From an uncultured Erysipelotrichaceae bacterium (GTDB lineage Bacteria > Bacillota_I > Bacilli_A > RF39 > UBA660): 64,000 bases of DNA. How positions within the stretch are numbered: position 1 is the stretch's first letter; every line of letters starts with the position of its first letter. A program made the translations under genes and the position numbers. The notes below the pieces were generated by a model. It worked only from the letters and a program-made list of their open reading frames with translations. It did no database searches and had not been told where the DNA came from. Shown one piece after another: positions 1 to 64,000 of the stretch. Location: assembly GCA_902800945.1 (NCBI GenBank), contig CADCFX010000001.1, positions 1-64,000 of the forward strand, written 5' to 3'.

Positions 1-491
1 TCATCATAAGTCATTTCAATACCATGCTATACTGCTGCGGTAGCTGGTAAAGTATTTAAATTATACATTAAATAAGTACCACTTGAATCAAGTTTAAAAA
101 ATCTTACAGAAAATTGGACATCTCCTGCACTCTTTGTCGCTTCACCATCTATAACCCAAGGAAATAAAATTTTATCTTCTTCAACGAAAGTATCAACATC
201 GTAGTATGGGACGGCGTAGACTCTGCCTTCGCCGTCCGCATTTATATATTGAATTACACAACACATAGTAGATAAATCAATACTATCATGATGTCTTGGT
301 ACTTTAAAATAAACCGTTTCAGCTCGATGGTCTTTATTTACGCTTAAGAATTCAGGTGCGTTTATTGTTCTAGTCTCTAAGTCAATCTCAAAGAATGGCT
401 CATATCCTGGAAGTAAAATTGCTATGCTCGGAGGATTTGTGTCCTAAATTTCATACAGAACTTGAAAATATTCTTTTGAATCAGTTACCAT
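1..491 (-). CDS. Tail/baseplate protein, 3' end outside window
   Basis: The gene starts at an ATG (489-491) preceded by the strong ribosome binding site AAGGAGGAATAAGTTAA and runs off the left edge, so only about 163 codons are visible. Two in-frame TAG codons (444-446 and 27-29) are read through. The visible protein is clearly related to the middle of the next gene upstream: both have an EYF...YE start, a long IDLxTRxI segment, and a conserved AGDxxFxVRFFK stretch followed by YxLxTL. This module occurs in tail-tip or baseplate proteins of Firmicutes phages, where it probably carries or anchors host-binding parts. The role is inferred from that similarity and from its place at the end of the tail module. 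The total length is unknown. Confidence 0.8.
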
Positions 492-523
492 TTAACTTAT
501 TCCTCCTTCCGATCAAACCTGAA

Positions 524-2647
524 TTAGTTAGCAGTGATGCTGAAGAATGGAGAACAAGCCTTAGTAGTAGTACCGTTATAATTATTGCAAACTTCACAGA
601 AGTAGTAATAACCAGGAACACTTGGTAAGAATCCTTCTCCTGTTGCACCTGGCATTGGAGTATCGTTATCAACTTCATATTCACCTGCTTCAGCTGTTAA
701 ACGATCTTCATCTACAGTTGTTCTCTCACCAGGATTATATCTATACCATTGATATGTTATACTATCTTTAACAAGATCACGTCTTTCACCGAATCTTGAT
801 TCAATTTCTGCTTGGACTTTAATATCACCTTTAGCAGTAACTTCAGTTAAACTGTAAGAAGGTTTATATCCCTCAGCGATAGTAACAATAGGTTTAGAAG
901 CTCTATGAGTAACACGAGTACCATCACTCCAAATTTCTTCTTCTTCTTTGTTCATATGATCAGCAACTCTTAATCTGTAGTATCCATCACCTTCTGCGTG
1001 ACCATTAGTTACTGCAGAGCCTCCTGTAATTGTATAAGAAGCTTCAGTAGCACCTTCAATAGGCTCTTCATTATCTGGATTACCATCAATAGAATAATAC
1101 CATTGATATAATAAAGTACCTTTATCTGCAGGATGTGCAGTAATACCAATTGTTGCTTCATATCCATCTTCTACTTCTAGAATAGCTGTTTCGGCAACTG
1201 CTCCGCCTTCTTCAACTACTGGAGGAAGTGGATGAGAAACTACCATTCTATAAGAATCAATCTTCGCAGTACTATTACCTTTACGGTTAGTAACTGTTAC
1301 AATATAATATCCAGTACTTGGAATTTCACCTTCAGAGAATTTCTCATAAATCTTTACGTAATTCTCATCTGCTGGATCCCAAATAATTTCAGAAACTGGA
1401 TAATATGAATAAGCATCTTCTGCGCTAGAAGCTCTGTCTTTCTTATAATAAGCTTTATTAACAACTGGACTAGTATCTTCAGTTTCTTTCATTATGCTCT
1501 TATATCTCATTGGATCTGAAGGAGCACCCATTTGAAGAGTATAATGTCTCCAAGAGTAAGAGATCTTACCAGCATCAGCGCTTGTTGCTTGAACTAAGAA
1601 AGTAGTTTCTTTATCAAGCAATCCTGTTTCTGGATCTCTTTCTAACCAGAATTCAGATAGACGTTCATTATTTTGAGTTGTCCATTCACCAGTTTCAAGG
1701 TTCTTAATGAAGAATGGCTTTTCAGCTCTTACTTCATCATCATCAAGAGTAGAATCTTCTAATCTCTTAATAATTAATTCACGATTATCATCAAGTACAA
1801 GTGTACTATCGCCTAAATTATTGTTTGCAAGCTGTCTTGCTAAAATATCAAAATCAAGTGCTTTCTTTACTTGGACAGTATGATCTAAAGTAGATAAACT
1901 ATATGTGATCTTACCATCAACAAACTTGAAGAAACGAACTGCAAAAGTAATATCACCAGCAGTACCAGTAATTTTTGAGGAAATTGGCCAACCAAAAATG
2001 ATATGATCAGGATCACTCTTTGTATCAATACACCATGGAACAGATACACCTTCAATTAATTCGCCATTTTCGTCAGTAGAAGCAGATCTCCATTGAATGT
2101 AAATTCTCATATCCTTATCATTAACATCGTCATAAGAAGCTGCTAAATCTTGAGCATCAAAGAATCTATCGCAATAGAAGTAAAGAATTTCTGCAATTTC
2201 ATCACCCTGTACAGAAATGCCGTTTTGAGCAAAATGCTCAGGAATTGCAATCTTACGAGTATTTAAATCAATTTTGAATTTGTCTTCATCTAATGGTAAA
2301 ACTGTATAAATAGGATCAATTGCCGCGAGTTCTTCAATAAAAGAAAAATATTCATTTAAAGAAGTAATATCAGCTGCCTGATAATAGACTCTATTTTCTA
2401 CTGGAGTAGATTCTGTAGCGATTTCATAACGATTTTTTTCTGCGTTCCAATAATAAAATTCATCTGGAACGAAATTTTGTGCTACATTTTCTACAACAGT
2501 TGGAGTAATATGAGGTGCATTAGTCTCAGAAATATCTTCCGGAGCAATAACTACACCATTTTCGCCATGACCCATTAAGTCTTTAGTGGCTTTTCTCCAT
2601 AAGACTCTATATTGTTCGGCATTAGAATTATTAACATATGTAATCAT
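524..2647 (-). CDS. Ig-like domain tail/baseplate protein, 707 aa
   Basis: The start is the ATG at 2645-2647, with AAGAAAGGA as ribosome binding site; a TTG 12 bases upstream sits too close to that site. The N-terminal third contains the module shared with the following gene (IDLNTRKI, then AGDITFAVRFFK and YSLSTL). The second half holds at least two immunoglobulin-like folds, seen as LLYQWYYS...GYYRLRVAD and ITYQWYRYN...GYYYFCEV, with the usual Trp and Tyr-x-Cys/Val core positions. Ig-like domains on phage tails commonly help weak binding to host surface carbohydrate; that role is inferred here. The gene is unusual among its neighbours in having no in-frame TAG in 707 codons. It ends in TAA. 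Confidence 0.85.
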   Translation of the reverse strand: MITYVNNSNAEQYRVLWRKATKDLMGHGENGVVIAPEDISETNAPHITPTVVENVAQNFVPDEFYYWNAEKNRYEIATESTPVENRVYYQAADITSLNEYFSFIEELAAIDPIYTVLPLDEDKFKIDLNTRKIAIPEHFAQNGISVQGDEIAEILYFYCDRFFDAQDLAASYDDVNDKDMRIYIQWRSASTDENGELIEGVSVPWCIDTKSDPDHIIFGWPISSKITGTAGDITFAVRFFKFVDGKITYSLSTLDHTVQVKKALDFDILARQLANNNLGDSTLVLDDNRELIIKRLEDSTLDDDEVRAEKPFFIKNLETGEWTTQNNERLSEFWLERDPETGLLDKETTFLVQATSADAGKISYSWRHYTLQMGAPSDPMRYKSIMKETEDTSPVVNKAYYKKDRASSAEDAYSYYPVSEIIWDPADENYVKIYEKFSEGEIPSTGYYIVTVTNRKGNSTAKIDSYRMVVSHPLPPVVEEGGAVAETAILEVEDGYEATIGITAHPADKGTLLYQWYYSIDGNPDNEEPIEGATEASYTITGGSAVTNGHAEGDGYYRLRVADHMNKEEEEIWSDGTRVTHRASKPIVTIAEGYKPSYSLTEVTAKGDIKVQAEIESRFGERRDLVKDSITYQWYRYNPGERTTVDEDRLTAEAGEYEVDNDTPMPGATGEGFLPSVPGYYYFCEVCNNYNGTTTKACSPFFSITAN

Positions 2648-2684
2648 GTAATTATCCAATCCTTTCTTAATATTTGTTAGTAAA

Positions 2685-2714
2685 GTTTTCCTTCAAGAGA
2701 ACTTGAAGGAAAAC
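2685..2714 (-). terminator. Perfect 13-bp hairpin after small tail gene
   Basis: The arms GTTTTCCTTCAAG and CTTGAAGGAAAAC pair perfectly around a 4-base loop, between the 67-aa gene and the 707-aa gene. On the minus strand the hairpin is not followed by a real T-run (TTTACTAAC), so it may be an attenuator, an RNA processing or stability element, or a weak terminator. Confidence 0.5.
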
Positions 2715-2744
2715 CATACTATTATAATTTATTTTGTCCAAAGA

Positions 2745-2948
2745 TTATTCTTCAACTTCAGACCAGTTTTCAAGATCATCTTCGGAAACTTTTACTTGAT
2801 GGTAAAAATATTTTCCATCTTTTGTAAGTAATTTTCCTTCATCGGCACGAAGTTGATAACTACGAGTGTAGTAAACATCTTCTAAATGAACAGGACTAAC
2901 AATAGTCCCGTTCGTACCTAAGTATGTATATAAAACAACTTTAGTCAT
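2745..2948 (-). CDS. Small conserved-looking phage protein, 67 aa
   Basis: This short gene begins at ATG with AAGGAGGAGAAATAA immediately upstream and ends at TAA; it contains no TAG. The product is 67 residues, starts MTKVVLYTYLGTNGT and has an acidic C-terminus. It has no membrane segment or recognisable catalytic motif. It lies 16 bases after the 2381-aa tail protein and is followed by a hairpin, so it belongs to the tail-fibre transcription unit. I do not recognise its function; a small capping, chaperone or linker protein for the neighbouring fibres is possible. Confidence 0.7.
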   Translation of the reverse strand: MTKVVLYTYLGTNGTIVSPVHLEDVYYTRSYQLRADEGKLLTKDGKYFYHQVKVSEDDLENWSEVEE

Positions 2949-2964
2949 TTATTTCTCCTCCTTA

Positions 2965-5900
2965 TCAAGCGTATGGATAATCAGCTTGTCCGCTATAACG
3001 AGCTGTATTAAGTGCATTATCAAATATTGAAGTATCAGTATCTGGTAATCTATAGAAATAGATATTACCAATCGTTGATTCTTGATTTTGCCAGAATGCA
3101 TTCTATCCAACTGTTGTTAATTGACAAGGATCTCCAGGACCTCCAAACTGGAGCACTTCCAAACCACCTGCATATTTATAATATTGGAAAGCATATTCTC
3201 CAATAGTTACAACAGAACCTGGAAGCTGGAGTAATGGTTCTCTGCCAGCATTATATAGTGCTTGAGAGAAGGCATCAGCGCCAATAGTTGTTAATTTTGT
3301 ACTATAAAAATCTGGAGTCTATAATTGACTACAACCTAAGAAGGCTTGAGCGCCGATTTGTCTCAATTGAGTCGGCATCTAGAAGTACATAAGATTCTTA
3401 CAATACCAGAATGCATTAGCATCAATTAAACGAACTCTTGAAGTATCGCCTTGCCAGAAAATATGTGTGATTCCTGTACCTGGACCATCTTGAGTTGAAG
3501 TAGCTTGGAAACCACCATTACTAATACCTATGACAGGTTTGCCATCATGTTCTGTTGGTAGAGTAATTTTACCTGAAAGTTTCTTTCCGGCAGCAATAGA
3601 AATATAATATCCATCTTCAACATTATATTGGCCACCATTTTCATGGAAGAATCCAGAAGTGAATGTGAAGTAAGATTCATCTGTTGCATTCTCAGTAGCA
3701 TCTTCTGCAATAAAACAAGCATAGAATGTTTTATCACTATTTTGTGAAATAAGTTTTGATAGGTCTACAGTTCTTGCTAAATTAGCAGTTCTTGGGAAGC
3801 TATTATCTTTATTATCAACCCAACCTAAGAACTTATATCTCTGAGTTCCTGTTAATCCACTTTCATCTGTTGTTGCCAAATATCCAGGATCATGTAAATG
3901 TACTCCATAGTTAGCTCTGTAAGAAGCATCAGTATATTCTCTTTCTGAAATAGGATCTTTAAATATGATTCTATAAGAAGTAATTGAAAATACTGCATAA
4001 AATACATAACTATTATTTTGTTCAGAGAATGTTAAAGCACTAATCTAATCTCCAGTTGTAAAAATCTAACCGTTATTAATTAAACTATTAGCTTCTTCAT
4101 CTGTAACAATACAATAATCTGGATTTAATGTCCAACCTCTAAAGTCATAATTTTGTTTTGCAGCTGTCTTAGTTGTCAATGTTGGATGAACATTTTCTCC
4201 TTTAGCATATCTAATGACATCTAATTCATTATCTTTACCGCTATCTAGTCTTTGGACATATTTTGCAAGATAAGCTTCATTGATATATTTAGCTCTAATA
4301 GTCAAATCTGGCCAAATTGCTCCATAAATATCAGTCAAATCAGATTCATTAATAGCTGTTTCTGGAGTATTATCAATATACATTTCACCAGAAATGTATG
4401 GGTATGTTTTTCTAGTTAAACCAGCTAAATTTGTAAACAAGTTCATAACACTTGCATTTCTATAGTCTTCTCTGAAGATATCAAACAGATCAAGAGAAGG
4501 AATAACTGATGAATCAACAGTTGTATCTTTAGTGAAAATCTTCTGATTCAATGTTAAATTCAACCAATCAGCTTCGCTATTACCAAGATATTCTTCATAC
4601 AAACCATGCTCATTGATTTGATAATATGGACCTGCTCCTTGAGGCTCACCATATTCAACTTCTTGATAAGGTGTCCAATGAACATCTTCTAAGTTAACTC
4701 CTAAAGCATTAGCGCCTGCGGCACCATTCTTTAAAGCAACTAAATTTCTTAATAAGATATAAGAACCATATCCTAAATTACCACCAATAATGTTAAGTCT
4801 TGTAATTGCATGACCAATAGGTCTGTTGGCATTATCTTTTGGAATATTATTGATATCTAAGTCAGTGACTCCTTCAATATATAATCCTTTATATGTTTCA
4901 GGATCATTATAAGTAAATACGCCATTTTCATATGTTCCTACTTCTGGACGAGTAGTAAGTAATCTTGTCAAGTCAGAAGCTTCTTCTACTTCAAAATTAC
5001 CAATTGTCTTTGGTAAGTGAACAATGCCTAATGGAGCACCTGCCGCAAAGACAATCTCTGATAGAGATGTATCAAGTGCTCTAAATTCATTTAACTTACT
5101 TGAACCTGAGAAATCTAAACCACCAGTTAAAGAACCAATCTTAGATAAGATGATTTGTTTTAACAATGGTTTGTTATTACTATCATTCTTAGCTGCATAG
5201 AAGTTAACCTGAGTAGGATCATACATATTATGCTTATAACCAGGTACATCAGAACCAATTCTTAAATCAAGTAAACGTCTACCACCATTTACTAAGAAAC
5301 GTGTTAAGTATGTTGTACTTAAATCGCCTAAACTTGAAATATAATCAGCTCCAGGGATTTTAAAGATCTGGTCATTTAATCCTACACCATTTCTATACTG
5401 AATTCTCATATCCTCATTAACATTAGTCCAAACACCATCTTGTTCAGAACTACTGTCATTGTATTTAACAGGAACAGAAGAAATTTGGTCAGTATAATAA
5501 CTTAAATATTGTTTTAAGAAAGGTTTAATCTTAAAACCTGGTACTGCATCGAAATATGGAACAGGATAATCTCCATGTTCACGTCCAGTAATACCAGCTG
5601 CAGCTATTTGTTCATTTGTCATATCTAAGTAAATATCAGATGTATTTACGTTATTCAATGTTGAACGTGCTGTAATTGAACTACTTGCCAGAGATGCTTC
5701 ACTATAATCACCAGCTAACCACATAGAATCAATATAATTCAAACGGTTACGAAGTAATAACTCTGTTGTTAATAATTTATCACCTTGGCAGCAATAAGCA
5801 TATGTAGGTGTTGCTTCAAAGGTTAATACACCTTGAGTAGTATAATAACCAATTCCAGAAGAATATGTGGTAGCAAAATATTTATAATATTCATCAAGTC

Positions 5901-8900
5901 CTATTGCAATAATTGGACGAACACCCATCATTGCATATGAACCGAATACATCTGCTTTACATTCATAAGCACCAACAATATTTTTATATGTTAAATTACC
6001 ATGATTTCTATTATTACTTGACTGGCCTCTCATGATAGCATATTCTGTAATAATATCTCCTTTATACATGCTCCAAAGATTATTCCATAATACGCTAGTT
6101 GCTGTTGAGAAAGTACCATTTTCAGTACATTCTTCATCATAATCCCATAAGTAGGAACCAGAGTTATTTAAACCTAACTGAGTATCAATATCATAAAAAA
6201 TTGGATACCAAATATATTCGCCGCCAACTTCATGAGGACCAAAAGTAGCCAACATCATGTTTTTACCACGAGAGTCGAAACATAACAATAATTCAGTTAA
6301 GATAAAGTAAACTAAGCAATAATGTAAATCTAAGTGTTGTTGTAATTGACTCTTAAATTTTTCTAAACGATATTCTATACTATCTTGAGTAAATCTTGTT
6401 TGGAAACCACCAGTTACTCTAGTAGATGTAGCACCATGAATACCTGTATAATCTGTAGCTGTTAATAAATCTACATATTCATGAGGAGTTACTTGAATTG
6501 TAACATCTCCTGTGTCAGGATCCATTATAGGTTCATAATCTACAATAGTATTTTCACTTGCTCCCTTAGTATCAGTACTATCTAACCAATAAACTAAACG
6601 CTCTAAATTATAAAACTTTTGACGTAAGTAATGGTTATGAGCAGTACGATTGCCGCCGACTTCTTCAACAAATTCATCTGCAACAGAATCATTATAATTT
6701 AAAGTCTCACCTAAAATAGCTTCAAGTGGATCGGCACTAGGATTATAACGAACTTCATAATGTCGAGACATTTCTAACTTGGTCTATTCAGATCCTTCAA
6801 GACCTCGACGAGTATCAAAACCAACTTCTCTCGCCGCTTGATTAGGGAATTTTAATGAACACCAAGAACCTTGGTTATCTTTCATTTCCCAACATTCAGC
6901 AACATCAGCAACGGTTTTTCCTTCAACATAAGGATGAGGAGACTCATTTTCAAAGCCATAATATTCATTAGAACTTTTATCTAAGTTCATATTATATCTA
7001 CCAATGTATTCATAATCCCCATTTGCAAATTTATGGAATGTTAATACTGGGAAACCATAAACGGTAGTTCTCATATCATTAGAAACTTCAAGTCCTAAAT
7101 CAGCTAATGGATGTTTATTATATAATGGTGCTTGTAAGTTACCCATCAAATTAGCCATACCAGTATTATAAGTACCAGAAGATTCCATATAGTCAATCTT
7201 CCAAGTAAATTTACTTGTACTAACAGATTCTGCATCTACATGGAATTTTTTGCCTAATTTCTTATATTGTTTCATACGAGCTTTATAAACATCTGATGGC
7301 TCATCGTCACCTTGTTTTTCTACACTCTTACCAACCCAAGTTCCATCTGCATTAAAGTAATGATCTTTATAGATAGATTGTCCTTTTAATGGACCATGAG
7401 TAAATTGCCATAAAGTCTTTGATTTATCAACTTTATCTTCTTTAAATTTTGTTTTATAATTACGACGAGGATATTCCTGTGAAGAAGTACCCTGAACGTT
7501 TATATCTACTCCTGTTGCCATATAACTTGGAGTATGTGTATAATATTCCCAAGGAGTAATTTCACCATCATCTAATAATTTATCAGCGGATGGATTAGTA
7601 AATGTAATATTACATTTTCTATTATTACCTTTGAAATATGGTAAAATTTCATTATCACTATTATCTGCAATTTCCCATGTTGCATAAGGCATCGTTAATG
7701 AATTAGGATTATTTTCATTATATTGAACTAATAAATTATAATCTAATAAATTATCAGCACCAGCTTTTGTTAACTGATTTTGATCATAAAGTTTCATATC
7801 ATGTTTATCAGCTAAGTAATTATGAATAACTTGAGGCGTAGATAAACCTGTACGGAACATACGAACTCTGAATAAATCAACATCGCAATAATCTGAATTA
7901 AATACTAAATCCTTGTTAGTAATATACCAACCAACAGGATTATCACGAGCATCTGTTGGAAGAGGAGCTGCGCCGGCTGGCACACCATTTAAATAAATAT
8001 AAACTGTATGATCTGTTTTGGAAATAACAAAACTTAAATTCAAAATTTGATCGTCTTTATAACGAACTCTAACTAATTTCTTAGAAGAATTGAAGAAAGC
8101 TTCTTGTGTACCAACAACAAAACCATATTTATTTTCATCATCACTTAACCAACTGCAAATAACACCTTTTGTAATATTAATTTCATTTGCGACATTTTCT
8201 TCATCATCCCATGGAGAACCCCATTCATTATACATTACTCGTAAATTAGGATCTTGTTCAATTTCCTTCATTGTTTTAGAGCTTTCTTTATGAGGAGTCC
8301 ATGTATCTGATGCACTATCATAAGATTCATAGAAATATTTAGCAGTAGATGTAACAAGAGTTGAATACTGTTGAACATTTCTAACTCTGAATCTAAATTC
8401 AAAACTGTAATCATATTGGTTATTAACCATATAGTTACCCATTGGAATAGTAACTTTTGCTCCATTAGCAATAGTTAGATATGATCCACTATCATAATCT
8501 GCAGATCCTGGAGTAGGAGATTCCCAACCATTATTTGCCCAGTTAAAACCAGTTAAAACAACTTGAGAATTATTTCTTCCTTTATCAATCCATTTATCTC
8601 GATTTGATTTTAATTCTGAATTAGATCTACCTGCAGCACTTAAATTAATTAATAAGAATTCTGCTGGTTTAATCTCTAAATCTCTTGAACCTTCTGTAGT
8701 AACATAAACGTCAATGCTTTGAGATTCAACCCCTAATTGAATTGTAAATGTATTTGGAGTAATTGTTTGATTTGGTTCTACAGTATATAAAGCTGAAATA
8801 TCCCAATATAACCAATTCTCTATACTATATTTTGCTTTTAATTCAGAAATTTGAGCACCATCTTTATAAAGAATAAGGTTAGATTCACGATTACCATTGT

Positions 8901-10110
8901 TTACATCTACAGGATTATAAATCATATAAGGAATTGAAGCATTTTCATAATTAACAATTGTTGTATTAAAATCTCCAAACCAAATTAATGGAGTTTCATT
9001 ATTGGCCTCAGTCCAAGCTGCTTGGAAAGTAATATGATCAGATTCTATTTCATTACGGTTAACAATTGTACTTACCCATAAATCAATATTATGTACTCCA
9101 TGAGATTGAGTATCAATAGATACAGCTTGTTCACGACCAAATTGTGATTGTGCTAAAGAAACTTGTTTTGTAGGAATTTCATCTCCATCAACAGAAACAT
9201 GTAATGTTTCAGTAAATGATGAAAATTCACTTGAAGTAGGTCCAATAGGAATATAAGATAATACTAGACCTCCTAAATCTTCTTCTGTAATTGCTGGGAT
9301 GTATGCATTAGAAACTTTCTAAATACCCATTTCTACAGTTTTGATATTTGCAAATTTCTTAGTTAAACCTCTACCTCTATTATATCTTGAATTATCAGAG
9401 TTAATAGTTACACTGATTTCAATATTATTACTCAAAGGAAGAGTTGATGTATCAAATTCAAACAGTTCATCATTAAGAACTGTATCAGCATCTTCAATAT
9501 CTGGTGTTCCTCCTGCAAGATCTCTTGCTACGATAGAAATATAAACAACTTCATCGGCATCGGAATGAGGATAGAATTTAATTGAAGATTTTTTACCGTA
9601 AATATAAGTAGAATTTAATAATTCAATATTATCCCATTGTAAAGACAAGTCTATATCTGAGGTGCCGCCACCGCCACCTCCGCCGCCACCAGAACCACCA
9701 CCACTAACAGCGATTAATTCTACGGCAAACATTCTATTACTATTTAAAGAATTGTCTAGGACTCTAAAGAATCTACCATCGGAATTTATAATTAAAGCAT
9801 CAATGTCTGGAATTGCACCGCTATCTAAACCACTGACGCTAAAATGATAATATGGATCACCATCGCTAGCATCATCAGTATCTTTTATAATTGTGCCTTC
9901 GTCTTCATCTCCAAAGGCCCATTCAATACTTGAAGATCCACTTCCTCCGGAACCACCGCTTCCACCAATCTATTTACGAACATTATTCGCATCTAAGAAA
10001 ATTTTACCAGTATCTGATGCAATATATACCCAACCTTCATGATGTTCAAGTGTACTAATCATTGCTTCAGTACCATATACTGGTCTAAATTTTGTTTGAT
10101 TTGTTATCAT
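2965..10110 (-). CDS. Giant multidomain tail/receptor-binding protein, 2381 aa
   Basis: Starts at ATG (10108-10110) behind AAAGGAGATACCGC and ends at TGA. In-frame TAGs at 3103, 3319, 3379, 4045, 4066, 6784, 9319 and 9970 join what would otherwise be several fragments. Visible parts in order: a head region; two Gly/Ser linkers (about residues 49-61 and 133-150, the second nearly pure glycine); a LamG/concanavalin-like region (about 565-710, with a typical YLNG turn); a region resembling the CotH kinase-like fold, with GTSSQEYPRRNYKTKF near 870-890 and a later CFDSRGKN...FYDIDTQLG segment near 1270-1315; InlB/Listeria-Bacteroides type repeats (FRGWTLN, KFLGWVDN); and C-terminal BspA-like leucine-rich repeats ending at residue 2381. 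It is probably a virion-surface adhesin. The LamG and repeat calls are fairly sure; the CotH-like call is moderate and enzymatic activity is unproven. Confidence 0.85.
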
Positions 10111-10150
10111 GCGGTATCTCCTTTCTATCTTTTTTTCTTTTTCATATATA

Positions 10151-10196
10151 TAAAAAAGAAAAAGGTGGAAGAGAAATGATTTATCTTCTCTTCCAC
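10151..10196 (-). terminator. Rho-independent terminator
   Basis: An 11-bp perfect stem (GTGGAAGAGAA / TTCTCTTCCAC) with a 10-base loop is followed on the minus strand by CTTTTTCTTTTTT. It lies just after the TAA of the 602-aa fibre gene, before the giant 2381-aa gene. Confidence 0.85.
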
Positions 10197-10244
10197 GCTT
10201 TTTTCATTTCTCTTAATTATTTTAAAATTAAAAAGAGCCAATTA

Positions 10245-12053
10245 TTAGAAACTGCCCCAAACCATTTCTATATTTAATCCTGCAGCTGTACTAGCTCCAC
10301 TTTGATTAGATATAGCATTTGTGGTATTTGTAAAAGTTAAACTCTTACTACTAAAAGTGCTATAACCATTTTTAGTAGCAGAACCACCTGCACCATATGT
10401 CTCTTTAATAGCTTCTTTCAAAACACCAATACTTTTTGCATTAGCTCCAGTACCAGAACTATATGCAGATGCTGTATAAGTAGGATCATCAATATGTGAA
10501 TTGGTATCATGAATTGTGACTTGAGTAGTTTGAACTCCAGTTACGTGACCTGTTGCGTTTGTTGTAACTCCAGTAATAACATTTACAGCTTTAGAACCAT
10601 CATAACTATTACTGCTATCTGCTTTTGTTGTGCTAACAGCAGTACCATTTGTATTAGAACGAGTTACATTAGCATGAGTAACTGTAACAGTAGTTGAAAC
10701 ACCACCATCATTATTATTACCAACTAAATTTGTAGTAGCTTCAGTAACAGTAATTAAACTACCATCTCCAGCAAATTTAAGAGTACCAACTGTATCACCA
10801 GTGCTACTTCTTAAACTAATACCATCACTTGTACTATTTTCAATAAAACGATAATGAGTATCAGTGTCATTAGTAGCTTTAACAATATCAAATGTTAATG
10901 TACTTGCAGTAATTACACCATCATTACCTTCAGTACCACGAGCGATAATTAATGAACCTGGATAAATTGTTTGTCCATTTAGTGACATTTGATTTGCAAC
11001 AAGCATTGTATCGCCAATATGCATTGGTACTTGTGTTGTTCCTTTATAAACAACTGGACTAGTTCCTGTGGTATCAATCTGAGTAGCTGCGGTTCCAGTT
11101 GTTCCAATAGTACCAATATATGTCATAGCATTTAATGCTTCTAACAAATCCTGTGTTTCACTCTTGGTGTAAACATCAAGAGTAGCTGTACCATTCACAA
11201 AATCTACAGTGCTTTGTGAATCTCCATATTTAATTTTTGGAGTAAATGTTGTATTAACATTACCACCATAATTATCATTAATTTGTACTTTAAATCCTGC
11301 TGTTTGATTAGTGACTGCTACACTTGTAGGTTTAGTATCTCTTGATACAAATTTTACATCATTACCATCTTTCGTAATAGTAATATTTGTAACACCTTGA
11401 GTATCTGCACCAGCAATCAAACCTTGTGTAGTATCATTTGAACTATCTTGAGATTTAAGTTTTAAATTTACTCCACCAGTTTTTGATTCAGATTGTAATT
11501 CATATTTTGTAGAAACAGTAATAGTTGGAACTGTTATGCTTTCTCCACCAACTGTAATTGTTGTTGTTCCAGTAGTAATAACAGTACCATTTGATCCTTT
11601 AAACTGTACATAATTGGAAAGTGAAGCACCATTACTGTCAGTTAATGTATTTTGTAACTAAGCACCACCTGTAATAGCTACTGTTACTGCCGTAAAGCTT
11701 TCATTTGTAGTGTTAGTGTTTCTATTTATCTGAACCCAGTGTTGTCCATTAAATACACAAAGTATATTCTCTGATGTTGCATAATAAAAAGCTCCAGTAT
11801 AAGCTTTTTGATCTTCTTGAGAAGTAATTGAAGGTAAAGCTGAAACGCTTGCTACGGTTACAACACCTTCATTTACTGGGCTTAAAGAAGTATCTTCATT
11901 ACCAACATATAATCTATGAGAGTCTTCTGTTAAATAAAAAGTACCATGAATCGCTCCTGCGTTGGCACCTGCGGCTAACATAGTATTAACTGTACTTTGA
12001 GAACCTACTCTGAAACCAAGGACTGCACCGCTTTTTACATTTTTATCAGGCAT
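10245..12053 (-). CDS. Tail fibre repeat protein, 602 aa
   Basis: ATG start at 12051-12053 behind AAAGGAGGATTTGTAA; TAA stop. One in-frame TAG (11658-11660) separates the N-terminal 131 residues from the rest. The N-terminus (SGAVLGFRVGSQSTVNTML...GTFYLTEDSHRLYVG) is a typical phage fibre attachment segment. The C-terminal two thirds are low-complexity Thr/Asn/Gly-rich beta repeats, including TNATGHVTGVQTTQVTIHD, a motif seen again in the 1839-aa gene. Such repeats normally form trimeric beta-structured fibre shafts. The protein is therefore most likely a tail fibre or fibre-shaft subunit. No enzymatic motif was seen. Confidence 0.82.
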
Positions 12054-12070
12054 TTACAAATCCTCCTTTG

Positions 12071-12964
12071 TTAACCATTATTATTCTCATCATCTTCTAC
12101 TAAGTCTTGCCATCTTAATCTATTATCAATTTCTCCTACTTGTGTAGTTAAGTTAGTTACATTAGTCTATAAAGTATTAACATCACCAAGGACGCCTGAC
12201 ATCTGTACTTTTAATGTATTGACATTAGAGACAAGACCTGCATTAACGCCATCACCAAAAACGGCGTCATTTAAAGCTGATACATCAACAATAAGGCCAT
12301 CTGTTTCACCAGTTCCATCTTGTCCAAAAACTGCTTCTTCAACAGCTTCTAACCGAGCAGATGCATCAACAACGTCAATAACTGAATCATGATCTAAGAT
12401 CCAGTCAGCAATTTCTTTTAAGGTATCAAAATCTTGATCTGCGTTAGCAACGATCTTTGCAACTTCATTTGCAGCTATATCTCGGATAGAACCTACATCC
12501 CCAGCTCTTAAATTCAGAATTTCTCTTTCTACAGCAGCTGTAGGATTGCCCCATGTCGCGTCACCTCTTAAGTATAAATTTTGTTGTCCAGCTACAGGAA
12601 CAGGTACAAGACCTGAAGTACCATCAGTTGATTCTGTGGCTCCTGTCATAGGAGTTATAATTAAAGAGAGAACGGTTTCTATAGGCTTAGATTCCCATCG
12701 ATGGGTAAGTTCATTAAATACCAAAATTGCATTTGCCGGCAAGCCGTTCGAAATAAATACATCTTGTAAATCATTTAATGTACTTACGATATTTACAGTA
12801 CCGTCACTAATTAATTTTGGTCCTAAATATAATTTTCCTCTTTCCGCATTAGTTTCAGCAATAAAATATAAAGTATCTGTATCTTTAGTTTCTAATGCGG
12901 CCCAAGCTGCAGGAGTTCCACGTAAAAATTTTACATAACCATTTAATTCAGTTTTCCAAGCCAA
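12071..12964 (-). CDS. Tail fibre-associated protein with TTG start, 297 aa
   Basis: The only start that fits the ribosome binding site AAAGGAGGGTAAAATT is a TTG at 12962-12964 (protein starts (M)AWKTELNGYVKF). The stop is TAA, 14 bases or so before the next gene's ribosome binding site. One TAG (12167-12169) near the C-terminus is read through, adding about 31 residues. The first 40 residues (FLRGTPAAWAAL...DTLYFIAE...RGKLYLG) match the N-terminal segment seen in many fibre proteins, including the next gene (GTFYLTED..LYVG). The C-terminal half is a long alpha-helical coiled coil with hydrophobic heptads (VDASARLEAVEEAVFG, VSNVNTLKVQMSG). It looks like a trimeric fibre stalk; function is inferred. 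Confidence 0.8.
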
Positions 12965-13004
12965 AATTTTACCCTCCTTTTGCTTTTCTCTATATTATTT
13001 TAAA

Positions 13005-13057
13005 AAACAGCAAATAAAATTAAAATAGCTTGGCCTCATTAAAGAAACCAAGCTATT
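13005..13057 (-). terminator. Rho-independent terminator
   Basis: A 10-bp perfect stem (AATAGCTTGG / CCAAGCTATT) is followed on the minus strand by a T-rich run (ATTTTAATTTTATTTG). It sits directly after the TAA of the 1839-aa gene. Confidence 0.75.
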
Positions 13058-13062
13058 AAATA

Positions 13063-16000
13063 TTAAGGCTCTTCTTCCTCTTCTCCTTCAGGAACGGGAG
13101 GCCAGTTACTATCTAAATTTTCTAAAATTGTAGCTTTATCTGCATCAGAAATTACTGTATTAGGAATTGCAGTTAATAATGCAGTTACTAAATTCTCAAG
13201 TTGATTTACTCTTGAAGTTAAATCTTGAATTGTAATTTGAGTTGCAGGAATAATATTTTCTGGATCAGAATTATCTTCTTCGATATAAGTATATGTATCT
13301 GTTTTACTTACATAGTTTTCAGCTAAATCAGACACCTGATCTGAAGAAATCTCAATTGGTTCCCATACCTCTGTCACTATACCATCAGATTCACTTATTG
13401 AAGTTATAGTATAATTTTTACCAGAGTGTGCAGCATATTCAGGAGATTCGCTTCCTAAATATTCTTCTACATCAATCGCGCTATCTAATGCTTCAATAGC
13501 AGTAGTAATGGCTGTTCCTCTATCAGAAATTTCCTAATCAATTTTCTTTTCTAATTTTCCAAGAGCTACATTTAAAGTATCTGTTGCTGCTAAAGCACTC
13601 GCAGTAGAAGCAATTGAATATCCAGTAATTGCTAAAGTACCAACATTAGCTTTATTTTCAGTAAATGCACCATTACTATAAGTTAAACCTGTTACTAAAT
13701 CTCCAGTGCCATTAGTTAATGTAATATTAGGAATTGTAACTGTTTTTGTACTTAATGTTGTTACATGTCCTAAATTATCAATTCCAATAGTTGGAATATT
13801 AAATGTGGCATTAAATGCGGGTGTTTGATTACTATCAATAACTGTACTAACAGCTGTCCCGGCGCTAGCATGTCCAAAAGTAATGGAATCATTAGAAGCA
13901 CTTGCTGATAATGTAATCCATCTATTTCCTGGAATAAATGTTGTAGTATCATTATATGTTTCTGCTTCTAAAGTTACTGCCGCCGATTCACCTGTTGTTC
14001 CTGCTGATTCGGTAGATGCAGCATTTACTTTAATATTTCTCCAAGCATATGGTAAAGTATATTTATGCGCTTGAATTGCTGTAATATGTCCTGCATTGTC
14101 TTTAGTTATATCTTGAACAGTAAAATTACCAACACCATCAAGATTAGTATCATCTTTTGCTGTTTCTGTAATAGTATTTACTTTATGAGCAATAGCTAAT
14201 GTTTTACTATTAGAAGTATTATCTCCAGCTAATGTAATCCATGTATTTCCGGAATTAATTGTTAAAGTATCTTTACAATTTTCTGGAATAATAGCAGTTG
14301 TATTAGCCGTCATATCTGTAGTAGCACTATCTACTCCATTATGATTAATCTATTTCCAACTATAAGGTAAAGTATAAGTATGATTTTGATTAGCAGTTAT
14401 ATGACCAGCAATATCATTTGCGACATCTGTAGCAGTAAAAGTATCTCCAGAATTATTGTCATTAAAGTTTTTTGTTAAAGCTGTATCAGTAATGCTATGA
14501 ATTTCATGTGCAATGGTTAGAGTATCAGCAGTTGCATTTGAAGCAAGTCTAATCCATTTATCATGAGAATTAATAGTTAAAGTATCTTGAGTATTTTCAG
14601 CTACTATATCATCAGTGCCGGTTTCCATATTAGTTGTTTCAGATCCTACTCCATTATTTGAAATAGTTTTAAATCCATATGGCAAAGTAATTGTTAAAGT
14701 ATCATTTCCTACAACATGGCCCATTTCATCTACTATTGGAGTATATAATGGAATTTTATCAGTCGCAATTGTAGATGCATTACTTTCTCCAACTAAATCT
14801 CCATTTTTATTTAACCAATGTTGAGTACTATCCACTCCCTAAAAATTATGGTGAATAGTAACATTAGGATTACTTGGATCTCCATCTACACTAACAGTAA
14901 TCCATTGTTTAAATTGATTACTTAAACTAGATACTGTAGGATAAATATCTGCTTTAGTATAATCAATAAATTGATTAGCTGCTTTAGTTATTAAAGAATT
15001 ATCCTAGTTGTAATTAATAGCAGCACTTTGTAATCTACCATTATCATCAATAATAGTAATTTGTTGAGATCTCATTCTTCCAAATCTAGCAATTTTATCT
15101 TTAACTTGATTAATTACACCAGACACACTAGAATTATCACGAGTTAAATTATCTCCTAATTCAAGTTTCTATACCATTTTAAGAATCATACCATTTAAAG
15201 TAGAAACATCTCTAGCATAAGTATCTAATGGTTTTAATTCCCAACGATCAGTTCTTCGAGCAAGAGTAATATTAGAAGGAACACTTTTAGCGTCTACATT
15301 CCATTCCATTCCTCGTTCTAATTTACTACTTTGATCTACAGTAGTATCTGAATAAATATATAAAGCATCTTTTTTATAAATCGTTCCAGATGTTGGTTTT
15401 AAATCAGTTTCAATAACTTGCCATTGATCTTCTTGATCACTATCTTGATAATATTTTCCTTTTTCATAATAAGTAACTCCGGTTTGAGGTCCTGTTACAT
15501 TATTAATTAAATAATAATTAAAATCATCATTTTTAAGCGGTGAAGTGTCTAAAATATAACTTCCATCTCTTTCATAATGATATTTATCTGCTTCATAAAA
15601 ATTATTAACAGCTTCAAGACGATTATTAACATTGCTTGGATCGTTATTTGCTCGAACAACAGCTTCTCCAATAGGCAAATAATTTGGAGAATGATTTTGT
15701 TCACCATATTCTGACCATTCACCAAAAGTATAAATATTTTTACTTGCTAATTCTTCAGCATGATCTTGGATATATGCTCTATCTAAAGCTAAATAACTAA
15801 TTATAGTATCATCTTGTAAATCGTAATTTCTTATAAAATAAGTATTATCTTGATAAATACACAGCTCTCCTTTTCTTACAAAAGTACTTGTATCAATTTG
15901 AACTTGTGTAGTATCTGTAACTTTTCTATATGTACTATTTTTAGCAAAATAACTTAAATCAGAATCAAAAGAACCAATATATAAAGTATATGTGCCAGGC

Positions 16001-18582
16001 TAATCAGGATCTTCTACATAATAAGCCCCGCTAATAAATGTTGAAGCATTTAAAGTAATAGGAGTATAATATGTATTTTCTACATAAAGACCTTCATCAC
16101 CATCTTCATTTTTAAATTCTTTTGTCTTTTTAATGGTGTAATATTTATCATCTCTTGCTCCAGTCATATCTGCATATGGAGAAGTATCTAATACAAAATT
16201 TCCATTTGTATCTTGATAATAATATATATATGGAATATATACACCTTTAAAGTTTTGTCCTTTAATATTTATTAAAGAATCATGTTTAATTTTCCAATAT
16301 CCTCCAGTGTGTGCTGTAGGATGAGCTTCTCTATCTAATAAAAATCCTGCTGCAGTTTGATAAAAATAAGTATCTGATTCATAATTATCTCCCAATTGGA
16401 GAGGAGTAACTGTAATTTTATAATAATTTCGTCCACTTTGATATTCTGGATTCCATACATAATCAGCCATTGTATCATCATCTGCAGACTAAGCATTATC
16501 AGCTTTATACCATCTAAAACCTTGATATGGGAAATCTACTAAATTTGAAACAGGAATATAAATCGTTTTTACTGTTTTATAATAATATGTTTCACCAGGT
16601 ACATATGTTGTAGCTACTACATATTGTCCATTAACAAGACGATAATATAATCCAGTATTAATTTTTTCCTAATTCATTTCTTCAGTCGGATCAACAGCTT
16701 CATAATTATATACTGATGAATCCTACCCTTCAATTGCAGTATAATCATATGTCAAATGTTTACGAACATAAGACTAACGATCAGTATTATAATAAATAAC
16801 ATTATTATCTAATTCTGCAATATTACCTAATTGTGCTTCTGTTCTTGGAGCAATTATCATTCCAAATAAATCATGAGCAGTATTAATACAACCGGCTAAT
16901 GTGTTTACAGCTTTCTTATCATATTGAGTTCCATAAGTACCTCGCAAACGAAGTCCACGAAGCCCTAAACCTCCATTAGCGTCTTCCCATTCAATATCTA
17001 AGTTACGTCTATTTTTCTATTTAATTACATTATTAGTATCACGACCACCATAAACTATATCCCAAACTTGAGAAATAGTATTGCCAATACTTGGTAACAT
17101 AATAGAAATTTCTTGAGTATCAACTTGAGATTGTTGATCTACAGTACCGTCATGTTTATTATATGTGTTACCACTTAATCCAGTTGGAGTAATTCTAATT
17201 TGATCTCGATTTACCCAATTAGATCTGGCAACATTTTGATCATATCTATTATATCCAAGAGAAACAGTCTCTGGATCAATTAAATCACTACTATATGCAA
17301 TTTTACTTGCATTAAAACCTGCTTTATTATAATAAATAGCTGCTGGGATGGTTTCTGATGAATCTGTTTGCCATTTACGAGTTTCTTCACTATAATAAAG
17401 TGTTTTTCTATTTTCATCATTTTCAGATAAAAGATTTTCAAAAGTTTGACGCCAAGTAGTGCGTTCATCGGAAGGATAATAAATTTTATCTTCTTCTGGA
17501 TCACGTAATAATGTAATTCCAAAAGCGCCCTAAGAAGATAAATTATTATCAGCATCTAAGTATAACTAACCTGAAGAATCTATTGCCGGTCCGGTTAATA
17601 CGTTACTTGCCGCTTTAGTTCTAAAACCCCATTGTGGTTGCCAATGTAAATTATAATAAACGTTAGTTGAATCTGATCCCCAGTGAGGGTTAATTGGTAA
17701 TAACGTTGGTGCATCTGCCGTAACACCAAATGTTGGTACTACAGTATTTAATTCTGCTACCATTACATACTTTTCTGTACCATTAGAATAAACCTTTTGC
17801 CATACTGTAGAATCATAACCACGAGAAGTTCTATAGTTAGTTTTATCATTATCAAAATTAACTTGATAATTATTTCTTGCAATAACTTTACTTAAATTTG
17901 GAAATGTATTATCTCCTTCAGAAAAAGTTGTATCAAGAATATTCCAAAATTCGCCTTCAGTATTATATGTATAATAACGACCCGGTAAAACTACCGCATA
18001 TTTATAAAGAGTAGTTGCATCAAAACCTTCCATTGTATCTAATGCAGCAACTTCATTCGCGATATGAGCATGAGGTAAAGTTAACATAATTTCTTCATCA
18101 CTCATATTAGAAAGATCTTCAACACTTCCTATATAAGCAATTCTTTGTGCAAATTCTGTAAAAGTAACTATTTCATAGCGCCCATTTTTATTTAGTTTAA
18201 TAAAAAATATATCGCTATTTAAAAGAGTAAAAGAATGCCCAACCTCTAAATAAATAGTAGGTGTGGTTAATGCTGTATCGTCTGCTTTAATTACAGTATT
18301 ACCATTTACATTTTCAAAATATAAATATGGATAACCTGAATCTGGATTATGATAATTAATACTTGTATATAATTTTGGTTTACCATTTTTAGCAGTTACA
18401 CGATACCAAGGTTTATTATACGCTGTCGCATCTAAATCTGTATCATATTCAACTAAAACATATCTTCCTGCATAAATACCATCAGAAAGAGTATTTAAAT
18501 CCATTTCATATCTGCTTGGATAAACTCTATCAAATTGGAATGTAGTACGTGATGTATTTGTTATATTTCCATAAAAACCCAT
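13063..18582 (-). CDS. Giant tail fibre/tip protein, 1839 aa
   Basis: Start chosen at ATG 18580-18582 because GGAGGAATAATGTT precedes it and overlaps the end of the upstream gene. Thirteen or so in-frame TAGs (for example 13534, 14350, 14839, 15004, 15169, 16000, 17530, 17566) are read through, always in one frame, to a TAA at 13063. The N-terminus (MGFYGNITNTSRTTFQFDRV) begins a region of many short Tyr-rich turns (YY, YYY, followed by K/T/V and acidic residues). Residues about 1245-1610 consist of repeated 70-80-residue beta modules, each with THNTIT/HAGHITA-like and PYxWK/PYGFK elements. A short coiled coil (LTSRVNQLENLVTALL, near 1785) and an acidic tail end the protein. It is most likely a long trimeric fibre or tail-tip appendage. 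Confidence 0.85.
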
Positions 18583-18586
18583 AACA

Positions 18587-18955
18587 TTATTCCTCCATTC
18601 CTTCATAAATTACATCTACAATTAATGACGCATTTGAATTATTATTAATAGCTCTCATCGAATTTACATCAAATTGTAGATTTGTAATCTCAGTTTGTCC
18701 ATTAAGATCTAATTCATAAATACCTGTTATTCCAATAATAATAGGTTCAATTCCTGAATTTAGATAAAATCTAGTCCCAGGCAAACTTTGAACACCAAGT
18801 TGCAATATTGGAAAACAAGAGGCAAAAACTTCACCACTAACATAATTCTGGTAGCTTACTGGCTCATTAGCTGAAGCCGCAGAAGATATATTGGTGGGCT
18901 AGTTGTTTGAATGACCTTCGCCATAATAGCGAAATTGTTTAATCTTTTTTGCCAT
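18587..18955 (-). CDS. Small tail-tip structural protein, 122 aa
   Basis: ATG start (18953-18955) with AAGGAGGATAAGGAGTAA; TAA stop that ends just before the next gene's ATG, so translation is probably coupled. One TAG (18899-18901) falls at residue 19. The N-terminus MAKKIKQFRYYGEG is basic. The rest is beta-rich (GTRFYLNSGIEPIIIG, IYELDLNGQTEITNLQFD), without membrane or catalytic motifs. Small proteins of this kind lie between baseplate and fibre genes in Firmicutes siphophages. A fibre adaptor is a reasonable inference; I do not recognise a named family. Confidence 0.72.
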
Positions 18956-18971
18956 TTACTCCTTATCCTCC

Positions 18972-21900
18972 TTAATAAATTTTATCAACTGCTTTTGTTG
19001 CAGTAATATTCATAGTACCATTATAAGATAATTGATAGCTTATTCTTTGAACTATATATTCTCCATTAATTCCACTTTCTAAATCTGTAACAAATATTCT
19101 CGTATTTGGCTCAAGATAATAAATTGGAATTGCTGTAATACTAATACTTTCTGCACAAATAGCATATTGATATAATAATGTATTTAATTTATCCTTACAA
19201 CTTTGTCCTTGCGCACTAATTGTAAATAAATGATTTATATTATTGTTTAATGAAATAAAAGTATATCCTTTTTGAGTTTCTTTTAAATCTGCTTTTTCGG
19301 CATCTGTATTCACAAAAATTACATTTGGAGTTTCTCTATAATATACGGCTTTTATATCAGTATTATTCTCTGCTTTTGGCCGATCTCCAATCATTGGTAT
19401 AGAATATTTCTATAAATCTCCATCTGTATCTAAAAAATCAAACCAAAAATTCATCTTTTCTGGCATTTCAAAAATTGCTCTTGCCCAATATGGATAAGTA
19501 TCTTTTGCTCCATAATATTCTGTTAAAGTTTTAGTGTAATAAACTCTTCCAGAAGCGGCACTTTGATATATATAATCTTTATTTGTCCCACTGTAATTAT
19601 TTTTTCCTTGAATTGGTAAAAAATAATTCTTTTTATTATTTATAAAATCTGATTCAGCTAACTATTTTTTAGCACGCCAATTTCCATATAAATCTTGATA
19701 ATAATAAACTGCATTAGCGTTATATTTCTAACCTTCTTGATTTTTAAACCAATAATATTTAGAGCCTTCTTTTTCATATTTACTTTTAGTTGGGGAGGCA
19801 ACATTAAAAGTTCCTAAATATTCAGGGTCATATAATTCTCGCCAAAAAGATATTATATCTGTATAATACTATTCATAACCTGTTACTCCAGTAGGATAAT
19901 AAGAAAGATTATTTTGAATAAATCTTTCTAAATAACTTGTGTATGTATAATAAGTTAAATTAGCATTATATCTCATAGGAGTTGCATTACCATTAGCATC
20001 ATATGTAATACAAGGTTTATATTCCATTTGTTCTTGACGATAAAAATAAATTCCTTTATTAATTTCTTTTTGAGAAAGAGTACTCGTAACTTTTGTATAA
20101 GATTTATTAGAACTATTATAAGTATAATAAGTCTAATCTTCATCATAAGTATAAGCTTTTAGATATTTATATGTTGAATAAAAATATTCTCCATTATTTA
20201 ATTTTTCTTGATTCATACTTTCTGTTACACGTTCATAACAATTAATATCGTTCATACTATAATGCATATAATCCCAAGCCATACGATAAATAATTTCTCT
20301 CCAATCTACTACTTTATTTGCTTCAGCAGCAATAGTAGTATAAATTCGATCATATTCTTCAGTAATAACAGCTTCTGGTAACTAAGGTTTATAGAAATAT
20401 GAATGATATTCTTTTCCCTACTATGCAAAATAAGCATATTCATTTACAAAATATTGATAAGCGTGTGAACAAGATGGATTATGACCTACATAATATAATT
20501 TATTATCAACAATATCAAATAGAAAAATCTATGAATTTGGATTCCATGCTACACCACTTCCTGGAAATAAACTTTTTACATCTAATGTAGTAGTAGAAGT
20601 CCTATATAAATTCATATTTCCTTCTGGATAATGTCCAGTTAATTGTTTATAATATTCTGCCCAATCTAAAATATCCCACCAATCATCACTAAGTTTTGGC
20701 GTTCCATCAGCATTTTTTGGCATTTCTTGTTTTGCCCAAACGTTAATACGTTGATTCAATTCTCTTTGAGCTAATTCAGCAGCAATATCTCGTATTATTT
20801 CATCGGGTAATGGTTCAGTAGTCCATATAATTCCATTATAATCTCTATAATAAGTAGGTTTTTTATCTATAGCATATCTAATATGCACAGGAACAGTTTG
20901 TCCAGACTATAATGTTTTTTCTCCAAAAATAGAATAATCATTTTTAACATTTAAAAGATCTGGAGAATTTGTAAAAGCTGTAACTAAATTACTATTTTCA
21001 AATGAATAACTAATAGATGAAGTATAAGCTGCACTTTCACCATGTTCTTTGTCAGCTTCATCCCATCCTTGTTCAAGATTATTCCAACTTACATTAATAT
21101 AAGTAGGTTTTCTCTGCCAAATAAATTGTCCATCTAAATTATAAAAATATTCATAATCTCCCAACATATTTTTAATTTTATCTAAACAGCAAGAAGTAAA
21201 AGCTTCGCCCACATTTCCAATCAAATCTCCTGCATATGTTAATGTTGTTAATCTATATCCTACAACATCACCATATTCTGCTTTTATAATTGTATAATAT
21301 AAAGATCCACCAACTTCTGCCGCTGTTCGATATAATTTTGTAGGAGAATAATTATTTTTATTTTTAAATACTTTTTCATAATAAATTTCATTTGAATCAA
21401 AATCGCCAGTAGCAAATTCAAATTCATTTAAATCATTATCATAATAATAATAAGTATTTTTCTTATAAGTAGATGCGGTTAAATTTCTTTTTTCATAAGA
21501 AAATTGCTATTCAAAATTAAGATCAATCCTATGATCTAATTGTTCATTTGTTAAAGCAGAAACTTTAATCTATTGATTAGCTGTTAAATAATAAGTAGTA
21601 TCTCCATTTAGCGTTTGGTTTGTAATTTCTCCAGTAGTAGATTCAACAGCTAAATAAAGAGGTGTTGTTCCACGATACTCCATTAATTCTAGCGCCGCTT
21701 CATCTAAATCATTAATAATAATATTATGATAAGGTTCGCGGGCATATTCATGAACTCCCTCTCGAATTATATCTTTAATTAATAATTTATTCTTTACATA
21801 ACTTCCATCTTCAGTAATAATTGTCTCTTGACCAAAATCTACAGAAATAGCAGTTAAACTACCTCCCAAATCTCCATTTAAAAGACACATTTTATCTTTT

Positions 21901-22286
21901 CCTGAAATAGAAACTGTCCAAGAATTTACGGCTTGAGAAGTATTAAAAGAAGTAATAATATAAGTCCCCTAATTGAACCAAATTATTTCTGGATAATCTT
22001 CATTAATTCTATTTTTTAAACCTATATATACTTTAAATTTACTTTTAATACCCCAATAATATTCATGTATATTTAATTCATTCGCAACTAAAGATAATGA
22101 GCAAGTGCGGCGAACGGCAGATGTCCCATCAATATTGATAGAACCAGATGTCACTTGCCCAAGAATTTCTTCAAGAGGATTTTCATCAAAATCCATAGCA
22201 ATTAATTTAACAGAAACGACTCTATTTCTATCATTATCTAATTGTTTAAGAAATTCTTTATCTAATAAATAATTCTTATTAGTCAT
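18972..22286 (-). CDS. Large tail-tip/baseplate protein, 1104 aa
   Basis: Start at ATG 22284-22286, overlapping the stop of the preceding gene by 8 bases (GATGACTAAT); GGAGG lies about 12 bases upstream. Ends at TAA. About 13 in-frame TAGs are read through, including a tandem TAG-TAG at 20418-20423. Residues 1-150 (DENPLEEILGQVTSGSINI, GTSAVRRTCSLSL, FKVYIGLKN) form a beta-rich tail-hub-like domain of the type found in baseplate proteins of Clostridium-type phages (resembling the DUF5048 group). The long middle part is extremely Tyr-rich, with dozens of YY/YYY turns and few hydrophobic blocks. The last 130 residues (YYLEPNTRIFVTDLESG...YIVQRISYQL) look like a hub or Tal-like closing domain. 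Role in the tail tip is inferred from position and architecture. Confidence 0.82.
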
Positions 22287-25200
22287 CTATTCCGTTCGCC
22301 TCCTTATATTGTTCTATTGCATTATCTAATGCTAACATATAAGCTTCATAACTTGATATAACAGAAGCTTTTTTATTTGCTAAATTCCTATAATATGATG
22401 TAAAATTAGAATCTGCCGCCAAATAAGCATTCATATTAGCTACAGAAGGCTTTGGATTATCTATATAGCTTTTTAAATTTACAAAATCATTATAATTAAC
22501 GGCAATTCGTCCAGTAGCTATTTTTGGAATATAACCATCTATATAATATTTATATGCATCAGTAGGATAATTTCTACGTCCATCTCTCGCCATTAAATAA
22601 CTAGCTAATGCTCGTTCATAACCAAGTCTTTTAGCATAAGTAACATCATCATTTAAACCATATTCACTATCAAAAGAATAACCCGCAATTTGTTGAGAAT
22701 AACTAAATTCTCCTATAACTCCACTATGTAAAATGATTGATTTTATATCAGAAGTTACATAAGTATCCCATGTTTGAATTTCAGAAATATCAATAACTTC
22801 ACCATCAATAATAAATTGAAATACTTCATCTGTAGTTTTAATTAAAGAACCTGTATAAGGATCAAATAAATACCCAATATAAGGAGCAAAAGTATCCATA
22901 TTTTTATCAATATAATATCCTTCAAAAGTATATGGTTTATAATCTTTATAAATCCAAGAAGCATCATAATGAAATTCTTGATCTTCTCCAGAAGGATTAG
23001 TTATGATATAATTTATAACTTCTTCTCGATAATCCTAACGCGGCATCCTTAATTGGTACAACGGTAATAAAAAAGGAGGCTAATCATCATCAGCATATTT
23101 TTTCATTACTATTGGTTCATTCTAATCTATTGCATCAATAGTTTTATTTAAAAAAGTATTCTATATAGTATTGACTATCTAAGTAAAAGAAGTACTTCCT
23201 ACCCAAGAAGGACTTAAAAACGCGTCTATAACAGGTCTTTTTGTGACTCTAATATAATTCATTTTTAAAATAGATTTTTTTGTATCTTGTAAAAATTCAA
23301 ATACATTATCAATTAATCGAGTTCCATCAATTTGACCTTTATTATTATAAGTATTAACTGTTTTATAATAAGATGTCCCAATAATTTGTCTAATTGGAAT
23401 ATCTTCAATAGTAATTTCATCAATTGTTCCAAAAATACTCGAAGCTTCTGCATCAAAGCTATAAGTAATTAAACCTTGATTACTATTACCTGCATAATAA
23501 AAATCAATTTGAGTAAAAGGATCTGCTTCATTAGAAACTCTATAAGAACCAGTTGCCCCAATAGTAATTTCTTCTCCATCAATACGAATCTTATCTCCTG
23601 GTAGCATATCTTCTACAAAAACTTCTGGGATAGCTATCCCACTTACTAAAGTATACCATCCGCCAGTTTTATTGGTTTGAGTTTTAAAAGCTTCAACAGC
23701 AGCATTGTATTTAGCTCTTCCTTCTTCTTTATAATAAGTTTCATTTTCATTAAAATCTCCAGTTGATAAAATATAATTTCCCATATAATTTTTAATGTAA
23801 TACTAATTCTTTTTATAAGTTGCTGCAGTTAATATAATAGGCACATAATTATTTGATTTTTTAATATTTGCCCACTCTTCTTCATCTCCTATTTCTATAA
23901 TAGAATAACCAGCAAGAGTAAATAATTCATTATCTATAACTTCAGCAATTGATTTAGTCGCCCATCTTCGCTAATAAGTAATTTTCTTTAACTAATCTGA
24001 AATATTATATTTAGCTAAATTTTCTAAAGTATGTTCACCAATTTCATAAGCCTAACAAGAAAAAGAATGAAGCATACGCCCAACAGTATCATTCGGAGAT
24101 AAACTTACACTCATTAAACGTACTAAATAATTTCCTTCTCCTGGAGATCTAAAAGATTTAGGTTTTCCATCATTTAACCATTCCAAAACTTTTAATTTAA
24201 AAATACGTTCAGCGGCAATATTTTCCGGAGTTAAGTTTGTAGTAGTATTAAATTTCTTTTCTTTACGTCCCCAAGAAACAACGCTATCTCCATGAGAAGA
24301 ATCAGATTCAACTGTCTAAATACCTAATTCAGCTTTAGTTAAAAATAACTCCTACTCATCCGATAAATAAGAAATTAAACCTGAAATAGGAAATTCTTTA
24401 TAATAAACATGACTGTTTCTTGTAATAAAAGGATATTGATGCCCGATAGTATTTGTTTTACTTTCTTCAATATCAGTTTTAAAACTTGATATTTTTGGAT
24501 TATAACGAATTTTTAATTGACGTTCACCATCATATAAGAAAGCATCCTCAAAATCACAAAAAACATCATTTGAAACTATTCGATTGGAATAAATTCCATT
24601 TTCATTATGTTGTTGAATACTATAACGATAAGTTAATCCCTATTCAACAGTACAATCTTTTAAAGACCATTTTGAAGGCTCAATAGATTGTAAATTAAAA
24701 TCTTGAATCTATTCCCAAATCCAATTATTAGCATTATCACAACGTCCAATAGAAAAACTACCAGAAATTACTGGATCTTCATCATCTTGAATAGTTAATA
24801 AAACATAACCATTATTAAAATCCATTGTTGCCTTTAATACTATATTAACTTCTGGATTAATAGATCTTCTTTGAATAATACGATATTTCTATGAAGATAC
24901 TTTCATTCCATTTATAGAAGTTGCTGTAAATTGAATATAATAAGATTTGTCTAATTCAAGATCTCTTGTAAATTTAAAGTCTTCTTTTCCTTCATATCTT
25001 AAATCATCTGCGGTATTATCATGCAATATTTCCTCACTTTGTACATAAACATTATTATTACTATCATAAATAGTAAAATGACTAGAATACATTTTTTCAG
25101 TAGTATCACCAAGCTCTTGGCTATATACTCCAGTATAACTATAGTTATGAGTATTAATATGTCCAAAAGCCAAACCATCTATAATTACTTTTGGTTTAGT

Positions 25201-25548
25201 TGTATATTTAATAACACCTACAGTTGAATAATAACCTACTTCATCATGTTCATCTATATATGCAATCTATATTTTATAAAAGCTTCCTAATGTAAATGCC
25301 TTTTTTGCTGCTAATGTTTTTACGTCAAAAACTGCTTCCATTCGTGAAGTTGCATCATATGAACTTGATCGAACAACTCCTTTCAATGTGCCGTTAAGTG
25401 ATTTAATTTTTAGCATAATGCCTTTAATTTCTGAGACACCCACTGCTTTATTCATAGAAAAGGGGACCTTTATCTTGGTCCCCTAGTTTGCATCACTATA
25501 AAAGGCAGGAATTGTTCCATTTATATAAGGTGGATACAATTTTGCCAT
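22279..25548 (-). CDS. Large tail-tip protein, 1089 aa
   Basis: ATG at 25546-25548 behind GGAGGGATAATAAAAA; TAA at 22279-22281, overlapping the next gene's start. About 16 TAGs are in frame, e.g. 25483, 25267, 24889, 23179 and 23035. The N-terminus (MAKLYPPYINGTIPAFY) leads into beta-sandwich-like modules; LELDKSYYIQFTATSING resembles a fibronectin type III strand pattern. A central segment (EFPISGLISYLSDEQE) and a later SFSCQAYEIGE segment match a large protein that follows the tape-measure region in many Clostridia phages. No enzymatic motif is evident. I infer a structural hub or baseplate component that links the tail tube end to the fibres. Confidence 0.82.
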
Positions 25549-25554
25549 TTTTTA

Positions 25555-25761
25555 TTATCCCTCCACAACTTCTGCGTCAGCTGTTTCAGAAGCAGAGCCT
25601 TCAGGTTGCACAGAAAGGCCAGCTTCTTTTGCGCCTTCTTGAATAATTTGCTGCAATGCTTTAATACATTCAGCCATAATCATTGTGTCTTCTCCACGAG
25701 TAGAAATAAGAAGAAGAGTATTATAAAGTTGTGTTAAATTTGTAACTTGTTTTTCTGACAT
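25555..25761 (-). CDS. Small protein in tail module, 68 aa
   Basis: The start is the ATG at 25759-25761: AAAGGAGGACTAATACT lies just upstream, inside the 3' end of the preceding gene. An in-frame ATG 24 bases further upstream lacks a ribosome binding site. The protein is 68 residues, mostly one amphipathic helix pair (TNLTQLYNTLLLISTRGE, MIMAECIKALQQIIQEG) with an acidic tail, no TAG, TAA stop. Small helical proteins in this place may be tail chaperones or tip accessories. I do not recognise it. Confidence 0.68.
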   Translation of the reverse strand: MSEKQVTNLTQLYNTLLLISTRGEDTMIMAECIKALQQIIQEGAKEAGLSVQPEGSASETADAEVVEG

Positions 25762-25765
25762 AGTA

Positions 25766-26167
25766 TTAGTCCTCCTTTGACTCATTTGATAGATCGTCTT
25801 CTATCATAAACATAATTGCATTTAAATCTTTTGTATTTATATCAATATTAGCATTAACTAATTCTGATAACTTAATTTTATAAATTTTAAGATTCTATTC
25901 TATATCTGCTAAATCTTTCAATTCTTGATTTACTAATTCCTATACATCATCTCCAAATATATAGGTTCCAGGTTTATTAGAATCTTCTTTCCCATATTTT
26001 TTTATAATAAAATTTCGAGATTTTTCTATTGAAATCCCTTCTTCTATTATTGTAAGAATATTTTTCTATATATAAAAATTTATTCTTATAGGAATTTCAA
26101 TATTATTAATATTAAAATCTTCTAGAGCTTTTGCATAAGAATAAATCTAATTATTAGTTAATTTCAT
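25766..26167 (-). CDS. Hypothetical tail-module protein, 133 aa
   Basis: This gene is visible only when TAG is read as sense: ATG at 26165-26167 (ribosome binding site AAAGGAGTTTAAA), in-frame TAGs at 26147, 26066, 25940 and 25895, and TAA at 25766-25768. The product starts MKLTNN-[TAG]-IYSYAKAL and is largely alpha-helical and charged (NLKIYKIKLSELVNANIDIN), rich in Asn, Ile and Lys. The stop lies 4 bases before the start of the next small gene. The pair may encode coupled helical accessories of the tail tip; function is unknown. Confidence 0.72.
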
Positions 26168-26178
26168 TTTAAACTCCT

Positions 26179-29100
26179 TTAACTCTTTGCTTGGAAGTTT
26201 TGTGTAACCCAAGTCTAAGTAGCATAACCCGATAAACTTTGATGACTAGTTAAATACCCTTGATTTGATACCCAAGTTTGAGTAGCAATTGTGCCACTAG
26301 GTAAATTATCAACAGCAGAAGGAACTCCAGTAATTTTACTCCAAGCTACTGATTTAATTTTTGCATTAGTAACTGCTTCATCTGCAATATAACTAGTTGC
26401 AATACTGCTAGCCGGTAAAGTTACACTATTTGAAATCTCTAAACTCATTCCAGATAATTTTAATCCTGCTTCTACATTATTACCTTTTACAGTTCCAGAA
26501 CAAGTAATTTTATTAGATGCTGAAAACTCTTTTCCAGTAATTGTTGGAGCAGTTACTTTGTCACTTGAAGAAACCGTACCTGTAGCATAAATTTGGCCTC
26601 CAACTGTAATACCTCCAGTATAAGCCTAAATAGAACATCCACTAAAAGATATCCCACTACTACTAATTGTAACATCTCCATTACTCAATGTACCATCTCC
26701 AACCGTCCATCCACCAAGAGTTCCTGTTGTAATTGTACAATCATCAATATTACAAGATGAAATATCTGCACTTTCAATTGTACCGCTAGTAATTGTGCAA
26801 TCATCAATATTACAAGATGAAATATCTGCACTTCCAATTGTTCCACTGGTAATTGTACAATCATCAATATTACAAGATGAAATCTCTGCACTTCCAATTG
26901 TTCCATTAGTAATGTCTGCTTTATCAATTTTTGCTTCATTAATACTTGCGCCATTACAAGTTAAATTCCCATTATCATCTACTTTAAATTTAATTCCTAA
27001 TGATACACCTTTAGTTCCAAAATAAATATTTCCAGTAGAATTATAAGCATTTTCTGATTTGCTAGCAGAACCTCTCCAAAGACCATTTTTATCAAATTTA
27101 AAAGGTCCAATTTCACCACCTGTTGAAGCATCAATATAACTACACCATAGCTTTCCATCCCAATTTACTTTAAAATTATTATAAACATTTATAGGATAAT
27201 TTGAACTTCGTGCATTATATTCGACCCAACAAGATCTTTTAGTATCTTCGCCTTCTTCTCCAGCATTAGCATCACTACCAGTTTTTTTAGTTTTGTAAAC
27301 ATGATACATTTTAATCATAGTAGCACCATTACTAAAATCTAATGTTGCACCTTGTTTACCATTAACAAAATCACTTGATCGTAATACTAAATTACTTTTA
27401 TCTATAGTAATTAAAGTAACTTCTTTAGGCTTATTAACTGCATTTGCATCTGTATTCCATCCATCTCCATTAGTTGCAACATTGCCTTCAGGATCTTTTT
27501 TCTTTATTTCGAAATACGGTCGTCCTAAACTTGATAATTTAAAATATGATTTACTATTAGGATCTATTCCTTGTAAATCAAAATTATAACCTGTTAAAGT
27601 TCCTTTAGCAATATCAATTCTCATTCCAGATTTGCCATACTACCAATCATGTGACTATAATAAAAATGCTGTTTTCGTAATGTCTAAAATATTAAGATCA
27701 ACTTTACGAGCACGATCACTATCATCAACAATTTTTCTCCAAAAACGTTGTTTTTTAGTAGAAGTATCTGGTATTGCCCAAGCATTATATTGACTTTGAG
27801 TAAAACTTCCATAATTAACAGCAGTATCATCCCAATTAATGGTTTCTGTTGTCTATGTCGTTTTAGTACCATCTGGATTTGTAACTTCTCTAGTACTAAT
27901 ATTTATTGTACATTTATATAATTTTCCTTCTTTTTCTAATAATGAATTAAAATCATTCCAAGAATCAAAAGGCTCTAAAATATCTGCCCCTTCATTATTT
28001 TTATAATGAACTCTAAGATATGGATTGCCATCATCGCTCATCTGGATATAAGATCCATTATATTTAGCATTTCCAGCATCCTAATGAACAGATTTTAATG
28101 AAAAATTATATGCCTAAAAAGATCCTCGTTTTATATCAAAATAAAGACCTTTTCCAAGTCCTTTTCTCCAATTTTCCAATTGAGCATCAGTAGCATTAGC
28201 CGGAGGCGCATCATTTCCAGTCTATTTCTACCAATCATCTGATTGGATATGATAATCCTGTTTACCAATAAAAACTAATTTATTACCAATTTCACTAGTT
28301 ATCGCAAAATATGGTTCTGTTAATGTTCCGAATGGATTTATCTAAATTCTAGCTTGCGTTTTATCATCTTGTCCATTATATTTTGCATATCGACCACGGA
28401 TATCAATAGTTCCGCGGTCCATATCAATTTTCATGCCTTCTGGTTCATCAAGACCCATTTTACTATAATTTAAGTAATGAGAACTTTGAATTGTTCCACT
28501 ATTACCGTCCATTAAAATTTGGCCTCGGCCAGATTTACCTAAAAAGGCTTTACCATTTATATTAAAACCAAAAGATTTTACTCCCGCATGAAAACCATAT
28601 AGCCCAGTACCAGTATAATAACTTTTATAATCATCCATAGCAGAAGGCGTACTATAAAGAGGTTCACCAATTACTTTATCAAGGCGACCCATCATTATAC
28701 CATTAAATTGATTTTGACTATCTTTATAGCCAGCACCTACCATTGCTGATAATATTGTACCATTATCTTTATCAAAAGTCAAACTACCATCCCAAGAATT
28801 CATCATTGCTGAATTATAAACTCTTTGAGATATATAAAGAGGTAAAATAAATACAATATTTGAACCTATTTTAGCATAAATACTAATTTGAGTACCATTA
28901 TCTTGTAAATACATTGCAGGTACAGTTATTTTTCCTTCAGAAGAATCTATCTAAGGATAATAACGAATTTCTGTGACTTTCTAAGAAGTCCCAACTTTAG
29001 TATTTTTAGTATCAGGGCCATATTCAATATTCCATTCAACTCCACTGTATTCTCTGGTTTTTCTAGTTGAATAATCATAATAATATATTTTAAATGGATC

Positions 29101-32100
29101 TTTAAAATATTTAGGTTCAACACCAGAAGAATTATAAGTAATATTAGAAGTTCCATCAAATCTAGTTAAATCTTCTGAAGACCTTACAGGAATACATAAA
29201 TAAGTTGTTAAAGTAACAAAATCTTCTTTTTCTGTGACAGTTGAAGGATATGCAACTGGAGCTGCAGCAGTATCTTCTGTCGCATAATTATCCTAATATT
29301 CTAAATTATCTGTTTTAGAAGCATTTGCATCATACTAATTACCTAATCCGGCAACAGCCTCAGTCATTTTCGTTTTAGGTTTTACTTTAGTCTAACATTC
29401 ACATTTTAAAATATAGTGCATATAATTTGCTGGAACAGTAGTATTAGTATTTAAATTAATTGTAGTTCCAGTAGTAGAACTTAAAGATAATCCTTTTGTA
29501 CTACTATCAGTTTGACTATACCAACTCCATTTAAATCCACTCTATTCATGAGTAACATCATTACCATTATAATCTAACACTCTTGCTGTAACACTTACTG
29601 AATTTCCACCCATCACTATAGCAGGCACTTTTTCATCTAAAGCAATAGTAAAAGTATAATCAGTACCATTTGTTCCAGTAGGGCCAAAGAATAATTCGCA
29701 TTCTGCTTCTAACGGTTTATTATTTTTAATAATTTCGCATTTAATAATATTGTTAGAATTGGTCTAAGTATATAAAGATTTTATTCTAAAATATTGTTCA
29801 GTTGTATCTGCTTCTTCTGTGCCGGCAACCACATTGTTATGCGCCGCAGCAGTCCGAGTAATAATATAATACTCTGGATCAGAATTATCAAATACAGTAT
29901 CATTTCTTAAATAATACCCTTTATTTGTTGCAATAGTAGAGTTGAAAGTTGATCCACTTCTACTATATGATTTTGTTGAAGGGTTATAAGTATAATATTC
30001 CCCAAATGCATAATTTGCCGCAGTAGGTTGGGGATCTGCGACATCATATTCTCTATATTCTATATCTCTTTCTGGAGGCTAAATCATAGTATTCATTTTT
30101 GGAATTTTCCATACTATTTTTTCAGCTGTATCTATTCTAGATTCTCCAGTTAATAAAGTCGTATATTTTGCAGTTATAATTCTTGATTTTCGAGCTTCAG
30201 CATCATTTAAAATACTGCCATCTGAATTATAACAATTATAACTTCCTTTAAAGCCAGCTTCGTCAACAGTTAAAGTTAAATCTTTAATAGTCTATAACTT
30301 AATTAAAGCTACTTCAGGATCTTCATTTAAAAACTCTAATGTATTACTTGTACAAGTTTTTATATTTCCTCTTGCAGTAGTTTCAATTTCATCAATTTTT
30401 GCTTTATAGCCGCCTTCTTGTGCTTTTTTACGCGCTTCAGTAACTAATTTAATATATTCTTTTTGAGAATTATTTAAAGCAGTTTGATCTTGAGTTAAAA
30501 ACTAATCCATAACCTATGTTACTACTGGAACAACAGTATTATTAGCAATCTAGCCAAAACTAACTGCATTATTTTGATTTTCATTTAAAGAAGTAATACT
30601 ATTATTTATAGCCTATTCTTGATTTTGAGTAAAACCAGTTAAAGGAGTAGAACTATGTATTATATTTCTAATTTGTTGTTCAAGATTCGCTTTTTGCTAT
30701 CTATAAGTATTTTTTAAATTATCTATTGATGTCCAAAATTGTTGATTTTTTACTGAAGTTGTTTTAAATAAATTAGAAATACTAGTTTCATAATTTGTTT
30801 TTAATGTTGCTAATTGTTTTTGTAAAGATTCTATCTAAGCAGGTCGTTCATCAGCAACAGCAACGTTTTCACCAGCACTATTTGTTTCTGTTGGAATTTG
30901 AGGTCTATTACTTAAAATTCTCTAAAATTCTTGATAATAAACTCCATTTAAACGTCTTTTCTATGAAGCTTTTTCAGCACTAATAACACCTACCTAAGAT
31001 TCAATCTAATTTAAAGCTTCATTGTATTCATCAAGACTTAATTTATACTAATATTCTAAATCATATTGATTTAAAACTGTTTCAATTGCTCCTAATTGAC
31101 TTTTTAATTCTGTTAATTCATCATTATCATAAAGTTGAGCTTCTATATACTCTTCAGAAGGAGATTCTATAATAACTTTTATCATTTCATGATATTCTAA
31201 TAAATTAGGGTCTATTTCTGCTGTAAATTTATTTCTAAATTGAGGCATTTCTACCCAAAATGGACCTGCTAATTTATCATAATCATTGGGTACTTCATCT
31301 GTTAAATGATAACGATACCAATGAATTTTTGTCATTACATTTCCATCTAAATCTTTTGGAAGTTCATCAGCAGATTTTATAGCATAAATTCTATCAATCT
31401 AAGCTCCTGATTCTGTAGAATTTAATAAATTTTTATCATTATTATCTTTATATTCTACTCTAATCCAACGTAAATGTAAAACTTTATGATTTATATCTTT
31501 TATTCTAGCATTAGCAATATCTATATTGCTTGTGCCAGTATAATCATATTGTGGATATTTCTTTTGTACTGAATCCGTTAATCTATCTACATATGTTGAA
31601 GTATTAAAAGTATATAACAATGCAGTATCTTCTTTAAATTTTTCTGGATCAAAAGCGTAACCCACACTAATAAAAGGATTTTTTACAAATAAATTATTAG
31701 AATTAGCATCTGCTGAAACTGGTATTCCTTCTGTTTCAATAAAATCTCCATTTTGAAAAAAGACAAGACTCATTCCATAAATAGATTCTATTTTAGAAAT
31801 ATCAAAAACAATTTCTTGTTTATAAAAAGTTTCAAAATTATAAGGATCTCCATACATATCAGCAGTATCTAAAAAGAAATGATGATAAACATCAACACTC
31901 TAATCATAATTACCATTCTATAATTGAGGTTTTTGATCAATAATATCTAATCTTAAACCATAATTACCTTGAATAATTTTACTACCAAGCCAAGATCTAA
32001 AATCTGCTGTTAATCCTAATAATTCATAACCTTTTAAAGGTTCATTCATATTAGACCAAGACCATATAATTTTTTGTTTCTAAGATCCATTTGCTATTAG

Positions 32101-32499
32101 TCCTATCTCGCCTAAATTATCTTCAATAAGATTTCCTGTAATATCTATATAGGTTTCCATTGGAGATTTATAAGTATAAAACTTAGCATTTGTATCTTCT
32201 GGTATATATTTACCAATAATAATTTTATCCTATGTAAAATCACCCTTTGGTACACTTACATAGACCTAATCTCCTGCACCATATAGAACATCAGAAAATG
32301 CTTTAAAAGAAGTTGTTCCATCAGTAACAATATAATCTCCTTTTGTAGCATTACTGCTATCTTCTATAGTACAAAGAATAGTCTAATCATATGGTAAATT
32401 TTCAATACGTTTAGATATAATAGTATCCATAGCAGTAAATAACTTTTCCATATTTTCAGTCATTTTACTATTTAAAGCACTATTTAAATCTTGCGCCAT
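26179..32499 (-). CDS. Giant tail-tip/receptor-adaptor protein, 2106 aa
   Basis: ATG at 32497-32499 behind AAAGGAGGATAATCAT, with its own promoter just upstream; TAA at 26179. Around 37 in-frame TAGs are read through without a single TAA or TGA in 2106 codons. The N-terminus (MAQDLNSALNSKMTENMEKL, then YDQTILCTIEDSSNATKGDY and IIIGKYIP) matches the start of large tail proteins that follow the tape measure in Clostridia phages. Residues about 530-640 form a Gln/Lys/Glu-rich coiled coil. The C-terminal part has beta-rich fibre modules (GLYGFHAGVKSFGFNINGKA, SWDGSLTF) and, at about 1863-1926, three 20-residue repeats of the type ADISSCNIDDCTITSGTI. It is probably the tail-tip protein that carries the receptor-binding fibres. 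Confidence 0.85.
26722..26911 (-). repeat. Three tandem 60-bp repeats in tail protein gene
   Basis: Three nearly identical 60-bp units (boundaries about 26731, 26791 and 26851) encode a 20-residue repeat with the core SSCNIDDCTIT. Units differ at only a few bases, which suggests recent duplication. Each unit carries two Cys residues, unusual for this Cys-poor protein. The region is coding, not a CRISPR array. Confidence 0.85.
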
Positions 32500-32527
32500 A
32501 TGATTATCCTCCTTTCTCTCCATATCT

Positions 32528-32556
32528 ATTATATCATAAAAAATGAACAAAGTCAC
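32528..32556 (-). promoter_or_regulatory. Sigma-A-like promoter before tail-tip operon
   Basis: On the minus strand GTGACT (-35), a 17-bp spacer and TATAAT (-10) are seen; the spacer ends in TGA, giving an extended -10 TGATATAAT. It lies between the tape-measure terminator and the ribosome binding site of the 2106-aa gene, so it would restart transcription for the tail-tip genes. Confidence 0.72.
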
Positions 32557-32575
32557 TTAACTTTAATAGTCCAAA

Positions 32576-32607
32576 TAAAAAAATGGGCAAGAAATTAATC
32601 TTGCCCA
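32576..32607 (-). terminator. Rho-independent terminator after tape measure
   Basis: A TGGGCAAGA / TCTTGCCCA stem with a 6-base loop is followed on the minus strand by TTTTTTTA. It starts 8 bases after the TAA of the tape measure gene. Confidence 0.88.
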
Positions 32608-32615
32608 AATTTTAA

Positions 32616-35600
32616 TTATCTATTTGCATATTGACTAGCTAATCCAATAAGATTTTCAAATGCAGCACTAATTTCATTACGATCAGTTGCATTTGGAAAG
32701 CTTGCACTAATTTCAACATGTTGATTTAAATCTCTACTATTTGTTCCAACTCCACCTGCGCTTACTCCAGATGATAATCCTCCAGCAGCAGCAAGAGCAT
32801 TAAGATTAATAGTAGAACTGATTTGTCTTAAAATATCAACCGCACTTAACATATTCGCAGTATCTTCTTTATTTAAAACTAATTCCTTTTGATGTAATAC
32901 TGCCCATCGGCCTTCATTTTCATCTGCAGACCATTGTCCAGTATAACCACCAGATTTTAAATGCCAAGAACCATAACGCCATTTGCTAAAATCAGTAATT
33001 CCAGAATAATGTCCATACCACGCACCAGAATGTACTAAACCTTCACGACCCATTCTATTAACATTTGCTTGAACATCCCATGCTTGCTGATCTGTTAATC
33101 CAGAAGCGACTAATCTTTGATGTCGAACTGGATCATTAGACCATCCATAATTACCATTCCAAATAGCTAAAGCTAAACCGTCTTTATCTTTCTAACTTAA
33201 AGATCTTCTTCCTCTATTGCCTCTTCCTCCTCCTCTACGGCCGCTTGGTCTTCTATCACCAGTTCTTCTATCTCCCGTCCTTCTGTCATCTGTTCTACGA
33301 GGTTTGTCTGGTTCTTTTTCTCCTTCAGAAATCTATTCTTCAAATCCTGCCAATTTATTTTTTACTGCAGTTATAGCATCTCCTAATGTTTTACATTTTG
33401 TTGAAATTTTACCAATAATATCATCCATTTCTTTTTCCATAGTTTTTAATGCTTCAACCGCAGCTGAAAATAACTCTTTAGTTTCAGTAGCAATCTATTC
33501 CATTTTTTCTTTTAATAAATCAGATTCTTCTCCCAATTTTGAAATTTCTGTTTCTGCAGTATCTCCATAATTATTAATATCATAACCAGCTTCTTCAAAA
33601 TCTTCTTTAGTATTTTCCATAAAATCATCAGTATATTCATTAGCTCTTCCCCAAGCTTCTTGCATAGCATCAACATGCGCGTCGTGGGCTTCTTGCATTG
33701 TAGTAAAACCTGTTAATTTAGAATATGTAGTTTCATCAAAACTCTTTATATATTCAATATCAGCAGATTTTTGATCACCAGTCAAAGCCACATATGTATT
33801 AACATAATCTTCATTAATATGTTTAGAATCATCTATTGCCACACCAAATTGATCAAATACATTTTGATAACTTTGTCTATAATCATCTTGAATTCTTGCT
33901 AATTCTGTAAAATATGCTTCTGAACCTATTTCAAAGTTTTGATATAAATTTTCCATATCCGCAGTATAAGCAGCATCTAAATCCATTAACTATTGCTGTA
34001 ATTCTTCAATATATTCTGCATTTAATTTACGCATTTCATAAATTTTAGCATTATAATTTTCTTCAGCTGCAGCAACATCTGTCGGATCTGCAGTATATAC
34101 GTATCCTACATTACCTTCATTATCACGAGTCAATGAAACTTTAGATTTAGCATTTTGAGCATCTTCAAATTCTGCTTTTGCAACAAGTAAATCACGTTCT
34201 TTTTCCATCATTTGAATTTGATACTCAGACAATTTATTACCGCTTTCATATGCTTCATTAATTTTTTCTTGTAATTGCAATAATTCACGTTTTGCTTTTG
34301 GATTAGAAGCTTTATCAATATCTTGTTGTAAACCAAGATTTAATTTTTGAAGTCTATAAACTTTTTCATAATCTTCAACATAAGTACTATTAGCTTGATT
34401 AAAACGCTCAAAAGCATGCTATAAAGCATCTATAGTTCCAGAAGCACCAGAAACAGCAGAATTAAAATCACGAATGATACCTTGCATACCAGTTTCAAAT
34501 AATTTATATGCTTCTTCAACAGTCATTGTAAATTCTTCTTGTACTTCTCTTGTTTGATCAAGAATTTCAGTATCAATTTCATCTACTGTATCTTGCCATT
34601 TATAAACATCTTCTTGCCAAGTATCTATCATTCCTTGAATTTCTTCTGGAGTTGCCACAGAAGCTTCACCAGCAGACTAACTATGTTTTACTACTTCATC
34701 CCAATTTTGAATGCCTAAACTTTTTGCTTTTTTATTTATAGAATTGTTATAATTATCTTCTATTTTTTTCTGGGCTTTCTTTTCAATATTATCTAATTGT
34801 TTATTTGTACTTGCATCAATATCTGTAATAGTTTTATTTAATTTAGCCTGTATTTCCTATTTTTGTTTAGTTAAAGAATCTACCATATTTTTAGCTTGTT
34901 TAGCTTGATTATCTTGTGAATCAGCTAAAGCTAAAAATTCATTTGATTTATTAGCATATTTCTGACTTTTTGCTTTTTTATTCTTTTTATTAGCATCTTT
35001 AGCTAAAGTTTTATAATCTTGTGCTTTTAATCGATTTTCATCTGCCTGTTTTGAATATTTTTCTTCTATTTTCTAATATTCTTTAAGTTTTTGTTCAATT
35101 GCAGATAATTCGCCTTTAGCCATATCCTAAGCTGCTTTTTTCTGACTTGAAGCGTTATCTTTAATAGCTTTACTTTGAGCTTTTGCCTACTCTTGAATTT
35201 CTTTAGTAGTATTTTTCTAACTCTTCTGATAATCTTCTGCATATTTTTTTAATTTTTCTAATTGAGTTACTTGTTTTTTAGCATTATCTAAACCGCTTTG
35301 GGCTTCAACCTTTTGAGCTTTTGTAGCTTCTAATTGAGTTCTTGCTGCACGAGCAATATTTCTTTGTTGTTCATAAATCTTTTTTTGAATATCATATTCT
35401 TTTTCAGAAGTCATACCAGTTCTTTGGCGACCAATAATATCTATAACATCCAAATAACCCTAAGAAAGTTCTTTTATTTTTTTCTATCTATCAATAACTT
35501 TATCCATGCGGTCTTGCATTTCTTCATAAACGTCTCTCATTCTTTCAAAAGCATCATTTACCTTTTCTTGCATACTTTCTGCTTCTTCCATCATTCCTCT

Positions 35601-38600
35601 TATAGATTCACTTATAGCTTCTAACCATTCTTCATCAAAATCTGGACGTTTACCTAAAGTTTTAATTAATTCTTCTGCCTCTTTTCCGCCTTTACGTAAA
35701 GTATCAACAATAGCTTTTCCATCTAATCGACCTGAACTTTCATCATTACCATAAATTTTTGCTCCAGTGTCTTTATCAGTTCCAATTACTTTCATTTTAT
35801 TAGTTTTTTCACCAAAGAAATCTATAAGAGATTTTTCATAGGCTGCACTTTTATCTGCAGATGCTTTTGCTTGTTTTCCAAGATTAGCAATCGCTGCAGC
35901 AGCCTTTTCAGCTCTATCTCCTATACGACCTAATAAAAACTCTAAACGTTCTAATCCTTCATCCTCAATATCTATTTTTATTTGTAATTTATATTTATCC
36001 TTTTCAAGCATCGCAGACATACGTTTATATTCAGCTTCAAGAATTTCATTCTATTTTTCCCAATATAAATCTTGTGATTCTTCATATTGAGCAAGAAGTT
36101 TATCCCACTGAGCAGCTTGAGCTTCTACCTTAGCAACAGTATTTTGTGCTTCTAACGCTGCAGCATGACGTTTTTGCCATTTTTTATAATCTGCATCTGA
36201 TTCTTTTTCTTCTTGATCTCTATATTTTAAATCATCATCAGTATATTTAGCTAATTCTGCATATGCTGCATTTAATTTTGCCACTTTAGCTTCTATTAAT
36301 TGATCATAATTAGTTAAAGTGCCATTTGCATCAAATTTAGCATCTATACCTAAGAAACTCTTTGAATCTGCGGCAGCTGAAGTATTCTTTTCTTCTGTTG
36401 TAACTACTTTATTTCCTTGTTTATCTTTTGTTATTTTTTCAGATGTAGTAACATATTTTGCTTTTGCTAATTCTTTAGATTCTTTAGTAGCATCTTTACC
36501 ACCCTTTAAAGCTAATTTATCTAATTTTATATTTTTTTCTACTTCTTTTAAATATTCTTTCTATTTAGCAATAATCTATTCTTGTTTCTTAATTTCGGCA
36601 TCCATTAATTCTAATTTAGATTTACCATAGGCACGATCTTTTGCACTACTAATTTTATCATATTGTTTTTCAAGATCTTCAAGCTAATTATTTAAAACGT
36701 GATAACGCTCTTTTTCTTCTCTAGAATCAACTTGCTAAGCAGCTCGTTTAGTAACATTTCTTGTTCTTGGACGATCTGCTCTGCCTCCACCACCACGGCC
36801 TTTATTATGAGCAAGAATTTGATTAATACCAACATAATAATTATGATTTCCAGAAACTTCAAAGTTATAAACAGGAATAAATCTTATATCAACTATAATT
36901 TTATCTATTTTATGTAAGGTTCCATTAGCAAATAATACAAAATCACCAGTCTATAATTCAGATGCAGGAATCCAAGAAGTTTTATTACCTCTGGTAATAT
37001 AGAATCTGTGAATACCAGTTACTTCTAATTTTTCATCCCCTATATATAAAGTATAAATTGGTTCATTTAAAATATGAATCATTGTTTGAACAACTTTACT
37101 ATATTCATTTCGTTTTTTCTTTTCATTATAAGATAAAACAATATCTCCAATAGCAATATTTTCAATTCTTTCAAATCCAGAAGATGTAGAAATTAAAGTT
37201 CCAGCAATAAAACATCCACCACCACGGCCTCGACCGCCTCCTCCAGAAGGAGATGTAGCTTGTCTTGCTGAATGTTTCATTCCACCACCAGATGATTTGT
37301 TAGCAGAAGTAACTCTTAAAGCAAATGCTTTATTTTCTTTAGTCGCTGTTTCTTGTTCAGGCTATGGAGTTACATCTAAAGCATCATAAGTCCAATCTGT
37401 TTCAATTCCTGCTGTTTCTTTTGGAGCAACTCCGCCTTCACTTGAACTCATAGCTACACCAGGAACATGTACAGTACCAGTAATTGGATGAGTTGATCCT
37501 TCCCATCCCATAGTTTCATGCTATTCTTCTGCAGTTGTATCTTCTTCAATAACTTCTGCATCAACACCCATTGAAGCTAAATAATCGGTTGCTTGTGCTG
37601 CTGTCATACCAGCGGCATTAACCATATCGGTCATAGCCTATAATACTTGAGCATCATCTAAACTAGCACCAATTTCAATATCATCAAATGGAGTTCCTGT
37701 AATTTCTTCAATAGCATTATAAATTTGATCTCTATCAGAATAAAAACGATCTGTATCTATACCGACTTGTGCTAAAACATCCTAACCTGCTTTTTCAAGC
37801 AATTCATTATAAGCTTCTTCAGAGCCTTCTGCGGCTTGTTTCATTAATTCAAGATTATCTGCATTATTTAAGAAATCTTTAGATAAACCATCCATATTCA
37901 TGCCTAACATATCAGACATAGCATTTCCGACTTCATCTAAAACTTCTGCCTAATCTTCATTTACTGAAACTAATCTTTTTCCATCTTTTTGACAATCTTT
38001 TAAAGTATCTTGCCACTTATCGTAGCTTTTTTCTAATTTATCAACGGTTTTTGAATATCTTAATATATCTGAAGCTATTTTCTATGCTTCTTTACTATCA
38101 TCAGCAATATCTTTAGATAATCCCTAAAACGCTTCTCCTGCATCTTCTGTACCTTCAGCAATTTTCTTTAATGTTTTAGAAAGATCTTCCCACTAATCTA
38201 AATCAATATCAGGATCTTTTAAAGCTTTATCATATAATTCTTCTAATTTTTCGTTAATAATATCAACATTATCTATTGTACCATTTTTTATTGCGTCATC
38301 TAAATCTGTAAAGCTTTCACATAAATCTGCAACGCCCTATTGTACATCTACTGGAACATTCCAATCTTCAGAAAATACTTGATGAATATTTTCAGCAACC
38401 TATTGAACAGAATATTCTCCAGATTCCAATCCTTCTTTAAGAATATTTGCTGCATTTGGACCATCAATACCAATAGTATTAAATAATCCCTATAGTGGTT
38501 CATTACCATCTTGTGCAGCTTGTGCTAAATCCATAATTGCATCTTTAGTTTGATCATAAGCTTCAGTTCCTGCAGTTAAGTCTTGAGGCACTGCAGCTCT

Positions 38601-41600
38601 AAAATCTACACCAACATTATCTTCATCTCCAGCTTGTGCATTCTATGCTGCAGCTATCTAATGTTGTTGATCTTCTGCATTAGTATTATACCATCCAGCT
38701 TTTTGTTCTGCATTTAGACTAGAATCTGAATTAATTAATTCTTTCATTAATCCAAGATAAGTTTGAGCATCAATAGTTCCATCTTTTAATAATTGATTTA
38801 ACTATCTAATAGAATCATGTATAGTACCTTCTCCAGTATTAAATAATTCAATAATAACTTCTTTATAATATTCTACATTAGAAATGCCCTATTCATCTAA
38901 AAAACTATTAATTTCTGCAAATTTTTCTGCTAAAGTCATTCCATCCGCATTCGCGATTAAATCTATTATCGCATCATTAAATGCTTTAATATTTTCTGTT
39001 GGAATTTCTCCAGTATTAGGATCAGAAAAAGCTTCTTTAATAGCATCTTTTGCTAATTGCATATCTTGACGAGTATGAACCGTAACCGCATCAATTTCTG
39101 CAATTCCCTAACCAATAGTTCTTAAAGTAGAAATATAATCTTCATCAGATAATTCTCCTGAAGCATTTTTTTCTTGAGCTTTACTTTTTGCATCTTCATA
39201 AAGACTTCTGCGTTCATCATCATAATGATTATCTTTATCTCCGGCTTCTCTAAGCAAATCATTTAAAGCTTCTTGTTCTTTTTTCTACTCTTCTAAAGAT
39301 TCAACTATTGCTTTTCTTGTATATAAAGCTTTCAAATATTCATTATTTTCATCTGCCCCAGAAGCAATTAATTGGTCAATTAAGTTCTAAATTTGTTTAG
39401 TACTTGTTAAAGTTGATGCAATATAATTATAGAAATTTTCTACATCATAATCACCGTTTAAAATAGAATCTAAAAAATTATCTAAATTTAAACCAATATA
39501 CTATAACTCACTTAAATCTAAACCACTTAAATCTGATAATTCATCTACTGTTTTTCCAAGCATTGGAGCAATTGCTTCCAATTGTTCAGGACTTAATCCA
39601 TTAATTATATTCTATAAAGAAGATGCTAATTCTTGTGTTTTTGTTTCAACTTCATCAGTATTAATATTAGAAAAACTATTTACATATGAGGCTAAATCTG
39701 TTGAATTACCTATATTCTCAGCTATAATAGGAGCAATACTTTGCTAAATTGCTTGATATTGTTTAAAAGTATCAACAATTTTTTCTGTAGATATATCCAT
39801 ATCTTTTATAGCTGCAGTTGCCATATAGGTTCCATCTGCAGTTTCAATAAATCCATCTTTTATTTCTGGAAGAATCTTTGTTAAAGTTTCAAATCCTGTA
39901 GAAGATAATGTATCTCCTACTTGTAATCCTTTTCCAGAAACCATTTTTGAAATTTCTGTTAAATCATTTGAAAATCCTTCTAAAGATGGAACTGAAAAAG
40001 CAGATCCATTAACCATTCCTAAGAATTCAGACCAAGTATCTCCAGTAATCTTAATTTCTCCATCAAGACTAAGCATAGTTTCATAAAAATCATGCACTCC
40101 TTCTGGAGTAGAAAAATCGAATTCTTTTCCAGCTAATTCGTTGGCATCAGCTAAAGCTTGATTCATAGAATCCATTAATGCATTATAGTCTTCTTCAGAT
40201 TCTGCTTGAATTAATGCAATATCTTCCATTGCATCTTTAGCATCTTTTTTCTCCTATTCAGAAGAATTACGACTTAGATCTAACTTTTGTTTACGATATG
40301 CCTAAAAACTAATTAAATCATTATTATAAGCTTGTTTAAGTTCTTCTTCTGTTTTATATAAAGAAGCTAACATTTCATCAAAAGCAGAAGTATCAAACAT
40401 TCCATTCTACCCTGCTTGATACCATTCTTGCATTTTAGTTCTTAATAATTCTAATTCTTCGTCATTACTTAAAACTTCAATTAAACGTTCTTTTCCTATA
40501 CCTAACTATTCTGCAATTTGATTATATGGATTTGTATCTCCTTCTGTTCCAAAAGAATCTAAATCAAATTTATCTGCGAACCCTTCTTCTTCAAAATCTA
40601 CCTATGCTTTTTTAGCTTCTTGATATAAAGATTGAGCTTCTTTTAATTCAGAAATAGTTGCTGTTAAACTTGATAATGTTGTTGTTGAAAGATCTGTAAT
40701 CAATTTAAAACTATCTGGACCTGTTTGTAAGAAAAATTTAGAAAGATCTCCAAAGACACTTTGAAGGGCCTCAAAATCTTCAAGTTTTATACTATCTCCT
40801 ACAGATAAGTTATGTAAAATATCAACAACTTGTGAAAAATTTTCTTTTGCTGCGCTAAAATCATTAATAGCATATGTAGCAGAATTTATTTTGTCAATGA
40901 ATCCTTGCCAATAGCCATTAGTTAAATCTAATTGTATTCCTTGTTCAGCCAAATTAGATTGAATTGTTGTTAAAGCTGATTCTGTATCTTGCCATGCGCT
41001 AGGATCCAGTTTCAAAAACTCATCCATAATAGCTTGAGTCTATTTGCTATCTCTCCCGGCTATAGCTGTATTTAATCCTTGAATAAATTCATTTCCTGCT
41101 TCTGCTCCAAGTGGACCCATATTTAAAGAATTTAAAACATTTTCAAGGGCTTCTCCAGAACCTACTGTTAAATTATCTAATACTTTTCCTTGGACTCCAG
41201 CTTGAGATAATCTATCAACTAAATTATTATCTCCTGAAACTAATTTGATTGCATCGTCCCAACCACTAATTAATTTTCCAGTTAAATCTTTAAAACTATC
41301 TGCTCCAATTTGTTGGGCTTTTGTATCTAATTCTGAAATATCTGCAGTTTCTATGCCTTCTACAGTCATTCCAAAAAGACGTGCAACAAAATCATTAACA
41401 TTTTCTTGAGTAATAGCATTTTCTGAATTACTTAAATCAGTTAATTTTACATTTCTAAAATTCCCAGAAGATAAATATTCTCCTGCTATTTGATTTTTTT
41501 CGTCTTTAGATCCTAATAATTCTGTAATTCTTTTGGAATTATTAATTAAAGCTTCAGTAAAAATATCAACAGCGTTTGAACTTGATAAATAAGCTGCTGC

Positions 41601-44600
41601 AGCTTCAGCAGTAACTTTTTCAAAACCTTCAATGGTATTACCTTCATGGTCTTTAAATTCCATGGTACCAGTATCATCTACTTGACTTTTATCCCAATCT
41701 ACATTTTTTATACCTTTAGATTCAGCATATTCTTTAAACAAATCTTCATAAGAACTAGTACCTTCTTCAATTTCAGCTAATTTATCTGAAATCTAAGAAT
41801 TTATAATTGCCTAAAAAACTTCTCCTCCAGTAGCTAAAAGAGCTTCATAGTTAGAAGAATTCATTAAAGTTGCATTATTTGCAATAATTTCTGAAGCAAT
41901 GGCTTGATTTTCTGCCGCCGTTTGAGTTCTATTACTTTCTTCTAATGAAAATATTTGCTATAAAGTTTCAACGATAGAAGTTCCTGTAGCTTCATTATTA
42001 TTTAATATAGCTTCAAACTAATCAGAATTACTTTCAACCATAGATCTAACAAAGTCTTTAGTATAATCATTGCCCTAAGTATCTTGAATTAAAAGATTTT
42101 GTTCTTCTGTTAAAATTCTATATATATCATCAATTAAAACATCTTGTTTATCTGCTCTATCACTCTACTAATAATCAATAATTGCCTGGACTATTGATAA
42201 ACCAGAATCTTTAACTGCAGCGCCTACAACATCACCAACATAACTAAGATCTTTTGTTATTGAAGTTCTTGAAGATTCTAAATCTGTATATCCGTCAGTA
42301 TTACCTTGTCTGTCACCGATCTCTGTAGTATGAGTTGCTGCATCATAACCTTTTGATGAAACCATGAAATATGGAGTATCTGCTTTTGGTCTATAATACT
42401 ATTCAGCTTCTCCATAATGAGGATCATTTTTATCAGTTTTACCTGCCCATTTATTTTTTTCATCCGTATATGCTTCATAAGATTTTTCAAATACCGAATC
42501 CCAGAAGCTTCCTACAAATAAATCACCTACAGATTCTGCAGCTTGTTTTACTGCTTTTGAATTTCCACTGAGATCTGCTTCTTCTACTTTATCAATTTCT
42601 GCCTATCTAGCTTGCTATTCGACATAATTTGCTGCTTGTTCCTGTTTAATAATATCCTATTGATAAAGACGCTCTAATTCTTCCATTGCGCCTTCTCTAA
42701 TTTTTATCATACCAGTAACAGCATCTTTATAAACAGCCTATTGACCATCAATAGTTAAAGTTAATAATTCGGGATAATTACGAATTAATTCTGCAGTAGA
42801 GCCACTGACTCCTACTAGAGCTTCTCGCCATTCTTGAGTTCCAGTTTTACATCTATCTAAAACTTCAACAATTTCATCATAAGAAGCAAAAGCATCTTTA
42901 ACTCCATCTGCTTTTTCTTTTAACTCTTCTAAACGATCTCTTTCCTCTTGACTCGCCTAAACAAGTTTATTGAATCTACCTTCTGCAGATTGATTATAGA
43001 TACGCTCTTGTGCTTCTTTCCATTTATTTAAGCCCCAAGTAACTAAAGCAATTGCTGCAGTAACTCCAGCAAAAATACCTGTTGCTGCCAAGCCTCCAAG
43101 TTTTGTAGCAGTTGCAATTCGATTTATAGCCATAATAACGGTTGGAGCCATAACTATAAGACTCTAAAAACCTGTAATAGCAGCTTCTGCAGGATTTCCC
43201 ATTTTAATTTCATTTAAAATATTGCTTAAATTATTAACTGCATTATATGCAGCTAAAGCGGTAGATGCGGCTAAAGCCATTTTCTATCCAAAATTTAAAC
43301 TTGCTGTTCCTGCTTTATTAGCTTGCTAAATCAATCCCGCAGTAGCTCCTTTAGTTCGATCAATTTTCTAACCAGCTTCTTCTACCTAAGCACCGGTTTT
43401 TTGAGCACTATTACCTAAATCTCTAGTTGTTGCAACAGCACCTTCATTTTCTGAAGCTAAATTTAAAGCTGCATTCCCAACTCGCCGTATAGTGGTTTCA
43501 GTAGTTTCTAAAGCCGCTGAAGCCTGTTGCATAGTTGCTGGATCTATAACTATATAGCCTTCACTATTAGGCTTCATTTCCTAAATCTTTTCTAAAATAG
43601 CTAAAGCTTGCTCTAAATCTGATTTTTCTTGGTCAGTCATTAAATCCCACTAACCATTATTCTATATCTCTTGAATACTAGTTTTTAATCGTTCAATCTA
43701 ATTATTAACAGATTCATAATTTAAAGTTAAAGGATTTTCAGCATTACCACCTTCAGAAAAAGCTCTATTTAAATCTATTACATTCTATTTTGTTTTACCA
43801 ATTGCTTCATTTAATTCAGTATAAGCATTGATCTAATCTTTATTCCAAGAGCCAGAATTAGTAGAAGTTGCAATAAGATCTTTTCGTTTTTCTTCTGTCT
43901 ATGCTTTTAACTAATCTGCTACTTTACCTGCCGCAATAGCTTCGTCGCCCATTTTAGAAACGCTATCTGACAATAATTGAATATAATTTAACTATTCATC
44001 ACTCATATGTTTCTGATTCTTTAAAATCTATTCTTGAGCCTGACCCATATGAGAATATACTTCGCCCATAGCTTTTCCTTGTTGTGTAGCTGAATCTTGA
44101 CCTAAAGTAGACATCACCTATGCATTTTTTTCTTTTAACTGCATTGCTTCATCAGCATTTTTACCAGATTTAAAACGTATACTTTCTACTAAACCATTAA
44201 TACCTTTAGCAATATCTTTAGCAAAAATCTAAGTAGCTAAAGCTCCTAAAGAAGAAATAACAGTTTTTAAACCTCCTATGCGATCTATAAAACGATCAAT
44301 ACCATCTAAAACAGAAGACAATCCATTTAAAAATCCAATAAAAAATTTATCATCTAATAAATCTTGATAAATTGATTGCAAAGAAGCCTTTACTCTTTTA
44401 GATGCTGCTTCCCATGATTCGGCATAAATATCTTGCTGACTTTGTAATGTACCTCCAGATTGTTCTGCTATTCCAACATTAGCTTTGACCTTATCCCAAT
44501 TATCCATCAAAGCAATCATTTGAGAATATTGTCTTTGACCAGCAACAGTTTGAGCTAATGCTGCCTTTTGAGCACTACTAATATCTTGCCATTTATCTCC

Positions 44601-45734
44601 TAAATCATTTAAAATATCATCAGCATCTCTTAAATTACCATTTATATCTAATACTTGAACACCAACAGCAGCAAGTGCTTGAGTATATTTAGTAAGACCT
44701 ACGCCATCTTCTAAAGTCTCACCTAATTTTAAACTTTGTAAACGAGCAAATAATGCTTTAAAGGCATTACCAACTGTATCTGCACTTTGTCGAGTCTCTG
44801 CTACAACTGTTGCAATAGATGCTGAAGCATATTCATAACTCAAACCTACAGTATCTGCAATTGCAGCAAATTTACTTAAACCTTGAGCAATTTCAGATGA
44901 ACTTGACGCGGTTTTTGCACCCAAAGCAGTAATTACATCTGCATAATATTCAAGTTTTTTACTACCATCATCAAAGTTATTCCAAATCGCTGTCAATTGA
45001 TTAGAAACTTCTTCTGCAGATTGTCTTGATACATTTGCTAATTTTAAAGTAGTCTAAGTTCTTTCAGCAACTTGTTTATCATTTAAACCCTGTTGATAGT
45101 AAATTAATGATGCATTAGTATAATCCAGTGTACTGGTACTTAATGCTTTTGCGGCTTTATTAGCATTTTCTGCAAAAGCTGCCATTTGATCTACATTTTG
45201 TCCAGTAACAATACGTATATTATTTAAAGATTGATTTAAATCTTGAGCATATCCAATAGCTGATTGAATGGATCCCATAAAACCATGTAAAATACTAGAT
45301 GATATTTGCCATCTTGCAGTATTCATTAAAGTGGTTTTGAATTCTTGTAATAATCCATTACTTCTTCTAATTGGCATTTCAGCATTCATTATTGCTTTTG
45401 ATAATGATCCAAACGCTGCTTCTCCAGCAGAACCTAAACTATAGAGCTATTCTTGATATTTCTCTAAAGACATTCCGCTGTTAGCCATCTCTCTACTCAA
45501 TTTAGATAAATCTAATTTTCCTGTATCCACATTAATTGCAGCCTATAAATTTCTTTGTAATTCTACAGCTGCTTGGGATGCATTTTTTATATCTTTAGTC
45601 AACATATTTGTCCCAGAATTACTATTAAATCCTGATGTTAATTGACGTAATTGATTTTGTAGAGCAGATAATTGCTATGAAGCCTATGAAGTATCTGCTG
45701 TAAAAGCCAAATTCACATTCAGTTGTTTTGCCAT
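32616..45734 (-). CDS. Tail tape measure protein with Hint domain, 4372 aa
   Basis: One frame runs from ATG 45732-45734 to TAA 32616-32618; I read most of it codon by codon and found about 75 TAGs but no TAA or TGA. The N-terminus MAKQLNVNLAF leads to a TP901-type tape measure core (TTSTLDYTNAS-like block, SSSEIAQGLSKFAAIADTVG, SADTVGNAFKALFARLQ, QTVAGQRQYSQMIAL). A hydrophobic helix lies near residues 875-900. Long coiled coils follow, with an embedded Hint domain at 2841-2977, a second RG-rich stretch (RRTGDRRTGDRRPSGRRG) near the C-terminus, and a terminal KSGGYTGQW...LHQKELVLN motif common in Firmicutes tape measures. The protein would set tail length and guide DNA ejection. The ribosome binding site (AAAGGAGAG) is about 14 bases from the ATG, which is long. 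Confidence 0.92.
36804..37214 (-). other. Embedded Hint (intein-like/BIL) domain, 137 aa
   Basis: Within the tape measure, residues 2841-2977 begin with CFIAGTLISTSSGFERIENI and GDIVLSY (Hint block A), contain VTGIHRFYITRG (block B), VYNFEVSGNHNYYVG (block F), and end ILAHN (block G). The residue after HN is Lys, not Cys, Ser or Thr. There is no homing endonuclease insert. Both sides are Gly/Arg-rich (GGGGRGRGGG before, KGRGGGGR after). This fits a bacterial intein-like (BIL) or pretoxin-type Hint domain, able in related proteins to cleave itself. Splicing is less likely without a +1 nucleophile. One in-frame TAG (36951-36953) lies inside the domain. Confidence 0.85.
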
Positions 45735-45786
45735 AACTTTTTATTTGCTCTCCTTTCTCTCCAATTTATTTTTTTTATTTGCGCAA

Positions 45787-45826
45787 ATAAAAAAAGAGGT
45801 GGGCAGAGTTAAATTCTCTACCCACC
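45787..45826 (-). terminator. Rho-independent terminator before tape measure
   Basis: An 11-bp stem (GGTGGGTAGAG / CTCTGCCCACC on the minus strand, one G-U pair) is followed by TCTTTTTTTATTT. It lies after the chaperone gene and before the tape measure, so it would reduce tape measure expression relative to the chaperone. Confidence 0.85.
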
Positions 45827-45863
45827 TTAACTCCTACTCTATTTTAAAAATAGAATAAGTATA

Positions 45864-46385
45864 TTAACCTAATTTATCCAACACTTCTTTTAAAGTTCCA
45901 AGAACCTCTGGTGCAGCCATATCGTTCTTAACTTTTTCGGCATCATATTCTAATCCCGCATAATCTTTGCTAGTAGCTTCAAGAATACCCATAAAAGAAT
46001 TTTGATATTCATGAAGATTATAAGCAGTTTCTTCAATACTTTCTAAAATAAAACTATATTCTTCTTCTGGAATTAATTCTGCAATTTTTCCAATAATTCC
46101 ATTAGAATCTAATAAATCATATAGTTTAGCAGGATCTTCTTTTTGCTTTTCTGTAAAATTAATATTTGTATATGCATAAACAATTTCAAGTGCGCCAAAT
46201 ATTTCTAATTTCATAGGATTAACAAAATTATTATCCCAAGCCGCATTAACAGCATTTGTTATAAGTGTTAATTTATCATTAATTGGTAAATACTATTTTA
46301 CCTAAATAGTTTGTTCATTATATACAAACTCTTTTACTTCTTCTCTTTTAGTTAATTTTAATTTTGTAAATGGAATTTTTGCCAT
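45864..46385 (-). CDS. Putative tail assembly chaperone, 173 aa
   Basis: ATG 46383-46385 behind AAAAAGGAGAATTAAA; two TAGs (46294, 46303 region, residues 28 and 31) in the N-terminal part; TAA stop. The protein (MAKIPFTKLKLTKREEVKEF) is acidic and largely helical. It sits directly before the tape measure gene with its own promoter and terminator, the usual place of tail assembly chaperones in siphophages. I saw no obvious slippery site or second overlapping frame, so the common programmed -1 frameshift product seems absent. The call rests on position and size. Confidence 0.7.
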
Positions 46386-46405
46386 GTTTAATTCTCCTTT
46401 TTCTC

Positions 46406-46424
46406 ATTGTCTTTATAAGACAAT
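46406..46424. repeat. 8-bp inverted repeat overlapping a promoter
   Basis: ATTGTCTT-TAT-AAGACAAT is a perfect inverted repeat. It touches the -10 box of the promoter in front of the chaperone gene and covers the likely transcription start, so it could be an operator or a 5' RNA hairpin. Confidence 0.6.
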
Positions 46425-46451
46425 TATACATTTTTTTTTATGTAAAATCAA
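46423..46451 (-). promoter_or_regulatory. Sigma-A-like promoter before chaperone gene
   Basis: TTGATT (-35), exactly 17 bp, TATAAT (-10) on the minus strand, just after the stop of the 368-aa gene. It would drive the chaperone and, past the terminator, part of the tape measure transcription. Confidence 0.82.
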
Positions 46452-46452
46452 C

Positions 46453-47559
46453 TTAATCGGCTTTAGACATATCGATGGTTTCCCAACCGACACCCTTACC
46501 AGGTTTACCAACTTTCTCATAATGGAAAGCCAAAAAATAATTCATTTGTCTAAAATTTGAAATTAAATCACAAGTCCATGTTAAAACAGTATTTGTTATA
46601 TAAAATACATTGTCACCAAGAGCTTCTCTAACTCTTCCTTCTAAAAAATGAATTCCTTGAATCCATCCTCTCATCTTATCATAACCGGCATCTAAACTAT
46701 TGAAATCTTCTAATAGTCCAGATCTATTACCTATATGATAAGAAGCTCTTCTATTTTTTTCTAGCACTTCCCAAGGAACTTTCCATAATTTAACCTGAGC
46801 ACCATAACCAGTTTTTAAAGTAGCATTATTTAAATCCATAGAAGATTCAAAAACTCCTTCGGCATCTTCCATATCACTTAAAAAATCAAAAAATTGGTCA
46901 ATTGCTGTATCAACACCAGATGCGCCTTTTACAGAACCAGTATTAATTGTTCTTGTATGTCCCGCAATATTTGAACTTAATTTCTATGCAGCATTATTAA
47001 ATAAAGCCTCTTCAAAATATCCTGCTAAGATTGCCGGATTATTATATCCTTTAGTATTAGTAGGATCTTGAAAACGTTTAAACATTAATGTTCTAGCATA
47101 TCCATAAGCCCAAGCAATTATATCTCCTGTTGTATGAGCGCCTTCTCCAGCTAATCCCATACTTTTTAATAATTCTGTTACAATTTCATTTAAATCTAAT
47201 TTTAAATTTATATAATCAGTAAGTTCTTTTCTTGCTTTTGCAGATAAATCATGATATTTTTTATCTAATTCACTTTGTATTGTTGGAAAATTATCTGCAC
47301 CAGTATCTAATTTAGCAACAATTGCGTCTGCTAGATTATTAATAAATTCATTAGCCTATGGCCATGCGCCTCTAGTATAAGAAGGAATAGAATCAACAAA
47401 CTTATCAATTAAAGCAGCGCCCTATCCTTCTAATTCTGGTTTAATTGCAGATTCAAAATCATGATAAAATCTTTGTTTCATATTTGCATAATGAGATATT
47501 GCATCTCCATATGTTACATCTGCCAATTGAGCAAGAACTGATTCATAACTCATTGCCAT
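46453..47559 (-). CDS. Putative virion protein after tail tube gene, 368 aa
   Basis: ATG at 47557-47559 with AAAG GAGTATTCTT upstream (a second ATG two codons later is less well placed); TAA stop. TAGs at residues near 46, 68 and 192 are read through. The protein is mixed alpha/beta, with a helical N-terminus (SYESVLAQLADVTYGDAISH) and an aromatic C-terminus (TWTCDLISNFRQMNYF). No known motif is visible. It lies between the major tail protein and the chaperone and is preceded by a terminator. A minor tail component is likely; it remains unassigned. Confidence 0.78.
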
Positions 47560-47575
47560 AAGAATACTCCTTTAA

Positions 47576-47614
47576 CGCAAAAAATAGGGAGAAAGGTTTC
47601 CCTCTCTCCCTATT
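47576..47614 (-). terminator. Rho-independent terminator after major tail gene
   Basis: AATAGGGAGA / TCTCCCTATT stem followed by TTTTTTG on the minus strand, 20 bases after the TGA of the major tail protein gene. Confidence 0.82.
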
Positions 47615-47632
47615 AAAATTTTTTCAATTAAA

Positions 47633-48622
47633 TCAAAGTGGTAATAATTCATGTTCTACTTCATGAGCAGTACTATGACGAATAACATCTTCTCTTCCGC
47701 CATCATTGATAATCTGAATAGCAGCAAGAACTTTCTTACTATGATCAAATCTTGTATAATCTGGGAATGCATCCATAGTAAATGTAAATGTACTTGGATC
47801 TCCAGAAGAAGCCATAGTAAATGTGAAGTTAGACTGAATCTTGCAGTTAGGAATTATAAATTCAGCAGGCATATCTACACCATTCTGATCTCTGAAAAGA
47901 GTAGAAGCTTCAAGATAATAGTTACCACCGAATTTATCTGCTGTGATTTCAATCTGTTGAGCATTACTTTCACGAGCTACATAATAATCAACAAGAACAC
48001 TGTCAAATGCTGTTGCACTTAGAAGATCTTTAATAGTATATTGATCATTATTAGAACCATCGTCTACTAATTGATATGTAGCATGTTCAGCAACTCTCAA
48101 AGTATAAACACCATTTGCATCAGCTACAAGCTCTTCATGAACAGGAATATAAGGCTCAGAAACGATTTCTCCGTTTTTCTTGAACATTACATAAGCAAAG
48201 TTTTCATTACCATTTTGAGGTAAATAAGGTTTATTAGATAATTTGATCTGAATTTCTTTATTATCAGGATCAATATCAACACCGTAACTAGCATCAACTG
48301 TTTCTGTAACATGCTGATAAACTGGTTTATCAACAGAAGCGTCAATTAATCCAGCACCAGAAAGAATCATGAAACCTTCTGGAGAGATAAGAGCATCTTC
48401 CATTGTGAAGGTAACTGTACGCTCACCTTCCCATGCTACTAAACGTGAATTACCACGGCCACCTTGTGCATATACTGTTGTAGCTGCACCTTCCATACTA
48501 GAAGTCTTTAATGTATCGAAATAAAGAACTGGTTCATTTGCATAGAAGATTTTACTACCAATCTTTTGTGCAGTCTTAGCCTTAAGAACTACATCGCAAA
48601 TTTCACGAACACCAAATTTCAT
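47633..48622 (-). CDS. Major tail (tube) protein, 329 aa
   Basis: ATG 48620-48622 behind AAGGAGGAATATACACT; ends in TGA; no in-frame TAG. The N-terminal half (MKFGVREICDVVLKAKTAQK, LYFDTLKTSSMEGAATTVYA, GGRGNSRLVAWEGERTVTFT) is the pattern of siphophage and myophage tail tube subunits: a short helix, then a beta-barrel strand with the GRGNxxLxxWEGxRxxTFxxxDALIS signature. The C-terminal half contains an extra strand-rich domain (TFTMASSGDPSTFTFTMDAF). Its own terminator follows. It forms the tail tube; one of the most abundant virion proteins, consistent with its use of CAA/CAG rather than TAG for Gln. Confidence 0.88.
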   Translation of the reverse strand: MKFGVREICDVVLKAKTAQKIGSKIFYANEPVLYFDTLKTSSMEGAATTVYAQGGRGNSRLVAWEGERTVTFTMEDALISPEGFMILSGAGLIDASVDKPVYQHVTETVDASYGVDIDPDNKEIQIKLSNKPYLPQNGNENFAYVMFKKNGEIVSEPYIPVHEELVADANGVYTLRVAEHATYQLVDDGSNNDQYTIKDLLSATAFDSVLVDYYVARESNAQQIEITADKFGGNYYLEASTLFRDQNGVDMPAEFIIPNCKIQSNFTFTMASSGDPSTFTFTMDAFPDYTRFDHSKKVLAAIQIINDGGREDVIRHSTAHEVEHELLPL

Positions 48623-48646
48623 AGTGTATATTCCTCCTTGTTATAA

Positions 48647-49372
48647 TTAATGAATATCTTTCATCCAATCATCGGGATGGGTATCAGGTTTTCCGCCAGC
48701 AAGGCGAGTTCGGACATCCAAGTCCCAATTAACATGTAACATATATCTTTCTATAACATCATATAACTAATACATAGTTAGTTGTTTTAACTATGAAATA
48801 GGAATTTGTAATGCTACTGTTAGTATAGAAAGATATCTGCCAAACGTACTAGAGATCGAACCGCCTTTTTGAGCAGCAACTCTCTAACGTCCTCTCATAA
48901 GTTTTTCAGCAATTTCTCTTGCCCTTTCATCAGCAGGATTAAATGCCTATTGATCCATTGGGCCAAAAGTGGCACAAGTAACTAATTTTAATGCATCCTA
49001 TAATTTATCAAAATTAGTTTCATCAATCATATGAGTTTGATTATTATCATCAGTAAGAATTAGAGATCTTGGAGTAAAAGCGGCTTTTCCCAATCTCATC
49101 AACTACAACACAGATTTTACATTTTCTCGTTTATCTTGAGTTGACTTATCATTCATTACTGTCATAAATACTTGAAAATTATTTATTTCATCTAAAGCAG
49201 TTTTGTCCTCTACGACAATCATGCTTTTGTTTACACATAAGGTTTGAACTCCTAAAAAGAAATCATTTTCTCCTAAGTAACTAATTTCTTCAATAGTAGG
49301 CTAATGCATTATTAACTAACATTCAGGAATTGGAATATCAATTCCAGTCATCATCGCTAATCGGATATCCAT
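48647..49372 (-). CDS. Tail/neck-associated protein, 241 aa
   Basis: Found only with TAG as sense: ATG 49370-49372, directly after the TAATATG junction with the upstream gene, so translation is coupled (no clear own ribosome binding site). TAA at 48647-48649. Several TAGs occur along the frame. The protein starts MDIRLAMMTGIDIPIP and ends in a helical domain finishing LAGGKPDTHPDDWMKDI, a tail-end pattern seen in proteins encoded next to tail tube genes of Firmicutes phages. The middle (VCNKSMIVVEDKTALDEINN-like) is mixed alpha/beta. A tail assembly or chaperone role is possible, but not shown. Confidence 0.72.
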
Positions 49373-49373
49373 A

Positions 49374-49961
49374 TTAAGTTAAATGAACCTAATTTTTAAA
49401 TTCTTCAGCAAATTTAGCCTAACGATCAGGAGTAACCATAGGTTTTTTATCTTCTTCACCATGAATAGCAGAATACATTAAACATAAACCAGAAAATTCA
49501 TCAGTTAAAACAATTTGATTTGCTCCTAAGAAATCTAATTTACCAATTCCAGTTAAATGTTTTTTATTAAAAGTTGAATCTATTTCTGCTGCGATTCTGT
49601 ATGGTCTTAACATAAAATCATCTAACTGCCATTGATCAAAATGACAGATAATATCGAATTCAATAATATTATCTCGAAATTCTGGATTTCTTGCATTTGT
49701 AGTAAAATTATCAAAACTAATAATAATATAATTTAATACAGATCCATCAACATATAATTTAGGAACTAATTTTATATTTTTGCCAAAAAGTTCCAATGAT
49801 TGATCTGTTGTTAAATTAGGTTTATTTAAAGCATCTCTTGAAGTATAATAAAGTAATCTTTTTAGACGCTGATTCTGCATAATTTGATCAGTAATTATTC
49901 CTAAATCTTTTTCAATAGATAAAAAACTAGATTTAGGAGGGAAATAACCTTCAATTTTCAT
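49374..49961 (-). CDS. Putative tail terminator/completion protein, 195 aa
   Basis: ATG 49959-49961 behind AAAGGAGAGTAAAAG; TAGs at 49419 and 49389 near the C-terminus; TAA one base before the next ATG. The fold appears alpha/beta, starting MKIEGYFPPKSSFLSIEKDL with RLKRLLYYTSRDAL and a strand-rich end (IIISFDNFTTNARNPEFRDN, FDIICHFDQWQ, RIAAEIDSTFNKKHLTGIGK). Size, position between head-closure and tail-tube genes, and the strand-helix order fit a tail completion or terminator protein. This is inference from synteny. Confidence 0.7.
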
Positions 49962-49982
49962 CTTTTACTCTCCTTTATCTCT

Positions 49983-51161
49983 TTAGAATAATGATTCTAC
50001 AACTATTTTTTTAGTAAAATTACCATAAGATAAATCAAATTCTCCACTATATGAAGAATCCCACATTAAATAAATAGTTAAAGGATCATCTTCATCAATA
50101 CTATATCTTATTGGACGATCCTTTTGGACAGTCCACTTACTGTTATTGATACCTTTATATTTATACATATAAGTTTTCTTACACTTTATAAATGTTTCAC
50201 CTTCAATAAAGATTTCTGTTTCCATAGTATTTGGCATAACTGGTTCTGCGATTAAAGTTCCAACTAAGCCTTGTTCAACATCATCTTCACTTTCATTTGC
50301 ATAATATTCTTCAGCTGTTAATTCAAAAATTCCAGGAGTAGAAATCCAATCGGTAGCTTCTACTCTCCAACATACTTTTGGAGCAACTTCTTTACAACCT
50401 TGTAAATAAAATTTTGAATATCTCTAAAAATATTTTATAATTGAATCAGTTCTTGGCATTAAAATATGCAAAGAATAATTTGGTGTATCTACACTTACGC
50501 CATGTTTTTGGATATATTTAATCTATGTTTCTACAGGACCTCTAACCGCCGCATAACTTGAATGTTTATTCCCTTCTTCATCCACCCAATCAATTGAGTA
50601 AGAACAACGACGAATTTCTCCTCTAAAATATGCTAATTCAGTTAAGTCCTATAAGTAAATTAACCAATACGTATTTGTCCCCATCCATTCAAAAACATCT
50701 CCAGGTTGGAAATGATCTTCATAATGAACAGAAACAATTTTATCATCATAATCCTGTTTATTTTTATCAGGATTTATTAATGCACGACAAACTTTAGGTT
50801 TACTATCATCTTCATAAACAGAAACAAATTCTGTCTCTGCCTATTTGGCTTTTTCTTCATCATCAACACCACTAACTTTTAGAATATTAGCTCCTTGATA
50901 TGAATATAATAAAGCTCTATCTAATGATCTTCTTTTATCAAAAATCATTCTTTCTTGTTGTAAAAATCCACCGTTCATGCCAAGGCGCAAAGTCTAATCA
51001 TTCAAACCATCAATTAAATGATCATTTTGAAATTTTATAGGAGATCGTTTATGATCTTCCGGTCTGGCATATGTCGGTAATTTCCCAAAGATTCCTAAAC
51101 GTCTTGACATTAAATTTAAATTAGTAGTGCGAAGTTCTCTATCTAAAGCCTACTTTGCCAT
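49983..51161 (-). CDS. Head-tail connector/neck protein, 392 aa
   Basis: ATG 51159-51161 overlaps the TGA of the preceding gene (TGATG), ribosome binding site AAGGAATTAACTG; TAA stop. TAGs occur at residue 4 (51150) and at about five later positions. The N-terminus (ALDRELRTTNLNLMSRRLG, then RMIFDKRRSLDRALLYSYQG) is helical; the central part is beta-rich (VSVHYEDHFQPGDVFEWMGT, YWLIYL), with an Ig/OB-like C-terminal domain (VLDSSYSGEFDLSYG-like). It occupies the head-closure position after the adaptor gene. I infer a neck or stopper function; no enzymatic motif is present. Confidence 0.75.
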
Positions 51162-51454
51162 CAGTTAATTCCTTGTAAAATACTAATACACTCAAATATA
51201 GTTTTTCTATAGAATTCAAAATCAGTTTCTTGAACTCGCAATCCTTCTAATTTACTAATTAATTGTAAAAAAATTGGCCCAACGAAAATTTCGTTTAGAC
51301 CAACAATTTCCAATAAGACTGTTTCTAATTGTTTTTCCCAATCTTCTTCATGCTCTCGCATAGGAATTAATTTCCATAATTGGTTGGTTAAACGTTGAGC
51401 ATTTTTCTTTATATCTTCCATAGAAATTTCAATATTATATTTATTCAAGAGCAC
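51161..51454 (-). CDS. Small neck-module protein with GTG start, 97 aa
   Basis: A GTG at 51452-51454 behind GAGGTAGAACA is the only start that suits the ribosome binding site; an in-frame TGA lies 9 bases or so above. The gene overlaps the end of the adaptor gene by 14 bases, and its TGA overlaps the next ATG. The 97-residue product is alpha-helical (IKKNAQRLTNQLWKLIPMRE, EKQLETVLLEIVGLNEIF) without TAG. The overlaps on both sides show tight co-translation with its neighbours. Function unknown; a small connector or DNA-packaging accessory fits. Confidence 0.75.
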   Translation of the reverse strand: MLLNKYNIEISMEDIKKNAQRLTNQLWKLIPMREHEEDWEKQLETVLLEIVGLNEIFVGPIFLQLISKLEGLRVQETDFEFYRKTIFECISILQGIN

Positions 51455-52037
51455 TGTTCTACCTCAGAACATCCCAATTTGAACGATAACGTCCATCTGC
51501 TACAATACGTCTTCTTTTATAAAGACGTTGCATATGAAAGCTATCTCTTCTAGATTCTTCTAACAATGCTAATAATTTCTATAAATGATTAGCTTGAGAA
51601 GTCATTTTAAAATCAGAGCCAGAATATTTCATTCTAGTATTTTCTATAGAAGTTACTTGCCGCTAAACCCAACCCTGTTTCATTAAAAGAGCAAGTATAT
51701 TTATTTCTTCAGCTGTTAAATTAACATTGAAGTGAGATCGTTCAACAATTGCGTCAGGAACCTAAGAATTTGGATCTTCTAATAGATCATTCCAGACAAC
51801 ACCTATAATAAAATCTCCTTCTTGGACTTCATCTTCAGGGATTTCTACTACTTCTAAAGTATAATCTGAGATGCACTGTCTAGGAAATTCAAAACCAGGA
51901 ATAGCATTTATCAGAAGACGTTGAAGATCTTTAATAGTATCTTCTGGAGTCAATTCCAAGTACATGTCATCTGTAATCTTTTCAAGAAAGCGATTATAAA
52001 TAGTAGAAAATTGTGTACCTTGTACTGTTTCTGCCAT
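51441..52037 (-). CDS. Head-tail adaptor-like protein, 198 aa
   Basis: ATG 52035-52037 behind AATAGGAGGTAATATAA; TAA at 51441-51443. In-frame TAGs at 51762, 51663, 51579 and 51459. The N-terminus (FSTIYNRFLEKITDDMYLEL) and the helical core (LTAEEINILALLMKQGWV, then MKYSGSDFKMTSQANHL) match a head-tail adaptor family encoded after the capsid gene in Clostridia phages. The C-terminus is strongly basic (HMQRLYKRRRIVADG). It would attach to the portal. Reading the second half requires passing the first TAG, which supports sense decoding since the family motif lies beyond it. Confidence 0.8.
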
Positions 52038-52052
52038 TTATATTACCTCCTA

Positions 52053-52622
52053 TTATTCCTCAGTTTTTACCTCAGTCTCGACTTTTTTAATAACTCGACG
52101 ACCTGTTGATGCTGGCTTTACACGTCTTTGAGGAGTACTCTCCGGAGCAACAATACCATTTTCGGCATCTTCTTGCTTTTCTTCTTCTACATGTGTCAAT
52201 GCAGCATTAACATCAAATCCAGTTTTCTTTTTAAGTGCACGTCTCTTTTCAATATCATTTAAAGGAAGAGAGACTGCAAACTGTCTAATAAGATCCATTA
52301 CACCTGTTGGAGCAAAATCAAGCATATCTAAAAATTCATCTAAAGAACCATAATTCATGATCCTTACAATATCTTCTTCAGAATAATTATATTCTTGTTC
52401 TGCAACAATATTTAGGTCTCTTTGTGCTTCAGCACTTTGGATCTGTAAGAAATTGTTCATCATCATTTGTCCGCCTGGCTGATAAGAAAGTTTTTCAAGC
52501 TCAGTCATCGGAATTGCTTTAGTTTCACCAGGCATAAATTCTCTACGAATATTATCTTCCGGAATACGATAAATAACTACTCCGGCACTTCTATTCTTAA
52601 CTTTATAAATTTTATCTGCCAT
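52053..52622 (-). CDS. Capsid-neighbour protein, 189 aa
   Basis: ATG 52620-52622 behind AAAGGAGATTATTTTA; TAA; no TAG. The N-terminus (MADKIYKVKNRSAGVVIYRI) is a small beta domain, followed by helices (EEDIVRIMNYGSLDEFLDML, VMDLIRQFAVSLP) and a charged, probably disordered C-terminus (RRVKPASTGRRVIKKVE). It directly follows the major capsid gene and a terminator, and precedes the adaptor. Similar proteins after capsid genes may be capsid-associated or connector proteins. Not assigned further. Confidence 0.78.
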   Translation of the reverse strand: MADKIYKVKNRSAGVVIYRIPEDNIRREFMPGETKAIPMTELEKLSYQPGGQMMMNNFLQIQSAEAQRDLNIVAEQEYNYSEEDIVRIMNYGSLDEFLDMLDFAPTGVMDLIRQFAVSLPLNDIEKRRALKKKTGFDVNAALTHVEEEKQEDAENGIVAPESTPQRRVKPASTGRRVIKKVETEVKTEE

Positions 52623-52645
52623 TAAAATAATCTCCTTTTTCTCTT

Positions 52646-52700
52646 AAAACAAGTATAAGGGGGAGAGGGAACAGTTCACCTATAAATCTCCCTCTCCCCC
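52646..52700 (-). terminator. GC-rich terminator-like hairpin after capsid gene
   Basis: A 12-bp perfect stem (GGGGGAGAGGGA / TCCCTCTCCCCC) lies about 30 bases after the capsid stop. The following bases on the minus strand (TTATACTTGTTTT) are only moderately T-rich, so partial termination or mRNA 3'-end protection is likely. Confidence 0.75.
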
Positions 52701-52732
52701 AGTAATATCTATATTAAATTTCTAGGTTAAAA

Positions 52733-53866
52733 TTAAGGATCTTGTTGTGTTCCAGCGCTATGTCCGTCACCAACAGAATTAATCTGTCCTGTATAATCCT
52801 TAATACTCTTATTATTTAAGAACCATGTCTTCATTTGACCTACAAGTGAAGTATCAACGTATGCACAAATGTTATTAGCAAGCATGCAAACAACGCCAAC
52901 TTTCTTGTAAACTTGAATTTCACGAGAACGATCACCAGGATTGTTGAATTCATCAACAATGGTATTACCTTCAAAAGCGATCTTAACAGGTTTTCCATCA
53001 GCGCCAGTTGGAATTACCCAAGCATAGCCAGGATCGATAACCTTAGTTTCATTTGTTTCATCTTCGAAGCCTTGCTCAAGAATAACAACTTGATGTCCTT
53101 TATAATTTGGAAGACGTCCATTATTCCAAAGCTGTTCCTTCATAGACTCAGTATATCTCCAAGCTTCCTGAGGGATCATTTTAACGGCAAATTCATAAGT
53201 ACAATAAATTGTAGGTGTACCATAAGCAGCAGCAATAGTAAGAAGACGATCCATAGCATCTTCATCAAATCCATTAGCAATTACTCTATTTGCTGGTGGA
53301 AGTTGATTAATAGAAGCTTTCAGAGCCTGTCCAACCTCTTTATAAATAAGTTCGTCCATACCTTCCATAACAATTCTTGTTACTTCGGCAAAATCAACAC
53401 GACCATCAAGGAACTCTTCAAATCCAATCTGAGCAGCTCCACCGATTGCGCTTGTACGAACTTCGAAAGCCTCTTCGTTCTTACCAAGCTTAAATACTTC
53501 ATAAATACCTGCAAGTCCAACACGTGTGATGAACTGTTTTGCACGTTGATTAGAAGTCAGCTTACGTCTAAACAGAATCTTATCTCCCTGTGCAAAAGTA
53601 CGAACTTCAGCGAACTGATTATACTGTTCAACAACTTTCTTAGGAAGAACTTCATCTAATGTTTCTTCAATAATACTGAAAATTAAATTTTTATTTTCAC
53701 GATATAAAGCGTATGTTCCTGCCAATTCATTAAGCTCTCTACGAAGAGTTTCGTTAAGAGCTTCATAACTTAAATCCTGGCCACCAAAACTATAGGCAAC
53801 AGGAGCGGAAGGATTAGCTTTAGCAACTTGTTTCATAAGAGCAACAAGATCTTTTCTATCTAACAT
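52733..53866 (-). CDS. Major capsid protein (HK97-like), 377 aa
   Basis: ATG 53864-53866 behind GGAAGGAGGATAAAGTA; TAA; no in-frame TAG. The order is typical of an HK97-fold capsid: helical N-terminal part (LMKQVAKANPSAP, ELNELAGTYALYRENKN), a long-arm/E-loop-like region (EVRTFAQGDKILFRRKLT), the P-domain spine helix (IVMEGMDELIYKEVGQALKA) and an A-domain with TPTIYCTYEFAVKMIP and KVGVVCMLANNICAYVD near the end. It follows protease/scaffold genes and has a strong ribosome binding site and a terminator, as expected for the most abundant virion protein. Fold assignment is from pattern and synteny. Confidence 0.9.
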   Translation of the reverse strand: MLDRKDLVALMKQVAKANPSAPVAYSFGGQDLSYEALNETLRRELNELAGTYALYRENKNLIFSIIEETLDEVLPKKVVEQYNQFAEVRTFAQGDKILFRRKLTSNQRAKQFITRVGLAGIYEVFKLGKNEEAFEVRTSAIGGAAQIGFEEFLDGRVDFAEVTRIVMEGMDELIYKEVGQALKASINQLPPANRVIANGFDEDAMDRLLTIAAAYGTPTIYCTYEFAVKMIPQEAWRYTESMKEQLWNNGRLPNYKGHQVVILEQGFEDETNETKVIDPGYAWVIPTGADGKPVKIAFEGNTIVDEFNNPGDRSREIQVYKKVGVVCMLANNICAYVDTSLVGQMKTWFLNNKSIKDYTGQINSVGDGHSAGTQQDP

Positions 53867-53889
53867 TACTTTATCCTCCTTCCTTTAAA

Positions 53890-54687
53890 TTACGCAATAC
53901 GCATAACCTTAACACCTTTTTGGTGATCAGGCATTGTATAAATCTTAACAACTTGCCATACCATATCGCCAGAGTTAGTTCCCTTTGTTCCACAAAGAAT
54001 TCCATCATCTCCAACATATAAAGATTGGCCAAGAGTAACAGTAGTTTCATTAATTGTATTAGTTGTGAAAATATCGCCAATATTAGTCTTTAATACACGA
54101 GGAACCATAGTTGTACCAGCTGGCATAAACTGTGGACGTGCCTGAGACTCAATGTGATATGGATCTTCATTATAATGAAGTTCATACATATCAGGAGCAG
54201 CTGTTACATCATCATATGGGAAAGTTTCACCATTAACAGTAATAGAAGTATTACCTTGGTCATCTTCTCCATTATAATAACGTGACTGTTTATTAAAATT
54301 AGTGTCATATGTATAAGGATCACTATTTGTTAATTTTTGTCCGTTTGCATCATATTTATCGCCACCAAATGGACTATAAATACGTGCTTGATAATTGTCT
54401 TTAATCATTGCGAATTCGCAATCATCTTGATGTTCTCTATAAAGTTTAATTTCATTATATACTAACATCCATTCACCAGGACCGGTGAAATTTACTAAGC
54501 CATTTGCATAATCATACTTAACGAACTGACCTTGCTCCAAAACATCAATATCAGGATCTGCAGGTAATTGTGCATAAACCTGAGAAGTTCTTTGAGCAGA
54601 AAGATGATTAGGCTCAACTTGACCATAACCCCATTCTACGAAGCTGGCCTGGCTTTGGATATTCTTTTTCAGAAAATCTTTAAGCAT
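53890..54687 (-). CDS. Putative capsid decoration/stabilising protein, 265 aa
   Basis: ATG 54685-54687 behind AAGGAGGAAATAGAAGA; TAA; no TAG. The protein starts MLKDFLKKNIQSQASFVEWG and is beta-rich (FVKYDYANGLVNFTGPGEWM, LVYNEIKLYREH). Its C-terminus (TLGQSLYVGDDGILCGTK...VWQVVKIYTMPDHQ) resembles the beta-tulip type of capsid decoration proteins. It lies between scaffold and major capsid, the usual place of a head decoration protein. The absence of TAG agrees with high expression. Function is inferred. Confidence 0.75.
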   Translation of the reverse strand: MLKDFLKKNIQSQASFVEWGYGQVEPNHLSAQRTSQVYAQLPADPDIDVLEQGQFVKYDYANGLVNFTGPGEWMLVYNEIKLYREHQDDCEFAMIKDNYQARIYSPFGGDKYDANGQKLTNSDPYTYDTNFNKQSRYYNGEDDQGNTSITVNGETFPYDDVTAAPDMYELHYNEDPYHIESQARPQFMPAGTTMVPRVLKTNIGDIFTTNTINETTVTLGQSLYVGDDGILCGTKGTNSGDMVWQVVKIYTMPDHQKGVKVMRIA

Positions 54688-54711
54688 TCTTCTATTTCCT
54701 CCTTATTAGAA

Positions 54712-55584
54712 TCAATTCATATCTTTCGCAACTTCCATTGCTGCTTTAACCCAAGCAGGGATGGTTGCATCTTTACTAGGATCATCAAAATTAAATGTCA
54801 TAGATGGTCCATCTTTGTGTTTATCATCCTCAAGGTCAAAGCTTACCTTGTTGCGAACACAAATAACAGAAAGTTTAGCCTCAATATCATCTAATGAATA
54901 AGTATCAATGTTTTTAACAACATCAGCCTTATCATCATCAGAAAGCATATAGAAACTATTAATCATAGCTTCTTTATCTTTTCTTTCAGTTTCAAGTTTG
55001 AACTGCTTTAGAGGCTCCATTTCAGAAGTTAATGTATCATAATCAGCTTTTAACTGAGTATAATCGGCTTCTAGCTTATTGAATTTTGTAAGAAGTTCCT
55101 GATATTCAGCACTATCCTCAAGAGAGAATTGTCCTTTTTTCTTTTTCTTCTTATCATCTTCGTCATCATCAGAGTCTTCTTCAGGATCTTCTTCTTCGTC
55201 CTTTTTATCCTCTTCGCCAGAATCTTTGCCTTCTGATTTATCATCAGGATTAGGATTATCTCCTTCACCTTTTTTGTCCTCTTCTTCTTTCTTTTTCTTA
55301 TACTCAGTTTCAAAAGCTTCAATATCTTCAGCTTTGAACTGAGCTTCTGAGCTGAAATCAGTTAATTCGCTAACTTCTTCAGCTGGACTAAATTCATTAT
55401 TTTCAGAAAGTGAAAAGTTTAAACGATAGAATTTATTATCTTCAACATTATGAAGAACAGCAAACTTCTGATCACCTTCAGTATAAAAACCGTAAATTTG
55501 CTGACCAGGAACCGCAGTCTCTACATAATTATAAAGATCTGTCCATAAAGAATCTCCAACTGTTACTGCATAAGTAGTGAACAT
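54712..55584 (-). CDS. Scaffold protein nested in the protease frame, 290 aa
   Basis: A strong internal start lies at ATG 55582-55584, with AATAAAGGAGGATCAAGA directly upstream. It is in the same frame as the prohead protease, whose sequence ends NKGGSR before this Met. The nested product has a folded N-terminus (MFTTYAVTVGDSLWTDLYNY), a highly charged Lys/Asp/Glu linker (about residues 95-150), and a coiled coil (KLEADYTQLKADYDTLTSEM), which is the build of phage scaffolds. It contains no TAG and ends in TGA. The nested arrangement parallels lambda C/Nu3. Confidence 0.78.
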   Translation of the reverse strand: MFTTYAVTVGDSLWTDLYNYVETAVPGQQIYGFYTEGDQKFAVLHNVEDNKFYRLNFSLSENNEFSPAEEVSELTDFSSEAQFKAEDIEAFETEYKKKKEEEDKKGEGDNPNPDDKSEGKDSGEEDKKDEEEDPEEDSDDDEDDKKKKKKGQFSLEDSAEYQELLTKFNKLEADYTQLKADYDTLTSEMEPLKQFKLETERKDKEAMINSFYMLSDDDKADVVKNIDTYSLDDIEAKLSVICVRNKVSFDLEDDKHKDGPSMTFNFDDPSKDATIPAWVKAAMEVAKDMN

Positions 55585-56304
55585 TCTTGATCCTCCTTTA
55601 TTAAGTATTTCCTTCAACTGTTTCATCATTGAATACATCTCTCGTTTGAAAGAAGATTCATCAAATGAAAATTGAACAACTGCGGGTTGTTCATCATAAG
55701 TGAATTCTCCGCTAGTAATAGTGGCGCCTTCGAAACAAGGCTCCTAATCTTCTCCTAAAATACATAAATTTGTAATAACTGCTTCATTAACAATGAAAAT
55801 TTTAGGAACTCCTCTATTATCTTTTGCCCATTCCGCTTTTAAAAATTCATTGTTAAGATTCATAGATTGATTGTTTCCTTTATCCAGAACTCTTTGTACT
55901 TCTGGATATTGCCCAGTCCATAACCAACCCTCTGTCATTAGATATTCTCGCTCATATTTACCATCATCCAAGAATTTTTGGAACCAACATTTTGCGTTAA
56001 AATCAACAAAACCATAAGGTTTTGTTACTTCTCGCATGATGATTTGATGATTTTTAATATCAATCTGTTTGTTATGTTCTTCAAAGTCTTTTGCATATTC
56101 ATTAAAGAACCCCACAATAGGACTTCCTGGCAAACTATTAGCGATTTGCTTGGCAGTTTCTTTGGTGATGATGCTTTTGTTGCGGTTCGGCTCATCACCA
56201 ACATAACATACCTTTATCTAACATTTAGAGATCATTGGGTTAAGTGGAGTTAAATTAATAAACTCGCTAGGCGTAGTCATTTTAATACTTGTGTGTTTTG
56301 GCAT
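54712..56304 (-). CDS. Prohead protease, open reading into the scaffold, 530 aa
   Basis: ATG 56302-56304 behind AAGGAGGCTTATA. TAGs at 56218 and 55744 are read through. Residues 45-190 carry the signature of the prohead protease family of Firmicutes phages: GSPIVGFFNEYAKDFEEH, YGFVDFNAKCWFQKFL, REYLMTEGWLWTGQYPE, NQSMNLN and LCILGED-TAG-EPCFEGA. The conserved EPCFEGA follows the TAG, so the family sequence continues through it. After that motif the frame stays open into the scaffold (ending at the same TGA), so readthrough would make a protease-scaffold fusion. Protease cleaves the scaffold and capsid N-termini during head maturation. If TAG ended translation, the protease would lack its last conserved motif. 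Confidence 0.85.
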
Positions 56305-56315
56305 TATAAGCCTCC

Positions 56316-57962
56316 TTAACTCTACGATTCTTTATTCTAAATTGTTTTTTCAGCTTTCTCACTGTCTGCTTTAGCAGGTCGCCCTGCTTGCTTTGTTTCA
56401 GTTGTTTTAGTTACTGTAGTCTAAGTAGAAGATTTGTTAGTTCCTCCTACTTGGTTTTGCGAATTATTATTAGTGGACTAACCTTTTTGACCCAAAATTG
56501 CATCTGCATTTAAAGTAGATGACATTAATGGAGGAATCATAATTTCGCTTAACTTCAAAATTTCATTTTCAAATGTAGCAGCATATAAAATTGAACTTTG
56601 AGAATGTCCAAGAGCAATCTACGGTAACATTTTAGAATAACCAATTTGAACCATCTCTTTATATTGCTTAGATAATTCTTTATAATTATATTGTGTAGTT
56701 TCTAAGAAATATAAATGATAAGTATATTTGTTTTTATTTTTAGAAAGCTTTGATGTTACTTTATCATAGAACATATTAAATTGAAGTAATAAAGCTCTCA
56801 TTGTAGATTCATCATCAAGAATTGATTTTTCAAGAGATAAATTTCCATCTGTATTAAAAATATTACGCGATACACCAAAAGCATTATAAACTGTACGTTC
56901 AATTTTTTCAAGATCATCTCTTGTTGTAGACGTATTTTTATCAGCCATATCTTCTACATTTACATCAGCAAATGTAGTTAATACATCAACTCCAATAGCT
57001 CGGCGTAACATTTCTACTGCATTATTATGGATGTCTCTTGCTTCATCAACATCAAATATTAAATCGCCATTTTTGTCAAGCGGTAACTTCTAAATTAAAA
57101 TTTTAAGAAGTTGTTGCATCTGTTTTCTTCTGTCTAAATCCTATGCGGCATCTAAGTCTAAGATTGCCGGAATTGCATTAATAAATAATGGCTGATCGCC
57201 ATTTTTAAACCCAAATTTTACAGAAGATTCTGGATCTAATAAATACCAACTACCATATGGATCCCCCAAATAATCTCTTGGTAATTTTCCTGTTTTATAC
57301 ATTAAATAACCTTTTTGAAAATCTTCAGGAAACATTTTTAATACACGAATACGATATTCAGGATCTGTAAAATATTCATCGAAAAATCGCATATTAAATT
57401 CAATAGCTGGCATGTCGCCTACAAAATAGCGGCTGCGGCAATAATTAATTGGTAATTCTTGAACAACTAAACCATCCTTATTTGGGAAAATATAACCATA
57501 ATAAGCACCATTAACTATAACACTAAGAGCTATATCTCCACAAACTTTTTTAATATGAGAATTATCTAAAAATGATAATATGCTATAAAAATCACTTAGA
57601 AGCTTTTTATCTGGTACTGTTGTATCAAATTTTTTCTCTGGTTCTATGTACCAATCATATCTATATAAAAAAGCAAAATAATCACAAATTCTGGCATAAA
57701 TACCATTAGTACGATAGAAGAAATTTGAAATCTCTCGCATAAGCGGAAGATTTCTTTCTGCCATAGCTTTGAAAATAATTCGTTTATCACCAAAATGACG
57801 ATAATTCTTTTTTAACCAACCAAGGTCAAGAACTGCATCTTCAAGAGTTTTAGTTCCTACTTTTATATCTCCATATTCAAGAGGAGCGCCAACATGGTTA
57901 ATTCGACCAGAACGCATCATATCAAAGCCTTTTTTATGGAGTTCTTCCTATCTGTCTCTCAC
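56316..57962 (-). CDS. Portal protein with GTG start, 548 aa
   Basis: A GTG at 57960-57962 stands 9 bases after AAGGAGG; the first ATG further down has no such site. TAA at 56316. TAGs at residue 5 (57948 region), 57141, 57093, 56619, 56478, 56421 and near the C-terminus. The core (KNYRHFGDKRIIFKAMAERN, ISNFFYRTNGIYARICDYFA, YRYDWYIEP) and the central wing (LDPESSVKFGFKNGDQPLFI) match the SPP1-like portal pattern; it ends in a Gln/Thr/Lys-rich tail. The gene lies between terminase/endonuclease and protease. The portal is the dodecameric DNA entry ring. Confidence 0.85.
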
Positions 57963-57976
57963 AGTATTGTACCTCC

Positions 57977-58333
57977 TTAATATCCTGCTTTATGCATTAT
58001 ATAGTCATAAGTAATAAGATTCTCCTCTGTATATGGTATTTCAATTAATTTAATTTCATGCTATCTACAATAGTTTCTTTTCTACCTATCATTATATTGC
58101 TGTTGATAAAATCCTTTCTTTCCGCCATATTTTGCACTTGGCTCATAATGTTGTTTTCCTTGATATTCAATGATAAAATCAACAAAATTATCATCATCAA
58201 AAACAACAAAATCAAAACGAAGTGGGCGGCCACTGGAACTTCTTAATCCTGGAAAACAATATTCCATTTCATAATTAAGTCCAGATTCTTCAAGGATTTC
58301 ATGGATTTTAATTTCGCCTCTACTTGCGTCCAT
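57977..58333 (-). CDS. PD-(D/E)XK endonuclease-like protein, 118 aa
   Basis: ATG 58331-58333 behind AAGGAGGATATT; TAA. Two in-frame TAGs (58082, 58061) are read through. The pattern SRGEIKIHEIL, GRPLRFDFVVFDD, FIIEYQGKQHY and, past the TAGs, HEIKLIEIPY is that of small Vsr/PD-(D/E)XK nucleases common in phages, with the catalytic Asp in RFDFVV and Glu in IEYQGKQH. Without readthrough the last core strand (IKLIEIPY) would be missing. Genes like this, inserted between terminase and portal, often act as free-standing homing endonucleases or in resolving packaging substrates. Confidence 0.82.
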
Positions 58334-58343
58334 AATATCCTCC

Positions 58344-60086
58344 TTAATTAAAGAAAGCCCAATCTTTAGCATTAAACTTCTTTTTCTTCTTTTTATTATC
58401 TTCTTCAATTTTTATATAATATAAACCATATTCAAAAGCAGAGAATTTATCTTTTTTAATTCCTCTATTAGCTTGCTTTAAAATAATATTAACACCTTCA
58501 TTTTCTTCACGAAGGTTCATCATTTCCTCTTTTAATATGGAAGTTAGGGTAAATGGTTTTAAATATTCTGCCCTCTTCTCAGGAGTCATATTTTGACCAA
58601 CTTTTGTACCCATTAATTTTACCTTAGCGACACGCTCATCAATTAAGAGCTTCACCTTTCCAGAAGAAAGTTGTGTTTGAACATTTGAATGTGCCTCATT
58701 ATTAACTGGTGCATTAGCTTTAATTATATAAAGAGCGTCCTATTCACAATTTGCAGTTCTATACTTTTTATATTCATCTACTGCATCATCTTGTGTGCCA
58801 CCATAAACACCGAAATCAGGCCAGATCTCGTTGGTATCAGGATCGATTTGCGGCTTAACTAAATAATCTACAAAACCAATACCCATACCATTTCCATCAA
58901 CTACAAGTCGTTTAGCTTTATATTTATAAAAAAGTTTTTTAACTTTTATAGCCTAATCCTCAAAATGCTCGTCAGATATTGTATAAATATTAACTAATTG
59001 TTTTGTTGATACTCCTTGAGGTTGCGGTGTTACCTTAAATACATTTACTACTGAATCACAACCTTTTCGGCCTACGTCCATAGATAATATATAAAATGAA
59101 GATTTCGAAGCACGACCAGAAGCTTCATATTCTGGTTGCTTTAAAATTCTATTTCTCGTAAAAATCTCTTCATTAAAGAAAGCATCTTCTACCGTACCAG
59201 ACCATTTTGATTCATATTCACGATCAAATGAAGCTTCATTAAAAGTACCGTCCATTTTAAGGTCGCGAACGAAGTTTTTATCAAGAAGTTTCATTAATAC
59301 TGGAATACGATATGTACCACCCATAACAAAAGATTTTTCTGGTTTAACTATTTGCCAAACCAAAAGCTGAATCAGTTTATCATACGGGAATGTATTTTTC
59401 CAACCTGCAGTAGTAATATATAATTGTGACTTATTAAGTTGCTCTTCTGGATGTGTTGATCCATCCATACATAAACGAGAAACATTCATTGTAGGTATAA
59501 TAACTTCTGATAATATTGTTCCATCAACACCGGCACATTCTTCTATTACTCCGGCATGTCTACGCTTACCACGAGAAGTCTCTCTAGCAGCGATATTATC
59601 AAAATAGCTACCTGATTTAAAAACATATTTACAATAATCTTTTCCTTCAAGAGTTACACCACGACTCCAATCTATTTCATTATTAAAAGCTGGAATAAGT
59701 GTACATATCTCCTGAACTTTTTCCTTCATGATACCAGCTGCCTGTTCTTTACCTCCAGAAGTAACAAAAAGTTTACATTTTGGATAAAGGATACAGCGAA
59801 TCATAAGAACCATCATTGATAAAAAGGATTTTGAATACGCACGAGGGAAAACCGCGTACACATATTGATAACGCATAGCTATGCGTAAAAATACACGTTG
59901 ATAAAAGAAAAAATGAAAATCTTGCGGATTTCCTTGCTCCAAAAGCCAATCAACAAACATATCTGGATATTCTCGCCAAAATGCGATATATTCACGAGCA
60001 ATGGGGATAATTGCACGCACACGTTCTTCAGAAAGTCCTACTTTCTTACGCTTCTATTGAAGATTTAAAACTTCTTGTAATTTCAT
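58344..60086 (-). CDS. terL: Terminase large subunit, 580 aa
   Basis: ATG 60084-60086 overlaps the previous gene's TGA (ATGA). TAA at 58344. TAGs at 60054, 58953 and 58740. The ATPase has an adenine/Walker-A-like PRAYSKSFLSM (about residue 80), a Walker B-type VIEECAG (about 180) with catalytic Glu, and a coupling ITTAG. The nuclease domain has MDVGRKGCDSV (about 340) and VVDGNGMG (about 392). The stretch HFED-TAG-AIKVKKLF lies just before VVDGNGMG, where related terminases carry conserved Gln, which supports TAG = Gln. The enzyme cuts concatemeric DNA and pumps it into proheads. Length is normal only with readthrough. Confidence 0.93.
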
Positions 60087-61285
60087 TGTAATCCAGATTT
60101 AACGATTGCGGCAATTGCCTCTTCATCGTTTGCACTTTCTTCTTCAACAAAATCGTTGAATTCATCAAAGTCTTGATCTTTTATTTCTTCAATAGAATCA
60201 AAATCGAGCATTTCATCATCGACATCTTCATCTTCTTCTTTATTCTCTTCACGCACCATTTCACGCACGGCGCCTTCAATAAGATTGCCAAGATTCATTT
60301 CTTCGACAACCAAAGTCTTTGTATAATTTTGAAGATCAAGAATTGTTTCATCTACTCTATCTTTTGGAGAATCTACATAATAACGAGGTATAAAACCATC
60401 TCGTTCACAAAGTTCTACTAATTCTGATATAGAATCAATAAATTCTCCTTTATCTTTTTTATTTTGTGCGGCAGTAAAATTACCTGATTTCATAAGCTGA
60501 TCATACATAGACACCATCTTCTTTGCCGAATCAATATCACCCATGTCAAGTAATTGATTTGATTTAAGAGATGTTTTACATGCGAGCTTTAATGTATCTT
60601 CATGACCGGCGCCTTGAACATCATAAGAATCCATCATATTTTGATAGAGAGATTCAAGTTGCACCCATTCATCAGGTTTATATGATTTTCCCCATTTTGT
60701 GCGAAGATAAACAATATCTTCATCACTAAGTTCGATACCAAGATCTGATGAATCATCATAAACTGCTGATGTATAACCGTCGCCTATAGGCTATTGAGGT
60801 GGCGCATTAGGCGTGATATAGCCTGGCAATGTTGGCTCTTCAAGATGCTCAGTCGGCACAGAAACCATTTGATTTGCAATAGCTTCATCTATTTGAGCTG
60901 AAGTGTAGCCTTGATGTGTCATGGCTTCGCGCATTTTCTTTTCGGCAATACGTTTTAAAACTTCATTATCTTTCCAGCGCTTATCTCGATATTGAACTAA
61001 TTTCATTTTAGATAGATATCTACCTAAGATTGTTGTGCCTGTAACTTTTTTAGGATCTGCACCATAATCGGCAAGAAGTTTATCCCATTCTGATTGGACA
61101 TAAGGAACATCACACTCTTGAAGAATCCATAAATAAGTATTTGGATCCCAGTTATTTACGTGCATAGTTAAACACTTTTTACATTGATTAAGTTTCCCAG
61201 AAGGATATTTTTCTAAATTATTTGAACCATAAAATTCTTTATCACTCATGGTTCTTTTGCATTTTTCACAAAAACATTGTCCCAT
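60083..61285 (-). CDS. Zinc-ribbon putative small terminase subunit, 400 aa
   Basis: ATG 61283-61285 behind AAATAGGAGGTATTTTTT; TGA overlapping terL. One TAG at 60791 joins two halves. The N-terminus has a four-Cys zinc ribbon (CFCEKC at residues 4-9 and CKKC near 36-39). It continues with a helical region (RYLSKMKLVQYRDKRWKDNE), the DEDIVYLRTKWGKSYKPDEW block and a long, very acidic C-terminus. The zinc ribbon plus helical organisation and position before terL suggest the DNA-recognition subunit of the terminase. It is longer than typical TerS, so other packaging roles are possible. Confidence 0.75.
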
Positions 61286-61328
61286 AAAAAATACCTCCTA
61301 TTTATTTTATAAAATTAATAAATGAATA

Positions 61329-62381
61329 TTATGATTTTTTGGCCTTACTATTCCGGCAACATTTACAAATTGAATAAAATCCATCTTTTGAAGTTTTATT
61401 TTTAGAAAAGTATTTATTATGAGCTAATTTAATTTGTCCACAACGACTGCATCGTTTATATTTACCTTTTTCAACCTCAAGATAATGCCAATCTAAAAGT
61501 TGATCTTCAGCGGCAGACGCAATTAAATTGGGGATTTTTTTTCGCCATAATGAGGAAATATACTCAAGCGAATGTGTTTTGCCGAATTTCGATAAAAGAT
61601 CTTGTTGGATTTCAATATTTTGCATCCCATCAATTTTATCAACAACTATTTGATGATAAATAGGCTCATCGGCAAGTGCTTTTTCGGCAATTTCATCAAA
61701 AGACCACATCAAATAATAAAGGTCTCCTTCAAACTATCCCCAAGAATGTTCTTTTAACTTTGAGTAATTACAGAGGATAGCAGAACAGACTTTAGGATTG
61801 CATAAAGAAAACCCTTCTGGGATTACATACCCTTCTTCATCAAAAGAATATGATTCATCTAATTTTAAATAATGTTTTGAACGAGTTATTTTATTGAAAC
61901 GAATTGGTTGTCGATACGCATCTTTAATTAAATATTGATCCTTACGCATCTCAATGAGAGTTTTCTTAATGATAAATCTATCTCTTCCCTAAGCTGTTTT
62001 AAGTTTTTCTTCCCACATGTTAATGGCTTCGCGCAATTGTTTTAAAAATGGAATTTCTTCTAAATCTTTTTTTGTTATACTTACCTTTGGTTGAAATATT
62101 GTTGTCTTACTCTCATTAATTAAGTTATAGATGCCATCTTCGCCATTTTCTAGTGTGGAAACAAGACCTTCAAAGGAGGTTTCCCTTTTATTTACTGTGG
62201 TCATTCGATTCTCAGTGAGAATCTTTTTCTCCTTTTTCTCTTGTTTCTCCATACAAAGAACGAGGTAATCAGCTAAAATCTCTAGGTAACGAGGATTGGG
62301 ATCCGGGTTTTCGGCAAGTATTTTTTTGACTAGCTCGTTTCTTTCTTCTGGAGATTCAATTGTATAATCTAATTTTATCAT
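61329..62381 (-). CDS. Conserved phage protein with zinc finger, 350 aa
   Basis: ATG 62379-62381 behind TGGAGGTAGATTG, 44 bases after the likely transcription start; TAA. TAGs at 61989 and 61734 join three pieces into one 350-residue protein. The N-terminus (MIKLDYTIESPEERNELVKK, LADYLVLCMEKQEKKEKKIL, NRMTTVNKRETSFEGLV) matches a conserved protein placed before the terminase in Clostridia phages. The C-terminal 50 residues hold a Cys4 finger (RCSRCGQIK ... CKCC). A helix-turn-helix-like part (IEIQQDLLSKFGKTHSLEYI) suggests nucleic-acid binding. Its role may be regulatory or in packaging; function is unknown. It is the first gene of the late operon. Confidence 0.78.
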
Positions 62382-62400
62382 TCAATCTACCTCCAGATAT

Positions 62401-62421
62401 TTTGTAAGTGTCTCTTACAAA
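62401..62421. repeat. 8-bp inverted repeat in late leader
   Basis: TTTGTAAG-TGTCT-CTTACAAA, perfect, lies 10 bases after the -10 of the leftward late promoter, between promoter and first gene. It may be an operator near the start site or a 5' stem of the late mRNA. Confidence 0.65.
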
Positions 62422-62431
62422 TCTCAACTTG

Positions 62432-62460
62432 ATTATAACTAAAATTTTGGGCAAAGTCAA
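62432..62460 (-). promoter_or_regulatory. Leftward late promoter
   Basis: TTGACT, 17 bp, TATAAT on the minus strand, upstream of the 350-aa gene and hence of the packaging and head operon. Nearly consensus. Confidence 0.88.
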
Positions 62461-62467
62461 ACAGCAC

Positions 62468-62496
62468 TTGAAAAATTAAAAATTTTATGATATAAT
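62468..62496 (+). promoter_or_regulatory. Rightward promoter, divergent
   Basis: TTGAAA, 17 bp, TATAAT with a TGA extension (TGATATAAT). The two -35 elements are only 7 bases apart, back to back with the leftward late promoter, so the two could interfere or share a regulator. Confidence 0.88.
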
Positions 62497-62530
62497 TTTA
62501 TAAAGAATAAAAATAGAAAGGAAAATTTAT

Positions 62531-62959
62531 ATGTTATCCATTTTTAAATATAGAATTGAAGGCACCTATACTGAAGTTCATGCTGATGTGGTTCAGTGGT
62601 TAAGTGTAGATTGGCAGGAAAGAGAAGGCAGTTTTGTGGCTTGGGCTTTAGTTGATATAAATAGTGAAAAAGATAGATGTTTTTTAATTAGGCTCGTTGA
62701 AACTGGAGAGCTAATTGGTGATACAGAGTTAGAGGGCTATGGCTTTTTAGGTTCAGTAAATTTAAATATGTATGTTAGTCATTTTTTTGTTGCTGAAGTA
62801 AATCCTAAAACTAAGGATTTAATTAAAGATGATTTTTATGAACCATTTATCGTTGATTATACTAATAAAAATTTTGAGTGGGATCCTGATCATTTAAATT
62901 TATGGTTAGATTCTGAGAGTTTAGGAGTTAATAAATATGAAGAAAAAAACAGGATTTGA
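62531..62959 (+). CDS. Hypothetical protein, 142 aa
   Basis: ATG behind AGAAAGGAAAATTTAT, 35 bases after the -10 of the rightward promoter; TGA stop overlapping the next gene by 23 bases; no TAG. The product (MLSIFKYRIEGTYTEVHADV) is acidic and beta-rich with several Trp residues (VQWLSVDW, NFEWDPDHLNLWLD). No signal peptide, membrane segment or catalytic motif. It begins the only rightward operon of the window and might be an early or host-takeover gene. Function unknown. Confidence 0.8.
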   Translation: MLSIFKYRIEGTYTEVHADVVQWLSVDWQEREGSFVAWALVDINSEKDRCFLIRLVETGELIGDTELEGYGFLGSVNLNMYVSHFFVAEVNPKTKDLIKDDFYEPFIVDYTNKNFEWDPDHLNLWLDSESLGVNKYEEKNRI

Positions 62960-63533
62960 TTTAATTATTATAATAGGTTGTCTAATTACTGGTATGCTAT
63001 TAGGCAGGATGATTATAACTAATTGGCGTGGTGAAGTTAATAAAGAAGTTGAAGAGGTATTGAGCCGAGTTGTTATGATTGACGTGCCGGCAATTGATGG
63101 TAGTGTTAGTGGATTTCTTGAAGATAATAAATATAATCATAAATATTTGACAGCAGTTGATATTGCAACTAATGATTATGGCATTTATGAAATTGAAAAT
63201 AATGCCGTTGTTGCTTACGCGCATGGTAAATGTGTGGATATGGGCGATGCGCAGCCAGGTTTTTATGAGATTGTCGGAACAAGAAGTCATATTGATTATC
63301 ATAATGTGAGATATTGGCGAGTTGTTGACTTGGAAGAAAAGAGTAGTAAAAATAAATTAATTGTTAGCTCTTCTGGATATGAAATTGCTGATGCGCCTAT
63401 TACCAAAGTTGAAGGTAGCGGATTGGGCAATGTCCAAATTGATAGTGAAATTATGCTAACCGTTTATGATAATAGTGAGCCTGGAATTGTATTAATTGTG
63501 ATCGACAGCGGAGCAAAAAAAGATGATAATTGA
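62937..63533 (+). CDS. Membrane-anchored protein, 198 aa
   Basis: ATG 62937-62939 with TTAGGAGTTAATAAAT, starting inside the 142-aa gene in another frame; TGA; no TAG. The N-terminus (MKKKTGFD then LIIIIGCLITGMLLG) is a basic stretch and one transmembrane helix or signal anchor, without a clear cleavage or lipobox site. The remaining 170 residues are a beta-rich, probably extracytoplasmic domain (EIENNAVVAYAHGKCVDMG, GIVLIVIDSG). It may be a host-surface modifying or superinfection-related protein, but nothing identifies it directly. Confidence 0.82.
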   Translation: MKKKTGFDLIIIIGCLITGMLLGRMIITNWRGEVNKEVEEVLSRVVMIDVPAIDGSVSGFLEDNKYNHKYLTAVDIATNDYGIYEIENNAVVAYAHGKCVDMGDAQPGFYEIVGTRSHIDYHNVRYWRVVDLEEKSSKNKLIVSSSGYEIADAPITKVEGSGLGNVQIDSEIMLTVYDNSEPGIVLIVIDSGAKKDDN

Positions 63534-63891
63534 AGTAAAATATAATGTTGGAGATAGTATACGGTACGTTGAGAGAAAAATTCATGAAGTTTGGGGGCCT
63601 TGTCCATGTTGTGATGGTTTTAAATATATAACAGGAGCTGATGGCGAAAAATATGAATGCCCTGTTTGTGAAGGAAAAGGATAGGTTCTTGAAGGAGAAC
63701 TTGAATCTGAAGAAGAAAAAACTGGAACAATAAGTAGTATACATGTAGTTTATGATAGCAATTATTATGGACGTGCAGGAAGAGAACCTTGGGTTTATTA
63801 TAATATTCCTCAAGACAGATATAACATAGATCAGAAAGATATTATTGAAAGAGTTTTTACTGAAGAAGAATAGTTAGCTTATAGTGATTAA
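63523..63891 (+). CDS. DnaJ-type zinc-finger protein, 122 aa
   Basis: ATG 63523-63525 behind CGGAGCAAAAAAAG, overlapping the preceding gene; TAA at 63889-63891. TAGs at 63682 and 63871 are read through. The short central part CPCC-x16-CPVCEGKG-[TAG]-V is a Cys4 zinc ribbon of the DnaJ central-domain type; the Gln after CxxCxGxG is a common residue in that family. The rest is a charged beta-rich segment (TGTISSIHVVYDSNYYGRAG) without a J domain. With TAG as stop, the protein would end right after the finger. It may act as an RNA/protein-binding or chaperone-like factor. Ends the rightward operon before a strong terminator. Confidence 0.82.
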
Positions 63892-63923
63892 GAAAGGCGC
63901 TGACGCGCCTTTCTTTTTTTTTT
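63892..63923 (+). terminator. Strong rho-independent terminator
   Basis: GAAAGGCGC-TGAC-GCGCCTTTC followed by ten T residues, starting at the base after the stop codon of the zinc-finger gene. Confidence 0.95.
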
Positions 63924-63981
63924 ATAGAAAAGATACCGTGTTCGAAATAAAAAATCGATTTAGAAAGAATTGTGACCAGGC

Positions 63982-64000
63982 CAAATTGTCAGACAATTTG
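63982..64000. repeat. Palindrome at window end
   Basis: CAAATTGTC-A-GACAATTTG is a perfect 9-bp inverted repeat around a single base. The context to the right is outside the window. It could be a transcription factor site or the base of a hairpin. The remaining bases 63924-63981 show no gene or other signal. Confidence 0.55.

What the first reader, a model, noticed from the sequence alone, without database searches (positions are those of the whole stretch)
54712..56304. Prohead protease and scaffold share a frame across a TAG
The protease frame is open through TAG 55744 into the scaffold, which has its own strong start at 55584. This is like lambda C/Nu3, but here the junction contains a recoded codon. 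If TAG is decoded at less than full efficiency, the ratio of protease (ending at TAG), protease-scaffold fusion and free scaffold would depend on suppressor level. The family motif EPCFEGA lies past the TAG, so the truncated form may be inactive.
Basis: partly seen in the sequence, partly recalled or inferred. Interest (0 to 1): 0.7.

Follow-up and report, generated by a model that had tools for sequence, protein, structure and literature searches.

The report
Nested capsid protease–scaffold gene, recoded phage

Summary
In detail: one minus-strand frame (56304→54712) runs through TAG 55744–55746, and ATG 55584 inside it has a strong Shine-Dalgarno (AAAGGAGG). The nested start is real by comparison: 43 of 50 homologue representatives keep an in-frame start with a ≥7-nt SD just after the protease domain (5.7 expected by synonymous shuffling), including non-recoded cultured phages and an SPβ-group phage; all full-length relatives are fused. 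The protease model is T4 gp21/herpes-assemblin-like. TAG 187 occurs only in the window and its three nearest relatives, so a dedicated junction switch is unlikely. But in 24 recoded representatives TAG makes up 26% of glutamine codons in the protease half, 5% in the scaffold half and 1–2% in the next head gene and capsid gene; scaffold codons resemble the capsid gene's in 28 of 29. Best reading: a conserved λ C/Nu3-like nested pair in which abundant scaffold starts downstream of every TAG in this phage, while the protease fusion needs two readthroughs. No protein product was observed; regulation by suppressor level is untested.

The parts
54712..56304 (-). fused capsid maturation protease-scaffold ORF, 530 aa, TGA stop, two in-frame TAG codons
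   Evidence: phrog_3313 E 1.2e-28 over 10-509
55585..56304 (-). protease part, codons 1-240; fold of residues ~16-200 like T4 gp21 and herpesvirus proteases; H77 and S147 as likely catalytic pair
   Evidence: AF2 pLDDT 88.1 for residues 1-230; VIA-align Z 8.8 to 5jbl, T4 gp21, 127 residues, 3.4 A; conserved residues
54712..55584 (-). nested scaffold candidate, 290 aa, no TAG; predicted small alpha/beta domain, charged linker, long helix (399-450), C-terminal helix
   Evidence: codon usage close to MCP
55592..55599 (-). internal Shine-Dalgarno AAAGGAGG, 7 nt before ATG 55584
56218..56220 (-).
55744..55746 (-). TAG codon 187; only in window and its three nearest relatives
56316..57962 (-). portal gene, 8 TAGs (context)
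   Evidence: phrog_2739 E 2.7e-76
53890..54687 (-). head gene between scaffold and MCP, no TAG (context)
52733..53866 (-). major capsid protein candidate, no TAG (context)
   Evidence: 27% identity, E 2e-16 to the annotated MCP of Bacillus phage PJN02, same gene order
58344..60086 (-). large terminase candidate, 3 TAGs (context)
   Evidence: weak PHROG terminase large subunit matches and gene order

Best explanation
The gene is a nested protease/scaffold pair. Ribosomes starting at 56304 make the protease fused to the scaffold; ribosomes starting at the strong internal site at 55584 make free scaffold in larger amount. A few fusion molecules would co-assemble into the prohead through their scaffold half, bringing the protease inside, where it would cut scaffold and head proteins. 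The TAGs are ordinary glutamine codons of a TAG-recoded phage. They sit mostly in the protease half because TAG is selected against in the highly expressed scaffold and capsid genes. A consequence is that free scaffold does not need TAG decoding while the fusion needs two readthroughs here. Shown by sequence: frame, TAGs, conserved SD and start, codon-usage and TAG asymmetry, protease fold prediction. Inferred: that both proteins are made, their ratio, co-assembly, and cleavage.
For: SD of 7 nt or more plus in-frame start 29-48 codons after the EPCFEG motif in 43/50 representatives, 5.69 expected. The SD is kept in different codon registers (GGA GG. 61..G GAG G.. 7.GG AGG 2), so the nucleotides rather than the peptide are conserved. 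Present in non-recoded cultured phages of Bacillus, Alicyclobacillus, Brevibacillus, Staphylococcus, Mammaliicoccus, Clostridioides and Lactococcus, and in an SPbeta-group phage. All full-length homologues are one fused frame. TAG share of Gln codons in 24 recoded representatives: protease 64/244, scaffold 10/202, next gene 2/248, MCP 5/283, portal 66/203; Fisher p 5e-10, 21 of 24 pairs in the same direction. Other genes show no such fall along their length. Composition-matched codon similarity to the MCP is higher in the scaffold than in the protease in 28/29, with no rise inside the protease. TAG columns are 6.2-fold enriched in Gln. The fold matches T4 gp21 best.
Against: No protein or ribosome-profiling data. 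Relatives are not independent, so the p-values overstate. 7 of 50 representatives lack a 7-nt SD there. The fall in TAG use is not sharp at the start codon; the best change point lies at -116 codons with a flat likelihood. The fold match is distant (Foldseek E above 0.01; Z 8.8 is near the level of common arrangements). The full-length model is poor (pLDDT 58).
Confidence: 0.82

Rival explanations
1. One reading: TAG 55744 is a regulated stop at the junction, and the level of suppression there sets the ratio of truncated protease, fusion and free scaffold.
For: TAG lies between the gp21-like core and the scaffold; incomplete suppression would give such products; in three relatives TAG is the codon directly before the internal start (L111, L126, L129).
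Against: TAG 187 only in four near-identical sequences; a second TAG at codon 29 stops unsuppressed ribosomes first; non-recoded relatives do without it; those three relatives also have TAGs upstream (108, 167 or 208), and that column is Gln in many others.
Confidence: 0.07
2. Recoding as a timing device: protease, portal and terminase carry TAGs so that shells (MCP, scaffold) can be made first, and processing and packaging only once suppressor tRNA accumulates.
For: TAGs in portal, terminase and protease, almost none in scaffold, next head gene and MCP in 24 lineages; published hypothesis that recoding delays late proteins (PMC9523058).
Against: The same pattern follows from expression-level selection alone; codon usage other than Gln shows the same step, also in relatives without TAGs. 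No time-course data.
Confidence: 0.2
3. Only the fusion is translated, and scaffold is released by self-cleavage; the internal SD is a by-product of a Lys/Glu-Gly-Gly linker.
For: KGG/EGG is common at the site in the window's own clade, and for a few sequences the shuffle null is high (0.4-0.6).
Against: The SD persists in other registers (KEV, KEE, KED) and with ATG/GTG/TTG starts; TAG and codon-usage steps.
Confidence: 0.08

Closest known systems
Bacteriophage lambda C/Nu3 (and Mu I/Z)
   Same: Protease with scaffold nested in frame at its 3' end, own start, shared stop; order portal - C/Nu3 - small head gene - MCP matches here (lambda side from my own knowledge)
   Different: lambda gpC belongs to the S49 (ClpP/SppA-like) proteases by my own knowledge; here the best fold match is T4 gp21/herpes assemblin, so likely not the same protease lineage. 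lambda has no recoded stops.
Herpesvirus UL26/UL26.5 (assemblin/assembly protein)
   Same: Assemblin-type protease fused to scaffold, and the scaffold also made separately from the 3' part of the same frame (own knowledge)
   Different: There by a nested transcript, here by an internal Shine-Dalgarno start; sequence identity of the folds about 10%
SPbeta-like and 949-like large siphophages of Firmicutes (phrog_3313 family), phAss-1 group
   Same: Homologous gene in the same gene order; fused; most have the same internal start
   Different: Most use the standard code; the nested start is not annotated in the records read. phAss-1 is recoded but has no TAG in this gene
TAG-to-Gln recoded (code 15) phages: crAss-like, Lak, phAss-1
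   Same: In-frame TAGs in late genes, TAG columns enriched in Gln, CUA tRNA in the nearest long relative
   Different: I found no report, in the papers read, of protease-versus-scaffold asymmetry or of TAG avoidance in capsid and scaffold

Membership tests
lambda C/Nu3-type nested protease/scaffold gene (arrangement) | in-frame internal start with ribosome site near the end of the protease part, shared stop | tested here: met
lambda C/Nu3-type nested protease/scaffold gene (arrangement) | gene lies between portal and MCP | tested here: met
lambda C/Nu3-type nested protease/scaffold gene (arrangement) | C-terminal part is a helical, removable scaffold | tested here: inconclusive
   long helix predicted (399-450) but whole-protein model poor; no assay
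lambda C/Nu3-type nested protease/scaffold gene (arrangement) | both proteins are made in infected cells | not testable with these tools
   no proteomic or profiling data held
lambda gpC protease family (S49) | ClpP/SppA-like fold | tested here: inconclusive
   the fold lists show T4 gp21 and herpes proteases on top, no S49 chain listed; absence from the list is not proof
T4 gp21 / herpes assemblin-type capsid proteases | shared fold | tested here: met
   Z 8.8, 127 residues, 3.4 A to 5jbl; herpes proteases next; Foldseek weaker, E 0.03 for HCMV protease
T4 gp21 / herpes assemblin-type capsid proteases | conserved catalytic His and Ser | tested here: inconclusive
   H77 invariant and S147 invariant or nearly so; active-site geometry and activity not measured
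TAG-to-Gln recoded phages (code 15) | TAG inside conserved genes aligned with Gln | tested here: met
   Gln 6.2-fold enriched in TAG columns; 224 TAGs in the listed minus-strand genes
TAG-to-Gln recoded phages (code 15) | suppressor tRNA with CUA anticodon | tested here: inconclusive
   none in the 70,470-nt contig; one in the contig of the nearest long relative L001, with a Gln-like acceptor end but a long variable arm

The most novel reading that the evidence does not exclude
TAG recoding works as a dial on head assembly: scaffold and capsid are made without suppression while protease (and portal, terminase) rise only with suppressor tRNA, so the phage sets protease dose and maturation time by tRNA level.
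Probability: 0.2. Interest if true: 0.75.

Novelty: new variant of a known kind. Interest (0 to 1): 0.5.

Why it matters
It shows by comparison that a large phage group including an SPβ relative, a laboratory model, carries an unannotated nested scaffold gene, so its head assembly can be tested directly. The TAG asymmetry between two halves of one frame gives an internally controlled sign that reassigned stops cost something in highly expressed proteins, which bears on the open question of what stop-codon recoding does in phages.

Tried and rejected
Junction TAG as a conserved switch: rejected as a family feature, present only in four near-identical sequences. 5'-to-3' decline of TAG as the cause of the asymmetry: not seen in other window genes or in relatives' portals. 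Amino-acid composition as the cause of the codon step: controlled for. RNA structure at the internal start: none, weaker than shuffles. Promoter-like matches in the region do not exceed the shuffled expectation. Pfam and PDB sequence searches gave nothing useful. S49/ClpP-like chains were not among the listed fold matches. My first query on the host genome was uninformative. Translations in the wrong frame were discarded.

Full report
What is there. On the minus strand one frame runs from ATG 56304 to TGA 54712 if TAG is read as sense. It holds two TAGs, codon 29 (56220–56218) and codon 187 (55746–55744), and an internal ATG at 55584 (codon 241) preceded by AAAGGAGG with a 7-nt spacer. The protease start at 56304 also has a good Shine-Dalgarno (AAGGAGG).

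Code. No tRNA lies in the window or in the rest of its 70,470-nt contig. In an alignment of 81 homologues, columns with TAG are 6.2-fold enriched in glutamine. The contig of the nearest long relative (L001; 95% identity over the aligned protein) has a CUA tRNA whose acceptor end looks glutamine-like but whose variable arm is unusually long. Reading TAG as Gln is therefore well supported, but not by this contig's own tRNA.

Homologues. Scans of IMG/VR and phage records gave about 80 distinct proteins. All full-length ones are a single fused frame, in recoded and non-recoded phages alike. In the annotated phage records read, the gene is one CDS and no nested gene is annotated.

The nested start. 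Of 50 representatives, 43 have a start codon with an SD match of at least 7 nt 29–48 codons after the EPCFEG motif; shuffling synonymous codons within each gene predicts 5.69. Elsewhere in the same genes 1 was seen and 3.44 expected. The SD occurs in all three codon registers, mostly GGA GG. (61) but also ..G GAG G.. (7) and .GG AGG (2), and the start may be ATG, GTG or TTG. It is also present in Staphylococcus SPbeta-like, Mammaliicoccus, Lactococcus PMBT69 and Clostridioides LIBA6276 phages. In SPbetaL2 of B. subtilis the gene after the portal gene, which I take to be the equivalent of YonD from gene order, matches the protease profile weakly (E 5.7e-05 for a one-sequence search) and has AAGGAGG eight bases before ATG 203. 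The seven exceptions include the Lactococcus 949 group member tested (L019), an Enterococcus phage (L018) and some remote sequences.

What the parts are. The protease part gives a confident model (pLDDT 88). Its best structural match is T4 capsid protease gp21 (5jbl, Z 8.8, 127 residues, 3.4 A), followed by herpesvirus proteases; Foldseek alone gives only weak matches to herpes proteases, while predicted phage 'prohead proteases' match well. H77 and S147 are conserved. The remainder is predicted as a small domain, a charged linker, a 52-residue helix and a C-terminal helix (low overall confidence). The neighbours are portal, a small head gene and the MCP candidate, which is 27% identical to the annotated MCP of Bacillus phage PJN02.

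TAG distribution. In the window TAG is 224 of 926 glutamine codons over the listed minus-strand genes, but zero in the scaffold part, the next head gene, the MCP candidate and two other structural genes. In 24 recoded representatives TAG makes up 26% of glutamine codons in the protease half, 5% in the scaffold half, 0.8% in the next gene, 1.8% in the MCP candidate and 33% in the portal. Other genes show no comparable fall along their length. With glutamine left out and amino-acid composition matched, scaffold codons are closer to the phage's own MCP than protease codons are in 28 of 29 cases, and there is no rise inside the protease. This agrees with a scaffold expressed more than the protease. 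The change is gradual rather than a sharp step at the start codon, and the sequences are related, so the p-values should be read as descriptive.

Mechanism. Most likely: fusion from the upstream start, free scaffold from the internal start, co-assembly of a few fusions, then proteolysis inside the prohead. Only the sequence features are shown; expression, co-assembly and cleavage are inferred from lambda, T4 and herpesvirus systems (own knowledge). If suppression efficiency is e, the fusion in this phage scales with e squared while free scaffold does not depend on e; this is arithmetic, not measurement.

The junction TAG is lineage-specific (window and three near relatives), its column is variable, and TAG 29 comes first, so a dedicated junction switch is unlikely. 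The wider idea, that protease but not scaffold depends on TAG decoding, fits most recoded relatives (21 of 24 have the higher TAG share in the protease part; some have one or two TAGs in the scaffold), but can be explained by expression-level selection without regulation. Published work proposes that recoding delays late proteins (PMC9523058); the phAss-1 paper describes related recoded phages with suppressor tRNAs (PMC10607447). I found no mention of this asymmetry in the papers read, which is not proof that none exists.

Noticed in passing
L084:271-360 (contig of L001): 90-nt tRNA with CUA anticodon: acceptor end U1-A72, G2-C71, G3-C70, G73 as in tRNA-Gln, but about 19 extra nt in the variable arm; ARAGORN calls it Pyl. 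The contig also has about 30 tRNAs and a tmRNA (tag ANYEYRMAA).
   Followed up: partly
57977-58408 (-): Free-standing homing endonuclease gene with two TAGs between the large terminase and portal genes (phrog_9084).
   Followed up: no
L111, L126, L129: TAG is the codon directly before the internal start (TAG-ATG or TAG-GTG), so in the standard code the protease would stop exactly where the scaffold begins.
   Followed up: partly
47633-48622, 52053-52622 (-): Two further TAG-free genes; the first is a virion structural protein (phrog_2729); highly expressed structural genes seem to avoid TAG and keep CAG.
   Followed up: partly
L011 and L012 against window 54712-55584: The scaffold's first ~100 residues are a predicted alpha/beta domain that some relatives lack, while the internal start stays in place.
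   Followed up: no
window contig G000:C1: The phage contig is binned in a 1.42-Mb genome (90.5% complete, 7.9% contamination), so the host is not established.
   Followed up: no
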